Shown piece by piece: positions 1-64,000 of a stretch of 64,000 bases of DNA (positions within the stretch are counted from its first letter, which is position 1; the number at the start of each line of letters is the position of its first letter). Under the pieces are notes generated by a model. The model ran no database searches. It was not told the DNA's origin and was given only the letters and a program-made list of their open reading frames with translations. The translations under genes and the position numbers were made by a program. Location of the stretch: NCBI RefSeq assembly GCF_000468755.1, contig NZ_AWEZ01000045.1, positions 62,001-126,000 on the forward strand, in the 5' to 3' direction. Source of the stretch: Olsenella profusa F0195 (lineage in GTDB: Bacteria; Actinomycetota; Coriobacteriia; Coriobacteriales; Atopobiaceae).

Positions 1-177
1 CGCCTCGAGGTCGCGACGCTGCTGGCGCGGGGCGCCTCCTACGCGAGCGTCTCGGGCGAGACGGGCGCCTCGTCCACGACGGTAAGCCGGGTGAACAAGT
101 GCCTCCACGGCGGTTCGGGCGGCTATCGCCTGGTGCTGGAACGCCTGGGGGAGCGATCCGGCGAACGCGCCGGCTGA
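1..177 (+). CDS. YerC/YecD family TrpR-related protein (3' end only)
   Basis: The window opens inside this gene; 58 codons remain in frame 1, ending in TGA. The visible part reads as the C-terminal helix-turn-helix of the TrpR-like YerC/YecD family: RLEVATLLARGASYASVSGE followed by TGASSTTVSRVNKCL and a GSGGYRLVLERL end, all typical of the family. Members are small DNA-binding proteins of about 100 residues thought to be repressors; their ligand is not established. addB starts 65 bp downstream on the same strand. The N-terminus and promoter lie outside the window. Confidence 0.85.
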   Translation, partial: RLEVATLLARGASYASVSGETGASSTTVSRVNKCLHGGSGGYRLVLERLGERSGERAG

Positions 178-195
178 TCGGTGTCGCCCGGTCGC

Positions 196-203
196 GCTAC
201 CAT
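196..203 (+). promoter_or_regulatory. Candidate -10 element for addB-addA
   Basis: The octamer GCTACCAT lies 39 bp before the addB start codon. The same GCTAYCAT sequence sits at a similar distance before dnaE, ruvC and tRNA-Arg in this window. No convincing -35 hexamer is present. Confidence 0.4.
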
Positions 204-242
204 GCCCATAGGATTCACGAGGGAGGCCGTGGTGGGGGAGTC

Positions 243-3200
243 ATGTCGCTGTGCATAGTGAGGACGACCGACGAGCGTCTGGTGAGCGATGCCGTGGTGG
301 CGACGCTCAAGGAGGCGCTTGCGACACAGGGGCGCGCCACCCTGCTGGTGCCGGACCTCACGACGCAGCTCGTCGCCGCGCGCGAGCTCTCCCGGCATGC
401 GGGGCTGTCGCTGGGAGTCACCATAGCCACGCCCTCCGCGTGGGCCCGTGAGCGCTGGGAGGTGTGGGGGGACGGTTCCAGGGTCATCGAGGGTACCGCC
501 CGTGCCATTCTTGTGGGCCAGGTGCTTGCGCAGGCAACCCCTGAGGAGCGGGGTGGCGTGGAGGCAAACCCCGGCACCGGGCATCTGATGCAGGACCTTG
601 CGCGGCGGGCGCTCCCCTGGCTTCCCATGGGCGCGCGCGCCGCCACCCACACGGACGCCCTCGAGCGCTGCACCGAGGCGGAGCGGAGCGTCATTCGTCT
701 GGTGGGCACCTATGCCACCCGCGCGCGCGAGCAGGGCCTCGTCGAGGAAGGTGAGGTCATGGCCAGCCTTCCCGACACGCTTGTACGGCAGGGCGTTGCG
801 GTCCCCCCCATCGTGGCGGTGGGCATGGCCATGCTGCCGCGCGCAGAGCGCGAGCTCTTGGCCGGCCTTGCTCGGCTGACGGCCGTGCACCTGCAGGTGA
901 GAGCCTACGGTTCCCAGGTGGATGCCGCTGGCGACACGGTCCTGGCCGACCTCGTGGCGTCGGCGCGCTCGCGGGGCGTGGAGGTGTCTGAGCGCAGGTG
1001 TGCCGCCGGGTGGCATCCTCGTCGTGCGGACGAGCTGACAGGCGTGCTGCGGTCGCTGTTCTCTGGCGGGGAGGGCGGTGTGGGGCCCACCGGTGCGGTC
1101 ACGCTGCTCGAGGCGGCGGGCCCAACGGCGGAGGCCGAGCTCGTCGCGCGTCACTGTGCCGCGCTCGCCCGCGCGGGTGCCGCGCGGATCGCCGTGAGCG
1201 CGCCCGACACGGCGCGCGCCTGGCGGGAGCTGGCTCCCAAGCTCCAGGCGCGGGGCATCTCGGCGCGCGCTCGGCTTGTGCGGCCCTGTGGCCAGACGGA
1301 GGCGGGACGCGCGCTGACCGGATTCATGCGAGGCGTCGCCCGTCTCGCCGCGCTTGACGCCACATGGCCGGCGCCCGAGCGCGTGGAGGAGGGCACGCTC
1401 GTCCGCTTGGGCAGCATGGAGTGGTGGCCCCCCTCGAACCTCATCGACTTTCTGCTCTCGGGCGTCTCCCGCGTCCCCGTGGGCAGGGCGTACCGGCTCG
1501 ACGCCTCGTGGCGCAGGGATCGCCTGCTCACGCCCGCCGATGTCCTTGGCCAGCTGCAGAACGGGAAGCTGACCTCCGCCACCGTCGCCCATGCCACACG
1601 CGAGCTGCTACGGGGCCGTGTGGGTTCCATGGCCTCCAAGCTGCTCGCACCCTGTGGCGCTGGCGACAGGGCCACGTCCGATGCGGCGGCGACGGTGCCC
1701 GACGGCCCGGGTGCCCTTGCGGAGGCCGAGGCGACGGGCGTCCTGACGGCCGTGCTGGATGTGGCCGGTACCCTCAGGGAGCTGGGCATCATGGCCGGTC
1801 CGGCGGCCGAGGGGGACGTCGGCCTCGAGACGCTCGTGGACGTCTGCTGCCGTGCGCTCGAGGCCCGGCCCCTTCGGGTCAGGCCGCAGGTCGTCGTGCC
1901 CGGCGCATCGTGCGTCGTGGATGTGATGGATGCCCCCGCGGCGGCGCGCCTTGACCCCGGCTCCGTCGACGCGCTCGTCTGCTGTGGCCAGACATCCGAG
2001 GAGGCTCCCGTCGGCACCGGGGACGACGTCCTGACGGCGCTCCTCGAGACGCTGGGCGTCGAACCGCCCCTGAGCCCCATGGACCTGTCGCGCGCCCGCT
2101 TTACCGCCACGCTCGCCGCACCCACGCGGCAGTTCGCGCTCGAGTTCGTCACAAATGACGCGGACGCCAGGCAGGCATACCCCTCCGTGATGCTCACCGA
2201 GCTGCTCGCCTGCTATGGGCAGGACGCCCGAGGGGCACTGCCTGTGGAGACCCGTGACGAGCTGGGCGCCGCGGAGAACGTCTCACCCTGCGGTGCGCCT
2301 GCGCCGCAGGGGGTGGAGCAGGTCGCCCCCGCCGGGCGGATCGATCCCTCCAAGCGGCCGTTCATCGTCGTGCCCCAGGAGGGGAGTCTCGTGGGGCTGG
2401 TCGATGGCAAGCCGCAGCTCTCCGCCTCGCAGCTCGAGTCGTACCTCGAGTGCCCCTACAAGTGGTTCAGCCTCCGTCGCCTGAGGCTGGGGACGGTCGA
2501 TGCGGGCCTTGGCGCCCTGGAGATGGGCGTCTTTGCACATCGCGTGCTGGAGGTCACGCATCGTGCGCTGCTCGACGACGCCCTCGAGGCCCTTGCCGCG
2601 GCGGGCGAGCCCCTGCCCGATGTCGCCGCCCATCCGGAGCTCAGGGTGCCGGGATCGCGGGTGAGCGACCACGATGCCCTTATGCTCGGACGTGCCCGCG
2701 AGGTGCTGGACGAGGAGTTCGCGGCGCACCTGCGCCATCAGGGCATCCGTGAGGGAAAGCGCAAGCGCCCGCAGTCGTTTGTGCCGCATACGGCGCCTGA
2801 GGAGGGCATGCTCGCCACGCTGCACAAGGACCTCCTCTCGCTGCTCGACTACGAGTCCACGATCTTCGTGGGGTACGAGCCGCGCCACTTCGAGTGGGAC
2901 TTCGGCCGAGGGAACGACCTTGTGGAATATGCGGGAGCCTACCTCAGCGGCACCATCGACCGCGTGGACGTGGATGCCCATGGCCAGGCGGTGGTGATCG
3001 ACTACAAGCACAAGAGCCCTGCCACGTTCGGGGACGAGTACGCCGCCTTTCCCAAGGAGGGCCCCGCAAAGGATGGCACGCTCGAGCTTCCCCGCAGGGT
3101 GCAGTCGCTCATCTATGGCCAGGTCGTGCGTCGCCGTCATTCCGACCTCAAGGTGGTGGGTACCGTCTATCTGGCCACCAGGGGGGACCATGCGATCGCG

Positions 3201-3467
3201 GGGGCCGTGCGCGAGGATGCGTGCGAGAGGGTCTTTGGCCCCCACCTGCCCGGAGCCAAGGCGCTTGCGCGTATGGCGGTGCCGGAGGGGGCGACCTTCC
3301 GGGCGGGGGAGGCCCGGGGCATGGATGGCCTGCTTGACGCCACCGAGGAGCTCATCGGGGCAAAGGTGCAGGAGCTGCTCGAGGGAAGGATCGAGGCGCG
3401 GCCCAGGGACCGGTATGCCTGCGAGTACTGTCCGGTGATGAACTGCGAGAGGAGGCTGAGCTCATGA
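243..3467 (+). CDS. addB: AddB-like PD-(D/E)XK nuclease / helicase-fold subunit
   Basis: Second subunit of an AddAB (RexAB)-type complex that processes double-strand breaks for recombination. The ATG at 243 is chosen because GGGGAG lies just upstream; the frame runs further 5' but with no ribosome site. The protein is 1,074 residues. The N-terminal half has the inactive helicase fold without a readable Walker A motif. The C-terminus holds a RecB-family nuclease: SASQLESYLECPYKW near 727, D906 in GTIDRVD, and D920 and K922 in VIDYKHK. Four cysteines (about 737, 1060, 1063 and 1068, the last three in CEYCPVMNC) match the AddB iron-sulfur staple. It overlaps addA by 4 bp (ATGA), so the two are translationally coupled. 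Confidence 0.85.
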   Translation: MSLCIVRTTDERLVSDAVVATLKEALATQGRATLLVPDLTTQLVAARELSRHAGLSLGVTIATPSAWARERWEVWGDGSRVIEGTARAILVGQVLAQATPEERGGVEANPGTGHLMQDLARRALPWLPMGARAATHTDALERCTEAERSVIRLVGTYATRAREQGLVEEGEVMASLPDTLVRQGVAVPPIVAVGMAMLPRAERELLAGLARLTAVHLQVRAYGSQVDAAGDTVLADLVASARSRGVEVSERRCAAGWHPRRADELTGVLRSLFSGGEGGVGPTGAVTLLEAAGPTAEAELVARHCAALARAGAARIAVSAPDTARAWRELAPKLQARGISARARLVRPCGQTEAGRALTGFMRGVARLAALDATWPAPERVEEGTLVRLGSMEWWPPSNLIDFLLSGVSRVPVGRAYRLDASWRRDRLLTPADVLGQLQNGKLTSATVAHATRELLRGRVGSMASKLLAPCGAGDRATSDAAATVPDGPGALAEAEATGVLTAVLDVAGTLRELGIMAGPAAEGDVGLETLVDVCCRALEARPLRVRPQVVVPGASCVVDVMDAPAAARLDPGSVDALVCCGQTSEEAPVGTGDDVLTALLETLGVEPPLSPMDLSRARFTATLAAPTRQFALEFVTNDADARQAYPSVMLTELLACYGQDARGALPVETRDELGAAENVSPCGAPAPQGVEQVAPAGRIDPSKRPFIVVPQEGSLVGLVDGKPQLSASQLESYLECPYKWFSLRRLRLGTVDAGLGALEMGVFAHRVLEVTHRALLDDALEALAAAGEPLPDVAAHPELRVPGSRVSDHDALMLGRAREVLDEEFAAHLRHQGIREGKRKRPQSFVPHTAPEEGMLATLHKDLLSLLDYESTIFVGYEPRHFEWDFGRGNDLVEYAGAYLSGTIDRVDVDAHGQAVVIDYKHKSPATFGDEYAAFPKEGPAKDGTLELPRRVQSLIYGQVVRRRHSDLKVVGTVYLATRGDHAIAGAVREDACERVFGPHLPGAKALARMAVPEGATFRAGEARGMDGLLDATEELIGAKVQELLEGRIEARPRDRYACEYCPVMNCERRLSS

Positions 3468-6400
3468 GTGGCCTTGACCTCTCGGGCCTCAACGATGGCC
3501 AACGGTCCATCGTCACCACGCTGGACGAGCCTCTCTTCGTCGAGGCGGGTGCCGGTTCGGGCAAGACGTTCACGCTCACGCAGCGCATAGCGTGGGCGCT
3601 CTCGGAGGGGTCCGGGCCAGACGGCAGGCCCTTCCTGGACGATCTCTCGCAGGTGCTCGTCATCACGTTCACGCGTGCCGCTGCGCGTGAGATCAGGGAG
3701 CGCGTACGCTCCAGCCTGCGTGCGTTGGGCCTGCGGGAGGCGGCCCTCTCGGTGGACTCCGCCTGGATCAGCACCATTCATGGCATGTGCTCGCGCATCC
3801 TCAAGCGCCATGCGCTCGACCTGGGGCTCGACCCCGGCTTCTCCATGGCGTCCACGACCGCGGCGGACGAGCTGCGCCGTCGGGCGCTCTGGGACGTGGT
3901 GGGCGAGGCCCATCGCGGCGCCAACGAGAGCGCGGCGCTGGCAGCCGCCTTCGACCAGTTCGACTTCGGCGTACAGGGGCCACGCGGCGACTCCGGCGTC
4001 CTCGGCATGGTGGACGACATCATGCAGGCGGCTCGGAGGTGTGGCTACGATGCGCTGACGGTGCCGCCCGCCGCCGATGTCGACGAGCTCATGGGCTCCC
4101 TCCGTGCGAGCTATGGGACCCTGGTGGCCGACGGGCTCACGGACAAGGCCCGCGCGGTCATAGGGCCCTCCCTTGAGGCCTTGGACGCCTTCGCCCGGCT
4201 GCCGCCCGGCAGGCGCACGGCAGAGGAGGCACGCCGCGTTCTCGAGCGGGTGAGCATGCCCAAGGGTCGGCCCACCTGCATCAAGGAGGCCCTGTCCGCC
4301 GCCAGGGCCGACCTCGCCCGCGCCAGGCTCGAGCTCGCGCTGATGGACATGCGTCCTGTCGCCAAGGAGCTCATCGGGCTTGCCCGTGCGGCGGACGAGC
4401 GCTATGCGCAGGCCAAGCGCGAGGCCTCGCTGCTTGATGACGATGACCTCGTCACCCTGGCCCTGCGCGCGGTGACGTCGTCTCCCGAGGTGGCGCGAGA
4501 CTATGAGGGCCGCTTCCACCTCGTGATGGTGGACGAGTTCCAGGACACCGACGCCCAGCAGCTTGAGCTCATAACCATGCTTGCGGGGAAGGGCGCCCGG
4601 CACCTCGCCACCGTGGGCGATGCCCAGCAGTCCATCTACCGCTTCCGTGGGGCGGACGTGAGTGTGTTCAGGGGTCGTGGGGAGGCGCTGCCTTCCCGCG
4701 AGCACATACGCCTTTCGACCAACTATCGCAGCCATGCGGATGTGCTCTCGTTTGTCGACAGGGTCTGTGGGGGAGCCCGAGGCCTGCTGGGGGGCTTCAT
4801 GCACCTCGATGCCGATCCCGGGCGTCCGGATGGGTATCGCTGCCCGGACATTCCGCGCGTGAGCATCGAGATTGCGAGTGGTACCGCCGCGCTGGCCGAC
4901 CGGCGTCGTGTGCTTGCCCTGGGCATCGCCGATCGTCTCGCGCGCTACCGGCAGGTAGGCGAGCGGCCGGGGGACATGGCGCTCCTCCTGGGTACCACAT
5001 CGCATGCCGAGCTCTACATAGACGCCATTCGGGCGCGTGGCCTCGAGTGCATCGTCACGGGGGGCTCGACGTTCACGGATGCCCCTGAGGTCAGGGTGGT
5101 CGCGGCGCTCCTGCATGCCCTGGCGAACCCGCGGGATACCCAGACGGGTCTGTTCCCGCTGCTGTCCTCGGAGATGTTCGAGCTCGACGCCAACGACTTC
5201 GTGCAGCTGGGCACGCGCCCGCAGGCCGTTCTTGACGCACCGACCAAGCGACCCATCGACGTCGGCCTGCGTGACATGGTCTTCTTCCATGGGGACAGGC
5301 CCTCCAGGCGCCTCTCCCGCGCCCACGAGGTGCTCTGCGAGGCGTGCCGACTCCTCTCCGCGCTGCCGGTCGCGGACGTGTGCCTGCGGGTCATCCGCGG
5401 GTCGGGATGGCTCTCCCGCCTGGAGCGGGCGGGTGCGGCGGGGAGGTCGCGCGAGGCGAACGTGCTCGCGGCCGTCCGCTACGTGCGCGAGCTCACGGAA
5501 GACCTTGGCCTGGGGCCGGCACGGGCGGCTCTGGAGTTTGACCGCTGGCTCGCGCTGGCAAAGGTCCCCCCGGCGTCGCTTTCGGGCGGGGAGACCACGG
5601 CCGTGCGCGTCATGACCATCCATGCCTCCAAGGGCCTCGAGTTCCCCATCGTGGCCGTGGCGGAGTGCTGGGACAATCCTAGGATGCGCTCGCGCGTCAT
5701 GATGGACGGCCCAGGCGATGTGGGCACGTGTCCCATGGTGCTCATGCCCAAGGGCATGCCTCGGCAGTCCGCGGCGTCTGCCTGCGATGACCCCCGCACG
5801 TTGGGGGAGTGGTTCTCCTGCCTGCGGGGGCGCTCGAGGGACGAGGAGGAGGCGGAGAGGACACGCCTGCTGTACGTCGCGCTCACGAGGGCTCGTGAGG
5901 CTCTGATCGTGGGCGTCTACTGCAACGTCACCAAGAGGGGACTGGCACCCACGCTGGCGGGGGGCCTCCTGGACGCCCTCTATGGAGGCGCGCTGCCTGG
6001 GGTGGGACGGTCCTCCCTCGACTTTGGGGGAAAGGCCGCGGCGTCCGTGCGCCGCGTCGAGGTCACGAAGGCGACCGGTGGTCCCGTGGTCGATTCCGCC
6101 GGTACGCTGTCCCTGCCGGAGGGGGGGATGTCGGGCACGGAATGCTCCGCGAACGATGTGCCCGAGGCGCGCGCCTTCACGTTCTTTGGGGTCGAGCCCG
6201 ATGCCGCCCTGCCCGCAACGACCCTGTGGACGCCGCGTGAGGGGGTGTTCAGCTACTCCTCGGCCCATGCGCTCATGGACGACGGTGCGCCCGCCCCCTC
6301 CGTGTGGGTGGGGCGCGCGGCCCAGGACGAGGGCGCGCCCGCGCCGGACGATGCGGACAAGGCCACCAACCTGGGCTCCGCCTTCCACGAACTCGCGCAG

Positions 6401-6910
6401 TCGCTTGTGGAGTGTGGGGCGGACGTCCCCTGCGCGGAGCGTGTCGCCGCGAACAAGCGCCTCTGGCACCTCTCCGAGCGTGCGGGGGCGCGCCTGGATG
6501 CGGCCCTTGCCCGTTGGTGTGCCTCCTCGCTGCGACGCGAGGTGCGCCGCCACGGCCTCGTGCGTGCCGAGGTGCCGTTCTTCCTGGCCGTTGACTCCTC
6601 GTTCGGCGATTATGTGGAGGGGGCCATCGACCTTCTGGCCACCGACCCCGACGCCCCCGATGCGCTCGTGGTGGACTACAAGACGGGCGATCGCGCTCTC
6701 ACGCTCGCAGAGATCGAGGCGCGCCATCGCATGCAGGCCAACTTCTATGCCTACGTGCTCATGCAGTGCGGCATGGAGCGCGTGACGTGCGCCTTCTGCT
6801 GCGTCGAGCTCGATGCGGGCGAGCTGGGGGGCACTCCCGGCGAGCCGGTGGTCGTGCGCTATGCGTTCGATGGAAAGCACCAGCCGAGGATCGGGCAGAC
6901 CGGCGGCTAG
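3464..6910 (+). CDS. addA: AddA-like UvrD-family helicase/nuclease
   Basis: Motor and nuclease subunit of the AddAB pair, 1,148 residues. SF1A helicase motifs appear in order: Walker A EAGAGSGKTFT near residue 28, Walker B VMVDEFQDTD near 356, motif III GDAQQSIYRFRGAD, motif IV NYRSH, motif V TIHASKGLEFP near 719 and motif VI YVALTRAREAL near 804. A second PD-(D/E)XK nuclease lies at the end, with VEGAIDLL near 1050 and VVDYKTGD near 1070. All catalytic residues look intact. It starts inside the last codons of addB and is probably expressed only with it. In this pair AddA is expected to cut the 3' strand and AddB the 5' strand. Confidence 0.9.
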   Translation: MSGLDLSGLNDGQRSIVTTLDEPLFVEAGAGSGKTFTLTQRIAWALSEGSGPDGRPFLDDLSQVLVITFTRAAAREIRERVRSSLRALGLREAALSVDSAWISTIHGMCSRILKRHALDLGLDPGFSMASTTAADELRRRALWDVVGEAHRGANESAALAAAFDQFDFGVQGPRGDSGVLGMVDDIMQAARRCGYDALTVPPAADVDELMGSLRASYGTLVADGLTDKARAVIGPSLEALDAFARLPPGRRTAEEARRVLERVSMPKGRPTCIKEALSAARADLARARLELALMDMRPVAKELIGLARAADERYAQAKREASLLDDDDLVTLALRAVTSSPEVARDYEGRFHLVMVDEFQDTDAQQLELITMLAGKGARHLATVGDAQQSIYRFRGADVSVFRGRGEALPSREHIRLSTNYRSHADVLSFVDRVCGGARGLLGGFMHLDADPGRPDGYRCPDIPRVSIEIASGTAALADRRRVLALGIADRLARYRQVGERPGDMALLLGTTSHAELYIDAIRARGLECIVTGGSTFTDAPEVRVVAALLHALANPRDTQTGLFPLLSSEMFELDANDFVQLGTRPQAVLDAPTKRPIDVGLRDMVFFHGDRPSRRLSRAHEVLCEACRLLSALPVADVCLRVIRGSGWLSRLERAGAAGRSREANVLAAVRYVRELTEDLGLGPARAALEFDRWLALAKVPPASLSGGETTAVRVMTIHASKGLEFPIVAVAECWDNPRMRSRVMMDGPGDVGTCPMVLMPKGMPRQSAASACDDPRTLGEWFSCLRGRSRDEEEAERTRLLYVALTRAREALIVGVYCNVTKRGLAPTLAGGLLDALYGGALPGVGRSSLDFGGKAAASVRRVEVTKATGGPVVDSAGTLSLPEGGMSGTECSANDVPEARAFTFFGVEPDAALPATTLWTPREGVFSYSSAHALMDDGAPAPSVWVGRAAQDEGAPAPDDADKATNLGSAFHELAQSLVECGADVPCAERVAANKRLWHLSERAGARLDAALARWCASSLRREVRRHGLVRAEVPFFLAVDSSFGDYVEGAIDLLATDPDAPDALVVDYKTGDRALTLAEIEARHRMQANFYAYVLMQCGMERVTCAFCCVELDAGELGGTPGEPVVVRYAFDGKHQPRIGQTGG

Positions 6911-7079
6911 CCACGGAGTGGGGCCTCCTGCCCGTGCGCTCGCATCCGCGGCGGTCGGCCCGGCACGAGATGGACGTCGTATGGGAACGTGCGTTCCTCG
7001 AAATGCGGTTTAGCTGGGGATATCTGTGAATCCGCAGCTATGCGTGGGGCGATGCCGGCAGATTCGGTCGGGGCGTTCG

Positions 7080-7087
7080 GCTATCAT
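7080..7087 (+). promoter_or_regulatory. Candidate -10 element for dnaE
   Basis: GCTATCAT lies 39 bp upstream of the dnaE ATG, in the 216-bp gap after addA. It matches the octamer before addB, ruvC and tRNA-Arg. No clear -35 partner is visible. Confidence 0.4.
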
Positions 7088-7126
7088 CTGTCCTGACGGT
7101 GTTCGGCTTTCCCGGAGGCAGCGCGC

Positions 7127-10100
7127 ATGGCATTCGTCCATCTCCACAATCACTCGGACTTCTCGATCCTCGATGGCGCCACGCGCATTCCCGACATGGT
7201 CAAGCGTGCGGTGGACCTCAAGATGCCCGCCGTCGCCCTCACGGATCACGGCTACATGTTTGGCATCCCCAACCTCGACCTCGAGTGCCGCCACTACAAC
7301 GACGACGCCCCCGCCATGGTGCAGTGGCGCCACGATGTGGAGTGCTTCAAGAAGGGCTGGGACCTGGACGAACCCGAGCCCGACCGTCCCGATGCGGAGC
7401 CCTGGCAGTGCGCGCATGCCCAATGGGAGGGGGACGTCCGGGCGTGGGAGGGGTCCGACCACGACCTCTCCGCCGTTCAGGCCCATCGTGCCCCGCTGCG
7501 CATCAAGCCCATCTTCGGCTGCGAGGCCTACTTCATCACGGACGACTGCATCGAGCGCGGCACCAAGCAGCGTCGCTACCACCTCATCCTGCTCGCCAAG
7601 AACGAGACGGGCTATGCCAACCTGCTCAGGTGCATGTCCATCGCCGCGGGCCACGAGATGTACTACTACAAGCCGCGCGTCACGCTCGACATGCTCAGGC
7701 GTTACAGCGAGGGCGTCATCTGCCAGAGCGCCTGCGTGCAGGGCATCATCCCCCAGCGCATCCTCGAGGGCAACGTGGACGAGGCTCGCGAGTGGGCGCG
7801 TGCCTTCAGGGGCATCTACGGCGATGACTTCTACATCGAGATACAGGACCACGGTCTCAGCTTCCGCAACGGCTGGGACGATCGCAAGCTCGACGAGTAC
7901 CTCGTCAGGATCGCCCGCGAGCTGGACATCAAGGTCGTCGTCACCAATGACTTTCACTACCTCACGCGCGAGGACGCCCCCACGCAGGACATCCTCTCCT
8001 GTATCGGCAAGGCCACCACGCTCGATGACCCCAACCGCATGCGCATGGAGGGCAGCGAATTCTACATGAAGAGCGAACAGGAGATGCGCGAGCTCTTCTC
8101 CTGGATTCCCGAGGCGTGTGACACCACGCTCGAGATCGCAGACAAGTGCGACTTTGAGCTTGACTGGTCCAGCATGTACCTGCCGAACTTCCCAGGGCTC
8201 AAGTCCGGTGAGACGGCAGAGGAACGCTTCCGGACGGAGTGCGAGAGAGGCCTGGCAAGGCGCTATGGCAACGACTGGCGCAATGTGGTCATCAACGGCA
8301 TCAACGTGCAGGAGCGCTTCGAGTACGAGTACAAGGTCATCTGCGACAAGGGCTTTGCCAACTACTTCCTCATCGTGCAGGACTACGTCCAGTGGGCCAA
8401 GGACAACGGCATCGGCGTGGGGCCAGGCCGCGGCTCGGCGGCAGGGGCCATCGTGGCCTATGCCATGAACATCACGAGCTTCGACCCGCTCGAGAACAAC
8501 CTCATGTTCGAACGCTTCCTCTCGCCGCAGCGCTCCGAGATGCCCGACATCGACATGGACTTCGATGACGAGCACCTGCAGGACGTCCTGCAGCACGTGC
8601 GCGACGTCTACGGCGAGGACCACGTCTGCAAGGTCATCACCTACTCCACCATCAAGGCCAAGCAGGCCATCAACGATGCCGCCCGCGTGCTGGGCCAGCC
8701 CGTCTACGTGGGGCAGCGCCTCTCCAAGATGCTCTCGAACGACCCCAAGCTGGCGCTTGGGAATGCCCTGCACAAGAACGAGAAGAGGCCCGACCAGTAT
8801 TCGCCCGACTTTGAGGACGCCTACGACAAGGACCCCGATGCGCACCACATCATCGATGCGGCCCTCTCCATCGAGGGACTGACGCGCGGCGAGGGCGTGC
8901 ACGCCTGCGCCACGCTCATCGCCCCCACGCCCGTCACCGACCACGTGCCCACCAAGCTCGACACCAAGGGCAACGTCACCATCACGCAGTACGAGGGCCA
9001 CTCGGTGGCCGACATGGGCCTGCTCAAGATGGACTTCCTGGGTCTGCGCACCCTCACCGTCATCGACAAGGCGCTGGCCAACATCCGCCACAGCCATCCC
9101 GCCGCAGCCGACATCGAGGCCATGCCAAGGGCCGTCAGGGCCTGTCTCAAACCCGATGTCACCTGCGTGGACATCGACGTGGACAAGATCGACTTCGCAG
9201 ACCCCAAGATCTACGAGCTGCTGGGCTGCGGCCACACGGCGGGCGTGTTCCAAGTGGAGTCCGACGGCATGACGGCCACCATCAAGAACATGCAGCCCAC
9301 GGAATACAAGCAGATCGTGGCCCTCATCGCCCTCTATCGCCCAGGCCCCTTGGGCGCCGGCATGGTGGACAGCTACATCAAGCGCATGCATGGCCAAGAG
9401 AGGATCTCGTACTACGACGAGCGACTGCGCCCCATCCTGGAGGAGACCTACGGCACCATGGTCTACCAGGAGCAGGTCATGCAGATCTCGGTCAAGATGA
9501 GTGGCTTCACGCCGGGCGAGTCAGACTCCCGCATGCGCAAGCCCGTGGCCAAGAAGAAGATCAAGATGCTGACAGGTGAGGTCTTCCACTGGGAGGGCAA
9601 CGGTGCGGACGAGACCATCTACGACCACTGGATGAACGGTGCCGTCACCAATGGCTACCGGCGCGAAGTCGCCCAGGAGCTTTGGGACAACGTCCTTGAG
9701 TTCGCCTCCTACGCCTTCAACAAGAGCCACTCGGCGGGCTACGCCATCCTCGTCATGCAGACGGCCTGGCTCAAGGCCTACTTCCCGCGCGAGTACATGG
9801 CCTCGGTCCTCACGTCCTACATGGGCAAGACGGACAAGATCGTCCACTACGTGAGCGCATGCCGTCACGAGGGCATCCAGGTGCTCCCCCCCGACATCAA
9901 CGAGTCCGGCAGGGACTTCACGGCGACGGCCGATGGCATACGCTTTGGCTTTGCCGGCATCCGCGGCGTGGGCGAGGGCCCGGCGGAGGCCATCATGACC
10001 GAGCGCGCCGAGGGTGGGCCCTTCAAGAACCTGCATGACTTCGTCGATCGCGTGGACGGTGGCCAGGCAAACCGTCGCGTCGTGGAGGCGCTCATCAAGG

Positions 10101-11032
10101 CCGGTGCCTTCGATGCCACCGGCTACCCACGCAGGCAGTGCATGTCCTTCGTGGACAAGCTCGATCCCTCCAACATCATCGATGCGGCGGCAAAGCGCCA
10201 GAGGGATCGTGCCGCTGGCCAGAGTTCCCTCTTCGACATGTTCGGCGACGTGGCGGGCTCCGGCTTCGAGGATGATGTTCCCGAACCAAACGACGACGAA
10301 TGGGATCGCCACACCAAGCTCGCGCAGGAGCATGAGGTGCTCGGCATCTATGTCTCCGACCATCCGCTGCGCCCGTTCGAGTACGCCCTCTCCAAGGCGC
10401 GTGACTGCACCATTGCCGACCTCGATACGACCGTCCCCTTTGTCGATCCCGTGTCGGGTGAGGCGGGCACGCATCCCCAGGTGCCCGATGGCAAGGTCAT
10501 TCGCCTCGCGGGCATGGTTCCCACGGGTGGCGTCGCCAAGAAGGTCACCAAGCGTGGTGACCAGATGGCCATCGTCACGCTCGAGGACATGGAGGGCGAG
10601 GTGCCCGTCGTCGTCTTTCCCAAGACCTACAAGGAGTGCGCCGCCGCCCTGGAGGGTGAGGTCGACCTCGAGACGGGCGAGCGCGTGGGGGATGTGTTCA
10701 TCAAGGTCACGGGCAAGCTGGAGCGAGGCGACAGGGGCATACAGGTCATCGCCTCGACGGTCGAGGGCATGGAGCTCAACGAGAGAGCCAACCGTCCCAA
10801 GGTCCTGGAGGTGTGCATGACGCCACGTCAGCTCTCGCAGGATCGCATCGAGACGCTGCAGTCCATCCTTTCCCGCTATAACGGGTTTGACCATGTCGAG
10901 TTGCTTGTCGAGGGGGCGAGCGGCGGCACCATGCGCATGGCCCTGCCCGTGAAGGTGGACGCGCGCAACATGGTGCTCATCGCTGAGGTCAGGGACCTGA
11001 TGGGGCATGATGGTCACGTACAGCTGGTCTAG
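7127..11032 (+). CDS. dnaE: DNA polymerase III subunit alpha
   Basis: Replicative polymerase catalytic subunit, 1,301 residues, longer than the usual 1,150-1,180. The start ATG follows CGGAGGCAG. The PHP domain begins at once (HLHNHSDFS at 5-13, ALTDHGYMFG near 40). An extra stretch of about 60 residues, rich in Trp, Asp and Glu, separates the usual PHP strands (about residues 60-124). The palm holds GVGPGRGSAAGA near 430 and the acidic catalytic motif PDIDMDFDDEH near 472. Later come the helix-hairpin-helix region and an OB fold (VIRLAGMVPTGG...VVVFPKTYKE). A short insert also appears in the fingers region (FHWEGNGADETIYDHW). It seems to be transcribed alone. Confidence 0.97.
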   Translation: MAFVHLHNHSDFSILDGATRIPDMVKRAVDLKMPAVALTDHGYMFGIPNLDLECRHYNDDAPAMVQWRHDVECFKKGWDLDEPEPDRPDAEPWQCAHAQWEGDVRAWEGSDHDLSAVQAHRAPLRIKPIFGCEAYFITDDCIERGTKQRRYHLILLAKNETGYANLLRCMSIAAGHEMYYYKPRVTLDMLRRYSEGVICQSACVQGIIPQRILEGNVDEAREWARAFRGIYGDDFYIEIQDHGLSFRNGWDDRKLDEYLVRIARELDIKVVVTNDFHYLTREDAPTQDILSCIGKATTLDDPNRMRMEGSEFYMKSEQEMRELFSWIPEACDTTLEIADKCDFELDWSSMYLPNFPGLKSGETAEERFRTECERGLARRYGNDWRNVVINGINVQERFEYEYKVICDKGFANYFLIVQDYVQWAKDNGIGVGPGRGSAAGAIVAYAMNITSFDPLENNLMFERFLSPQRSEMPDIDMDFDDEHLQDVLQHVRDVYGEDHVCKVITYSTIKAKQAINDAARVLGQPVYVGQRLSKMLSNDPKLALGNALHKNEKRPDQYSPDFEDAYDKDPDAHHIIDAALSIEGLTRGEGVHACATLIAPTPVTDHVPTKLDTKGNVTITQYEGHSVADMGLLKMDFLGLRTLTVIDKALANIRHSHPAAADIEAMPRAVRACLKPDVTCVDIDVDKIDFADPKIYELLGCGHTAGVFQVESDGMTATIKNMQPTEYKQIVALIALYRPGPLGAGMVDSYIKRMHGQERISYYDERLRPILEETYGTMVYQEQVMQISVKMSGFTPGESDSRMRKPVAKKKIKMLTGEVFHWEGNGADETIYDHWMNGAVTNGYRREVAQELWDNVLEFASYAFNKSHSAGYAILVMQTAWLKAYFPREYMASVLTSYMGKTDKIVHYVSACRHEGIQVLPPDINESGRDFTATADGIRFGFAGIRGVGEGPAEAIMTERAEGGPFKNLHDFVDRVDGGQANRRVVEALIKAGAFDATGYPRRQCMSFVDKLDPSNIIDAAAKRQRDRAAGQSSLFDMFGDVAGSGFEDDVPEPNDDEWDRHTKLAQEHEVLGIYVSDHPLRPFEYALSKARDCTIADLDTTVPFVDPVSGEAGTHPQVPDGKVIRLAGMVPTGGVAKKVTKRGDQMAIVTLEDMEGEVPVVVFPKTYKECAAALEGEVDLETGERVGDVFIKVTGKLERGDRGIQVIASTVEGMELNERANRPKVLEVCMTPRQLSQDRIETLQSILSRYNGFDHVELLVEGASGGTMRMALPVKVDARNMVLIAEVRDLMGHDGHVQLV

Positions 11033-11057
11033 ATAAGTTTCCGGACGACCGTATATG

Positions 11058-11078
11058 TTATTGACATGATGGCAATAA
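11058..11078. promoter_or_regulatory. 21-bp palindromic operator candidate upstream of desulfoferrodoxin
   Basis: TTATTG at 11058-11063 and CAATAA at 11073-11078 are the outer arms of a 21-bp dyad centred on 11068. Nine of ten possible base pairs match; only positions 7 and 15 do not. It contains a TTGACA hexamer (11061-11066) and lies 55 bp before the superoxide reductase start. The size and AT-rich arms resemble Fur/PerR-type or other redox-regulator sites, but the binding protein cannot be named. Confidence 0.55.
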
Positions 11079-11133
11079 TGAGGGCATGCGATGGTGGGGA
11101 CCATCGCGCCACAGACGAGTGAGAGGAACCAAC

Positions 11134-11517
11134 ATGTCCGAGCCTACCTTCTATCGCTGCAATACGTGCGGCAATCTGGTCTATGTGGTCAACGAGGGAA
11201 CCTGCACGCCCGAATGTTGTGGCGAGCCGATGGAGGAGCTGGTCGCTGACTCCACCGATGCCGCAACCGAGAAGCACGTGCCTGTCATCGAACGTTCCGG
11301 CGAGACCGTGACCGTCAAGGTCGGCGAGATCGCGCATCCCATGCTTGAGGCCCACTTCATCCAGTGGATCGCGCTGGCATACGGCGAGGCCGTGTCGTTC
11401 CACCATCTCGAGCCTGGCGAGGAGCCCGTCGCAACGTTTGCGGGTGTGCCCGCGGACGCCAAGGTTGTGGCCTTTGAGCACTGCAACCTTCACGGGCTGT
11501 GGAAGGCAGGGGCCTAG
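11134..11517 (+). CDS. dfx: Desulfoferrodoxin (superoxide reductase, two iron centres)
   Basis: Reduces superoxide to hydrogen peroxide without making oxygen, a typical defence of anaerobes; cytosolic, 127 residues. The start at 11134 follows GAGAGGAACC and gives the family N-terminus. Residues 8-30 form the desulforedoxin knuckle (YRCNTCG...PECCGEPM), which binds a four-cysteine iron. The C-terminal catalytic iron site is intact: His in EKHVPVI, HPMLEAHFIQW with two more His, and the final Cys and His in FEHCNLHGLW. The gene is single, with a palindrome upstream and a strong terminator downstream, so it is probably an independently regulated unit. Confidence 0.95.
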   Translation: MSEPTFYRCNTCGNLVYVVNEGTCTPECCGEPMEELVADSTDAATEKHVPVIERSGETVTVKVGEIAHPMLEAHFIQWIALAYGEAVSFHHLEPGEEPVATFAGVPADAKVVAFEHCNLHGLWKAGA

Positions 11518-11545
11518 GGCCACGGCGTTTGGCGAGCGTCTGTGC

Positions 11546-11577
11546 GCGGGCACCGGTTCGACCGGTGCCCGCCTTTT
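11546..11577 (+). terminator. Rho-independent terminator after desulfoferrodoxin
   Basis: A perfect 12-bp stem, GCGGGCACCGGT with ACCGGTGCCCGC, closes a 3-nt loop and is followed by CTTTT. It begins 28 bp after the dfx stop codon. Confidence 0.85.
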
Positions 11578-11769
11578 CATAGGCGTGCCCCTCGCTCCGG
11601 CAGGTGCCCTTGGCCCCTGACACCGGCGGCCCCATCTCACGCAGGCGTGCGGTGGGCCTGCGGATGGGCGGGGACCGATGCGGCGACGGGGCCGTACGGC
11701 CCTTGGCCCCAACGATCCGGGTCGTATGGCGTATCCTGAGGGAAGCGATACGAGCAGGAAGGGTTCGTC

Positions 11770-13629
11770 ATGAGAATCGGCATCGCACAGATCGAGACTC
11801 GCCCCGGTGACCTCACGACCACAGGGGAGCGCATCTGCTCCTATGCGAGCGCTGCGGCGATGCAGGGTGTCGACCTGCTCCTGTTCTCGGCAGGCGCCCT
11901 GACGGGTTTCCAGGGCGTGCGGCCGAGCGACCAGCAGGACTTTGACGTCGATGTCTTCCGCTGTCTCTGCGGCCTCTCCGAACGCGTTTCCTGTCCCTGT
12001 GTCATACCGGTCTACCTGGGGCTTGAGGATTCGCTCTTTGCCGATGTCGCCCTGGTGGCGGACGGCAGGGTCCGCCTGCTCAACATGGAAGTCGATGGCT
12101 TCCAGATGGGGGAGACCCCCGAGCGGCCTGTCGCGCCAGGCTCGCGCGTGCTGTCCTATGGGGGGAGAACGTTCCAGTTTGCCTGCACCCTCGACGAGTA
12201 TGATGCCATCGTCTATGCGGGTACATCGGCGGACGTCGTGGTGCTGCTCGACTCCGAGGGGGCGAGCATGGACGATCCCATGAGCCTGCTGGGTGCCGCC
12301 CTGGAGGAGAACAGCTATGCGGACGACGCGGCCAACCTCGGAAGCTGGGTCGTGGGCGTGGCGTCACTGGGCGTGAGCGGCGAGTCGGTCTCATGCGGCG
12401 GGAGTTTTGTGCTGTCGCCGACGGACGGGCTCGTGGCCGTGGCGCCCGCCTTCGAGGAGCATCTGCTCGTTGCGCCCCTCGAGGAGGGTGCGGCCGTCCC
12501 TGACACGCGTCCGGAGCGCCCCGTCCTTGACGAGCGGCTCTTTCTCTGGCAGCTGCTCACCTTGGGTATCAAGGGGCTCACCGCTCGCGCGGGCGCCGCC
12601 CCCGAGGTGGTGCTGGCGCTCGATGGGACCCTGTCCTCGCAGGTGCTGGCCATACTTGCCTCGGATGCCCTCGGTCCCACGCACGTGCACGCGCTGCTCT
12701 GTGCGGCGGATGCGGCGGGACAGCGGGCCTCCGACAACCTGGTGACCCGCCTGCGTGTGGATAGCCGCCGCTCCGAGCATGCCCGCACGCACGGGGCGTC
12801 CGCGGAGGACGTCCTCGAGTCCTCCCAGGTGGAGGCGCAGCTTGCCGCGTGGGCAGCGGAGCTGGATGGCGTCGTGCTCTCATCTCAGGACAAGACGGCG
12901 CTCGCCCTGGGGCTCGATGCCCGCCAGGCGACGGCGGCCTTCGTGGTCCCGCTGTATGACGTGTATCGCTCCGACCTCCTGACGTTGGCGCACTTCAGAA
13001 ACACCATCTCCCCGGTCATTCCGCATGTGACGCTCATGCCCGCGGATCTTCCCGATCCGTGGGGACATGCGGTTCGCGGTGCGCAGGAACGCGAGGAGCG
13101 CCTGAGCGCCATTGACCGCGTGCTGGCCGAGTACCTCGAGAACGCCCGGCCCATAGCGGACGTCATCGACGTCACGGGGTTCTCGCGCGAGTTCGTGCTT
13201 GATGTGCTCGATGCCCTGGATGACGCCAATGGCCTGTGTCTCGTGATGCCGCATACGCTCGCCACGGGCGCGCTCACCCTCAGGGAGGCGGCGCTTCCCA
13301 CGGGCATGACCTGGCGTGACGGCGCCCACGCGCATCCGGGGGAGCTGCAGGCAACACTCTCGGACCTGGTCGAGCGGCACCTTGACCGATCGCGGCAGCA
13401 GGAGGATGCGACCGATGCCCAGACGCCACCTGATGGGGCCACCCCCCTGGGGCAGGGGGCGCGGGAGGACGTCGCGCGCCAGATGTCCGAGGCCCTTTCG
13501 CTGCTGCGCGACTTCGCGCAGGCGCAGGGCCTTGACATCAGCGTGACCCAGCGGGAGCTGGGGGAGACGGAGCACGACGGTCGCACCGACGACCATCCCG
13601 GCTGGCGCTATCCCTTCTCCGAGAACTGA
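11770..13629 (+). CDS. NAD+ synthetase-like protein with degenerate active sites
   Basis: The 619-residue protein follows the two-domain plan of glutamine-dependent NAD+ synthetase (NadE): an N-terminal nitrilase-type amidase and a C-terminal adenine-nucleotide hydrolase fold. Key positions are altered. The amidase Glu motif FPELALTGY reads FSAGALTGF (near 39), the usual catalytic Lys is not recognisable, and a Cys is kept near 139. The synthetase P-loop LSGGIDS reads LDGTLSS (near 284), and the later TSNKSE motif reads SSQDKTA (near 371). The tail of about 100 residues is unrelated. A catalytically dead, possibly regulatory or scaffold protein is inferred. It lies directly before ruvC but has its own upstream region. 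pncB, a NAD salvage gene, lies 6 kb away. Confidence 0.6.
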   Translation: MRIGIAQIETRPGDLTTTGERICSYASAAAMQGVDLLLFSAGALTGFQGVRPSDQQDFDVDVFRCLCGLSERVSCPCVIPVYLGLEDSLFADVALVADGRVRLLNMEVDGFQMGETPERPVAPGSRVLSYGGRTFQFACTLDEYDAIVYAGTSADVVVLLDSEGASMDDPMSLLGAALEENSYADDAANLGSWVVGVASLGVSGESVSCGGSFVLSPTDGLVAVAPAFEEHLLVAPLEEGAAVPDTRPERPVLDERLFLWQLLTLGIKGLTARAGAAPEVVLALDGTLSSQVLAILASDALGPTHVHALLCAADAAGQRASDNLVTRLRVDSRRSEHARTHGASAEDVLESSQVEAQLAAWAAELDGVVLSSQDKTALALGLDARQATAAFVVPLYDVYRSDLLTLAHFRNTISPVIPHVTLMPADLPDPWGHAVRGAQEREERLSAIDRVLAEYLENARPIADVIDVTGFSREFVLDVLDALDDANGLCLVMPHTLATGALTLREAALPTGMTWRDGAHAHPGELQATLSDLVERHLDRSRQQEDATDAQTPPDGATPLGQGAREDVARQMSEALSLLRDFAQAQGLDISVTQRELGETEHDGRTDDHPGWRYPFSEN

Positions 13630-13640
13630 GTGCCGGCTGT

Positions 13641-13648
13641 GCTACCAT
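13641..13648 (+). promoter_or_regulatory. Candidate -10 element for ruvCAB
   Basis: GCTACCAT, preceded by TGT, gives an extended -10 look. It lies 33 bp before the ruvC ATG and just after the stop of the NAD-synthetase-like gene. Confidence 0.4.
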
Positions 13649-13681
13649 AGAACGGACGTTCGTATCCGCAGAGGGAGACGC

Positions 13682-14344
13682 ATGGTTATCCTCGGCATAG
13701 ACCCAGGCCTCGCCCATACGGGCTGGGGGATCATCGAGACGCGTGGTGCGACCTGCCGGACGCGCGCCTATGGGTGCATCGCAAGTGACACGTCTCTCGA
13801 CCTCGCACGCCGCCTGGGGAGGATCTACGACGAGGTCTCGCGGGTCATCGTCGCCTACGCACCTTCAGAGCTCGCCATAGAGAAGGTCTTCTTTGGTAAG
13901 AACACGCGCTCCGCCATCGCGACGGCACACGCGCGCGGTGCCGCCATCGTCGCGTGCGCCGAGGCGGGGCTGCAGATGGGGGAGTACACCCCCATGCAGA
14001 TCAAGCAGGCCGTGGTGGGTACGGGCTCTGCCGACAAGCGCCAGGTCATCTTCATGGTGCGCACCATCCTCTCCCTCGACCACGACCCACGCCCCGACCA
14101 CTGTGCCGACGCGCTCGCGGCGGCGGTGTGCCATGCCAACCTCACCACCACCCAGCGCGTCGCCCGCAACGTTGCCTCCGTCGCGGTCTTCGAGGCCGAG
14201 CAGGCGCAACGCGACCAGGCACGCAAACGGGCCAGCGAGGAGACCGCCGCCGCCACGGCAGCGGCGGTGGCGCTGCGCTCGGCAGGCCCCCAGGCGCGTC
14301 CGGCTGTGTCCCGGGCGCGGCAGAGCAGGAGGAGCACGCAATGA
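13682..14344 (+). CDS. ruvC: Holliday junction resolvase RuvC
   Basis: Endonuclease that resolves Holliday junctions with RuvAB, 220 residues. The RNase H-like fold begins with LGIDPGLAHTGWG (catalytic Asp7). Next come AIEKVFFGKNTRSA (catalytic Glu near 66) and DHCADALAAAVCH (the last catalytic acids). The core ends near 165; the remaining 55 residues are an Ala/Arg/Gln-rich tail, longer than in most RuvC proteins and of unknown use. The start follows AGAGGGAGACGC. The stop overlaps the ruvA start by 4 bp (ATGA), the classic ruvCAB operon arrangement. Confidence 0.97.
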   Translation: MVILGIDPGLAHTGWGIIETRGATCRTRAYGCIASDTSLDLARRLGRIYDEVSRVIVAYAPSELAIEKVFFGKNTRSAIATAHARGAAIVACAEAGLQMGEYTPMQIKQAVVGTGSADKRQVIFMVRTILSLDHDPRPDHCADALAAAVCHANLTTTQRVARNVASVAVFEAEQAQRDQARKRASEETAAATAAAVALRSAGPQARPAVSRARQSRRSTQ

Positions 14345-14973
14345 TTTCCCAGCTCACTGGATCGCTCGTGGACGTGTCTCCAACGTCTGTCGTGCTCGAT
14401 GTCGGCGGCATCGGCTTTGTCCTAGGCGTCTCGGCCACCACTGTGGCCGCGCTGCCACAGGCGGGCAGCGCCGGCATCACCCTCCTCACACGCATGGTCG
14501 TGAAGGAGAATGCCATGGAGCTCTATGGCTTTGCCTCCGACGACGAACGCGCCGTCTTCGACAGGCTCATCACCATCTCTGGCGTGGGACCCAAGCTTGC
14601 CCTTGCCGTCCTCTCCTCCTTCGCCCCGGCGGCGCTGGCCACCATCGTCACGATGCAGGACGTCAGTCGCATGGCCCAGGTGCCCGGTGTGGGCAAGAAG
14701 AAGGCACAGCGCCTGCTCATGGAGCTCTCTGACGTGTTTGCCAAGGACGCCACGTTGCGGGGGTTGACTGGCGGCCAGGACGTGCCATCCGGTGCGCCAT
14801 CCCAGCCCGATGCGTCCGAATCGACTGCCGAGGAGGCCACCTCGGCGCTCCTCTCCATGGGCTTTACCCCACAGGAGTGCGACCTTGCCCTCAAGGGGCA
14901 TGACGAGGCGGGCGCGACCACGCTCGAGCAGACCATCGCCTACGCGCTCAGGCGTCTGGGAGGTGGTGCCTGA
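14341..14973 (+). CDS. ruvA: Holliday junction branch migration protein RuvA
   Basis: Junction-recognition subunit of the RuvAB branch-migration motor, 210 residues. The N-terminal OB fold starts [12 protein letters not shown] and contains VLDVGGIGF. The middle has tandem helix-hairpin-helix motifs ([14 protein letters not shown] and [16 protein letters not shown]). An acidic, Pro/Ser-rich linker of about 30 residues leads to domain III ([16 protein letters not shown]), which binds RuvB. The true start is the ATG at 14341, overlapping the ruvC stop; the frame stays open far upstream inside ruvC but that part is antisense-like noise. It shares one base with the ruvB start (TGATG). Confidence 0.96.
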
Positions 14974-16043
14974 TGTGGGAGGCCCCCGATGACGACCTCT
15001 TTGCGGATGCCGTGGGGACCCCGTCCCACGAGCGCGAGCGCATGGTCACCGGCGAGCTCACGGCGGACGACATCGACGTCGAGCACAGCCTGAGGCCCAC
15101 CACGCTCGATGGCTACATCGGCCAGGAGCGCGTCCGATCCAACCTGCGCGTGCTCATCGCTGCCGCCAGGGAGCGCAATGAGACGTTGGATCACGTGCTC
15201 TTCTCGGGTCCTCCGGGCCTGGGCAAGACCACGCTCGCCGGCGTCGTCGCCACCGAGATGGGCGCGCGCCTCAAGACCACCTCGGGCCCAGCCATCGCGC
15301 GCACGGGGGACCTCGCGGCCATCCTCACCAATCTCGAAGAGGGGGACGTCCTCTTCGTGGACGAGATCCACCGTCTCAACCATCAGGTCGAGGAGGTCCT
15401 CTATCCGGCGATGGAGGACTTCGCCCTCGACATCGTCATCGGCAAGGGCCCGGCTGCCCGCTCCATCAGGCTGGACATCCCACGCTTCACCCTTGTGGGG
15501 GCCACCACGCGCACGGGCCTCCTCACGGGCCCCCTGCGGGACCGCTTTGGCATCTCGTATCGGCTCGACTACTACGGCACGGACGAGCTCGCCCGCATCG
15601 TGGAGCGCTCTGCCTCCATCCTTGGCGTCGAGGTGGACCACCAAGGTGCCCAGGAGATCGCCAGCCGCGCGCGCGGCACGCCGCGCCTGGCCAACCGCCT
15701 GCTCAAGCGCGTGCGTGACTATGCCCAGGTGCGCGCCGACGGCAGCGTCACGTGGGAGGTCGCGGCGGAGGCCCTCTCGTTCTTCGAGATAGACGAGATG
15801 GGACTCGACTGGATGGACGCCAGGATCCTCGATGCGCTCACGCGCACGTTCCGTGGCCGACCCGTGGGGCTCGCCACCATCGCCTCGGCGGTGGGGGAGG
15901 ACTCCTCCACGCTCGAGGACGTCTATGAGCCCTACCTAATCCAGCGTGGCCTCATCGTCCGCACGCCGCAGGGCAGGCAGGCCACGGCCCTCGCTTACGA
16001 GCATCTCGGCATCGTGCCGCCCGCGGAAGGCGGCGGGGCCTGA
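14973..16043 (+). CDS. ruvB: Holliday junction branch migration helicase RuvB
   Basis: AAA+ ATPase that drives Holliday junction branch migration, 356 residues. Walker A is [11 protein letters not shown], Walker B is [10 protein letters not shown], sensor 1 and the RuvB signature are [19 protein letters not shown], and the arginine-rich sensor 2 region reads [20 protein letters not shown]. The C-terminal winged helix contains PRGLAT-like [12 protein letters not shown] and [16 protein letters not shown]. The start codon shares its A with the ruvA stop. It is the last ruv gene, but the next gene begins only 40 bp on and may be co-transcribed. Confidence 0.97.
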
Positions 16044-16083
16044 GTGCCCCAGGGCAGCGTCATGACCATCCAAGGGAGACCAC

Positions 16084-16473
16084 ATGTTGCAGCACGACTA
16101 TCTGCTCGAGCTCATCGCCCAGTTTGTGGAGGTGGTCAGCTCTGCGCTCAGACGTGCGCTCGGTTCGGGGGATCTCTCGGCGGCCGGTGAGGTCGAGGAG
16201 GCCATCGCCGGCCTGCTGGACATCGACCCCGTGATCGCCTTGCAGCTCTCGCCCGACTCGCTCGTCACCATGATGGTGCTCTCCGGTGTGGGCGACTCGG
16301 TTGCGGAGTATGTGGGGTATGCGCTCGACAAGGTGGGCGATGCCTACGCCACCGCGGGAAGGGGTGAGCTGGCGGAGGTGCGCCATGCCCAGGCCCAGGC
16401 TGTCTATGGGTCGTTCGGGCTCGAGGAGCACAGTGTCCCCCCCGAGCTCAGAGGGTTGGACAAGCAGCTGTAG
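16084..16473 (+). CDS. Small helical protein, DUF6483-like
   Basis: A 129-residue protein predicted to be almost fully alpha-helical. It begins LQHDYLLELIAQFVEVVSSA, has a TPR-like second half (GYALDKVGDAYATAG...RHAQAQAVYGSFGL), and lacks a signal peptide or membrane segment. The overall pattern resembles small Gram-positive proteins grouped as DUF6483, which I recall but cannot check. The start follows GGGAGACCAC. It lies 40 bp behind ruvB on the same strand; whether it is linked functionally to recombination is unknown. Confidence 0.7.
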   Translation: MLQHDYLLELIAQFVEVVSSALRRALGSGDLSAAGEVEEAIAGLLDIDPVIALQLSPDSLVTMMVLSGVGDSVAEYVGYALDKVGDAYATAGRGELAEVRHAQAQAVYGSFGLEEHSVPPELRGLDKQL

Positions 16474-16573
16474 GAAGGGGTGGGCAACCTGTGGCGCCAC
16501 ATGCCTGAAGGCCCTCTGCCCCAATTTGTTCTGTCGTTTGAAAATACTCAACGCCCTGGCCCGTCCCGTACGG

Positions 16574-16579
16574 TAGAAT
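16574..16579 (+). promoter_or_regulatory. Candidate -10 element for the cold-shock gene
   Basis: TAGAAT sits about 79 bp before the start codon, implying a 5' leader of roughly 70 nt, as is common for cold-shock mRNAs. No good -35 hexamer is placed 16-18 bp upstream. Confidence 0.35.
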
Positions 16580-16627
16580 AGCGGTCGTGGCTCACGTCAC
16601 GGTTAGAGCGCCTCGGCGCAGCGTTTA

Positions 16628-16641
16628 TACCCCTAGGGGTA
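16628..16641. promoter_or_regulatory. Perfect 14-bp palindrome abutting the csp ribosome binding site
   Basis: TACCCCTAGGGGTA is a perfect dyad immediately before the purine-rich Shine-Dalgarno stretch GGAAGAAAGG. In RNA it could base-pair between molecules or with other leader parts; in DNA it could be an operator. Its function is not known. Confidence 0.45.
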
Positions 16642-16657
16642 GGAAGAAAGGCACGAC

Positions 16658-16864
16658 ATGGCAAAGGGTACTGTTAAGTGGTTCAACCCAGACAAGGGCT
16701 ATGGCTTCATCTCTCGTGAGGATGGCGATGACCTGTTCGTTCACTTCTCCGAGATCAAGATGGACGGCTTCAAGACCCTCGAGGAGGGCCAGGCGGTCGA
16801 GTTTGACGTCACCCGCAACGAGGAGAAGGGCAAGGATCAGGCCTCCAACGTGAGGAGGATCTAG
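16658..16864 (+). CDS. Cold shock protein (CspA family)
   Basis: A 68-residue single-stranded nucleic acid binding protein with one cold-shock domain. It acts as an RNA chaperone or antiterminator in the cytosol. The start [15 protein letters not shown] holds RNP1 (KGYGFI), and DLFVHFSEI holds RNP2. The end (DQASNVRRI) is typical of full-length family members. The Shine-Dalgarno region GGAAGAAAGG lies 8 bp upstream. The gene stands alone between a long leader with a palindrome and a terminator hairpin. Confidence 0.96.
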
Positions 16865-16888
16865 TCCAAAGGCCCATAGCGCATGATG

Positions 16889-16912
16889 GGAGGCCGCACG
16901 CGTGCGGCCTCC
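16889..16912 (+). terminator. Hairpin terminator after csp
   Basis: A 10-bp perfect stem, GGAGGCCGCA with TGCGGCCTCC, closes the loop CGCG 24 bp after the csp stop. The following TCTCATATGGTTT is only weakly T-rich. Confidence 0.65.
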
Positions 16913-17008
16913 TCTCATATGGTTTCCCGATGCCTCGGCGGCCCTCGCCCTACGGAGGGGTAGACTGCCTACCGTGGCGCGGATGCCGTCTCACGGAAGG
17001 AGGGGCAT

Positions 17009-18436
17009 ATGGCTGATGACGCCCTCTGGCACGAGGTCGAGGCATACGTGGACGAGGTGTGGGAGGATGTCGTCGCGGACATTCGCACGCTTGTGAAGGT
17101 GCGCTCCGTGGAGGACCTCTCCCAAGCCTCCGAGGGCGCCCCGTGGGGCCCCGGCCCACGCGCGTCACTCTCGCGCGCACTCGCGATCGCCGGGCGTCTG
17201 GGCCTTGCCACCACGGATGTCGATGGCTATATCGGCTTTGGTGACCTTCCCGGTGCGGACGAGCGCTACCTTGCCACCATTGCCCACAGCGACGTCGTGC
17301 CCGAGGGGCTGGGATGGACGGTCAGCCCCTTTGACGTGACGCGCAGGGATGGCTTCCTCATGGGTCGCGGCGTCCTGGACGACAAGGGTCCGCTCGTGCT
17401 CTCGCTCTATGCGGCGCACTTCTTCGTGCGCCAGGTTGCCCGTACGGGCGAGCGTCTGCCCTATACCCTGCGCTGCCTCATCGGCGCCGAGGAGGAGACC
17501 TCCATGGGCGATCTCGCCCACTACCTCGCCCACTATCCCGCCCCCCTCTTTGCCTTCACGCCCGACGCCGACTTTCCGCTCATCTGTGGCGAGAAGGGCG
17601 TCTTCGAGGGGCGCTTCACGTCCGGGGACATCCTGGGCACACCCGACAGTCGCATCGTGACGATGGACGGCGGCACCGTGTCCAACGCCATCTGCGGGCT
17701 TGCCACGGCAACGGTGCGCGCGGACGCGGGCACGCTGCCCGTCGCCGAGGGCATCGACGCCGAGCCCGCCGGCGATGGCCTGGCCACGCTCACGGCCCAT
17801 GGCAGGGGCGGCCATGCGTCGCTGCCCGAGGGCACCGTCAATGCCATCGGCATGCTTGCCAGCTACCTGCTGGGAAGTGACGTCTGCTCTGCGGCAGAGC
17901 GCGCCTTTCTCGAGCTCGAGCGGCTGCTGTGCGCCTCGGGCCACGACGGTGCGGCCCTGGGCATCGCAAGCTCCAACGACCGCTTTGGCGCGCTCACGCT
18001 CGTGGGCGGCACCATCCACACCGAGGGTGCGCGGCTCGTGCAGTCCTGTGACGCACGCTATCCCGACGCCACCACGCACGAGGCCATCGCGCAGGCGCTC
18101 TGCCAGGCGGCGCGGGAGCATGGGGCCACGTTCGAGCCCATCCAGGTGAAGGAGCCCTTCTACACCGACCCATCCTCGCCGGAGGTTACATGCCTGCTCA
18201 CGACGTACGACGAGCTCACGGGCGGGAGGTCCGAGGCCTTCGTCATCGGTGGCGGCACCTATGCGCGCATGTTCCCCCGCGCCTGCGCCTTCGGTCCGCA
18301 TGAGCCTGCGGAGGACGTGCCGGCGTGGGTTGGGCCGGAGCACGGCCCCGATGAGGCCGTGAGCGAGGAGAGCCTGCGGCGGGCGCTCGAGATCTACATC
18401 GTCTCCATCGCCCGCCTCATGCGGATCGAGTACTAG
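17009..18436 (+). CDS. Sapep/PepV-like M20 family dipeptidase
   Basis: Probable metal-dependent dipeptidase that trims dipeptides in the cytosol, 475 residues. M20 metal sites are visible: His in TIAHSDVVPEG near 92, bridging Asp in GRGVLDDKGP near 123, the catalytic Glu pair in IGAEEETSMGD near 157, Asp in FTPDADFP near 187, and a late His in CAFGPHEP. The long lid domain between these (about 195-380), including GRGGHASLPEGTVNA, is the Sapep/PepV form. The start follows GAAGGAGGGGCAT. A radical SAM gene begins 9 bp downstream, so the two are probably co-transcribed. Confidence 0.9.
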   Translation: MADDALWHEVEAYVDEVWEDVVADIRTLVKVRSVEDLSQASEGAPWGPGPRASLSRALAIAGRLGLATTDVDGYIGFGDLPGADERYLATIAHSDVVPEGLGWTVSPFDVTRRDGFLMGRGVLDDKGPLVLSLYAAHFFVRQVARTGERLPYTLRCLIGAEEETSMGDLAHYLAHYPAPLFAFTPDADFPLICGEKGVFEGRFTSGDILGTPDSRIVTMDGGTVSNAICGLATATVRADAGTLPVAEGIDAEPAGDGLATLTAHGRGGHASLPEGTVNAIGMLASYLLGSDVCSAAERAFLELERLLCASGHDGAALGIASSNDRFGALTLVGGTIHTEGARLVQSCDARYPDATTHEAIAQALCQAAREHGATFEPIQVKEPFYTDPSSPEVTCLLTTYDELTGGRSEAFVIGGGTYARMFPRACAFGPHEPAEDVPAWVGPEHGPDEAVSEESLRRALEIYIVSIARLMRIEY

Positions 18437-18445
18437 GGTCGCATC

Positions 18446-19423
18446 GTGTCGACCTATGCGGCATACGACCGCTGCGAGCTCTGTCCGCGTCGCTGCCACG
18501 CCCTGCGCAACGCGGGGCGGAGGGGCCTCTGTGGTGCCTCGTCGGCGTTGAGGGTCGCCCGCGCGGCCCTGCACCACTGGGAGGAGCCGCCCATCTCGGG
18601 CGAGACGGGTTCCGGTGCGATATTCTTTACGGGCTGTCCCCTGCGCTGCGTGTTCTGTCAGAACCAGGACATCTCGCAGGGAGGCTTTGGCCTGGACGTG
18701 AGCGTGGGGCGCCTGGCCCAGATGATGCTCGAGCTGGCGGGGCAGGGGGCGCTCAACATCAACCTCGTGACGCCCCTGCACGCCGCGCCGCAGGTGCGCG
18801 ATGCCGTACTGTTGGCACGCGAGGCTGGGATGGGCCTTCCCGTGGTGTGCAACACCTCGGGCTACGAGCTGCCCACTACGGTGGACGCCATGGCCGACGT
18901 GGTGGACGTGTGGCTCACGGACTTCAAGTACGCCTCGCCCGCGCTGGCGCGCGAGCTCTCTTGCGCGGGGGACTACCCCGCGGTGGCCTTTGAGGCCCTT
19001 GCGCACATGCTCGCCTCGCTGCGCGAGCGGGGTGGCCGCCGCGAGGGCGCGGATGGGCGCATGGAGCAGGGGATCATCGTGCGCCATCTCGTGATGCCAG
19101 GCCACGTGGATGACTCGCTCGCCGTGCTCGACCGTGTATGGGAGGCCTGTGGCAACGAGGCGGACCTCTCCGTCATGAACCAGTACACACCCACCGGGCG
19201 CTGCCTGAGGATGGGTGGGGACCTCGCGCGAGCCCTCACGGACGACGAGTACGAGCGCGTGCTCGACCATGCTGACGACCTGGGCTTCGAGTGGCTCTGG
19301 TGGCAGCAGGGAGGCACCGTTTCCGAGAGCTTCGTTCCCGCCTTCGACGCCACGGGCGTCGAGGGGCCGGAGCTCGCACCCATGATGGCAGGCCCGTCAA
19401 GTGAGGGGGGACAGCATGCGTGA
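18446..19423 (+). CDS. Radical SAM protein (PflA-like activase fold)
   Basis: A 325-residue iron-sulfur enzyme that would cleave S-adenosylmethionine to start radical chemistry. The cluster motif CPLRCVFCQN lies near 70. An N-terminal cysteine motif, CELCPRRCHALRNAG with GLCG, precedes it, as in PflA-related activases. NTSGYE and DFKYASP motifs also fit. It lacks a partner glycyl-radical enzyme nearby, so the substrate is unknown. The start is GTG at 18446. It follows the dipeptidase by 9 bp and overlaps the next small gene by 8 bp. Confidence 0.88.
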   Translation: MSTYAAYDRCELCPRRCHALRNAGRRGLCGASSALRVARAALHHWEEPPISGETGSGAIFFTGCPLRCVFCQNQDISQGGFGLDVSVGRLAQMMLELAGQGALNINLVTPLHAAPQVRDAVLLAREAGMGLPVVCNTSGYELPTTVDAMADVVDVWLTDFKYASPALARELSCAGDYPAVAFEALAHMLASLRERGGRREGADGRMEQGIIVRHLVMPGHVDDSLAVLDRVWEACGNEADLSVMNQYTPTGRCLRMGGDLARALTDDEYERVLDHADDLGFEWLWWQQGGTVSESFVPAFDATGVEGPELAPMMAGPSSEGGQHA

Positions 19424-19727
19424 CATCGCGCCACTGAGCGATGAGGAGCGTGCGGAGCTGGAGGAGCTTCGCAGGGAGAGGGTCCAGCGAGCCGAGGCTG
19501 CCCAGGCGGCCCACGAGCGCAGGGAGCTCGAGCGCCTCAAGTCTGAGCGCGCCGCCATGGAGCGCGAGCAGGCCGCGGACGAGCGGGCGGCGCGCCTGCG
19601 CGCCAAGAATGCCCGGCTCATGGAACCGGATGACGATCTGAGGATGCCCGTGGGCCAGAAGGTCGTCCTCATCGTGCTGGCCATCATCGTTCTCGTGGTC
19701 CTCACGACCCTGTGGCTGGGCCACTAG
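19416..19727 (+). CDS. Small coiled-coil protein with a C-terminal membrane anchor
   Basis: A 103-residue protein of unknown function. The ATG at 19416 is preferred over the GTG at 19401 because GAGGGGGG stands just upstream of it. Residues 5-75 are a charged coiled coil rich in Glu, Arg and Ala. The final 22 residues form one hydrophobic segment (VVLIVLAIIVLVVLTTLWL) ending in GH. It is a tail-anchored topology with the coil likely in the cytosol. It overlaps the radical SAM gene by 8 bp, which suggests coupled translation. Confidence 0.75.
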   Translation: MRDIAPLSDEERAELEELRRERVQRAEAAQAAHERRELERLKSERAAMEREQAADERAARLRAKNARLMEPDDDLRMPVGQKVVLIVLAIIVLVVLTTLWLGH

Positions 19728-19864
19728 GGCAGACCTCTCCGCGTCCGTCCCCTGTCGGAGACGGAAGGGGCTGCCAGGGATGGCACGTCGCGCCTCATCC
19801 AACGCGCCCAGGGCCCGCCGGCGCATGCGGGGCATGCCGCTGCGCCTTCAAGGCGAGGCCTTGA

Positions 19865-19883
19865 CCCAAGTGCTACCCTTGGG
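19865..19883. repeat. Short inverted repeat upstream of pncB
   Basis: CCCAAG and CTTGGG face each other across 7 bp, about 60 bp before the pncB start. The 215-bp gap otherwise shows no gene. It could be an operator for NAD metabolism control, but the arms are too short to claim this. Confidence 0.25.
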
Positions 19884-19942
19884 GGAGCACGCCTGCGGCA
19901 CCTGCGCCGAGGCAGTACGCCACCTGCAGAGGGGACACGCAC

Positions 19943-21421
19943 ATGGCACTCACCGATGGCACCCATCCGAGCGACGTCGCGCTCAACACGGACCTCTACG
20001 AGCTCACGATGGCCCAGGGCCTCTGGGAGTCAGGGATGGTGGATGCCCAGGCCTGCTTCACCGTCTTCTTCCGCGAGAACCCCTTTGGGGGCGGTTACAG
20101 CGTCGCCTGCGGCATGGGGCAGATCGCCGACCTCGTGGAGAGCTTCACGTTCGCGCCGGATTCCATCGACTACCTCTCCACGCTCGAGGCACCGGGCGGC
20201 GGTTCCATGTTCAAGCCCACCTTCCTGGACTTCCTGCGCGACTTCCGCATGCGGGTGTCGGTTTGGGCGATCGCCGAGGGTGACCTCGCCTTCCCGCGCG
20301 AGCCCATGGTGCGCGTCGAGGGGCCCATCATCGACTGTCAGCTGCTCGAGACGGCTCTGCTCAACCTCGTCAACTTCCAGACGCTCGTGGCGACCAAGAC
20401 GGCGCGCGTCGTGCATGCCGCCGAGGGCCATCCCATGAGCGACTTTGGCCTCAGGCGCGCCCAGGGCCCCGATGGTGGGCTCTCGGTCGCCCGCGCCTCC
20501 TATATCGGCGGTGCCGCGTCCACCTCCAATATGCTCGCGGGCAAGATCTACGGCATCCCCGTGTTTGGCACGCATGCCCACTCCTGGGTGATGTCCTTTC
20601 CCAACGAGCTGGAGGCCTTTCGCGCCTTTGCCAAGTCGAGTCCCAAGAACTGCGTGCTCCTGATCGACACCTATGACGTGCATCAGGGCATCAGGAATGC
20701 CATCATCGTCGCCAAGGAGATGGAGCGCGCCGGCGAGCGGCTCGCGGCGGTACGCATCGACTCCGGCGACCTCGCCAAGCTCTCCAAGGAGACGCGTCGA
20801 GCCTTTGACGAGGCCGGCCTGCCCTACGTGAAGATCTCCGCCTCCAATGACCTCGACGAGTACACCATCCAGTCGCTCCTTGCCCAGGGCGCGCCCATCG
20901 ACTCCTTCGGCGTGGGTACCAAGCTCGCGACCTGCGATCCCCAGCCGTCGCTCGGGGGCGTCTACAAGCTCTCGGCCGTGCGTCACTCGGCGGACGTGGC
21001 GTGGGAGCCTGTCATCAAGCTCTCCGAGATGGCCTACAAGCGCACCATTCCCGGCATCCAGCACGTGAGGCGCTACTACGACGCCGCTGGCTGCCCCGTG
21101 GGCGACATGATCGTGGACGAGGGCTATGACAAGGGCAGGCCCACCATGGTGGATGTGGTGGATGACCTCGTGAGCTACGACCTCTCCGGCATGGAGTCCC
21201 GCGAGCTGCTCGTGCAGCTTGTCAAGGAGGGACGGCGTGTGGCCGCGCCCGAGGGCATCGAGGACGCCCGCGCCCGGGTGCGCGAGTCCCTGCGCATGCT
21301 CGACCCGAGCGTGCGCCGCTTCCTCAACCCCCAGATGTATCCGGTGGGACTCGAGGAGGGCCTGGCCGAGCTCAGGCGTCGCCTTGCCACGCGCGAGCAT
21401 GCCGGGTCCGGCCGGGCGTAG
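19943..21421 (+). CDS. pncB: Nicotinate phosphoribosyltransferase
   Basis: Joins nicotinate and PRPP to give nicotinate mononucleotide in NAD salvage, 492 residues. The N-terminus (LNTDLYELTMAQGLW), the ligand-binding loop GAASTSNMLAG, the HAHSW motif and the phosphate-binding region VRIDSGDLAKLSKE are typical. The C-terminal lid (VWEPVIKLSE and following) belongs to the longer Gram-positive type. The ATG at 19943 follows AGAGGGGACACGC. It is probably monocistronic; argS begins 127 bp later with its own signals. The NAD-synthetase-like gene lies upstream in this window. Confidence 0.95.
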   Translation: MALTDGTHPSDVALNTDLYELTMAQGLWESGMVDAQACFTVFFRENPFGGGYSVACGMGQIADLVESFTFAPDSIDYLSTLEAPGGGSMFKPTFLDFLRDFRMRVSVWAIAEGDLAFPREPMVRVEGPIIDCQLLETALLNLVNFQTLVATKTARVVHAAEGHPMSDFGLRRAQGPDGGLSVARASYIGGAASTSNMLAGKIYGIPVFGTHAHSWVMSFPNELEAFRAFAKSSPKNCVLLIDTYDVHQGIRNAIIVAKEMERAGERLAAVRIDSGDLAKLSKETRRAFDEAGLPYVKISASNDLDEYTIQSLLAQGAPIDSFGVGTKLATCDPQPSLGGVYKLSAVRHSADVAWEPVIKLSEMAYKRTIPGIQHVRRYYDAAGCPVGDMIVDEGYDKGRPTMVDVVDDLVSYDLSGMESRELLVQLVKEGRRVAAPEGIEDARARVRESLRMLDPSVRRFLNPQMYPVGLEEGLAELRRRLATREHAGSGRA

Positions 21422-21548
21422 CTCCCGTCCTCTCTGTTCGCTTGCCGCATTCGGGGCGGGACGGCGTGGCATCCCGTCCCGTCTGCTAGACTTACGCAGC
21501 TGTGGCGCGCATCGGCGCGCACGACGCGTCGTCCCAAAAGGAGTATGC

Positions 21549-23390
21549 ATGCCCGAGACACTTGAGGACCTTGTGAGACAGGCCATCACGGCCGCCCAAG
21601 CAACCGGTGAGCTGCCGGAGTTCGCGGTTGACGACTGCGGCCTCGAGCGTCCCGCGGACACCTCGCACGGAGACTGGTCCTCCACGGTGGCCATGCGCTC
21701 CGCTCGCCTCGCCCATATGGCGCCCTCCAAGATCGCCTCCGCCATCGTGGCGCACCTCCCCTTGAGCCCCGCCATCGCCACGTGTGAGGTGGCTGGTCCG
21801 GGCTTCATCAACTTCTATCTCAGCACCAGCGCACACAACGAGGTCTTCCGCCGGGTGCGCGAGGCGGGCGACCAGTGGGGTCGCTGCGACGAGGGCCATG
21901 GCCTCTCGACTCAGGTGGAGTACATCTCCGCCAACCCCACCGGCCCCCTGCACCTGGGCCATGGCCGGTGGGCCGCCATCGGCGACTCGCTATGCAACGT
22001 GCTCGAGCATGCCAACTACCGGGTGCAGCGCGAGTACTACATCAACGATCACGGCAGCCAGATGGATGTCTTCGGCCGTTCCGTCGTGATGCGCTACCTG
22101 CAGCTTGCCGGGCTCGTGCGCGACGGTGCCACGCTCGCTGCGGCGCAGGGACGCCTGCTTGCCGACCGCGAGGCCTATGTCGAGGACGAGGATGACGCCC
22201 ATCCCGAGCTGCATCCTTACATGGATGCCTTCACGGAGGCATTGGGTGGCAACTCCTATGGCGGCGATTACATCATTGACCTTGCCCAGGAGCTCTATGC
22301 ATCCGACGGCGACCGCTGGGTGGACGTCCCCGACGCAAGGCGCATGCCGGAGTTTCGCGAGCGCTCCTACCAGAGGATGCTGCAGCATATCAAGGACACC
22401 TGCCACAAGGCGCGCTGTGACTTTGACGAGTGGAAGAGCGAGCGCAGCTTCTACGAGCGAGACGCGTCGGGCACCTCGCCCATCGAGCAAGCCCTGGGGC
22501 GACTCGATGCCATGGGCTATGTCTACACGGACAAGAGCGGTGCCGTCTGGTTCGAATCCACCGAATTCGGCGACGACAAGGATCGCGTGCTCGTCAAGAC
22601 GAACGGCGAGTACACCTACTTCGCCTCGGATGTGGCCTACACCTGGGATAAGTTCCAGCGGGTGGACTATGAGATCAACATCTGGGGTGCCGACCACCAT
22701 GGCTACGTCAAGCGCGTGCAGTCGGTGGCCGAGGCCTTCGGCCACAAGGGAAGGTACGAGATCCTCCTGGGCCAGCTCGTGAACCTCCTGCGCAACGGCG
22801 AGCCCGTGCGCATGTCCAAGCGCCGCGGCACCATGATCGGCTTCGAGGAGCTGCTCGACGAGGTGGGTGCCGATGCCACGCGCTATACCCTCATCAGCCG
22901 CTCATCCAACCAGACCATCGACTTCGACATAGAGGCCGTCAAGCAGAGGAGCAATGCGAACCCCGTCTACTACGTGCAGTACGCTCACGCTCGCATCTGC
23001 TCGATCCTGCGCAGGGCCGCAGGTGTCACTCCACAGGAGGCACACGACCTGGGCATGGACGAGGTGGCGCGCCGTGCCGTCGGCGATGCGTACGACCTCT
23101 CGCTGCTGACCCATGCGTCCGAGGCGGCCCTTGCCCGCAAGGTGTCCGAGTTCCCCGAGCTCATCGCTGGCTGTGCCCGCGATCGCGCGCCGTTCCGCAT
23201 CACGCACTTCTGCGAGGAGCTCGCGGGGACCTACCACGCGTTCTATGGCACCTGCCAGGTGCTGTCCAGCGCGGGGCGTCCCGTGGACGAGGCGCTTTCC
23301 AAGGCGCGCCTTGCCGCCTGCGACGCCGTCCGCATCAACCTCGCCGTGGCGCTCCGCCTCATCGGCGTCTCGGCCCCTGAGGTCATGTAG
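21549..23390 (+). CDS. argS: Arginyl-tRNA synthetase
   Basis: Class I aminoacyl-tRNA synthetase charging tRNA-Arg, 613 residues. The start ATG at 21549 is selected by AAAAGGAG six bases upstream; the reading frame extends into pncB but without support. The N-terminal additional domain includes GPGFINFYL. The HIGH motif is PTGPLHLGHG near 130. The KMSKS-like motif is VRMSKRRG near 420. The C-terminal anticodon-binding domain (YYVQYAHARICSILRRA) follows and ends VAVALRLIGVSAPEVM. tRNA-Ala lies 64 bp downstream. Confidence 0.97.
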   Translation: MPETLEDLVRQAITAAQATGELPEFAVDDCGLERPADTSHGDWSSTVAMRSARLAHMAPSKIASAIVAHLPLSPAIATCEVAGPGFINFYLSTSAHNEVFRRVREAGDQWGRCDEGHGLSTQVEYISANPTGPLHLGHGRWAAIGDSLCNVLEHANYRVQREYYINDHGSQMDVFGRSVVMRYLQLAGLVRDGATLAAAQGRLLADREAYVEDEDDAHPELHPYMDAFTEALGGNSYGGDYIIDLAQELYASDGDRWVDVPDARRMPEFRERSYQRMLQHIKDTCHKARCDFDEWKSERSFYERDASGTSPIEQALGRLDAMGYVYTDKSGAVWFESTEFGDDKDRVLVKTNGEYTYFASDVAYTWDKFQRVDYEINIWGADHHGYVKRVQSVAEAFGHKGRYEILLGQLVNLLRNGEPVRMSKRRGTMIGFEELLDEVGADATRYTLISRSSNQTIDFDIEAVKQRSNANPVYYVQYAHARICSILRRAAGVTPQEAHDLGMDEVARRAVGDAYDLSLLTHASEAALARKVSEFPELIAGCARDRAPFRITHFCEELAGTYHAFYGTCQVLSSAGRPVDEALSKARLAACDAVRINLAVALRLIGVSAPEVM

Positions 23391-23404
23391 ACTCGCCACG
23401 GAGG

Positions 23405-23435
23405 TTGACGCACGGGGCCGAACTTGGCATACTGT
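23405..23435 (+). promoter_or_regulatory. Candidate promoter of tRNA-Ala
   Basis: TTGACG at 23405-23410 and TACTGT at 23430-23435 are 19 bp apart, upstream of the tRNA at 23455. The spacing is slightly long. Confidence 0.4.
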
Positions 23436-23454
23436 CCTTCGTGTGAAATCGCGC

Positions 23455-23530
23455 GGGGATGTAGCTCAGTTGGGAGAGCGCAGCGTTCGCAACGCTGAGG
23501 CCGAGGGTTCGAATCCCTTCATCTCCACCA
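23455..23530 (+). tRNA. tRNA-Ala (anticodon CGC)
   Basis: A 76-nt cloverleaf with encoded CCA. Acceptor GGGGATG pairs with CATCTCC and contains the G3-U70 wobble that identifies alanine tRNAs. The D arm is GCTC/GAGC. The anticodon stem CAGCG/CGCTG encloses loop TTCGCAA, giving anticodon CGC. The T loop is TTCGAAT. Confidence 0.97.
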
Positions 23531-23539
23531 GGAAACCGT

Positions 23540-23569
23540 AGGTGCCCCTCATGCGAGAGGCACCTTTCT
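23540..23569. terminator. Convergent terminator between tRNA-Ala and the HAD gene
   Basis: AGGTGCCCCTC and GAGAGGCACCT form a stem with one mismatch and loop ATGC, followed by TTTCT. It can serve the tRNA on the plus strand and, as a stem, also the convergent gene. Confidence 0.65.
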
Positions 23570-24260
23570 AGTGCGCGGGCGGGGAGGCAAACGGGTGGGG
23601 CGTGATGTCCTCCCAGCTGTCGATCCACAGGTCAGAGACGGACTGCAGCTCCCCGACCTGTTGGATGGGGTCGCTGCTGCGCACGCCACAGGTGAGCATG
23701 CCCACCGCGTGGGCGGAGAGCACGCCCTGGATGATGTCCTCGAAGACGATGCAGTCCTTCGGTGCGGCGTCCAGGCGGCGGGCGCACTCCAGATAGATGT
23801 CGGGATGATCCTTTCCCCACGTGACCTCTGCGCCGTGGACGCGCGCATCGAAGAGGCCGTCCACGTCCACGTGCCGGATGGCATCGAGCACGGAGGGCGC
23901 GTTGGTGGTGGCAAGGCCAATGGGGATGCCCTGGGCTCTGAGCGCATGCAGGTAGGCCTCGACGCCCGGGCGGAGCGTCGCCCTTGTCTCGTACAGCGCA
24001 CGGCCCATGCGGGTCCACGCCTCGCAGACCTCCTCCACGCTCTCCGAAAGGCCGTAGCGCTCGATGGTATAGCGTGCCCCTGCGGCAAAGCCCAAGACGT
24101 TGAGCGCACGTCCATAGCTTTCGTCGAAGTCGATGCCATGCGCTCCCAGGAAGGCGACGTCCACCTCATGCCAGAGATGGGCGGTGTTCGAGATGGTGCC
24201 ATCGAAGTCGAAGATGGTAGCCTTGAAGCTGGGCGGCCAGAGCGATGGCGTCTGAGTCAT
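23568..24260 (-). CDS. HAD-superfamily hydrolase (beta-phosphoglucomutase/Gph-like)
   Basis: A 230-residue phosphatase or phosphomutase of HAD subfamily I with an alpha-helical cap. Motif I is IFDFDGTISNT near residue 15, motif II is GLATTNAP, motif III Lys lies in TWGKDHPDIY, and motif IV is CIVFEDIIQGVLSA. The start ATG at 24260 is preceded by GTGAGGCG. It lies 10 bp after the TPR protein stop, so it is translated from that transcript. The substrate cannot be told; a sugar phosphate is likely from the cap type. Confidence 0.85.
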   Translation of the reverse strand: MTQTPSLWPPSFKATIFDFDGTISNTAHLWHEVDVAFLGAHGIDFDESYGRALNVLGFAAGARYTIERYGLSESVEEVCEAWTRMGRALYETRATLRPGVEAYLHALRAQGIPIGLATTNAPSVLDAIRHVDVDGLFDARVHGAEVTWGKDHPDIYLECARRLDAAPKDCIVFEDIIQGVLSAHAVGMLTCGVRSSDPIQQVGELQSVSDLWIDSWEDITPHPFASPPAH

Positions 24261-24270
24261 CGCCTCACGC

Positions 24271-26793
24271 CTAGGCATCGGGCTCGTCCTCGAGCGAGCG
24301 TAGGATGGAGAAGATGACGTCATCGGGATAGAGGGCGCTGAGGATGCTGATGAAGTTGCGTGCGACGGGAAAGACCTCCGCATCGAGGGACGCCTTCGTG
24401 CACTCCATGAAGGTGCTGGACATCTGCTCGGTGGGCGCGACGGGAATATTGGCATCCCTGAGCACCTGTGCCACCTCGTCAAGCGACATGTTCTCGTGAT
24501 AGGTGTCGGGATGGTGCGAGGCGAGCATCGAAAGCTCCATGGCCGCCATGGGGAAGGTGCCCTTCAGGACTGAGATGGCGCACATGTAGCAGGCCTCGGC
24601 GGCCAGGATGTTGCCACTCCGCCACTGGAAGTAGGCCATGCGGTAGTATCCTATCCCCACGCCCTCGGGGTCATGGGCCATCTTGAGCAGCTCGCCCAGC
24701 TCCTGCCGTGCGGCATCGTTGTCACCCGAGGACTCCAGGCAGCGCACCAGGTGTAGACGTACCCGCCGGTCAAGCGGGGCAAGCTCGAGGCATCTGCGGG
24801 CCGCCACGAGGGCACCTGCGGCGTCCCCCTCGGAGAGGCAGGCGACCGAGAGCATGAAGACGCATTCGAAGTAGCTGTCGGGCACGAGCATGACCGATGT
24901 GCCTGGCTGGGCGTAGAGGCGGTTGTAGAGCGCGCGATCGACGTAGTTGCCAAAGTAGCGCCACTGCACGCCTGCGCTGTCGCGGTAGACGCCCCGCTCG
25001 TCCACGGTAGCGAGGGCGCGCATGAGCGTCAGTCGCGCCTGCGCGGCCCTGTGCTCCTGCAGGAGCCGCTGCGCGGAACCCGCCGCCCTGGAGAGGACGT
25101 CCCCCCGCACGAACTCCTCGCCCACGGCGAAGACATCCTCCTTGAGGCTGCCATCGATGAGCCCGCGGACAGTGCGCTCCGCGGCGTCGCGCACGGTGGG
25201 GTCGGGATCATCGCCGGCGACGTCGAGGATCATGCGCACGTTCTGCTCGGTTGAGTCCCTGACGTCCGAGCTCACGAGCCGGCGCATGATGGTGGTGGCC
25301 ACCAGGGCGCGCTTGTCGGCTTCCTCGATGGCGAGGTCATACACGTGGTCGCATCCCAAGGCACGGGACTGCTCCGGGGCGATTCTGCGGGCGGAGAGCG
25401 AGACGGGCTCGTGGCGCCACGGCGGGCAGAAGCGCGGCTCGCTGGGCTGGAACGCCTGCCCGACGGGCTTGAGCATGCCATTCTCGTAGCGCATCTGCGG
25501 TACGAAGCGATGGAGCGCCCGTTCTAGCTCCCCTCCACCCATGCGCTTGAGGTCGAGCGCCTGGAAGCGCCACCGGTCGAAGTCGATGGAGTAGCAACAC
25601 CAGTGGCGCTTGGGCGTGTCCATGATGCCGGCAACCCACACGTGCCTGATCTTCCGCGAGGTCCTGAAGGCACAGGTGGCGAGCAGCAGGGCCAGCCTGA
25701 GCGCATAGGAGGAGGCGGCCTTGCGACGCATCTCGCGCGAGCTGGTGACCACACCCAGGTCCTGCACGTACATGGAGGAGGGAAACACCTGTTCGCCAGG
25801 CAGCCCAATCTGGATGGCCATGTTGCCGTCCGCCACGTTCACGCGGTAGTCGACCTCCAGGCGATAGGGGAGCTTGAGCGACTCGACGGCGCGTGAGAAG
25901 AGGTGTCGCACGGTCCACTCGGTGTCAGGGAGGTCTCCCTCCGGCGGCTCGTCCAGGATGTGGATGGAGGGCACCTGGGCGCAGATGGAGGAGAGGAAGC
26001 TCTGGCACAGCTGGAAGCAGTCATCCTCGTCGGGGGGCTCCTCGTCGGCAAAGTACAGGGCGCATGACCGCGCCGCATTGAGCGCCGCCTCGATCCTGAT
26101 GAGCCTGAGGCGTGCGAGGTAGGCTATGCTGCCATTCCATCTGAGGTAGAACATGCCGCTGCGGCGGGGAACGACCACCTGGAACGCCGGCAGGTCCACA
26201 TCGGTGGAGAAGAGCCCAGCCTCCTCGAGCATGCGGGCCGCAAAGTCCTCGAGCCCAGAGGGAAGCAGGATGCCCCCCTCACCCCTCGATGCCTGGCGCG
26301 TGCGTATGTCCCCAACCAGGAGCTTGAGCTCGGCGATGGGATCGGAGCTTCCTTCTAGGCGGTTCTCGAGGTCGGCGAGGTCGAACTGCGAGCAGGCGGG
26401 CGTCCGACGTGTCGAGGGGGAGGGCGCCGCTCCCTCGGGGCTCTCAGGCGTCGGAGACTCGTCACGGGGGAGGGAGCTTCCGGGGACGTCAGTCCCGACG
26501 GTCTCCTCCGTCGAGGTGTCGTCGGATGGGGGAGCCCCCTCGCATGCCCGTGCGACCTCAGTGGCATCGGGATGTGACGTGAGGGCGTCCGTACGATCGC
26601 CCTCGGCCGACCGCGGATCATACGGCCGAACGTGCAGGGCGAGAAGGACGCAGATCACGGCGGAGACGAGCCAGGCGACATCGGCCGTCATGCCTGCGAG
26701 GAAGACGAAGAGCGCGGCAAGGGCCATGAGCACACCCCGTGCGATGAGGGGTGCGCGCTGATGGCCCTGCTGAGCTGTGGTGTGGTACGGCAT
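24271..26793 (-). CDS. Membrane-anchored TPR protein, lineage-specific
   Basis: An 840-residue protein with no clear family. The start at 26793 is chosen for CAGGAGTCCC directly before it, giving MPYHTTAQQGH. Two hydrophobic stretches (about residues 20-55, LMALAALFVFLAGM and WLVSAVICVLLALHV) form a membrane hairpin. A Ser/Thr/Pro/Glu-rich linker runs to about 140. A large soluble domain follows, with tetratricopeptide-like helices near the C-terminus (ALVAARRCLELAPLDRRVRL, AYFQWRSGNILAAEACYM). Cytosolic placement is expected. It sits between a cell-wall deacetylase and a HAD phosphatase on the same strand, so an envelope role is possible but unproven. Confidence 0.75.
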   Translation of the reverse strand: MPYHTTAQQGHQRAPLIARGVLMALAALFVFLAGMTADVAWLVSAVICVLLALHVRPYDPRSAEGDRTDALTSHPDATEVARACEGAPPSDDTSTEETVGTDVPGSSLPRDESPTPESPEGAAPSPSTRRTPACSQFDLADLENRLEGSSDPIAELKLLVGDIRTRQASRGEGGILLPSGLEDFAARMLEEAGLFSTDVDLPAFQVVVPRRSGMFYLRWNGSIAYLARLRLIRIEAALNAARSCALYFADEEPPDEDDCFQLCQSFLSSICAQVPSIHILDEPPEGDLPDTEWTVRHLFSRAVESLKLPYRLEVDYRVNVADGNMAIQIGLPGEQVFPSSMYVQDLGVVTSSREMRRKAASSYALRLALLLATCAFRTSRKIRHVWVAGIMDTPKRHWCCYSIDFDRWRFQALDLKRMGGGELERALHRFVPQMRYENGMLKPVGQAFQPSEPRFCPPWRHEPVSLSARRIAPEQSRALGCDHVYDLAIEEADKRALVATTIMRRLVSSDVRDSTEQNVRMILDVAGDDPDPTVRDAAERTVRGLIDGSLKEDVFAVGEEFVRGDVLSRAAGSAQRLLQEHRAAQARLTLMRALATVDERGVYRDSAGVQWRYFGNYVDRALYNRLYAQPGTSVMLVPDSYFECVFMLSVACLSEGDAAGALVAARRCLELAPLDRRVRLHLVRCLESSGDNDAARQELGELLKMAHDPEGVGIGYYRMAYFQWRSGNILAAEACYMCAISVLKGTFPMAAMELSMLASHHPDTYHENMSLDEVAQVLRDANIPVAPTEQMSSTFMECTKASLDAEVFPVARNFISILSALYPDDVIFSILRSLEDEPDA

Positions 26794-26890
26794 GGGACTC
26801 CTGGGACAGGGATGCTTACCCAGCATTTATACCCGAACGAGGAGCCTCGATGCGTCGGGTGGGACGTTTGCCCGGACCCCCGATCCAAGG

Positions 26891-28462
26891 CTACGTGTTG
26901 TCGCCGATCTCCGTGGGCCATACGGCATCGTCGGGCATCTTGGCGTCGCCCGACGCGACCTCGGTGGGGATGGAGCTGTCGGAGGCCAGCAGCTCGTCGA
27001 TGGTGACCAGCTTGTAACCCTGTTGTTGGAGCTGCTCGATGATCTTGGGGAGCGCCTCCAGGTCCTGGTCGCGGTTGCCGCCACCGTCGTGCATGAGGAT
27101 GATGGAGCCAGAGGTCACACCCGCCAGCGCATTGCTGACGATGGCGTTGACGCCCGGATGCTCCCAGTCCTTGGAGTCCTGGGTCCACGTGATGGAGTAG
27201 GAGATGAGGCCGTTCGTCTTGAGCCAGGTGCTCTCGAGGAAGTCGCCATACGGCGGACGCAGCATTGTGGTCTCCACGCCCGTGGCGTCCTTGATGGCGC
27301 CAAAGGACTTGGTGAGCTCCTGCTGGAGCGACGCCGCATCGAGCTTGGAGAGCTGGGGATGGGTGTCGGAGTGGCAGGCCAGCTGGTTGCCGCTGTCCAC
27401 GATCACCTTTGCGAGCTCGGGGTGCTCGCGGATGTTCTGACCCAGGTTGAAGAAGGTTGCCTTGATGCCGTACCGGTTGAGGATGTCGATGTAGCGCTGG
27501 GTGTATTCGCTGGGACCGTCATCGAAGGTGAGGGCCACGAGCTTCTGGCCGTCTGTGGGTGAGCAGTTGTGCAGCGTGACGATGCAGTCCTTCACGTCCT
27601 GCGTGGTGACGTCTGCCGTCTTGCCCGACTCGGAGCCCGTGCGCGTCTCGACGGTACCCACCTGCCCCCACTGCGAGACGTAGGCGACCGATCCGGCGCC
27701 ACCCTTCATGTTGAGCTTGGGCTGGATGGTCTGCGTGGTGGAGGCGTATGGCTCGGTGACGTCCGCCCCGTCAGAGATCTCCACGTTGTCACCTGCATGC
27801 ACCTGGTAGGAGGAATCCTGGTCCTGGCTCAGCTCGGTGCCATTGACGGTGGCGGTGTAGGGGGTACCGGCGCCCTCGCGCATGACCTCCCCCGTGACGT
27901 CGAGGTAGTTGCCGGCCGTCACCTTGATCTGATGCCTCCGCACGAGATCGGCGATGGTCGAGCTAGGGGACTCCTGGTAGACGTCACCATTGACGGTCAC
28001 GCTCACGGGGCGGGTGAGCCAGAGGAACGCACCACCGCCGGCCATGAGCGCGAGGACGATGAACACGACGATGATGGGCATGCGGTTGGACTTGCGGGAG
28101 CTCTCGCGCTCGGCCTTGGCGATGGTCTCGGGAGAGGCGTGGGAGCCGTAGTGCCGCCTGCTGGGGATATAGCCCACGGGATCCGTGTCCTTGGCGGGCC
28201 ACGAGCGCCTGTCCCTTGCGTGCGCGCGCCGCTTGGGAACATAGACCGGCTGCACGGCATCGTGCGCAACGGTCGAGATGTCCGCGAACTCGTCGTCTAT
28301 GGCATCCGGCTCGTCATCGATGTCGTCTGGCTCGCCCTCGTCCGCATCGATGTCGTCCACGGCTGGCACGGCGCCCAGCTCCTCGTCTCCGGATGCCCCC
28401 TCCCGGTCGTCCGGAGAGGGGGTCTCTTCCACGGGCACGTCGTGATTCCCTTTGGCTGCCAT
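26891..28462 (-). CDS. Membrane-anchored polysaccharide deacetylase
   Basis: Probable peptidoglycan or surface-glycan N-deacetylase, 523 residues. Residues 1-125 are cytosolic, very acidic (DDIDADEGEPDDIDDEPDAI), then basic. One membrane segment follows (IIVVFIVLALMAGGGAFLWL near 130-150). The outer part has ubiquitin-like/G5-type beta segments (about 152-260) and a C-terminal NodB domain. NodB motifs are LTFDDGPSEYTQ (catalytic Asp and metal Asp, near 312), HSDTHPQLS (two metal His), LRPPYGDF and ILMHDGGG. Deacetylation of this kind often protects against lysozyme. It is upstream of the TPR protein gene, 97 bp apart. Confidence 0.9.
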   Translation of the reverse strand: MAAKGNHDVPVEETPSPDDREGASGDEELGAVPAVDDIDADEGEPDDIDDEPDAIDDEFADISTVAHDAVQPVYVPKRRAHARDRRSWPAKDTDPVGYIPSRRHYGSHASPETIAKAERESSRKSNRMPIIVVFIVLALMAGGGAFLWLTRPVSVTVNGDVYQESPSSTIADLVRRHQIKVTAGNYLDVTGEVMREGAGTPYTATVNGTELSQDQDSSYQVHAGDNVEISDGADVTEPYASTTQTIQPKLNMKGGAGSVAYVSQWGQVGTVETRTGSESGKTADVTTQDVKDCIVTLHNCSPTDGQKLVALTFDDGPSEYTQRYIDILNRYGIKATFFNLGQNIREHPELAKVIVDSGNQLACHSDTHPQLSKLDAASLQQELTKSFGAIKDATGVETTMLRPPYGDFLESTWLKTNGLISYSITWTQDSKDWEHPGVNAIVSNALAGVTSGSIILMHDGGGNRDQDLEALPKIIEQLQQQGYKLVTIDELLASDSSIPTEVASGDAKMPDDAVWPTEIGDNT

Positions 28463-28536
28463 GAACGAACCATCCCTTGCATTCTTGTGAGAGGACGAAG
28501 CACATGAGTGTATGTTGACCTGCTCATACTAGCATG

Positions 28537-29841
28537 TCAGCGGCAGCGCGTCCAATGGGGCACACGCAACAACGATGAGGCAGGGGGCTGCCGCCCCTCG
28601 CGAATCCCCCTGATGAAGAGACCGCTCCTGAGCTTGGGCTCGAACCAGGTCGACTTGGGAGGCATGAGCATCCCCGCGTCGGAGACTGCCATGAGCTGCT
28701 CGACGGAGGTGGGGTGGAGCCAGAAGGCAACGCCGTCCGTGCCCGCCAGCCCCTCGAGGCGTCCAGGTCCCTCGATGCCGCCCACGAAGCGGATGCGGCT
28801 GCTGGTGCGCGGGTCCCTGACCTGCAGAATGGGGCCGAGCACGCGCTCCTGAAGCACCTGCGTGTCGAGGGATGCGACCGGGTCGCAGGGATCGTCCGTG
28901 CCCCTGGGCGCATGCAGCATGTGCCAGCGTCCGCCCGCATAGAGGGCGATCTGGCCCGTGCGTGCAGGCTCCCGGAAGCTCTCGGTGGGGCCATCCACCA
29001 CGAAGCCCTGCGCCGCGATGCGTGCGGTCAGCTCGTCTGTGGAGAGGCCGCAGGCGTCTGCGACCACGCGGTTGTAGGGGAGCACCCTGAGCTGGCTGGC
29101 GGGAACGAGCACGGCCAGGAAGAGGTCGCTCGGAAGCGGCCCCCCCTCGCCACGGGCGCGCGCCTCCGCGCGCTGGCGCTTCCCCACGCGCACGGCGCTG
29201 GCGGCACGGTGGTGCCCATCGGCGATGTAGGCATGGGGTATGGTCGCAAAGGTGGCCCTGAGCGCCTCGACGGCGGCGGGGCGGGCAATGCGCCAGACCG
29301 TCTGGCGGACGCCCTCCTCATCCGTGAAGTCATAGAGGGGCTCTCCCGTGGCGGCAAGGTCGCAGAGGGTGTCCACGGCGACGTCGTCGTGGTACGTGAG
29401 GAGGATGGGGCCGGTCTGTGCGCCGGTCGCCTCGATGTGCCTGATGCGATCCCGCTCCTTTGCCGCGGTGGTGTTCTCGTGGCGCAGGATGGTGCCGTCC
29501 TCGTACTCGTCGATGGAACAGGCGCCCACCACGCCCACCTGCGCGTGTCCGTCCTGCTCCAAGCGGTAGAGGTAGTAGCAGGCGGCGGTGTCGTGGAGCA
29601 GCGTGCCATCGGAGGCGCGAGCGCGCAGGAGCTCCGCGGCCTTTGCGTAGACGTCCGCTGCGTACATGTCATGGTCGGGCGGGAAGGCCGTCTCGGGGCG
29701 GTCTATGGCCAAGAAGCTGTCGGGGTGGCGCTCCACGTAGGCGCGCGCCTGCGCCCGGTCGAAGACGTCGTAGGGGAGGCTCGCAAAGGAGGCGGCACGC
29801 GTCGGCGTGGGCCTCCAGCAGTCAATGGGATCCACGCGCAT
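28537..29841 (-). CDS. DUF1015 family protein
   Basis: A 434-residue member of DUF1015, a family often found next to serC and serA. It begins with the usual proline-rich region leading to FASLPYDVFDRAQARAYVER, then has ENTTAAKERDRIRHIEATGA, and ADGHHRAASAVRVG, the best conserved motif. No enzyme activity is established. It starts 8 bp after the serA stop and is the last gene of the serC-serA-DUF1015 operon; a role tied to serine or phosphoserine metabolism is suggested by this context only. Confidence 0.88.
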   Translation of the reverse strand: MRVDPIDCWRPTPTRAASFASLPYDVFDRAQARAYVERHPDSFLAIDRPETAFPPDHDMYAADVYAKAAELLRARASDGTLLHDTAACYYLYRLEQDGHAQVGVVGACSIDEYEDGTILRHENTTAAKERDRIRHIEATGAQTGPILLTYHDDVAVDTLCDLAATGEPLYDFTDEEGVRQTVWRIARPAAVEALRATFATIPHAYIADGHHRAASAVRVGKRQRAEARARGEGGPLPSDLFLAVLVPASQLRVLPYNRVVADACGLSTDELTARIAAQGFVVDGPTESFREPARTGQIALYAGGRWHMLHAPRGTDDPCDPVASLDTQVLQERVLGPILQVRDPRTSSRIRFVGGIEGPGRLEGLAGTDGVAFWLHPTSVEQLMAVSDAGMLMPPKSTWFEPKLRSGLFIRGIREGRQPPASSLLRVPHWTRCR

Positions 29842-29849
29842 GGCCGCAC

Positions 29850-31049
29850 CTACTCCCTGTGGCTCGTGATCGCGGGAGTGATGACGCGCACGCGGTAGAT
29901 GCCCTCGATGGCACGAAGCCTGTCATAGGTCTCGCGATCGAGCGGGGCGTCGGTCTCCACCAGGGTGTAGGCGTTCTTGCCCTGCGCCTCGTTCCTCATG
30001 CGCTCGATGTTGACGCTCGATGCGGCGATGACGGCGGAGATCTGGCCAATCATGTTGGGCACGTTGGCGTGGAGGGCCGCAAAGCGACCGCCGCCGCGGA
30101 TGGGGCCCATGTCGCAGTCGGGGTAGTTGACGGAGTTCCTGATGGTGCCCAGCTCGAGGTAGTCCCTCATCTCGCTCACCGCCATGCGGGCGCAGTTCTC
30201 CTCCGCCTCGTTCGTGCAGGCGCCCATGTGGGGCGTGATGATGGCGTGTGGCATCCTGACGGTCTTGGGCGTGGCAAAGTCGCAGACGAACGTGCCCAGC
30301 TGACCACTCTCGAGCGCGTCGGCGACATCATCCTCGTCGATGACGTCGGCGCGGGCATAGTTGATGAGCATGCCACCCGGGTTCATGAGCTTGAGCTGGG
30401 GGGCGTCCATCATGTAGACGGTGTCCTCCTTGGAGGGGACGTGCAGCGTGACGTAGTCCGCGCCGTGGCAGAGCTCCTCGAGGCTGTCCACGCGCTTCAC
30501 GTTGCGCGAGAGCTGCCAGGCGTGCTCCACGGACAGGTAGGGATCATAGCCGTAGACGTCCATATCCAGGTGGATGAGGGCATTGGCCACCTTGGAGCCA
30601 ACGGCCCCGAGCCCCACGACGCCCACCTTGCGGCCTGCGACCTCATGTCCCACGAAGGCCTTTTTGGTGCGCTCGGCCGCGCGTACGATGTCGGGATTCC
30701 GTGCGTTGGCGCGCACCCAGTCGATGCTGCCAAGGACGTTCCTCGAGTTGGCAAGCATCATGCCCACGACCAACTCCTTGACGGCATTCGAGTTGCCGCC
30801 CGGTGAGTTGAAGACCACGATGCCGCGCTCGGCGCACTCCTCGAGGGGGATGTTGTTGACACCCGCGCCGGAGCGCGCCACGCAACGGACGGAGGCACCC
30901 AGGTCGAGGCCGTGGATGTCGCTTGCGCGCACAAGGACGGCATCGGCCGTTGAGATGTCGTCCGTCTTCTCGTATCCCTCGCCCAGGTCGGCCACGCCAT
31001 CGCGCGTGATGTCCTTGGCGATGTTGTCCAGTACCATTACGTAACGCAT
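29850..31049 (-). CDS. serA: D-3-phosphoglycerate dehydrogenase
   Basis: Oxidises 3-phosphoglycerate to 3-phosphohydroxypyruvate with NAD+, the first step of serine synthesis; 399 residues. The ATG at 31049 follows GGGGGGAACGCGG. The NAD-binding motif is VGVVGLGAVGSKVANAL near 142. Catalytic Arg is in INYARADVIDE, and the His lies in ITPHMGACTNEAEENCA. A C-terminal ACT domain (IGQISAVIAASSVNIERM near 328) probably binds serine for feedback control. There is no long intervening domain, so this is the shorter SerA class. It lies 34 bp after serC. Confidence 0.95.
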   Translation of the reverse strand: MRYVMVLDNIAKDITRDGVADLGEGYEKTDDISTADAVLVRASDIHGLDLGASVRCVARSGAGVNNIPLEECAERGIVVFNSPGGNSNAVKELVVGMMLANSRNVLGSIDWVRANARNPDIVRAAERTKKAFVGHEVAGRKVGVVGLGAVGSKVANALIHLDMDVYGYDPYLSVEHAWQLSRNVKRVDSLEELCHGADYVTLHVPSKEDTVYMMDAPQLKLMNPGGMLINYARADVIDEDDVADALESGQLGTFVCDFATPKTVRMPHAIITPHMGACTNEAEENCARMAVSEMRDYLELGTIRNSVNYPDCDMGPIRGGGRFAALHANVPNMIGQISAVIAASSVNIERMRNEAQGKNAYTLVETDAPLDRETYDRLRAIEGIYRVRVITPAITSHRE

Positions 31050-31083
31050 CCGCGTTCCCCCCTGTGGCCGTGCCGCCCAGCCC

Positions 31084-32169
31084 TCATGCCGCGTGCGCGG
31101 CCTCGAAGTCCCCCATGTAGGCGAGCAGCGCTTCCACCGACTCGCGTGAGACGGCATTGTAGCAGCTCGCACGCATGCCTCCCACCAGGCGATGCCCCTT
31201 GACGTTGACGATGCCACGCTCTGCGGCGCCCTCCACGAAGGCATTGTCCAGTTCCTGGGAGCCGGTCCCGAAGCAGACGTTGGAGATCGAGCGGTCCTCC
31301 CTGCGCACCGTTCCCCGGAAGAGCGCGCTCTGGTCCAGATAGTCGTACAGGAGGTTGACCTTCTCCCAGTTGCGACGCTCCATGGCGGCGAGCCCGCCCT
31401 CGTCCTCGACCCAATGGAACACCTTGCCGCTGACGTAGATGCCCCAGCAGTTGGGCGTGTTGAGCATGGAGCCCCTGGCCGCCTGCACCCGGTAGTTCAG
31501 GTAGGTGGGGCAGGCATCGATCGCGGGGCCCTTTTGGATGAGGTCGTCGCGCACGATGACGATGGTGGTGCCGGCGGGGCCCGCGTTCTTCTGTGCGCCC
31601 GCATAGACGAGCCCAAAGCGGCCCACGTCCAGAGGCTGGCTCAGGAAGCAGCTCGAGACGTCCGCCACGAGGGGGACGTCGCCCGTCTGGGGCAGGGTGC
31701 GCATCATGGTGCCGAACACGGTCTCGTTCTGGCAGACATAGACGTAGTCGAGATCCTGGTGCACGCTGGTCGGAAACGCGGGCACCCGGTCGAAGCCCGT
31801 GTCCTCGCTCGAGGCCAGAAGCTCGGCCTCTCCGTAGCGGCAGGCCTCCCCGTAGGCGCTCCTCGACCAGTTGCCCGAGACCACATAGCCCGCCCTCCGG
31901 TGGCGCATGAGGTTCAGGGGGATGCCGGCAAACTGCAGCCAGGCACCCCCCTGCAGGAAGAGCACCCGGTAGCCGTCGGGGATGCCCATCACGCGCCTGA
32001 GCGTCGCCTCCGCGTCGTCGAAGATGGACTGATAGAGTGCAGAGCGATGGCTCATCTCCATGACCGACATGCCACTGCCCTGGTAGTCGAGCATCTCGCG
32101 TGCGCATTGCTCGAGGACGGGCACGGGTAGTGCAGCGGGTCCTGCTGAGAAGTTATGCACTCGTGTCAT
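31084..32169 (-). CDS. serC: Phosphoserine aminotransferase
   Basis: PLP enzyme that converts 3-phosphohydroxypyruvate and glutamate to phosphoserine, 361 residues. Family motifs include VHNFSAGPAALPVPVLEQC at the start, MEMSHRS, FLQGGAWLQFAGIPLNL, and the PLP lysine in VYAGAQKNAGPAGTTIVIV near 195. It ends GDFEAAHAA. It is first in the serC-serA-DUF1015 operon and divergent from a HAD phosphatase, with 129 bp between start codons. Confidence 0.96.
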   Translation of the reverse strand: MTRVHNFSAGPAALPVPVLEQCAREMLDYQGSGMSVMEMSHRSALYQSIFDDAEATLRRVMGIPDGYRVLFLQGGAWLQFAGIPLNLMRHRRAGYVVSGNWSRSAYGEACRYGEAELLASSEDTGFDRVPAFPTSVHQDLDYVYVCQNETVFGTMMRTLPQTGDVPLVADVSSCFLSQPLDVGRFGLVYAGAQKNAGPAGTTIVIVRDDLIQKGPAIDACPTYLNYRVQAARGSMLNTPNCWGIYVSGKVFHWVEDEGGLAAMERRNWEKVNLLYDYLDQSALFRGTVRREDRSISNVCFGTGSQELDNAFVEGAAERGIVNVKGHRLVGGMRASCYNAVSRESVEALLAYMGDFEAAHAA

Positions 32170-32191
32170 GGGATCGACATCTCCTGCCTGG

Positions 32192-32220
32192 TTGTAGGGA
32201 CGTAGACGTTACCTTACTAT
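32192..32220 (+). promoter_or_regulatory. Candidate promoter of the divergent HAD gene
   Basis: TTGTAG at 32192-32197 and TACTAT at 32215-32220 are separated by 17 bp. A short inverted repeat, CACACG and CGTGTG (32222-32240), lies directly after it and could hold a regulator acting on serC as well. Confidence 0.45.
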
Positions 32221-32298
32221 GCACACGTGTCGTTCGTGTGGCATTTTCCCGTTTGGTTACCATCACAGGCGAACCATCGAGACCCCTGGAGGCCCACC

Positions 32299-32976
32299 GT
32301 GCAGTCAGCCCTGACAGAGAGACTTCGCAGCAAGCGCCTCGTGGTCTTCGACTTCGACGGTACCCTCGCCGACACGAGGCCCGCCATCGTGGCCATCGCC
32401 CGGGAGGTGCTCATGGAGCATGGGCTTCCCGAGGAGCGTCTCAAGGACGTCGGCAAGCTCGTAGGGCCGCCCTTCCCCCAGGCCTTCACCATGGTCTTCG
32501 GCTACTCCGCAGAGGAGGCCCGGGTCATCACCAACGAGTACCGTGCCCTCTACTGGAGGGCGGGCGCCCGGGCTTGGCCCCTCTTCGACGGTGTGGGGGA
32601 GCTGCTCAGGGACATCCGTGCCTCGGGTCGTCTTCTGGCCACGGCGAGCTCGAAACGCCAGGCGCTCCTGGAGCGCTGCATCAGGGATGACGGGGTGTTC
32701 GACCTCTTTGACCTGGTGTGGGGCAAGCAGCATGACGATAGGGGCACCAAGGCCGAGACGCTTGCGGAGGTGCTGGGGCGCCTGGAGGTGCCTGCCGAGG
32801 ACGCCGTCATGGTGGGCGACCGCCACTTTGACGTCGAGGCCGCCCGCGACAACGACGTGGCATGCATCGGGGTGGAGTATGGCCATACGGCAGAGCCCGG
32901 CGAGCTCGCGGATGCCGGAGCCGTCCGCGTGGTGGGATCCGTGCGTGAGCTGGGGGACGTCCTGCTTGGTGCGTAG
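32299..32976 (+). CDS. HAD-superfamily phosphatase (Gph/PpaX-like)
   Basis: A 225-residue HAD hydrolase. Start GTG at 32299 is chosen for GGAGG eight bases upstream; the open frame extends 24 codons further without a site. Motifs are VFDFDGTLADT near 15, TASSKRQ, Lys in GTKAETL, and VMVGDRHFDVEAARDN. Members remove phosphate from phosphoglycolate, pyrophosphate or similar. It is divergent from serC. No serB is present in the window, so phosphoserine phosphatase activity is conceivable, but nothing in the motifs shows it. Confidence 0.85.
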   Translation: MQSALTERLRSKRLVVFDFDGTLADTRPAIVAIAREVLMEHGLPEERLKDVGKLVGPPFPQAFTMVFGYSAEEARVITNEYRALYWRAGARAWPLFDGVGELLRDIRASGRLLATASSKRQALLERCIRDDGVFDLFDLVWGKQHDDRGTKAETLAEVLGRLEVPAEDAVMVGDRHFDVEAARDNDVACIGVEYGHTAEPGELADAGAVRVVGSVRELGDVLLGA

Positions 32977-33080
32977 CGTTCCTGGCGTGATGCGCCCCGC
33001 AACGCAACGAGGGCCATCCCAAGGGTACACTGTTGCCATACCGCGGGCATGTGGTGCCTGCGTCTACGAGAGGAGTTTCC

Positions 33081-33431
33081 ATGAGTGCCTTTGACGATCT
33101 GGGCGAGGGTGTGCGCAAGATCTTCCTGGCCGGTGTCGGCGCCGTCGCCCTGAGCGCAGAGAAGTCCCAGCAGCTTGTGAATGACCTCGTCAAGAAGGGC
33201 GAGCTCACCGTTGAGGAGGGCAAGGCGCTCAACGAGGAGCTCAGGCATCATGCCAGCAAGGCCAGCTCCGATGCGTCCGACGCCCTCCTGAGGGCCAAGC
33301 TCAGGAGCATGACGGCCGAAGAGCGCGCCGCCTGGCTCGCCCACGCGCAGAGCATCGCGGACGGCATCGACGCCGCCCCCACCAAAGTCCCCGTCGAGGA
33401 TGGGTCTGCCAGCACCGAGACGCAGGACTAG
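33081..33431 (+). CDS. Phasin-like coiled-coil protein
   Basis: A 116-residue protein resembling the PhaF/PhaI phasin-like family. It opens with an amphipathic helix (DDLGEGVRKIFLAGVGAVAL), followed by KSQQLVNDLVKKGELTVEEG, a pattern common to this family even in bacteria that make no polyhydroxyalkanoate, then a helical tail and an acidic end. The ATG at 33081 follows AGAGGAG. A UbiB-like kinase gene begins 6 bp after its stop, and this pairing points to a joint role, perhaps at the membrane. Confidence 0.8.
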   Translation: MSAFDDLGEGVRKIFLAGVGAVALSAEKSQQLVNDLVKKGELTVEEGKALNEELRHHASKASSDASDALLRAKLRSMTAEERAAWLAHAQSIADGIDAAPTKVPVEDGSASTETQD

Positions 33432-33437
33432 GATCCC

Positions 33438-35126
33438 GTGGCCACGCCCGCCGAGGAAGAGCCAGCCACAGGGGGCGACCTCTACGAGACGATTGGCCTG
33501 TTGGGGGGTCGATCGGCTCAGGAGCGCTATGGCATCACGCGTGCCACGAAGGTGGCCCGCCTGAGGGAGATACTCTCCATCGCGCGCCATTACGACATCC
33601 TGCATGGCATCACCCCCATCATGCTCCGTCGGCTGCTCGAGGAGCTTGGCCCCACCTTCGTGAAGGCTGGACAGATCCTCTCCATGCGCTCCGAGATTCT
33701 GCCCGAGAGCTTCTGCAACGAGCTGGCCAAGCTGCGCACCAACGTTGAGCCCATGGATCGCGACCTGCTTTTGGCCACGCTGCGCGCGGAGTACGAGACG
33801 CCGATCGAGGACATCTTCGACGCCATCGACGACGTGCCATTGGGATCGGCGTCGGTGGCGCAGGTGCATAAGGCGCGCCTTGTCACGGGTGAGCTCGTGG
33901 CCATCAAGGTGCAACGACCGCACGTGCAGGAGATCATGGCGCAGGACATATCCATCATGCGCTCGCTGGCCAAGCATGCCTCGGGCATGATGGGCAGCGA
34001 CCAGTTCCTTGACCTCAAGAGCGTGGTGGATGAGCTCTGGCAGTCGTTCTGCGAGGAGACTGACTTCCTGGTGGAGGCGCGCAGCCTCGAGGAGTTCAAG
34101 CGCAACAACGCATCCTGCCGTTTCGTGGACTGCCCCAAGCCCTATCCGCGGCTCTGCACCGAGCACGTGGTGGTCATGGACTATGTGGATGGCATCCCCA
34201 TCGGTCAGCTGGACGAGCTCAGGGAGGCTGGCTACGACCTCGAGGAGATCGGCACGAAGCTGGTTGACAACTACACGCAGCAGCTGCTTGATGACGGCTT
34301 CTTCCATGCCGACCCGCATCCAGGCAACCTCGTGGTGCAGGAGGGGAAGATCGTCTATCTCGACCTCGGGCTTATGGGCAGGCTCTCCGCCCACGACAGG
34401 GGGGCCATCAGGGACATGGTGCTCGCCGTTGCGGAGCATGACTCCGCAGCCCTGAAGGATGGCCTCCTGCGCTTCGCCGTCAGTGACGTGAGCGGCGTGG
34501 ACCATCCGCAGCTGCTCCAGGATCTCGACCAGATCATCGGCTCCTATGGCATGGCGGACCTCTCCGAGCTGGATCTGGGTGCCTTCCTCAATGCGCTCAT
34601 CCAGATGGCGCGCCATGATGGTGTGGAGCTGCCGGGGACCGTGACCATGTTGGCCCGCTCACTCGTGACGCTCGAGGGTGTGGCCGACCTGTTCTTGCCA
34701 AACGTGTCAATGGTCGACATCATCCGCCGGCACATCAGGAATCACTTCGACCTCCTGGATTCCCTCAGGGACGAGATGGGGGAGCTCGCACGCAGCTCGA
34801 TGCGGGCGAGCAAGAGCCTGATAGGTGCCGCCGGCGATGCCTCGCTCGCCATGCACATGCTTACGAGGGGCCAGCTGCGCATGAACCTCGACCTGCCCGG
34901 TACCGAGGATCCCATGAGCGACATTGCGCATGCTGCCGATCGCCTCACGATGGGCATCGTGATCGCGGGCTTGTTCATCGGTTCGTCGATCCTGTACTAC
35001 GCGCGCGTGCAGCCCATCGTGTTCGGCATTCCCGTCATCGGCATCATCGGCTACATCGTGGCGTTGGTGCTGGGACTCTGGATCATCAGCCAGATCATGA
35101 ACGAGCAGCGTCATCGGAGGCGCTAG
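33438..35126 (+). CDS. ABC1/AarF/UbiB family atypical kinase
   Basis: A 562-residue membrane-linked atypical kinase or ATPase. The N-terminal KxGQ motif is GPTFVKAGQILSMRSEILP, and the Ala-rich loop and VAIK lysine are PLGSASVAQVHKARL and LVAIKVQRP. The catalytic segment reads FFHADPHPGNLVV and the metal Asp is in VYLDLGLMG. Two hydrophobic segments close the protein (IVIAGLFIGSSILYYA and VFGIPVIGIIGYIVALVLGL). The family supports ubiquinone synthesis in aerobes; an anaerobe of this kind would not be expected to make ubiquinone, so another lipid-related role is likely. Start is GTG, 6 bp after the phasin-like gene. Confidence 0.9.
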   Translation: MATPAEEEPATGGDLYETIGLLGGRSAQERYGITRATKVARLREILSIARHYDILHGITPIMLRRLLEELGPTFVKAGQILSMRSEILPESFCNELAKLRTNVEPMDRDLLLATLRAEYETPIEDIFDAIDDVPLGSASVAQVHKARLVTGELVAIKVQRPHVQEIMAQDISIMRSLAKHASGMMGSDQFLDLKSVVDELWQSFCEETDFLVEARSLEEFKRNNASCRFVDCPKPYPRLCTEHVVVMDYVDGIPIGQLDELREAGYDLEEIGTKLVDNYTQQLLDDGFFHADPHPGNLVVQEGKIVYLDLGLMGRLSAHDRGAIRDMVLAVAEHDSAALKDGLLRFAVSDVSGVDHPQLLQDLDQIIGSYGMADLSELDLGAFLNALIQMARHDGVELPGTVTMLARSLVTLEGVADLFLPNVSMVDIIRRHIRNHFDLLDSLRDEMGELARSSMRASKSLIGAAGDASLAMHMLTRGQLRMNLDLPGTEDPMSDIAHAADRLTMGIVIAGLFIGSSILYYARVQPIVFGIPVIGIIGYIVALVLGLWIISQIMNEQRHRRR

Positions 35127-35431
35127 CGTGGGCCGACCTCGGACGCTCGGTCCACCGTCGTGACGGATGTGATCCGAGACTGGTCGCCGGGCGCTGCCGT
35201 GCCACTGCCATCCTGGACGGTCGTGTCCCGGGCGACGGCATCCACCGCGTCCATACCCTTTGCTGACCCTGCCAAGCGCTGCATAGTGACCATCGAGCGA
35301 CATGTTGTCCGCCTGCATGATGAAGAACTGCGAGCTGCCGGAACCCGCATCGCTCGAGCGGGCCTGCCGATGGTGCCACGCACATGGGAGATGACGTTGA
35401 CGACGCCGTTCTGGCTGAGCTCCCCCTTGTA
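35123..35431 (-). pseudogene. Cyclophilin-type peptidyl-prolyl isomerase relic
   Basis: The minus strand encodes the C-terminal half of a cyclophilin in pieces. One frame gives KGELSQNGVVNVISHVRGTI, a shifted frame gives ARSSDAGSGSSQFFIMQADN and then MSLDGHYAALGRVSKG, and the first frame resumes with MDAVDAVARDTTVQDG to a TAG at 35123. Two opposite one-base shifts (near 35370 and 35263) thus frame-shift the middle. The N-terminal half of the fold, including the catalytic Arg region, is missing. No start codon or ribosome site is apparent. Its stop overlaps the UbiB stop on the other strand. Confidence 0.75.
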
Positions 35432-35436
35432 TGCAG

Positions 35437-35485
35437 AAAAAAGGAATAGTAGGGGGTCGTGAGTCACGTGCGGCTCATGACCCCC
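35437..35485 (-). terminator. Terminator of the ABC exporter operon
   Basis: A 12-bp stem with one G-U pair (35452-35463 with 35474-35485) and a 10-nt loop lies 28 bp after the last ABC gene. On the minus strand a T6 run (35437-35442) follows after 9 bases. Confidence 0.55.
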
Positions 35486-35512
35486 CTGTGCTGGCGGATG
35501 TGCGAGCAGCTC

Positions 35513-37489
35513 CTACTCCAGTTCGAACGCTCCGGTGTAGAGCTGGTAGTACGTGCCCCTCTGGGCGATGAGGTCATCGTGCGCCCCACGCTCGATGATG
35601 CGACCATGGTCCAGCACGATGATGACGTCTGAGTTGCGCACGGTGGAGAGGCGGTGCGCGATCACGAACGTCGTGCGCCCCTTCATCAGCGCATCCATAC
35701 CGCGCTGGACAATCTGCTCGGTGCGGGTGTCGATGGAGGACGTCGCCTCGTCCATGATCATGACGGGCGGGTCGGCCACGGCTGCGCGGGCGATGGAGAG
35801 CAGCTGGCGCTGGCCCTGCGAGAGCTGCGCCGCATTGTCCGTGAGCATCGTCTCGTAACCCTCGGGAAGGCGCTCGATGAACGAGTCGGCACCGGCGAGC
35901 TTGGCAGCCGCAATGCATTCGTCATCCGTGGCCTCGAGACGCCCGTAGCGGATGTTGTCCATGACGGTGCCTGTGAAGAGGTTCACGTCCTGCAGCACGA
36001 TACCGAGGGAGTGACGCAGGTCATCCTTCCTGATCTTGTTGATGTTGATGCCGTCGTAGCGGATCTTGCCGTCGTCGATGTCATAGAAGCGGTTGATGAG
36101 GTTGGTGATCGTCGTCTTGCCGGCACCCGTCGCGCCCACGAAGGCCACCTTCTGCCCGGGGAGGGCATACAGCGAGATGTTGTGCAGCACGATATGGTCG
36201 GGGCTGTAGCCGAAGTCCACGTGGTCGAGGACGACCTCACCTTGGAGCGGCACGTAGTTGGTGAAGCCCCTCTCCTGATGAGGGTGCCGCCATGCCCAGG
36301 TGCCCGTGTGCCCGGACGTCTCGATGAGCCTGCCCGATGTGGCATCGCGCTTGGTGCGGACCAGGGTCACGTAGCCATCGTCGGTCTCAGGCCCCTCGTC
36401 CAGGAGGTCGAAGATGCGTTCGGCACCCGCGAGGCCCATGACCACGAAGTTGATTTGCTGGGAGACCTGGCCGATAGAGCCGGCGAAGCGCTTCGTGAGG
36501 TTGAGGAACGGCACCACGATGGCGATCGTGAGCGCGCCACCGCTGATGGAGGGGTTGGGGAAGCCCGTCGTGAGGAACAGGCCACCGGAAAGCGCCACCA
36601 GCACATAGGCGAGGTTGCCCAGGTTCATGAGGACGGGACCGAGGGTGTTGCCATAGATGTTGGCGTTCTTGGCCGCCTGGAAGAGCTTCTCGTTGACCCT
36701 GTCGAAGTTCTCCTGCATCTCGCGTTCGTGCGTGAAGACCTTGACGACCTTCTGGCCGTTCATGGACTCCTCCGCAAAGCCCTCGGTGTTGGCGAGCTCC
36801 ACCTGCTGCTTGAGGAAGAAGCGTGCCGAGCGGCCGCCCATGAAGCGCACGAGCCAGGTCATGAGGGCGACGACCAGCAGCACCACGATGGACAGGGGGA
36901 CGGAATACCACAGCATGATGAAGAGCGTGGAGGCCATCTGCAACATCATGGTGAGCAGGTTGGGCAGCGCCTGCCCGATGAGCTGGCGCAGTGTGTCCAC
37001 GTCATTGGTGTAGTGCGACATGATGTCGCCGTGCTTCGTGCTATCGAAGTAGCGGATGGGCAGGTCTTCCATGTGGTCGAACATCTGGTTGCGAACCTTC
37101 ATGAGGGTGCCCTGCGTCACGATGGCGGCAAGCTGCGTCTGGGTGGCCTGTGCCGCGATGGCGATGACGTACGTGCCGATGAGCGTGAGGATGATGGGGA
37201 CGATCTGCTGGGCGGCGGCGTCCCAGTTGCCAGTGGAGAAGTGCTCCCCAACGACGTCCAGCACCTGCTGCATGAACACGGAGGGCAGCGAGGTGAGGAT
37301 GGCTGCCGCAAGGATGCAGACGATCATGATGGTGGTGCGCACGGGGTAGTACGTGAAGATGAGACCGATGGTGCGCTTGAACACGATGCCGGGATTGCGT
37401 GCGGCGCGGCCACGGCCACCGGACGCACCCTCGTGTCGGACGTCCTGGGATCCTGTTGCCTGCTGGTCCCTTTTGGTCTCGCTACTCAT
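35513..37489 (-). CDS. ABC exporter half-transporter (consensus ATPase site subunit)
   Basis: A 658-residue type IV ABC exporter half: six membrane helices (about residues 40-330) and a C-terminal ATPase. Walker A is GATGAGKTT, the Q loop is GIVLQDVN, Walker B with catalytic Glu is VMIMDEATSS, and the H loop is VIAHRLSTV. The signature motif is altered to LSQGQRQLL. A 30-residue insert precedes the ATPase domain. The start ATG at 37489 is preceded by AGGAGGTCGGGGCAC and overlaps its partner by 8 bp. With the upstream partner it forms a heterodimer with one active and one degenerate site. Likely a drug, peptide or lipid exporter under MarR control. Confidence 0.93.
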   Translation of the reverse strand: MSSETKRDQQATGSQDVRHEGASGGRGRAARNPGIVFKRTIGLIFTYYPVRTTIMIVCILAAAILTSLPSVFMQQVLDVVGEHFSTGNWDAAAQQIVPIILTLIGTYVIAIAAQATQTQLAAIVTQGTLMKVRNQMFDHMEDLPIRYFDSTKHGDIMSHYTNDVDTLRQLIGQALPNLLTMMLQMASTLFIMLWYSVPLSIVVLLVVALMTWLVRFMGGRSARFFLKQQVELANTEGFAEESMNGQKVVKVFTHEREMQENFDRVNEKLFQAAKNANIYGNTLGPVLMNLGNLAYVLVALSGGLFLTTGFPNPSISGGALTIAIVVPFLNLTKRFAGSIGQVSQQINFVVMGLAGAERIFDLLDEGPETDDGYVTLVRTKRDATSGRLIETSGHTGTWAWRHPHQERGFTNYVPLQGEVVLDHVDFGYSPDHIVLHNISLYALPGQKVAFVGATGAGKTTITNLINRFYDIDDGKIRYDGININKIRKDDLRHSLGIVLQDVNLFTGTVMDNIRYGRLEATDDECIAAAKLAGADSFIERLPEGYETMLTDNAAQLSQGQRQLLSIARAAVADPPVMIMDEATSSIDTRTEQIVQRGMDALMKGRTTFVIAHRLSTVRNSDVIIVLDHGRIIERGAHDDLIAQRGTYYQLYTGAFELE

Positions 37490-39386
37490 GTGCCCCGACC
37501 TCCTTCCTCGTGCCGGTTGCATCGCCTGCGACATCGGCGTCCTCCATGGAGCCCATCTTCTGATCGTGGGACTGCTTGTTCTGGGAGGTGTAGGTCTCGC
37601 GGTAGATGTCGCTCGTGCGCAGCAGCTCGTCGTGCGTTCCGATGGCGCTGATCTGGCCATTGTCCATGACCACGATGCGGTCGGCGTCCTCGACGGAACT
37701 CGTGCGCTGCGCGATGATTATCTTGGTGGTCTCGGGAATGAAGTTCCTGAAGCCCTGGCGGATGAGCTTGTCGGTCTTGGTGTCCACGGCACTCGTGGAG
37801 TCATCCAGAATCAGGACCTTGGGCTTCTTGAGCAGGGCGCGTGCGATGCACAGGCGCTGCTTCTGGCCGCCGGAGACGTTCGTGCCGCCCTGCTCGATGT
37901 AGGTGTCGTACTTCTGGGGCATGAGCTGGATGAACTCGTCCGCCTGGGCGAGCTTGCAGGCCTCGACGATCTCCTCGTCCGTGGCGTTCTCGTCGCCCCA
38001 GCGCAGGTTGTCCTTGATGGTGCCCGAGAAGAGGACGTTGCGCTGCAGGACGACGGCCACCTGGTTGCGCAGGGTGTCGAGGTCGTATTCGCGCACGTCC
38101 ACCCCACTCACCTTGACGGAGCCCGTGGTGACGTCGTAGAGGCGGCTGATGAGCTGGATGAGCGTCGACTTGGAGGAGCCGGTGCCGCCAATGATGCCGA
38201 TGACCTCGCCGCTCTTGATGTGCAGGTCGATGTCACGCAGTGCCATGCGCTCGGCGTGACGGGAGTACTCGAAGCTCACGTGGTCGAAGTCGATGGAGCC
38301 GTCCACCACGGTGTGGCGGGGGTTCGCGGGGCTCGTGAGGTCGGGCTTCTCGATGAGCACGGCGCAGAGGCGGCGTGCGCTCTCCTCGGACATGGTCACG
38401 ATGACGAAGATCATCGAGAACATCATGAGGCTCATGAGCATCGAGAAGCCATAGGTGATGAGGGCGGACATCTGACCGACGTTCATGGTGGTGCCATAGC
38501 TCTGGATGGTGGCGCGCGAGCCAAAGAACAGCACGAAGGTGTACACGACGTCGATGGCGAGCGTCATGAGGGGCATGCCGAGGGCGAGGATGCGCTCGAC
38601 ATGCACGAAGTCATGGTAGAGGCCCTCGGAGGCCGCGTTGAACTTCTGCTTCTCATAGCCGCTGCGCACGAAGGACTTGACCACGCGGATGCCGCTGACG
38701 TTCTCCTCGACGGAGTCGTTGAGGACGTCGTACTTGTGGAAGATGCGGCGGAACATGGGCATGACCTTGATGGCGATGCCAAAGATGGCGGCGCTCAGCA
38801 GCACGGAGATGATCACGTACACCACGGCCATGCTGCCGCCCGTGATGAAGGCCATCACGATGGCGAAGACGATCATGAGCGGGGCGCGGATGGCGGTGCG
38901 GATGATCATCATGTATGCGAGCTGCACGTTCGTGGTGTCGGTGGTGAGACGCGTCACGAGCGAGCTCGTGGAGAAGCGGTCGATGTTGGAGAACGAGAAG
39001 CGCTGGATGGTCGCGAAGAGGTCGTGGCGGAGGTTGCGCGCGAATCCCGTGGCCGCAATGGAGCAGGTGACGCCCGCGCTTGCGCCGCAGGCGAGCGAGA
39101 TGACGGCCAGGGCAACCAGGATGAGGCTGTAGTGGCCAATGGTTGCCATGTCCGCTCCCTGCTGCAGCGCATCGATGAGCTGCGCCGTGATGAACGGGAT
39201 GATGCACTCGATGGCGACCTCGCCGATCACGAGGATGGGTGTGATGATAGAGTCCCTGCGGAACTCGCGGATGCTCTTGGCGAGCGTGGAGAGAATGCTT
39301 CCGTAGCTGAGCTGCTCGGCGGAGGGGTCACTCTCCGTCTGTGAGCCCCGTGCCGCTGCGGTGGTGTCTGCATTCCTAGTGCTCAC
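37482..39386 (-). CDS. ABC exporter half-transporter (degenerate ATPase site subunit)
   Basis: A 634-residue ABC exporter half, partner of the downstream gene. Six membrane helices come first, then Walker A as GGTGSSKST, signature VSGGQKQRL, and Walker B as LILDDSTSAVD, in which Asp replaces the catalytic Glu. The H loop reads IIAQRTSSV with Gln in place of His. These changes are typical of the non-hydrolysing half of heterodimeric exporters such as BmrCD. The start is GTG at 39386, after GGGAGACACCCT. The frame overlaps the end of the MarR gene by 11 bp. Confidence 0.93.
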   Translation of the reverse strand: MSTRNADTTAAARGSQTESDPSAEQLSYGSILSTLAKSIREFRRDSIITPILVIGEVAIECIIPFITAQLIDALQQGADMATIGHYSLILVALAVISLACGASAGVTCSIAATGFARNLRHDLFATIQRFSFSNIDRFSTSSLVTRLTTDTTNVQLAYMMIIRTAIRAPLMIVFAIVMAFITGGSMAVVYVIISVLLSAAIFGIAIKVMPMFRRIFHKYDVLNDSVEENVSGIRVVKSFVRSGYEKQKFNAASEGLYHDFVHVERILALGMPLMTLAIDVVYTFVLFFGSRATIQSYGTTMNVGQMSALITYGFSMLMSLMMFSMIFVIVTMSEESARRLCAVLIEKPDLTSPANPRHTVVDGSIDFDHVSFEYSRHAERMALRDIDLHIKSGEVIGIIGGTGSSKSTLIQLISRLYDVTTGSVKVSGVDVREYDLDTLRNQVAVVLQRNVLFSGTIKDNLRWGDENATDEEIVEACKLAQADEFIQLMPQKYDTYIEQGGTNVSGGQKQRLCIARALLKKPKVLILDDSTSAVDTKTDKLIRQGFRNFIPETTKIIIAQRTSSVEDADRIVVMDNGQISAIGTHDELLRTSDIYRETYTSQNKQSHDQKMGSMEDADVAGDATGTRKEVGAHE

Positions 39387-39867
39387 AGGGTGTCTCCCTT
39401 CTGTCGTATTCCTTCTTCTGCCAGCTCTGCTCGACCCTCTCGAGGAGGCTGGCGAGCTGTTCGCGTTCTGGTGGGGTGAGGGCGCCGAGGGAATCCCGCA
39501 CGAAGGCGAGGCGCCTCTCGGTCTCCTCGCGTGCGACCGTGGATCTGGTGGGGGTGAGGGCGATCTCCAGCTGGCGGCGGTCCTGCTCCGAGCGCGTGCG
39601 CGTCACCAGCCCCTCCGCCTCCAGCTTTGCCAGCACCTCCGAGAGGGCGGCCGAGCTGATGGAGTAGCTGTCCTGCAGCTCCCGCTGCGTGAGGTGCCCG
39701 CCACAGTGCAGCAGCTGCGTGAGGATGTGCTGCTTGCCGCTGCGGCCTCCTGCGTGCACGTGCAGATAGTGGCCGAAGAAGCCAAAGCTGCGCATCACGC
39801 GCTTCTCGGGCGTGCCCTCCAGCAGCCCCCACTCCCTGGAGAGGGATTCCTTGGTCAAGGGGCCCAT
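39376..39867 (-). CDS. MarR-family transcriptional regulator
   Basis: A 163-residue winged-helix repressor. The helix-turn-helix is LTQRELQDSYSISSAALSEV, followed by the wing KLEAEGLVTRTRSEQDRRQLE, typical of MarR. It is first in an operon with the two ABC exporter halves and so probably controls its own efflux pump. The ATG at 39867 has its GGGAGG almost touching it; a TTG three codons downstream would have better spacing and may be the true start. Promoter and inverted repeat upstream are described separately. Confidence 0.92.
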   Translation of the reverse strand: MGPLTKESLSREWGLLEGTPEKRVMRSFGFFGHYLHVHAGGRSGKQHILTQLLHCGGHLTQRELQDSYSISSAALSEVLAKLEAEGLVTRTRSEQDRRQLEIALTPTRSTVAREETERRLAFVRDSLGALTPPEREQLASLLERVEQSWQKKEYDRRETPCEH

Positions 39868-39898
39868 CCTCCCTACTCGTACCTGATGAACCGTTGGC

Positions 39899-39928
39899 AG
39901 GATACGAGCGCGGAACGATGGATGTCAA
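39899..39928 (-). promoter_or_regulatory. Promoter of the marR-ABC operon
   Basis: On the minus strand TTGACA (39923-39928) and TATCCT (39899-39904) are separated by 18 bp, about 35 bp before the MarR start. Confidence 0.6.
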
Positions 39929-39958
39929 GGTACCTAGCAAATAATCGCAAAGTACCTT
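39927..39958. promoter_or_regulatory. Inverted repeat overlapping the -35 of the marR promoter
   Basis: AAGGTAC and GTACCTT form 7-bp arms around an 18-bp AT-rich centre that contains two direct copies of GCAAA 10 bp apart. The left arm overlaps the TTGACA hexamer. It is a candidate MarR operator. Confidence 0.45.
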
Positions 39959-40009
39959 CCCAATTATCTTCACATCTCCACAGTGCGGGCCGAAAGGCGC
40001 CGTGCGACC

Positions 40010-40510
40010 GTGACCTATCGCCTCCTGCTGCCGCGGTCGCCGGGGTGACGGCGGCTCTTCGGCGCTTGGATGCCCGTGGCTTGGCGTTGGGGCCATAGGC
40101 GGCGCCGCTGCGATTGCCATGGATGGGGGCGCGGAAACCCCTCCTTATGCAGGCGCTGGCAGAGGCTGTCGGCGCGGTGCCTGCCGCGGCAGAGCACGAT
40201 GACGCGCTTGGTGCCCTCCTGTTCGAGCGAGGCGGGCATCAGCCTGTTCTTTGCCTGTGCGGAGACGGGTGGCACGTGCTGCTCCACGGTCTCGGCGATC
40301 GTACCCTTGGGTTGCGATCCTGACGCGTGCGGGGCCGCGCACGGGAGGACTCGTGTGGGCGAGGGCATCATCAAAGGGCAGCTGGGGGATGGCGGCGGCC
40401 TGCACGGGGGAGGGCGTCTCGTGGCCCAGGCCGATGACGGCGACATGCGTGACCTGAGAGAGTCCCAGTGTCTCAAAGCTGGGAGCGGTGGTCTGGGAGC
40501 GGTGGTTCAT
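40010..40510 (-). pseudogene. Collapsed DEAD-box RNA helicase relic
   Basis: Several minus-strand frames give pieces of one DEAD-box helicase in the right order. From an ATG at 40510 comes the Q-motif region (PSFETLGLSQ, LGHETPSPVQAAAIPQL). Motifs I to III are missing. A second frame then gives helicase domain 2: GTIAETVEQHVPPVSAQAKN and RVIVLCRGRHRADSLCQRLH. A third gives FRAPIHGNRS and a basic tail (PNAKPRASKRRR). The rest of domain 2 is lost. So at least two deletions and a frameshift have occurred. The 855-bp stretch between marR and metY is otherwise only promoter regions. Confidence 0.75.
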
Positions 40511-40640
40511 GGGTTCCTCGTCTGATAGGAGTCCGTAGGGGACTGTGGGAGTGACAAGTCTCACAGCCATACCCAGGCGGGCCAGGTGACCCGTCATCCC
40601 GTTGACAATCAACACGAAAATGTCTCCCTTGGCGTTCCCG

Positions 40641-40656
40641 CGCGTTCCCGAACGCG
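40641..40656. repeat. Small hairpin upstream of metY
   Basis: CGCGTT and AACGCG flank CCCG, 67 bp before the metY start. It may be part of the leader or a binding site. Confidence 0.3.
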
Positions 40657-40722
40657 TACCATGGGATCCTGTCCACGTCGCCGTATCCCTGGGCTCGTGA
40701 TTGCCCACGTAGAGGAGGCATC

Positions 40723-42000
40723 ATGTCGAGCATTGCAACACGCTGCATTCAGGCTGGCTACACGCCTGATAACGGGGAGCCCCGCCAGGTGCCCATCGTG
40801 CAGTCGACCACCTTCAAGTACGACACCTCGGAGCAGATGGGCCGGCTCTTTGACCTCGAGGCACCGGGCTACTTCTATACGCGCCTGCAGAATCCCACCA
40901 ACGATGCCGTCGCGGCAAAGATTGCCGCGCTCGAGGGCGGCACGGCGGCCATGCTCACCAGTTCGGGCCAGGCGGCCAACTTCTTTGCGGTCTTCAACAT
41001 CACCGAGTGCGGTGGCCACGTGGTGGCAAGCTCGACCATCTACGGCGGCACGTTCAACCTGTTGGCCCACACGCTGCGCAAGATGGGCATCGAGACCACG
41101 TTCGTCTCGCCGGACTGCACGGACGGGGAGCTTGACGCGGCCTTCCGTCCCACCACCACATGCGTCTTTGGCGAGACCATCGCCAACCCCGCGCTCACGG
41201 TGCTCGACATCGAGCGGTTCGCCCAGGCCGCCCATGCCCATGGCGTGCCCCTCATCGTGGACAACACGTTCCCCACGCCCATCAACTGCCGCCCCATCGA
41301 GTGGGGCGCCGATATCGTGACGCATTCCACCACCAAGTACATGGATGGCCATGGCGCGGCCGTGGGCGGTACCATCGTGGACTCGGGGAAGTTCGACTGG
41401 ATGGCGCATGCCGACAGGTTCCCGGGGCTCACCACGCCGGACGAGTCCTATCATGGCATCGTCTATGCCGAGAGGTTTGGGTGGGAGGGGGCCTTCATCA
41501 CCAAGGCCACCTCGCAGCTCATGCGTGACTTCGGCTCCATCCAGAGCCCCCAGAACGCCTATCTGCTCAACCTGGGTCTCGAGAGCCTGGACGTACGCAT
41601 GCCGCGCCACTGCGCCAACGGCATGGCCGTGGCCGAGTTCCTCGCGACCCATCCCAAGGTGGCGCATGTCGTCTATCCTGGGCTTCCCGGCGACAGCTAC
41701 CATGCCCTCGCCCAGAAGTACCTGCCCCGCGGCTCCTGCGGCGTCGTGAGCTTTGACGTGATGGGTGGCCGCGCGGCGGCGGAGAGGTTCATGGCCGCGC
41801 TCAGGCTCTGCACCATCGAGACGCATGTTGCCGATTCGCACACCTGCTGCCTGCACCCCGCAAGCTCGACGCACCGCCAGATGACGGACGAGGAGCTTGG
41901 CGCGGCAGGCATCGGGCCCGCGATGGTGCGCCTCTCCTGCGGCCTGGAGAGTGCCGAGGACATCGTGGCCGACCTCGACCAGGCGCTTGCCGCGATGTAG
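40723..42000 (+). CDS. metY: O-acetylhomoserine sulfhydrylase (aminocarboxypropyltransferase)
   Basis: PLP enzyme that makes homocysteine (or methionine) from O-acetylhomoserine and sulfide or methanethiol, 425 residues. The Cys/Met metabolism family is shown by QVPIVQSTTFKYDTSEQMG, YFYTRLQNPTNDAVAAKIAA, LEGGTAAMLTSSGQAANF, DNTFPTPINCRP and the PLP lysine in VTHSTTKYMDGHG near 205. The C-terminal ESLDVRMPRH and HPASSTHRQM motifs fit the MetY subgroup. The start follows AGAGGAGGCATC. No other methionine gene is close, and no SAM riboswitch was seen in the 212-bp upstream region. Confidence 0.93.
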   Translation: MSSIATRCIQAGYTPDNGEPRQVPIVQSTTFKYDTSEQMGRLFDLEAPGYFYTRLQNPTNDAVAAKIAALEGGTAAMLTSSGQAANFFAVFNITECGGHVVASSTIYGGTFNLLAHTLRKMGIETTFVSPDCTDGELDAAFRPTTTCVFGETIANPALTVLDIERFAQAAHAHGVPLIVDNTFPTPINCRPIEWGADIVTHSTTKYMDGHGAAVGGTIVDSGKFDWMAHADRFPGLTTPDESYHGIVYAERFGWEGAFITKATSQLMRDFGSIQSPQNAYLLNLGLESLDVRMPRHCANGMAVAEFLATHPKVAHVVYPGLPGDSYHALAQKYLPRGSCGVVSFDVMGGRAAAERFMAALRLCTIETHVADSHTCCLHPASSTHRQMTDEELGAAGIGPAMVRLSCGLESAEDIVADLDQALAAM

Positions 42001-42042
42001 CACGTCCCTGCGCGCCTTCGGGGGCCGCTACCTTGCGTCCTG

Positions 42043-42128
42043 CACCCAAAGTGCACACGCAACGCATCTTCGTGCGCGTCTGCCCAGGATGTGGTTTCTG
42101 AAAACGCGTTGCGTGTGCACTTTGGGTG
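42043..42128. repeat. Perfect 23-bp inverted repeat (86-bp element)
   Basis: The arms at 42043-42065 and 42106-42128 are exact reverse complements over 23 bp, each starting or ending with CACCCAAAGTGCACACG or its complement, around a 40-bp centre. It stands between metY and the Nudix gene. The arms are too long and the loop too large for a normal terminator, and no T run follows. It could be a dispersed intergenic repeat or a small non-autonomous mobile element. Confidence 0.7.
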
Positions 42129-42218
42129 GATGGTTTCGAGTATCCCCCTTGGATGGCTGCCATCCCAGGGGCCCGCAGGCGCCTTGACCTGTTTGCCGAA
42201 GCGTGAAAGGGTGATGCC

Positions 42219-42839
42219 ATGGACACTCACCACAGCGAGGATGACCTCGACAGGATCCGGACGTACCTTGCGCCCGACGATCGCCTGCGCGAGGAGGTCA
42301 TGGCCACCCATATCCAGTGGGAGGGGCGGATCTTCTCGGCCCAGACGTTGGACGTGCGCCTTTCCGACGGTTCGCGCGCCACCCGGGAGACGGTGTCCCA
42401 CCACGGCGGCGCCGGTGTCTGTGCCGTGCGGGAGGGCCATATCTGCCTGGTGCGGCAGTGGCGGGTGGCGCTCGAGGGGATGACGCTGGAGATCCCCGCG
42501 GGCAAGCTCGACGCGGGCGAGGAGCCGGAGGCATGTGCCGCCCGCGAGCTGGAGGAGGAGACGGGCCTTGTGGCCGAGCGGCTCGTCCCCGTCGCGACGG
42601 CGGTGGGATCGCCCGGCTTCTCCAACGAGGCGACGCACGTCTTCCATGCGCTGGGCCTCTCCCAGGGAGTCGCCCATCCCGATGCGGGGGAGCGTGTTGA
42701 CGTGGCATGGGTGCCGCTCACCGATGCCGAGCGCGCCATCAGTGCGGGTCTCATCATAGACTCGAAGACCATCATTGCTATCCTCTATGCTGTCCGGCAC
42801 CTCGATGACACCGACCCGGGAGCCTGCCATGTCCCATGA
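42219..42839 (+). CDS. Nudix hydrolase, ADP-ribose pyrophosphatase type
   Basis: A 206-residue Nudix enzyme, probably cleaving ADP-ribose or a nucleotide sugar. The Nudix box is complete: GKLDAGEEPEACAARELEEE then TGL, with the glutamates that bind magnesium. Upstream, VCAVREGHICLVRQWRVALE and LEIPAGKLD resemble ADP-ribose pyrophosphatases. The ATG at 42219 follows AAAGGGTGATGCC. The end overlaps the manA start by 11 bp. Confidence 0.9.
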   Translation: MDTHHSEDDLDRIRTYLAPDDRLREEVMATHIQWEGRIFSAQTLDVRLSDGSRATRETVSHHGGAGVCAVREGHICLVRQWRVALEGMTLEIPAGKLDAGEEPEACAARELEEETGLVAERLVPVATAVGSPGFSNEATHVFHALGLSQGVAHPDAGERVDVAWVPLTDAERAISAGLIIDSKTIIAILYAVRHLDDTDPGACHVP

Positions 42840-43779
42840 GCTCATCTTCACCCAACCCCTCTTTCATGAGAAGATCTGGGGTGGTCGCAGGTTGCAGGCC
42901 GAGTATGGCTACGACATCCCCGCGGGCCCCATAGGGGAGTGCTGGGCCATCTCGGCCCATCCGTCAGGTGACTGTCCCATCGCGCGTGGCGCGTATCGGG
43001 GCATGACGCTCTCGCGTCTGTGGGACATGCATCCGGAGCTCTTTGGCAGGACGGGTTTCGACCGCTTTCCCCTGCTCGTCAAGATTCTCGACGCGGAGGG
43101 TGATCTCTCCATCCAGGTGCATCCCGACGATGCCTATGCAATGGCACACGAGCGCGGGTCATTGGGCAAGATGGAATGCTGGTATGTGCTCCATGCGGAA
43201 CCCGATGCGACTATCGTGGTGGGACAGCGCGCGCATGGACGTGAGGAGTTCGCCCGCCTGGCGAGGGAGGATGCCTGGGATCGGCTGCTCAACGAGGTGC
43301 CCGTGCGCACGGGCGACTTCTTCCAGATCATGCCGGGTACGGTGCACGCCATCAAGGCGGGCACGATGGTGCTCGAGACCCAGCAGTCATCGGACGTCAC
43401 CTATCGGGTGTATGACTACGATCGCGTGCAGGCAGATGGCACGCAGCGCGCGCTGCACCGCGCCCAGAGCCTCGACGTCATAGACTTTTCCCAGGTGCCC
43501 CCATCTGGCGGCGTGTCCCATGCGGCCGATGGGCCGGGCGTCACCCTGCTCGAGGAGTGCGCCCGTTACCGCGTCTGGCATGTGCTGGTGGGCGACGAGG
43601 CCATCACCCTGCCCTCCCCTCGGACCTTCTACTGCGCAAGCGTCGTCGAGGGGCAGGGTGCGGCGGCAGGGGAGGCCGTGTGCAAGGGCGACCACCTGGT
43701 GGTGCCCCACGGCTTTGGTGACCTTGCGCTCACGGGTTCGATGGAGCTCATCGTCTCCACGGTGCCTGAGGTCCCCTAG
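42829..43779 (+). CDS. manA: Mannose-6-phosphate isomerase, class I
   Basis: Zinc enzyme interconverting mannose-6-phosphate and fructose-6-phosphate, 316 residues. Metal ligands are in SIQVHPDDAYA (His) and GKMECWYVL (Glu), with a further His in IMPGTVHAIKAG. KIWGGRRL and GECWAISAHPSG open the protein as in short Gram-positive ManA. The start at 42829 is preferred; longer forms within the Nudix gene have no ribosome site. It may feed mannose into glycolysis or supply mannose for glycans. Confidence 0.94.
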   Translation: MSHELIFTQPLFHEKIWGGRRLQAEYGYDIPAGPIGECWAISAHPSGDCPIARGAYRGMTLSRLWDMHPELFGRTGFDRFPLLVKILDAEGDLSIQVHPDDAYAMAHERGSLGKMECWYVLHAEPDATIVVGQRAHGREEFARLAREDAWDRLLNEVPVRTGDFFQIMPGTVHAIKAGTMVLETQQSSDVTYRVYDYDRVQADGTQRALHRAQSLDVIDFSQVPPSGGVSHAADGPGVTLLEECARYRVWHVLVGDEAITLPSPRTFYCASVVEGQGAAAGEAVCKGDHLVVPHGFGDLALTGSMELIVSTVPEVP

Positions 43780-43797
43780 GGCATGGGTGTACGCTGT

Positions 43798-43805
43798 GCT
43801 ATCAT
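43798..43805 (+). promoter_or_regulatory. Candidate -10 element of tRNA-Arg
   Basis: GCTATCAT, preceded by TGT, ends 9 bp before the tRNA 5' end. This is the best placed copy of the GCTAYCAT octamer, since the transcription start must lie very near. Confidence 0.5.
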
Positions 43806-43814
43806 GTCCACTCT

Positions 43815-43890
43815 GCTCCCTTAGCTCAGTGGATAGAGCATCGGTCTTCTAAACCGCAGGTCAGGCGTTCGAGTCGCCTAGGGAGCACCA
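43815..43890 (+). tRNA. tRNA-Arg (anticodon TCT)
   Basis: A 76-nt cloverleaf with encoded CCA. Acceptor GCTCCCT/AGGGAGC, D arm GCTC/GAGC, anticodon loop CTTCTAA (anticodon TCT, reading AGA and AGG), T stem AGGCG/CGCCT with loop TTCGAGT. The outermost anticodon-stem pair is a T-C mismatch. Confidence 0.97.
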
Positions 43891-43901
43891 GCTGCCGAAA
43901 G

Positions 43902-43929
43902 GGCCTCCGCATGCACGGAGGCCTTTTTT
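43902..43929 (+). terminator. Rho-independent terminator after tRNA-Arg
   Basis: GGCCTCCG and CGGAGGCC form an 8-bp stem with loop CATGCA, followed at once by six T residues. Confidence 0.93.
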
Positions 43930-44047
43930 GTTCCCGTCCCAAGGCGCGGTGGTCGGAGCATCGTCACCATTCGGGAAGCTTTTGGTGCCCTGAGTGGCTT
44001 GCGTAAGGCATAATGTAGGTTACGTGTTGCTTTGAAAGGAGCCTACG

Positions 44048-44968
44048 TTGATCTATACCGTCACCCTGAATCCCGCCATCGACTACGTCATGCGTCCCCT
44101 GACGCTGGACATGGGCTTCACCAACCGCTCTTCGGGTGAACAGCTCTTCTGTGGCGGCAACGGCATCAATGTCTCCACGCTGCTCAACGAGCTCAAGGTC
44201 GCAAACACCGCCTACGGCATCGTTGCGGGCTTCACGGGGGACTATCTCGTCAAGACCCTCCAGCAGAACGGCGTCTCCGCCAACTTCGTCCAGCTGGACG
44301 AGGGCTTCACGCGCATCAACATCAAGCTCAACGGCATTGTCATGACCATGGTCAACGGCATGGGACCCGATATCCCGCAGGAGAAGGTCGACGAGCTCCT
44401 GGAGCGCATCGACTACGTGGGTGAGGGCGATACGCTCGTGCTCACGGGCTCCATCCCCAAGACGCTGCCCGAGAACATGTACGACGTCATCATGAAGCGC
44501 CTCGCCGGTCGGGGCACCCGCTTCGTGGTCGACGCACCAGGCAATCTCCTGCTGGAGTCACTGCCTGCCCATCCCTTCCTCATCAAGCCCAACAACCACG
44601 AGGTGGGTCGCATCTTTGATGTCCATCCTGAGACTCCAGAGGAGTGCATCCCCTTTGCCAAGGAGCTGCACGAGCGCGGCGCACAGAACGTCATCGTCTC
44701 CTGTGGCGGCCACGGCTCGCTCCTCTATGACGAGAACGAAGAGGTGCACGTCGTTCCCACGGCAAAGATTCAGCTGGTCAACGCCACAGGTGCCGGTGAC
44801 TCCATGGTTGCCGGCTTCGTCGCCAAGACCCAGGCGGGTGCGGACTACGAGACGTCCCTGCGCTTTGCCTCCGCCTGTGGCACTGCCACCGCGGCAAGCG
44901 ACGGCATCGCAAAGCGTCCCATGATCGACAAGGTCTATGCGGACCTCTGCAAGATCATCGAGGGCTAG
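44048..44968 (+). CDS. pfkB: PfkB-family sugar-phosphate kinase (1-phosphofructokinase type)
   Basis: A 306-residue ribokinase-fold kinase, most like 1-phosphofructokinase (FruK) or tagatose-6-phosphate kinase. It opens IYTVTLNPAIDYVM, has GGNGINVSTLLNEL (sugar binding), LVLTGSIPKTLP, and the catalytic and ATP motif VNATGAGDSMVAGF near 250. The start is TTG at 44048 with AAAGGAG well placed. ptsI follows 74 bp on. With PTS enzyme I next door, phosphorylation of fructose-1-phosphate is the likeliest role, but no fructose permease gene is present. Confidence 0.9.
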   Translation: MIYTVTLNPAIDYVMRPLTLDMGFTNRSSGEQLFCGGNGINVSTLLNELKVANTAYGIVAGFTGDYLVKTLQQNGVSANFVQLDEGFTRINIKLNGIVMTMVNGMGPDIPQEKVDELLERIDYVGEGDTLVLTGSIPKTLPENMYDVIMKRLAGRGTRFVVDAPGNLLLESLPAHPFLIKPNNHEVGRIFDVHPETPEECIPFAKELHERGAQNVIVSCGGHGSLLYDENEEVHVVPTAKIQLVNATGAGDSMVAGFVAKTQAGADYETSLRFASACGTATAASDGIAKRPMIDKVYADLCKIIEG

Positions 44969-44984
44969 CTGACGGGGTGTTTGT

Positions 44985-45002
44985 GGCGGCCGAGTGGCCG
45001 TC
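44985..45002 (+). terminator. Possible attenuator hairpin before ptsI
   Basis: GGCGGCC and GGCCGTC pair with one G-U around loop GAGT, followed by TTGGGTTTGTT. It lies 16 bp after the kinase stop. The T tract is interrupted, so it may only partly stop transcription. Confidence 0.35.
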
Positions 45003-45042
45003 TTGGGTTTGTTAATGGCAGCGCGTCTCTGAGGAGGGCTCT

Positions 45043-46746
45043 ATGTTCAAGGGTGTCAATGCTTCTGACGGCTTCGGTATCGGTGTGGCGCAGGTGGCGG
45101 TTGCTCCCGACCTCTCCTTTACCCCCAGCGTCCCTGAGGATACCGAGCAGGAGAAGGCCCGCTACGAGGCCGCCCTCAAGCTCTTCGTGAGCCAGACCAA
45201 CAACCAGATCGAGCGCATGACGCAGAGCGTCGGCGAGGAGGCCGCCGCCATCATGGGCGCTCACATAGAGTTTGCGGAGGACGAGGGCATCAAGGACATG
45301 GTCAGTGGCTCCATCGACGCCGGCATGTGCGCCGAGCAGGCCGTGAGCGAGGCCTACGACCAGTACTGTACCATGTTCTCCCAGATGGATGACCCCCTCT
45401 TCCGCGAGCGTGCCGCCGACGTGGCAGACGTCAAGACCGGCCTTCTGGCCGACCTCCTCGGCAAGCAGGTGGTGGACCTCTCCACGCTCCCAGAGAACTC
45501 CATCGTGGTCGTGCATGAGCTCACCCCCTCCATGACGGCTGACATCGACAAGGAGAACGTCGCCGGCATCGTCACCGAGACCGGTGGCCGTACGTCTCAC
45601 TCCGCCATCATCGCCCGCGCGCTCGAGATTCCCGCGGTGCTCTCCGTGGAGGATGCCACCAAGAACATCAAGACCGGCGACATGGTCATCGTGGATGGTG
45701 GCGCGGGCGACGTCATCGCCAAGCCCACCAAGGACGAGCTGGAGTCCTATCGTGCGAAAGCCAAGGCCTACGCGGACGACAAGGCGGCCCTCGAGTCCTA
45801 CCGCGGCAAGCCCACGGTGACGGCCGATGGTGAGTCCAAGCTCCTGGTTGCCAACATCGGCAACCCCGACGATGCCAACAGCGCCGCCGAGCATGACGCC
45901 GAGGGCGTGGGCCTCTTCCGCTCCGAGTTCCTCTTCATGGATGCCACCGAGCTCCCGAGCGAGGACGAGCAGTTTGCTGCCTACCAGAAGGTCGCCCTGC
46001 GCATGAAGGGCAAGCCGGTCATCATCCGCACGCTCGACGTGGGTGGCGACAAGGAGATTCCGTACATGAACCTCCAGAAGGAGGATAACCCCTTCATGGG
46101 CTTCCGTGCGGTGCGCTACTGCCTCAACAATCCCGAGCAGTACAAGGTGCAGCTCACGGCCCTGCTCCGCGCCTCCGCATTCGGTGACATCAAGATCATG
46201 CTGCCGCTCGTGACCTCCATCGATGAGGTTCGCCAGGCACGGGCGCTCGTCGAGGAGTGCAAAGCCGACCTCGATGCGCGCGGTGTTGCCTACAACAAGG
46301 ACGTAGAGGTGGGCACCATGGTCGAGACACCCGCCGCCTCCCTCATCGCCGATGACCTCGCAGCCGAGTGCGACTTCTTCTCCATCGGCACCAACGATCT
46401 CATCGGCTACACCATGTGCGCCGACCGCGGCAACGAGCGCGTCGCCTACCTGTATGAGGTCTACCAGCCTGCCGTCCTGCGCTCGCTCAAGCGCATCATC
46501 GCCGAGGGCAACGAGGCCGGCATCATGGTTGGCATGTGCGGTGAGGCTGCGGCCGACCCGCTGCTCATCCCCGTGCTGCTGTCCTTCGGCCTAGGCGAGT
46601 TCTCCGTGAGCGCGCCGTCCATCCTGCGCACGCGCCGCATCATCAGCCAGTGGACCAAGGAGGAGGCGGACGCCCTCACCGAGAAGGTCATGGCCCTCAA
46701 GACCGCCGCCGGAGTGAAGGCCGCGCTGCAGGCTGCCGCAAAGTGA
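45043..46746 (+). CDS. ptsI: Phosphoenolpyruvate-protein phosphotransferase (PTS enzyme I)
   Basis: First protein of the sugar phosphotransferase system: takes phosphate from PEP and passes it to HPr; cytosolic, 567 residues. The phosphorylated His lies in GGRTSHSAIIARALEIPAV near 186. PEP-binding motifs are EGVGLFRSEFLFM, IIRTLDVGGDK and FFSIGTNDLIGYTM, and the catalytic Cys lies in MVGMCGEAAAD near 499. The ATG at 45043 follows GAGGAGGGCT. It lies 74 bp behind the sugar kinase and probably shares its transcript. No ptsH gene is seen in the window. Confidence 0.97.
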   Translation: MFKGVNASDGFGIGVAQVAVAPDLSFTPSVPEDTEQEKARYEAALKLFVSQTNNQIERMTQSVGEEAAAIMGAHIEFAEDEGIKDMVSGSIDAGMCAEQAVSEAYDQYCTMFSQMDDPLFRERAADVADVKTGLLADLLGKQVVDLSTLPENSIVVVHELTPSMTADIDKENVAGIVTETGGRTSHSAIIARALEIPAVLSVEDATKNIKTGDMVIVDGGAGDVIAKPTKDELESYRAKAKAYADDKAALESYRGKPTVTADGESKLLVANIGNPDDANSAAEHDAEGVGLFRSEFLFMDATELPSEDEQFAAYQKVALRMKGKPVIIRTLDVGGDKEIPYMNLQKEDNPFMGFRAVRYCLNNPEQYKVQLTALLRASAFGDIKIMLPLVTSIDEVRQARALVEECKADLDARGVAYNKDVEVGTMVETPAASLIADDLAAECDFFSIGTNDLIGYTMCADRGNERVAYLYEVYQPAVLRSLKRIIAEGNEAGIMVGMCGEAAADPLLIPVLLSFGLGEFSVSAPSILRTRRIISQWTKEEADALTEKVMALKTAAGVKAALQAAAK

Positions 46747-46747
46747 G

Positions 46748-46936
46748 ATGGATAGGGAGCGCAGGCTGCACCTGCTGACGGTGCTGTGCCTGGTGTTTGC
46801 CAGCGTCAGCATGGTACTGGCGCTGGCGACTTTGCTGGTGCTCGGCAGTCATCCGCTGCTTCTGGCCGACCATGTGGTCGCGTTCGCGTGCTTCCTTGCG
46901 GCGCTCCTACTCAACATCCACACACGGATGCGCTGA
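46748..46936 (+). CDS. Small two-helix membrane protein
   Basis: A 62-residue hydrophobic protein starting 1 bp after the ptsI stop. Two membrane helices are visible (LLTVLCLVFASVSMVLALAT and HPLLLADHVVAFACFLAALL), with charged ends MDRERR and HTRMR. Function is unknown. Ribosome delivery would depend on termination at ptsI, as there is no strong Shine-Dalgarno sequence of its own. Confidence 0.55.
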   Translation: MDRERRLHLLTVLCLVFASVSMVLALATLLVLGSHPLLLADHVVAFACFLAALLLNIHTRMR

Positions 46937-47019
46937 AAGGACGTGGTGGGGGTACGGGGGTATGGTTGCCGTGCACCCTTCTGTGGGATGCGGCGGCTGA
47001 TGCGTCTCGGCGAGCGTTG

Positions 47020-47048
47020 TTGTGCTCGGAGTCTCGATATCTTATACT
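47020..47048 (+). promoter_or_regulatory. Promoter of the tRNA-Pro-tRNA-Gly unit
   Basis: TTGTGC (47020-47025) and TATACT (47043-47048) are spaced by 17 bp and end 13 bp before tRNA-Pro. Confidence 0.65.
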
Positions 47049-47061
47049 CTGGGAGCGGCTC

Positions 47062-47138
47062 CGGGGTGTAGCGCAGCTTGGTAGCGCATCTGCTTTGGGA
47101 GCAGAGGGTCGCTGGTTCGAATCCAGTCACCCCGACCA
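47062..47138 (+). tRNA. tRNA-Pro (anticodon TGG)
   Basis: A 77-nt cloverleaf with CCA. Acceptor CGGGGTG/CACCCCG, D arm GCGC/GCGC, anticodon stem TCTGC/GCAGA with loop TTTGGGA (anticodon TGG), and T loop TTCGAAT. Confidence 0.97.
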
Positions 47139-47141
47139 CGT

Positions 47142-47217
<76 letters not shown>

Positions 47218-47295
47218 TGACGCTTGCGGGGGCCATGGCCTGACGAGGCCATGGCCCCCATGTGTCGCCCACGTCGCGCTACCGAGGAGGCACCC

Positions 47296-47823
47296 ATGAT
47301 TGACGAGGTCCGTCCGGCAACCACCCATGACCTTGCCGCCATCTGGCAGCTCTATGCCGCAGTCTGTGACGCGCAAAGGACCAGTACCTACAGCGCCGAG
47401 TGGCACATGGGCGTCTATCCGAGCGAGGCTGACTTCGCTGCGGCCCTCTCGGAGGGCACCCTCTTCGTGGGGACGCTGGACGGGCGCGTCGTGTCGTCCA
47501 TGCTGCTCGAGCGCCATGATGACGAGGCCTACGCGCCCGTCACGTGGGAGAGGGACGTCCCTGCCGATGAGGTGGGCGTCCTGCACCTGCTGGCGGTCGA
47601 CCCCTCCCTGCAGCGGCAGGGCATCGCCCGGCGCATGCTCGACGAGGCGGTGCGCATCGCCCAAAGGTGGGGCAAGCGTGCGATCCATCTTGACGTCATG
47701 CCGCATAACCTGGCTGCAAGCTGGCTGTACGAGAGCTTTGGCTTTCGCTGTGCCGGCACGTGCCACGTCCCGTACGACGACATCGGCGGCACGAAGCTGA
47801 GGGTGTACGAATACGCGCTCTAG
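47296..47823 (+). CDS. GNAT-family N-acetyltransferase
   Basis: A 175-residue acetyltransferase of unknown substrate. The acetyl-CoA binding motif A is LHLLAVDPSLQRQGIARRML, followed by the typical motif B region HLDVMPHNLAASWLYESFGF. The N-terminus (IDEVRPATTHDLAAIWQLYA) also fits. The ATG at 47296 is selected by GAGGAGG; a longer frame starts near tRNA-Gly but has no site. It stands alone downstream of the tRNAs. Confidence 0.88.
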   Translation: MIDEVRPATTHDLAAIWQLYAAVCDAQRTSTYSAEWHMGVYPSEADFAAALSEGTLFVGTLDGRVVSSMLLERHDDEAYAPVTWERDVPADEVGVLHLLAVDPSLQRQGIARRMLDEAVRIAQRWGKRAIHLDVMPHNLAASWLYESFGFRCAGTCHVPYDDIGGTKLRVYEYAL

Positions 47824-47927
47824 CGCACGGCCATGTTCCGCGTGGCTTGCGAGCGCGTATACAGTTTGTTTCCCGCACGAGGAAGTCGGATGGCAACGGG
47901 GGCGGTTTACTATTCTCTACAGGGTAG

Positions 47928-49319
<1,392 letters not shown>

Positions 49320-49391
49320 CAGGGGCACTCACGGGATCTGGGCCTGACGTCCCAAGCCCGCTCCAGCCCCTGCGAGACCTCATACCTTACG

Positions 49392-49436
49392 AGCCCCGCC
49401 CCCGCATGACGCCTTGCGCGGGGGCGGGGCTTTCTT
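49392..49436 (+). terminator. Strong terminator after gdhA
   Basis: AGCCCCGCCCCCGC pairs perfectly over 14 bp with GCGGGGGCGGGGCT around a 12-nt loop and is followed by TTCTT. It lies between convergent genes. Confidence 0.9.
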
Positions 49437-49453
49437 CCCGTCTGGCGCGGTGC

Positions 49454-50797
49454 CTACGTGTCGCTCGTGTCCCCAAGCTCCTTGAAGCGCTCGGCGAGCA
49501 GGGGGCTCTTCCTGGTGAGGCGCCTGATGGAGAGCTTCTGGGCCTTGTCATCGGCCAGGCGCAGGTTGTTCTGGGAGCTCAGCAGGTTCTCCTTGACCTT
49601 CTGCAGATGCGAGATGGCCTTGTCGATCTCGTCGATGGCAGTCACGAACCTTCTGTTGGCAAGCTCCACGTTGCGGCCGAACTTGCCCTTGAAGTCCCCC
49701 AACGCCTCCTCGAAGTTGGTAATGTCGATCTGCTCCTGGCGCATCTCCTCGATCTGGCGCCTGTAGCCTAGCGACTTGTAGGCAGCGTTGCGCAGCAGCG
49801 TGATGATGACGAGGAAGAACTGCGGGCGGATGACGTACATCTTGGGGTAGCGCCACGACACGTCCACGATGCCCTGGTTGTACGTCTCGCTGTCCAGCTC
49901 CAGCATGGAGACGAGGACGGCGTACTCGCAGCGCTTCTTCGTGCGGTCCTGGTCGAGCTTGGCGAGGTGTGACTCGTTGGTCCTGCGGTTGGTGGAGGAG
50001 AGCTCCTCGTTCTTCATCTCGAACATGATGGAGACCAGCTCCGTGCCATCGTCTGCGGTCTCGCGGTAGATGAAGTCGCCCTTGGTGCCGCCCACGGCCT
50101 CGTTGTCCTTCTCGAAGCTCACGTTGCGGAGCTCCTGGGGGTTGAGCGAGCGCCACCGGTCGAACTCCTGGGCACAGTGCTGCTCCAGGGACTCGCCTGT
50201 CATCTTGGTGGTGAGGCGGATGCGATAGTCCTTGAGACTCTCGATCTCCTCGTCCTTGTGGCGCACGAGCTCCTCGCTGGCGTGCCGGGCGTCCGCAAGC
50301 CGCTCGCTCCATTGGGCCTCAAGCGCCTTGCGCTCGCTCCTCTCGCGGTCCACCTGGCTGGTGAGCTGGGCGATCCGCTCCTTGAGCTCATCGGTTGCCT
50401 GGGCCACGGCCAGCTCCCGCTCGCTCTTGCCTGCCTCCACCGCCCCCGCGAGCTGCGCGATGCGCTCGCCCAGCTCGCCACGGGCTTGGGCGACGGCTGC
50501 GTCCTGGCGACTCTGTGCCTGGGCGTGCTCGCTCTCGAGCTGCTGCCTCTGACGCTCGATCTCCGCCTTGAGCCGCTCAAGCTCGAGGTCGCGCTCCGAG
50601 AGGGCCTGGGAGAGCCTGGCCTCTGCCGTTGCCTGGGCCTCGGCCAGCGCCGAGCGCTTCTCCTGCTCCATGAGCCTGCCGCGCTCATGGATCTCGCGCT
50701 CGAACTCGCTGGTGCGCACCTGTGCGAGGATGTCCTGGTAGTCGGAGCTTTCCAGCTCGAAGGTCTTGTGGCAGTGCGGGCACTCGATGGTTGGCAT
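49454..50797 (-). CDS. DUF2130 coiled-coil protein
   Basis: A 447-residue protein. The ATG at 50797 follows GAGGAGCGGCC. An N-terminal zinc-finger-like CPHCHKTFEL leads to a long coiled coil (about 20-210, repeats such as RIAQLAGAVEAGKSEREL). The DUF2130 domain follows, with SLEQHCAQEFDRWR, GTKGDFIYRE and IMFEMKNEE, the spacing expected for a PD-(D/E)XK-like fold. Nuclease activity is plausible but unproven. The gene is convergent with gdhA and divergent from carA. Confidence 0.88.
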   Translation of the reverse strand: MPTIECPHCHKTFELESSDYQDILAQVRTSEFEREIHERGRLMEQEKRSALAEAQATAEARLSQALSERDLELERLKAEIERQRQQLESEHAQAQSRQDAAVAQARGELGERIAQLAGAVEAGKSERELAVAQATDELKERIAQLTSQVDRERSERKALEAQWSERLADARHASEELVRHKDEEIESLKDYRIRLTTKMTGESLEQHCAQEFDRWRSLNPQELRNVSFEKDNEAVGGTKGDFIYRETADDGTELVSIMFEMKNEELSSTNRRTNESHLAKLDQDRTKKRCEYAVLVSMLELDSETYNQGIVDVSWRYPKMYVIRPQFFLVIITLLRNAAYKSLGYRRQIEEMRQEQIDITNFEEALGDFKGKFGRNVELANRRFVTAIDEIDKAISHLQKVKENLLSSQNNLRLADDKAQKLSIRRLTRKSPLLAERFKELGDTSDT

Positions 50798-50934
50798 GGC
50801 CGCTCCTCGGTCGTTGGTCGTTTGCGTCCAGTGTAGCCTGACCATGCGACAGCATAACGTGCCCATCCCCCTGCGAAGGTGTGTCCATTTCATAAAAGGA
50901 CGTGCGGCCTCAGGGGCAGGGCCATCGCGTCAGA

Positions 50935-50940
50935 TAGAAT
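50935..50940 (+). promoter_or_regulatory. Candidate -10 element of carAB
   Basis: TAGAAT lies 146 bp before carA and just ahead of the leader hairpins. The same hexamer is found before the cold-shock gene. Confidence 0.4.
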
Positions 50941-50948
50941 CGGGATGA

Positions 50949-50973
50949 CCTTTCGGTACAGAGATACCAAAGG
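50949..50973 (+). promoter_or_regulatory. PyrR-type RNA-binding hairpin in the carAB leader
   Basis: CCTTT, a bulged C, then GGTA pair with TACC and AAAGG around the hexaloop CAGAGA (50959-50964). PyrR-binding loops have the terminal hexaloop consensus CNGNGA, which this fits. Binding of PyrR with UMP would then favour the terminator hairpin 30 bp downstream. No pyrR gene lies in the window, so this is an inference from RNA form. Confidence 0.6.
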
Positions 50974-51002
50974 GGAATCCATAGGCAGCTTGCTGTCGAG
51001 AG

Positions 51003-51039
51003 AAGAGGCGTCCACTCCAGGGGAGAGGGCCTCTTTTTT
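51003..51039 (+). terminator. Attenuator terminator in the carAB leader
   Basis: AAGAGGC and GCCTCTT close a hairpin with an inner CTCC/GGAG stem and are followed by TTTTTT. It lies 48 bp before the carA start, so it must be conditionally overcome for expression. Confidence 0.7.
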
Positions 51040-51086
51040 GAAGGCTGCTGATACGGGAAGGGAACAACTAGAAGATAGGAGCGCGC

Positions 51087-52339
51087 ATGAACCTGTTGGC
51101 CGGTGCGGATCGTCTTCCGAAGGCGCTGTTGGCGCTCGATGACGGCACGGTCTTTGCGGGAAGGTCCTGCGGTGCCGAGGGCGAGACCTTTGGTGAGATC
51201 GTCTTCAACACCTCCATGGTGGGCTACCAGGAGATAGCGACTGACCCCAGCTATGCGGGGCAGATCGTGACCTTCACCTATCCGCAGGTGGGCAACTACG
51301 GCGTCAATGCGGTGGACATGCAGGCCGACACCCTGGCGCTCAGGGGCATCGTGGTGCACGACATGTGCTTTGCGCCCAGCAACTGGCAGTGCGTCCAGAG
51401 CTTCCCGGACTATCTGAGCGCGTACGGTGTCGTTGCCATCGAGGGCGTCGACACACGCGCCCTCACGCTGTGCATCCGCGAGGGTGGTGCCATGCGGGCG
51501 GCCATCTCCACGCGAGACCTCGATCCCGGGCACCTTGTCGCACGTGTGCGCGAGAGTCCCTCCATCGCCGACCACAACTACGTGGCAGACGTCTCCACCA
51601 CGAAGCGCTACCGGCTGCCGGCTACGGGACGCGAGCGCAGTCACGTCGTGGCCTTCGACTGTGGCGAGAAGCGCGGTATCACGAAGCGCCTGGCCGTCGC
51701 GGGCTGTGCGGTGACCGTCGTCCCCTGGGACACGCCGGCAGACGAGGCGCTCGCCCTCAAGCCGGATGGCATCTTCTTCTCCAACGGCCCGGGCGACCCG
51801 CAGACGGTGGGCACGACGACCGAGGCGGTGCGCCAGGTCTTGGGTACGCTCCCCGTGTTTGGCATCTGCCTGGGCAACCAGCTCCTCACCATCGCGGCGG
51901 GTGGCGCCATCGAGAAGCTGCCCTATGGACACCATGGTGGCAACGAGCCCGTGATGAACCTGCTGACCGGCCTGGTGGAGATCACGGCGCAGAACCACAA
52001 CTATGGCTCGGTGTTCCCCACGCTGGGCCCGCTCGTGCCCGAACTCTCCGGCGGCATCTCCGAGCACGTTGGTGACCTGCGCCTCTGGAGCCGACGTCAC
52101 ATCGCCCCCGTCGTCATGAACGAGCGCTACGGACGCATCCGCCTCACGCACGTCAACCTCAACGACGGCACGCCCGAGGGCCTGCAGTTCCTGGACGTCC
52201 CGGCCTTCTCCATGCAGTACCACCCCGAGGCCAAGCCCGGCCCCAATGACGCGAGCTACGCCTTCGAGGCGTTCTGTCGCCTCATGGAGGGACGCGACGA
52301 CTATCTTGCCATCGACGTGCGCGAGGGGAGGGCTCAGTA

Positions 52340-52340
<1 letters not shown>
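51087..52340 (+). CDS. carA: Carbamoyl-phosphate synthase small subunit
   Basis: Glutaminase subunit supplying ammonia to CarB, 417 residues. The N-terminal CarA domain has [18 protein letters not shown] and [14 protein letters not shown]. The class I amidotransferase domain holds the nucleophile Cys in [11 protein letters not shown] near 261 and the His and Glu in [12 protein letters not shown]. Start ATG at 51087; the stop TAA shares its last A with the carB ATG. Expression is probably attenuated by the leader above it. Product feeds pyrimidine and arginine synthesis. Confidence 0.96.
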
Positions 52341-55576
<3,236 letters not shown>

Positions 55577-55615
55577 CGCTTCGAAAGCTCCATAGATTCT
55601 CGTGGTTGCTGCGGA

Positions 55616-55665
55616 TGAGTGCCGTACGTGATATAGAGTAAGAGGTGAATCACGTACGGTACTCA
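55616..55665. promoter_or_regulatory. 17-bp-arm inverted repeat before the hipB relic
   Basis: TGAGTGCCGTACGTGAT (55616-55632) faces ATCACGTACGGTACTCA (55649-55665) across 16 bp; only one pair is a G-T wobble. It covers the probable promoter and start region of the hipB-like relic, as operators of HipB autoregulation do. Confidence 0.6.
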
Positions 55666-55668
55666 AGA

Positions 55669-55834
55669 ATGGGTTCGCATGATTCGAAAAGCCATATCGG
55701 TCCCGAGCTCATCGGTAGGACGACAAGGCTGGCTCACAAGGAGCAACCGCCTTTCCCAGCGTGTTCTGGCGGAGAAAGACGGTTGCTCCCAACGGTTCAT
55801 ATCTGAGCTCGAACGTGGGGGCTGGTGTAGTTAA
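55669..55834 (+). pseudogene. hipB-like XRE antitoxin relic, frameshifted and truncated
   Basis: From ATG 55669 one frame gives PELIGRTTRLAHKEQ, the start of a HipB-type helix-turn-helix. After a one-base insertion near 55747 the next frame continues RLSQRVLAEKDGCSQRF and ISELERG, the rest of the DNA-binding domain. Directly after ERG the sequence changes to GWCSS and a TAA at 55832, and base composition falls. The gene has therefore lost its C-terminus at the left edge of the low-GC island. No hipA is seen. Confidence 0.7.
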
Positions 55835-55869
55835 GCTCGTATATACCGATTTGCAGATATAAATCAGAG

Positions 55870-56019
55870 CTAGATTTTTCTGTAAAAGCGGACTGTCGAT
55901 ACTTTCCGGCACTTAGGACAGAAAAGTAGGAAGTTTATCAATACCGTATCCGTGCGGATTTTTATTCGGGTTTTGCCTCCGCAAACGGGATAGGTCATCC
56001 ATTTCTTTTGTCTGGCCAT
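55870..56019 (-). CDS. Cysteine-rich KTR-domain mini-protein
   Basis: A 49-residue protein starting MARQKKWMTYPVCGGKTR and containing IKIRTDTVLINF and LFCPKCRKVSTVRF. This is the pattern of the cysteine-rich KTR proteins common on Firmicutes conjugative transposons. The usual first knuckle CPVCG reads YPVCG here, so one Cys is replaced by Tyr and three remain. The ATG at 56019 lies 6 bp after the DtxR-like gene, with AAGGAG upstream inside that gene. Function of the family is unknown; zinc or nucleic acid binding is guessed from the Cys pairs. Confidence 0.65.
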   Translation of the reverse strand: MARQKKWMTYPVCGGKTRIKIRTDTVLINFLLFCPKCRKVSTVRFYRKI

Positions 56020-56025
56020 TTCAAA

Positions 56026-56441
56026 TCAGGGGCCTCGCTCCTTGCCCGGTTTGAGATTACAGGTATCTGCAAACGGGCACGTTTTTTGTTCCTGTCCCTT
56101 GAGCTTTCGAAAGGAATCATCACTGATCGTGTGCTCCATTTTGCAGGCTTTGGCTTCGACGGTGTCGGTATCAACACCAGCATCAGTAAGTCGTTCCGTA
56201 AAATATTGATGTCTCACATAGAGCTTTTCTGCAATCTCTCGACCTAAATCGGTCAGGTGCAGCGTGCAGTCATCGTTCATCACGATAAAGCCACCCTCTC
56301 GCAAGAGCTTGACCGCGTGACTGACGCTGGGCTTCGACACGCCCATATGTTCTGACACATCTATGGAGTGCGCCATACCTTTGTCTTTTGAAGTATATAA
56401 ATTGCTTTCAAATAGTCTTCAGTGGAAGTATGAAGTTTCAT
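56026..56441 (-). pseudogene. DtxR/MntR-family metal-dependent regulator with a frameshift
   Basis: An ATG at 56441 begins KLHTSTEDYLKAIYILQKTK, the first helix of a DtxR/MntR repressor. One base appears to be missing in the G run near 56379, and the gene continues one frame over from 56376 as MAHSIDVSEHMGVSKPSVSH and AVKLLREGGFIV. The metal-site region has KACKMEHTISDDSF, and a Cys tail CPFADTCN closes it. Corrected length is 138 residues, normal for MntR. If the shift is real, only the 116-residue form from 56376 could be made, lacking the first DNA-binding helix. It is near the end of the island operon; a DtxR-type box lies at its promoter. Confidence 0.7.
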
Positions 56442-56474
56442 TCCGTAACACCCGTCCCTGCAAATCGCAAGAGA

Positions 56475-57944
56475 CTATCTCGTGTTTTCAAAGTAGCAAG
56501 ACACAAACTCAACATTCTCATCTGTCCATTCTCCAAAACGGGACACAGCTCCGTTGTCCATAAACACGATATAATCGCAGCAATGAGCTACAAGCTCAGG
56601 GTCGTGGGTGATGATCAGTTGCGTTTTGCCCATTTCAGAGAGTTTCTGGATACACACAGAGACCTCCTTCATATGTCGATAGTCCAAGCCGCTGGTAGGC
56701 TCGTCGTACACGATGATTTCTTTATGGGAAGCAATTGCCCCTGCTATGGCTACGCGCTGCTTCTGTCCACCGGAAAGAGACATGGGGTGCTTATCTTTGT
56801 GTGCCAGCAAGTCCAACATGGACAGGATGTTCCGGGCATACTCTGTCTTTTCTTCCTCCGCTATATCCTTGATGCCCAGCGTCACTTCATCAAGCACGCT
56901 TTCGGCAAAGAGCTGATGGTTTACGTCCTGCATAACCATATAGCAGAGTTTCAGTCGCTGCTTTTGCTTATATTCTTTGCCCAGAAAAGCGAAAGCACCG
57001 CGCATCTTCTTCTCCAGGCCGCATAAACACCGGGCCAATGTTGTTTTGCCCGCACCATTATTCCCCAGCACGGCAACAACGGCTCCTTTGGGGATCGTCA
57101 GGTTTTCAACATGGAGAAGATCCTTCTTTTCGTCAGTAAAGCAAAAATCCCTAAGCTCCAGTCCCTCCTTTGCTCTGCCCTTCTTCACGCATTGCGGAAC
57201 AAAGTGGCTCGTTCCCCTAAGCCCCATTTCATGCAGATCGCCCAACGGTTTTTCGAAGAAGGCAGCTCCGGTAAATTCCTGTTCAATTTTCCCATCTTTG
57301 AAATACAGTACACGGTCTGCAAGGAGGCGAAGCCAATCCAACCGATGCTCCGCTATAATGACGGTTTTTCGCTGCGCCTTCCACAAGCGCAGAATGTTCT
57401 CCAATTCATAGATTGTTCCTATGTCCAGATTTGAAGTTGGCTCGTCTAAAACCAATGTGTCGGGCTGTAGGGCATGGACAGAGGCGCAGGCTATTTTCTG
57501 TTTTTCACCACCGGACAGCGTAAAAAGATTTCTGCCAATCAACGGCTTCAGGTGCATTGCAGTCACGGTGCTATCAAAACGACGTAGGATTTCGCCGCGA
57601 TCCATACCCATATTCTCGCAGGCAAATACAATCTCCGTATCTGTTATCAACGTATAGAATTGCGCCTTGGGATTCTGGAACACGGAGCCAACATATGGTG
57701 CCAGCTCGTGCAGCTCGACATCCTCCGGGTTCTTGTCTTCGACCTGAACTTTACCGGTAAGCGTACCTTCATAGTAGTTTGGGATCAGCCCATTTACCAA
57801 TCGACTGAACGTGGTTTTCCCACTGCCTGATTCCCCGCACAACAGGACGATTTCCCCTTTGGAAATTTGTATGGAATTATCGAGGATTGCCGCACCATTG
57901 TCGGCATTTTCATAAGTAAAAGACACGCTCTCGATGCTTATCAA
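56475..57944 (-). CDS. ECF transporter ATPase with two ABC domains
   Basis: A 489-residue protein fusing two EcfA-type ATPases, which energise uptake by the membrane EcfT and S component. Domain 1 has Walker A CGESGSGKTT, signature LSGGEKQKI and Walker B LVLDEPTSNLD. Domain 2 has Walker A GNNGAGKTT, signature LSGGQKQRV and IIVYDEPTSGLD. Both sites look active. No ATG fits the family start; TTG at 57944 is chosen, preceded by AAGGAGATTTCCCT. Just upstream a 20-bp tandem duplication repeats the ribosome-site region. It follows ecfT by 50 bp. Confidence 0.88.
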   Translation of the reverse strand: MISIESVSFTYENADNGAAILDNSIQISKGEIVLLCGESGSGKTTFSRLVNGLIPNYYEGTLTGKVQVEDKNPEDVELHELAPYVGSVFQNPKAQFYTLITDTEIVFACENMGMDRGEILRRFDSTVTAMHLKPLIGRNLFTLSGGEKQKIACASVHALQPDTLVLDEPTSNLDIGTIYELENILRLWKAQRKTVIIAEHRLDWLRLLADRVLYFKDGKIEQEFTGAAFFEKPLGDLHEMGLRGTSHFVPQCVKKGRAKEGLELRDFCFTDEKKDLLHVENLTIPKGAVVAVLGNNGAGKTTLARCLCGLEKKMRGAFAFLGKEYKQKQRLKLCYMVMQDVNHQLFAESVLDEVTLGIKDIAEEEKTEYARNILSMLDLLAHKDKHPMSLSGGQKQRVAIAGAIASHKEIIVYDEPTSGLDYRHMKEVSVCIQKLSEMGKTQLIITHDPELVAHCCDYIVFMDNGAVSRFGEWTDENVEFVSCYFENTR

Positions 57945-57952
57945 AGGGAAAT

Positions 57953-57992
57953 CTCCTTCTTGAAGCAGTTTCCTCCTCCTTGAAGCAGTTTC
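57953..57992. repeat. 20-bp tandem duplication before the EcfA start
   Basis: CTCCTTCTTGAAGCAGTTTC is followed at once by a copy with one difference. On the minus strand each copy holds a purine-rich Shine-Dalgarno-like sequence (AAGGAG or AGGAGG), so the ribosome site is doubled. Confidence 0.7.
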
Positions 57993-57994
57993 TG

Positions 57995-58729
57995 CTACCA
58001 ACCATAGAAAGTTGAGAGGACAAAGCAAATGATGACCGCGATACAGAGCAGCAGCGCAGCGCCGTCCTGCCAATGAAATCCAATCGGGCAGATATTGGTG
58101 CGTCGTACAGGGGCATCTAGCCCTCTCGTAAGGGCGGATGTGGACAGTTCATCCCCGATTGTGACAAGACCGGTCAGCAGCGGCACCATCCGATACTCCA
58201 GCATCTCCATGGGATTGCGCCATGATCCGACTTCCCGAAGCCGCATGGCATCCCGAATCGCTCTGTATTCCTCCCGTATCGTGGGAAGAAAGCGAAACAT
58301 CACGGATACAGGGATCGAAAACTTCTTGGAAATATGCAGCCTGTCCATAGCTGCAACAAACTCGCTTACCGTGGTTGTCAACACCAGAAGGCAAAACATG
58401 GACATCCCCGGAATCAGCTTTGTGAACATGGCGATCATGCCGGTAAACAGGAGGTTGAACAGGGGTGTTGCATGCGGCATCAGCAGGCGGGGAACCGTCG
58501 CCGTGACCGCATACATCACTGCATAGTATGCAGCAATCTGCGGTTTCTTGAGCAAAACGAGGAATAGTAATGGAATCACGGCAAGGCATGGCAGTACAAC
58601 GTTCATAATTCCGAAGCTGTCGCTTGAAATCATAACGCAGGAAACCGTCAGGCAAAGTAGAATCTTTGTCCGCGGGTCAAGGAACATCTGTTTTGCTGTC
58701 GGCCTTGTGTTTCGCAGCACCGTTTCCAT
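57995..58729 (-). CDS. ecfT: ECF transporter transmembrane T component
   Basis: A 244-residue EcfT-type membrane protein that couples ATPases to the substrate-binding S protein. Five to six hydrophobic segments are visible (such as ILLCLTVSCVMISSD and VLPCLAVIPLLFLVLLKK). The coupling helices carry the T-protein motifs FRFLPTIREEYRAIRDAMRL and TSALTRGLDAP. The start ATG at 58729 shares one base with the S-component stop (TGATG), so the two are coupled. Confidence 0.88.
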   Translation of the reverse strand: METVLRNTRPTAKQMFLDPRTKILLCLTVSCVMISSDSFGIMNVVLPCLAVIPLLFLVLLKKPQIAAYYAVMYAVTATVPRLLMPHATPLFNLLFTGMIAMFTKLIPGMSMFCLLVLTTTVSEFVAAMDRLHISKKFSIPVSVMFRFLPTIREEYRAIRDAMRLREVGSWRNPMEMLEYRMVPLLTGLVTIGDELSTSALTRGLDAPVRRTNICPIGFHWQDGAALLLCIAVIICFVLSTFYGW

Positions 58730-59331
58730 CAGACCAGCCCACTTCTGGCAAAGTGCTTCTTCAGCACAGCCCTACCCAGCAGGCCACCAATCAGGCCTCC
58801 AACAAAGGCGGAAAGGATGACCAAAGGCAGCATCCACCAATAGCCGAACCAGCCGGAAATCGTGTACATAAAATCCTGTCCATATGTTGCCGCGTTTTTA
58901 TCAAGCCACTCTGCGCTGGCGTTCAGCCAATGGATGTAATTGGCACAGGACGTGACCATCAGAATGGCGTACCCCAGAACAGCGCGCTTGGCGCTCTGGT
59001 AGTTTCCAGACTTCATAATAAGTTCTACGATCAGGCTGATAACAATTCCACAAACGAGCGCGTCGGGTCCCATACCCGTCAGTAAAAGGACAACTCCATT
59101 TATAATCTCAAAAATCAAGACCATTCCAAATTTTTTGATTTTGGTAAAGTAGAGCATCATTGGAATGCCAAGTATGATTGCCGTAACGCTTGGGATCAGC
59201 ATAAAGCCAATGGGCGTCAAACCGATCGCCACAGCAATCAACACACCGCATATGACATTGATTGCGGTAAAGATACCCACATTCATCAGGTCTTTTCCGT
59301 TCAACCGGTTCTTGTTCGTTTCTTTTGTCAT
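58729..59331 (-). CDS. MptD-type ECF transporter S component
   Basis: A 200-residue substrate-capture membrane protein of the MptD/Trep_Strep ECF group. Six hydrophobic segments can be seen, among them GLTPIGFMLIPSVTAIILGI and LVILSAFVGGLIGGLLGR. The N-terminus is short and charged (TKETNKNRLNGKDL). Substrate is unknown for most of this group; metals, metallophores or vitamins have been considered. It lies 33 bp after the second ABC half and overlaps ecfT. Confidence 0.82.
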   Translation of the reverse strand: MTKETNKNRLNGKDLMNVGIFTAINVICGVLIAVAIGLTPIGFMLIPSVTAIILGIPMMLYFTKIKKFGMVLIFEIINGVVLLLTGMGPDALVCGIVISLIVELIMKSGNYQSAKRAVLGYAILMVTSCANYIHWLNASAEWLDKNAATYGQDFMYTISGWFGYWWMLPLVILSAFVGGLIGGLLGRAVLKKHFARSGLV

Positions 59332-59364
59332 GTTAGGTGTTCCTTTCTATAAATAATGATTCAT

Positions 59365-61098
59365 TCATTTGACCTTCCATGCCAGACTCTCGTTTTGCAG
59401 TGAATAGAGGCGATGGTACAAGCCGCCCCTCTGCATCAGTTCTTCGTGTGTGCCGGATTCCATCAGTTTCCCTTCGTTTAGAACTACAATCCTATCGCAC
59501 GCCACTATGGATCGCAGTCTATGGGCAATGATCAGTACCGTCTTGTTCTCAATAAGCCTGCCGATGGCCTTCTGAATTCTTGTTTCGTTCTCAGGGTCAA
59601 TGGAAGCTGTGCTTTCATCCAGCAGGATCACAGGCGCATCCTTCAGGAATGCGCGGGCAATTGAAAGCCGCTGCCTTTCGCCGCCGGAGAGGGTCATTCC
59701 GTTTTCTCCGATTACGGTGTCGTAACCCTGCGGGAGCCGATCTATAAACTCGTCGCAGCAGGCAAGCTTTGCTGCGGTCAAGACTTCCTCATGGGCTGCA
59801 TTCTCTTTCCCGATCTTGATGTTGTTATAGATCGTATCATTGAACAGCACCACGTCCTGAAAAACAAAGGAGTAATTCCTCAACAGCGTGTCTGGAGCGA
59901 TTTTATTAATGTTGATGCCCCCCAGATACACGCCCCCTTTGTTTACGTCCCAGAAACGGGCGGCAAGCCGGCAAAGCGTGCTTTTGCCGCAGCCTGATGG
60001 ACCCACCAACGCAGTGATTTGCCCCTGCTTCGCTGTAAAAGAGACATCGTGCAGCACATCCTCTTTGTTGTAAGCAAACGATATATGATCAAAGGAAATA
60101 TCAAAAGACTCTGGTTGTAGAGCCGCGTCTCCCTGCTGTTCCGGATAATCCATCAGGTTCCGAATCCGTCCTGCGCTGACCAAAGAAGAAATCATTACGC
60201 CCAGCGATTCACACGCCTTGGTCAGAGGCTCATAAATCCTGACTGCAACGAGGAGAAACAAGAGGAATGTAAACAAACTAATTTCTCCCGAAATCAGGAG
60301 TGTGGAACCGGTTACGATGACAAGCCCTAAACCGATCCGCATAATGTTATGAGACAGGGCAATCATAAAGCCGGACAGAAATTCGTACAGTACAAGTCCC
60401 CTCAAAATGCGCTTGATCGTGGCTGACAGACGGTTCTGGTAGCCTTTCATCGTTTCTGAGGAGCGCAGCACCTTTATGTTTTCCAGATACTCCTGTACAC
60501 CGTCGCTGATGTCCAGCTTCTTCTGCCTATTTCTTTTATTCGTCCCCTCAGAGATGATCCGGCACAGGGACATTGCGATCACGACTAATGGGAGGCAAAT
60601 CGCCAGACTGCCAGCCAGTTTCCAGTTGTAAAATGCAAGGATGACAATGGTCGTCAAGCCCGACAGAAATCCTCCTATAAACTCTGCTACGCTCGTGGAA
60701 AGTGCCAACTCCACAGTCGCGACATCATCCATGACCGTAGAGGCTAAATCGCTCAAGTCGCGCCTCCCGATATAAGAGAGTGGAAGCCTCCGGATTTTGT
60801 CTGCGATCTCCATGCGAAGCCGCATATCTTCTTGTGTGGAAGTCAGGTACTTCTTTCGGTATGTCATGCGGTATGCAAAATAGATTGCGAATAGCAGCAA
60901 AAGGGCAGTTCCCCAATATCCCCACAGAGGTATACTTCCGTGCGTTATGCCAAAGTATCGACTCATCATTTCATTTGCAACCATTGCAAGCAGGAGGACA
61001 GGCAACAGCGTAGCAAGATTGAACAGACACATATACAAACCGGACTTCAGGATGTTCCAACTTCCCTCGTCGCTAATGCGATATACTCTTTTAAGCAT
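59365..61098 (-). CDS. Type IV ABC transporter half, island subunit B
   Basis: A 577-residue half-transporter: six membrane helices, then an ATPase with Walker A GPSGCGKST, signature LSGGERQRL, Walker B VILLDESTASID and H loop IIAHRLRSI, all canonical. The start at 61098 is used because GGAGAGTAACAAAT precedes it; an ATG 24 bp upstream is possible. Membrane-domain sequence is unlike drug pumps in this window and recalls YbtP/YbtQ or IrtAB proteins, exporter-fold importers of metal-siderophores. This reading is inference. It is 5 bp after its partner. Confidence 0.88.
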   Translation of the reverse strand: MLKRVYRISDEGSWNILKSGLYMCLFNLATLLPVLLLAMVANEMMSRYFGITHGSIPLWGYWGTALLLLFAIYFAYRMTYRKKYLTSTQEDMRLRMEIADKIRRLPLSYIGRRDLSDLASTVMDDVATVELALSTSVAEFIGGFLSGLTTIVILAFYNWKLAGSLAICLPLVVIAMSLCRIISEGTNKRNRQKKLDISDGVQEYLENIKVLRSSETMKGYQNRLSATIKRILRGLVLYEFLSGFMIALSHNIMRIGLGLVIVTGSTLLISGEISLFTFLLFLLVAVRIYEPLTKACESLGVMISSLVSAGRIRNLMDYPEQQGDAALQPESFDISFDHISFAYNKEDVLHDVSFTAKQGQITALVGPSGCGKSTLCRLAARFWDVNKGGVYLGGININKIAPDTLLRNYSFVFQDVVLFNDTIYNNIKIGKENAAHEEVLTAAKLACCDEFIDRLPQGYDTVIGENGMTLSGGERQRLSIARAFLKDAPVILLDESTASIDPENETRIQKAIGRLIENKTVLIIAHRLRSIVACDRIVVLNEGKLMESGTHEELMQRGGLYHRLYSLQNESLAWKVK

Positions 61099-61103
61099 AT
61101 TTG

Positions 61104-62879
61104 TTACTCTCCAATCCTCCATGAAATACTGCTCTGGTATTCTTCATGCATTCTGGCATATACACCGTGCATATCCATTAGTTCACGGTGGGTTCCCTTC
61201 TCGACAATATTCCCCCGCTCCAAAACACAGATTTGATCAGCGTGTATAATGGTGGAAAGTCGGTGGGCAATCATAATGACGGTCTTCCCTCGCAGCAGTT
61301 CGTCCAGAGCCTTCTGTATCAGGTATTCATTTTCCGCATCAGCAAATGCGGTTGCTTCATCCAGCAGTACCACAGGGGCGTTTTTCAGGATTGCGCGGGC
61401 AAGGGCGATCCGTTGCATTTCACCACCGGAAAGATAGATTCCATTTGTCCCGATCGCCGTGTCTGCGCCCTGTGGCAGCTTTTCCAAAATATCGTCGCAC
61501 TGTGCCAGATGGAGTGCTTGGAAAACATCCTCGCGTGAAGCGTCCGGATTGAAAACAGCGACATTTTCTTTGATCGACATCTTAAATAAATTCGTGTCCT
61601 GAAATACAATACTGACCTGCTCCATCCAATGCTTGTAGTCCATTTCCCGTACATCCACTCCGCCGATCCGGATAGCTCCCTCATCGACGTCCCAAAATCT
61701 CGCAATCAGATTCGCAATAGTGCTTTTCCCACCGCCAGATTCCCCGACCAGTGCGGTGATCGTCCCCTCCGGCACATCTAAAGAAACATCGTCCAGAGCT
61801 TTTCCGGCAGTCTCCCCATAAGAAAATGAAACATGGTCAAGGGATATGTCATAGCCCATCGGAGATTGCGGTCTTTTCGTTTCCGGCAGTGGCTTTTCCT
61901 TCAACATCTGATCGATTGCGTCCAACGACGCCTTGGAGAGCATCAGATTGGATGAGCTGTTCATAATACGCGCTAAGAACGTCACCACGGTAGGAATAAG
62001 AACCGAAAAGAACAGAAAACTCAACACCATTTTTTCAGGATTGCTGCCTGTGTTGAACAGGATTATACCGCCGGGAATCAGGAAAAAGAAGATGCCGTTA
62101 ATTGCGGCATGGTAGGCACTGTCTGCATTTTGCATGGAGAGCGCGTATTTCAGCAAATAATCACCGTACTCTTTTACCGCAGCCTTATAGCGTTGGAAAG
62201 AATTGGCGGTTTGCCCAAACACCTTTACAACAGCAATGCCCCTGACATATTCCGTGACGGAATTGCTGATGTCCTCGGCAGACTTTTGATATTGCTTAGC
62301 AAAGCCTTCGCTCTCATCCTTCAGCATATGATAAAGAATAACAAAGCCGACCAGGATCGGGATCAGGCAGATTAAAGACAGACGCCAGTCATACATAAAC
62401 ATGAATACAAGAAAAGCAATCGGCAACGCAACAGCTCCTGCAAAGTCTGGAATCTGGTGTGCGATCAGCGTTTCCAGATTGTCCGAGTTCTTTTCAATGA
62501 TTTTTCGTTGTTTCCCGCTGGGATTTGTCGTGTGATACCCCAAAGGCAGATTCCCAATGTGTCGGACAATCTGAATCCGCAGTTTTGCGACCGTATTGAA
62601 AGCGGTGATGTGGGAAAACAGCAATGCCATCCCGTATATTCCAAATGACATAATGATCAAGGATACAGCGCGCCAGCCCATATCGACCATATAGGTCTGA
62701 TCCAGCGAATGGATATTACCAAGAGACTGAACGATCTCCTTTGCCACGTTATACACGCACACAAAGGCATATAGGTTGATGACCGACGAGACAGCAGATA
62801 ATACAATGGAGATGGCCATTGTGATCCTAAACATGCCCATATGTCGGAACAGACGCCCCAGCACTCCTTTTTCTTTCAT
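61104..62879 (-). CDS. Type IV ABC transporter half, island subunit A
   Basis: A 591-residue half-transporter and first gene of the island operon. Six helices are followed by Walker A GESGGGKST, signature LSGGEMQRI, Walker B VVLLDEATAFAD and H loop MIAHRLSTI. Both ATPase sites of the A-B pair therefore look active, unlike the MarR-controlled exporter. The ATG at 62879 follows GAGGGGTTGACGGT. The promoter region carries TetR- and DtxR-type palindromes. GC content is far below that of the host genes. Confidence 0.88.
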   Translation of the reverse strand: MKEKGVLGRLFRHMGMFRITMAISIVLSAVSSVINLYAFVCVYNVAKEIVQSLGNIHSLDQTYMVDMGWRAVSLIIMSFGIYGMALLFSHITAFNTVAKLRIQIVRHIGNLPLGYHTTNPSGKQRKIIEKNSDNLETLIAHQIPDFAGAVALPIAFLVFMFMYDWRLSLICLIPILVGFVILYHMLKDESEGFAKQYQKSAEDISNSVTEYVRGIAVVKVFGQTANSFQRYKAAVKEYGDYLLKYALSMQNADSAYHAAINGIFFFLIPGGIILFNTGSNPEKMVLSFLFFSVLIPTVVTFLARIMNSSSNLMLSKASLDAIDQMLKEKPLPETKRPQSPMGYDISLDHVSFSYGETAGKALDDVSLDVPEGTITALVGESGGGKSTIANLIARFWDVDEGAIRIGGVDVREMDYKHWMEQVSIVFQDTNLFKMSIKENVAVFNPDASREDVFQALHLAQCDDILEKLPQGADTAIGTNGIYLSGGEMQRIALARAILKNAPVVLLDEATAFADAENEYLIQKALDELLRGKTVIMIAHRLSTIIHADQICVLERGNIVEKGTHRELMDMHGVYARMHEEYQSSISWRIGE

Positions 62880-62905
62880 ACCGTCAACCCCTCGACTTTG
62901 TATAA

Positions 62906-62925
62906 TAGTTAGATAAAGCTAACTA
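62906..62925. promoter_or_regulatory. DtxR/MntR-type box in the island operon leader
   Basis: TAGTTAG and CTAACTA are 7-bp arms around 6 bp. Inverted TTAG/CTAA arms are typical of DtxR-family metal boxes. It lies about 27 bp before the first ABC gene, beside a TATTAT-like sequence, and fits the DtxR-like gene at the operon end. Confidence 0.55.
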
Positions 62926-62951
62926 CAGAGCCAAAATTCTCCTTTCCTGAG

Positions 62952-62976
62952 ACATTTGAAACATCGTTTCAGATGT
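62952..62976. promoter_or_regulatory. TetR-type palindromic operator
   Basis: ACATTTGAAAC and GTTTCAGATGT form 11-bp arms around ATC, with 10 of 11 pairs matching. It lies just downstream of the minus-strand -10 element, where a bound TetR protein would block the operon. The TetR gene is divergent 110 bp away. Confidence 0.6.
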
Positions 62977-62977
62977 A

Positions 62978-63006
62978 AAAATACAGCTTATACTGATCCA
63001 TGTCAA
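62978..63006 (-). promoter_or_regulatory. Promoter of the island ABC-ECF operon
   Basis: Minus-strand TTGACA (63001-63006) and TATTTT (62978-62983) are 17 bp apart. Confidence 0.6.
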
Positions 63007-63026
63007 GCTGTTTCTTTCTTGACATG
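62999..63026. promoter_or_regulatory. Inverted repeat carrying back-to-back -35 elements
   Basis: CATGTCAAG and CTTGACATG are perfect 9-bp arms around 10 bp. Each arm contains a TTGACA hexamer, one reading toward the ABC operon and one toward the TetR gene. It may be a second binding site as well as the divergent promoter core. Confidence 0.5.
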
Positions 63027-63086
63027 CTACATTCTGTCCCATGAGATGAAAACAGAGTTTCAATCTTTCGGAAAGAGAGGATTCAC

Positions 63087-63704
63087 ATGAAACGAATTGC
63101 CGGTGTATCAGAACGCTTATTAGCGTGTGCCAGAAGCGAATTTTTAGATAAGGGGTTTCAGGCTGCCTCCATACGGGAGATTGCCAAAAAAGCAGAAACC
63201 AGTGCCCGCGCTATCTATACGCGCTTTCCCAATAAAGAGGGACTTTTCGACGCAATTGTTTCGCCCATTTCAGACGGGCTTATCGAGCTATATCAGAATT
63301 ATGCGGATCAGTTTTGGTCGAAGGACATAGGGGTGGATGGAACAGACGCCATCTCTTTTGATGATACTGCAATCTATGTTGACATGATTGACTATATTTA
63401 TGACCATAAAGATGAGTTCCTGTTGATTCAAACGTCCTTAGATGGCAAATGCCACACGGCGCTGATTGAGGATTTGACTGACAAGAACATTTCCTACATC
63501 TCCAAATGGACAGAATCAGCAGGGGGTGCAGGGAACGAAGAAGAATTGATGATGAAAGTGCTGCATATGCTGACCAATTCCTTTTATGCGTCTATGTTTG
63601 AACCTCTCCGCCACGACATGAACCGCAGGGAGGCACGTTTTTATATTGAGAAGCTATGTGCCTTTTTTGTCGCAGGAATTGATCGTCTGTTGAAAAAGCA
63701 ATGA
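63087..63704 (+). CDS. TetR/AcrR-family transcriptional regulator
   Basis: A 205-residue repressor. The N-terminal helix-turn-helix is ACARSEFLDKGFQAASIREI followed by AKKAETSARAIYTRFPNKEG, standard for TetR. The C-terminal ligand domain has no recognisable specificity. The ATG at 63087 follows GAAAGAGAGGATTCAC. It is divergent from the ABC-ECF operon and low in GC like it, so it belongs to the island and probably controls it through the palindrome at 62952. Confidence 0.92.
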   Translation: MKRIAGVSERLLACARSEFLDKGFQAASIREIAKKAETSARAIYTRFPNKEGLFDAIVSPISDGLIELYQNYADQFWSKDIGVDGTDAISFDDTAIYVDMIDYIYDHKDEFLLIQTSLDGKCHTALIEDLTDKNISYISKWTESAGGAGNEEELMMKVLHMLTNSFYASMFEPLRHDMNRREARFYIEKLCAFFVAGIDRLLKKQ

Positions 63705-63774
63705 TGCTTTTAAAACTATTTCTCTCAGAGTTAAATCGTCCATCGACACCTTATATTACCCTTGATTTTACGGG

Positions 63775-64000
63775 TCAATCCTCCGCCCTTGTTGAGCAGC
63801 AGTGATTTGGTTGTGGTTGTATGACGAAGCGTTCAGGGGGTGATGCTCGCCCTAGACGCGAGATGGCCAACCAGGCCTTTCTCATCTGCGGGAGGGTCTC
63901 GGTGGCTTTGGCGACATATTCTTCGACTATGCGAACAGCCTCTGGTTCGCCAGCCAGGGTGCCGTTGGCCAGTTCCTTCTGGGGATCTATCAGATTGGTC
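63775..64000 (-). CDS. Unidentified protein (3' end only)
   Basis: An open minus-strand frame of 74 codons enters from the right edge and ends in TGA at 63775. It reads LANGTLAGEPEAVRIVEEYV, then KATETLPQMRKAWLAI, and a Pro/Gln/Cys tail. I do not recognise the family. Its higher GC suggests that host-type sequence has resumed. The frame contains no internal stops, but the short length leaves doubt. Confidence 0.45.
   Translation of the reverse strand, partial: TNLIDPQKELANGTLAGEPEAVRIVEEYVAKATETLPQMRKAWLAISRLGRASPPERFVIQPQPNHCCSTRAED

Follow-up and report, generated by a model that had tools for sequence, protein, structure and literature searches.

A NadE-derived protein of Atopobiaceae lacks both catalytic sites and keeps an invariant C-terminal tail

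The window, by which we mean the whole 64,000-nucleotide stretch of Olsenella profusa F0195 DNA that was analysed, carries upstream of ruvCAB a gene of 619 codons that runs without interruption from an ATG at 11770 to a TGA at 13629, with an AGGAAGG ribosome-binding site directly 5′ of the start codon. A first-pass annotation made from the letters had called this frame long, uninterrupted and well started, as indeed it is. The features of the gene and its surroundings are listed here with the evidence for each.

11546..11572, + strand: terminator-like hairpin between the desulfoferrodoxin-like gene and the window gene (one found, about one expected by chance)
11770..13629, + strand: NadE-derived double pseudoenzyme, 619 aa (open reading frame, Pfam/NCBIfam, AF2 model, PDB matches, dN/dS)
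11770..12495, + strand: nitrilase-type glutaminase (amidase) domain, residues 1-242, catalytic Glu/Lys/Cys absent (alignment; 5jqn, Z 21.3)
11890..11892, + strand: codon 41, Ala at the position of the amidase catalytic Glu (alignment columns)
12526..13332, + strand: NAD-synthetase (PP-loop ATPase) domain, residues 253-521, catalytic motifs substituted (alignment, structure match)
12622..12639, + strand: former PP-loop SGGxDS, now DGTLSS, residues 285-290 (translation, alignment)
12892..12894, + strand: Lys375, invariant in active and dead relatives (alignment)
13453..13521, + strand: C-terminal extension helix, residues 562-584 (AF2 secondary structure; a (Y/F)LxDF..GG pattern recurs in relatives)
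13615..13626, + strand: invariant tail FSEN (FSxN-COOH), residues 616-619 (homolog ends, DNA spellings, disorder)
13650..13661, + strand: LexA/SOS-box-like GAACGGACGTTC between the window gene and ruvC (pattern search)
13682..14344, + strand: ruvC, the usual downstream neighbour
14341..14973, + strand: ruvA
14973..16043, + strand: ruvB

Sequence profiles recognise the protein as a NadE relative at the margin. The Pfam families CN_hydrolase (24.6 bits) and NAD_synthase (21.8 bits) both match barely over their cut-offs, and the score against the NadE equivalog model is 71.7 bits, far short of the cut-off of 479. PDB sequence searches nevertheless matched the NadE chains 5kha, 3n05 and 4f4h. An AlphaFold2 (AF2) model built from 76 family rows had a mean pLDDT of 88.3 and a pTM of 0.86, and its residues 1-519 superposed on 3n05 with a Z score of 31.5 (3.0 Å over 464 residues, 24% identity), which confirms the two-domain NadE outline read in the first-pass annotation. 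The protein thus has the domain order and fold of the PRK13981-type glutamine-dependent NadEs (3N05, 5KHA, 4F4H) over residues 1-519 and shares common ancestry with them. In contrast to these enzymes, it lacks the amidase Glu/Lys/Cys and the synthetase SGGxDS, NKSE Glu, YGD and PSAEL, and it adds the C-terminal helix and the FSxN tail.

The motifs were read against six outgroup NadEs in which they are intact. In the window protein the amidase Glu, Lys and Cys columns hold Ala, Glu and Thr, so the alanine at the catalytic Glu and the want of a clear catalytic Lys, both noticed from the letters, are borne out in the alignment; C139 lies one column away from the position of the catalytic Cys and is not conserved. 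The reported change of the P-loop from SGGxDS to DGTLSS was likewise found, and the other synthetase motifs are altered as well: NKSE has become DKTA, YGD and PSAEL are lost, and YKT reads YRS. The first-pass description was therefore right but understated, since these further motifs are altered and the C-terminal tail is invariant. Catalytic residues preserved at other points of the chain, which it had named as counting against its proposal, were not seen, as residues 1-519 superpose and the motif columns are substituted.

Relatives were sought in 113 good genomes, 104 of which match the window protein, the weak matches in other families including ordinary NadEs. The protein's own family, f1, is the Atopobiaceae, and the family that shares its catalytic losses, f10, is probably the Coriobacteriaceae. 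In none of the 80 aligned relatives from these two families is the amidase triad kept or the PP-loop intact, which argues that the losses are not chance. The NKSE Glu, the YGD Asp and PSAEL are substituted in nearly all of them too, and the YKT Lys is Leu in f10. Lys375 and Asp397, which lie within old substrate-site motifs, are invariant. As a homolog of an enzyme that has itself lost the catalytic residues, the window protein is a pseudoenzyme.

The same genome has a single other NAD synthetase (G000:C69:121978-123915), a glutamine NadE of the M. tuberculosis type whose PEL, KRHIPN, CED and SGGLDS motifs are intact, and this is the second, intact nadE that the first-pass annotation proposed to look for. 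The remaining NAD_synthase-profile matches in the genome are GuaA and MnmA. NAD synthesis presumably falls to the second NadE, the window protein being no longer capable of it. An intact enzyme of this type is carried across the Atopobiaceae and f10, to which, we infer, it came from outside. It shares its overall domains with the window protein (compare 3DLA and 6OFC) but belongs to a distant subfamily, has intact motifs and lacks the FSxN tail; it was not among the matches when the window protein served as a phmmer query.

The co-occurrence of the two proteins in both families raises the idea that the dead enzyme regulates NAD synthesis, either by binding NaAD, NAD or ATP or by pairing with the second NadE and tuning it. 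The invariance of Lys375 and Asp397 is in its favor, and dead paralogs that activate a live partner are known: prozyme, the regulatory dead paralog of trypanosome AdoMet decarboxylase, has the live paralog as its partner (PMC5201418). Prozyme and the window protein are both catalytically dead paralogs retained under selection. Unlike prozyme, however, the window protein shares its genome with a live enzyme of another subfamily, and a mixed oligomer is not obvious because that enzyme is so distant. With the PP-loop Ser, Gly and Asp, the NKSE Glu and YGD all missing, and the YKT Lys replaced in f10, a retained nucleotide site is doubtful. We consider such a regulator unlikely.

The first-pass annotation had also proposed asking whether the altered residues are conserved across the Coriobacteriia. 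Within the two families all 80 aligned relatives lack both sites; the synthetase motifs are intact in f3-f9, and the amidase triads in sister orders. In f3-f9, SGGxDS, NKSE and YGD are kept in 23 of 23 proteins and the amidase triad in none of the 23. The M. tuberculosis-type NadE is absent from most f3-f9 genomes and present in two f5 genomes (G134, G143). In these seven other Coriobacteriales families the native protein thus has a dead amidase beside a synthetase that is intact, and in most cases it is apparently the sole NadE. Judging by its missing glutaminase residues, this native enzyme probably makes NAD from free ammonia. Family f2 has mostly single-domain NadEs, which have the synthetase fold in common with the window protein (as in the ammonia-dependent H. 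pylori enzyme 1XNG, Z 20.0) and fall in the same Coriobacteriales clade, but retain the PP-loop and have neither amidase domain nor tail. In the other orders of the class the NadE frames are full-length, the amidase triads are intact and the enzyme looks fully active.

In core-domain trees the Coriobacteriales NadEs form one clade (SH-aLRT 100), within which the Atopobiaceae and f10 proteins sit on a long stem whose nearest neighbor is L051, an f3 protein with an intact PP-loop. The most economical account is a single death of the amidase in the order, removal of the whole domain in f2, and loss of the synthetase site in the Atopobiaceae and f10 once they had gained another NadE. One f3 genome (G100) encodes a degenerate two-domain NadE (L131, AGDLDS, which ends at a contig end) together with an intact single-domain NadE (L132). 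The decay of L131 is apparently independent of that in the Atopobiaceae and f10, a parallel case of replacement, and the pair suggests that replacement followed by decay happened more than once.

The first-pass annotation had held that the gene is not decaying, and both the intact modelled fold and the dN/dS ratios agree. Over the whole protein, dN/dS of close pairs is mostly 0.03-0.37 and is low in both domains; more distant same-genus pairs gave 0.41 and 0.53, values that are less reliable because dS is high. From the ratios of close relatives we conclude that the gene is maintained by purifying selection. Within the genus the window protein is 41-43% identical, compared with 76-80% for the intact NadE, and it thus changes fast outside a few positions, yet under constraint. 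One relative (L133, in G037) has an in-frame stop after residue 527, either a nonsense mutation or a sequencing error, beyond which the frame still reaches FSNN. Collectively, the catalytic losses across two families, the intact NadE elsewhere, the selection and the fold support, at the level of sequence, the pseudoenzyme that the first-pass annotation suggested. The strong selection, the retained fold and the invariant Lys375 and Asp397 could also be read as signs of new or weak catalysis by other residues. Neither domain has any known catalytic motif left intact, however, and Lys375 is invariant in motif-intact relatives as well and may be structural; we therefore regard a new activity as very improbable.

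All 82 Atopobiaceae and f10 homologs that could be read to the end finish in FSxN-COOH after a variable, disordered linker. In the AF2 model residues 586-619 are disordered, and so is the tail of a modelled f5 relative whose synthetase motifs are intact, the tail pLDDT being below 50 in both; that a few amidase structural matches reach residues 618-619 is too weak a sign to build on. The DNA of the tail is free to vary: among 83 sequences there are 53 different 15-base spellings, with Ser codons of both the TCN and AGC types and all three stops, and so it is as a peptide that the tail is conserved. For the same reason, a DNA element (the palindrome-like TTCTCCGAGAA) was ruled out. A general sorting signal was ruled out as well, since the tail is found on one gene only: a DNA-pattern search for an FSxN end on other open frames of the genome returned none, and the sole other FSxN-frame match with a stop (L137) lies outside any open frame. 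Among relatives with intact synthetase sites, L051 ends in FSKN and the f5 enzymes close with related peptides such as ILEN, FLDN and FLEN, and an FSxN-like tail is absent from the f4 and f6-f9 enzymes.

An invariant terminal peptide on a disordered linker is what a docking motif typically looks like. Conservation and predicted disorder suggest that the tail docks a partner protein. The first-pass annotation had suggested a sensor of NAD state, a regulator or a structural partner; because the tail is invariant, a binding role is the likeliest: the protein would most likely be a non-catalytic scaffold or regulator that docks its partner through the tail.

The position of the gene points to one candidate partner. 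Downstream on the same strand, ruvC follows after 41-313 nt in 76 loci and after 2152 nt in one; in five loci no ruvC lies within the flank fetched. Since yebC is often upstream of ruvC in several other Coriobacteriales families, the adjacency of the window gene to ruvC is derived. A GAACN4GTTC box stands between the two genes in 74 loci, nearly all of those in which ruvC is adjacent, and with this LexA box in between, ruvCAB is probably driven by an SOS promoter of its own. The window gene is accordingly tied to ruvCAB by position rather than as an established operon. SOS regulation of the window gene itself was ruled out, as no LexA box lies in the 300 nt upstream of it. The 64-kb window holds two LexA-type boxes against 0.67 expected; the second, GAACGTGCGTTC at 6985-6996, precedes dnaE (7127) by about 130 nt, a hint that dnaE is under SOS control here. 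Between dnaE and the window gene is a desulfoferrodoxin-like gene (11134-11517) that recurs in many Atopobiaceae loci. One Atopobiaceae genome (G043; a single contig, 99% complete) is without the window gene, ruvC and ruvB, all of which its genus mates have, and these losses may be one deletion.

The conserved, derived adjacency and the joint absence from near-complete G043 would fit a Holliday-junction accessory that binds RuvA, RuvB or RuvC through the tail. However, the LexA box intervenes, six loci have the gene without a directly adjacent ruvC (L021, L023, L025, L062, L067, L078), the G043 loss may reflect a single deletion or a gap in the assembly, and the tail, present in L051, is older than the adjacency. 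We rate a Ruv accessory as quite unlikely. The location upstream of ruvCAB, together with the fast divergence, could instead mean that the gene is a passive leftover whose frame stays open solely because its breakage would upset the expression of ruvCAB. This we find barely credible: dN/dS is low over both domains, the tail is invariant despite free synonymous change, ruvC has a separate LexA box, and the gene persists where ruvC is not adjacent.

The reading that we prefer, and hold to be rather probable, takes the gene for the Coriobacteriales' own NadE, inherited vertically and now a non-catalytic binding protein. Comparison of its families shows that the order first lost the glutaminase site, so that the remaining synthetase presumably drew on free ammonia; that the Atopobiaceae and f10 carry a second, intact glutamine NadE, putatively acquired from outside; and that the old protein has lost its synthetase motifs there but not its fold, frame or tail, which purifying selection has retained. 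The folded, probably oligomeric body would present flexible tails that dock a partner protein. The binding role may be older than the loss of catalysis, because L051 and the f5 enzymes, with intact synthetase sites, already have the FSxN or a similar tail. The protein's rapid divergence outside a few positions counts against this reading. More tentatively, a housekeeping NadE may have held a second job through this tail, which alone kept the gene once another NadE had taken over; a double pseudoenzyme would then run through the whole family, and an NAD-synthetase fold would thereby have become tied to another process, possibly DNA repair through RuvABC.

Our literature search found no description of this Coriobacteriales NadE-derived protein, which is a new and well-supported pseudoenzyme of a kind already known. 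The history of a pseudoenzyme is usually missing, and here its steps are visible in living relatives, from an intact enzyme, through a dead amidase with an intact synthetase, to a second NadE and full motif loss with selection continuing. The four-residue invariant tail offers a direct handle on the retained function. For the biology of these gut and mouth bacteria, the database name "NAD synthase" would be an error, one that could lead metabolic models of Atopobiaceae and f10 astray, and the loss of the glutaminase residues in the order's native NadE changes predictions of its nitrogen source.
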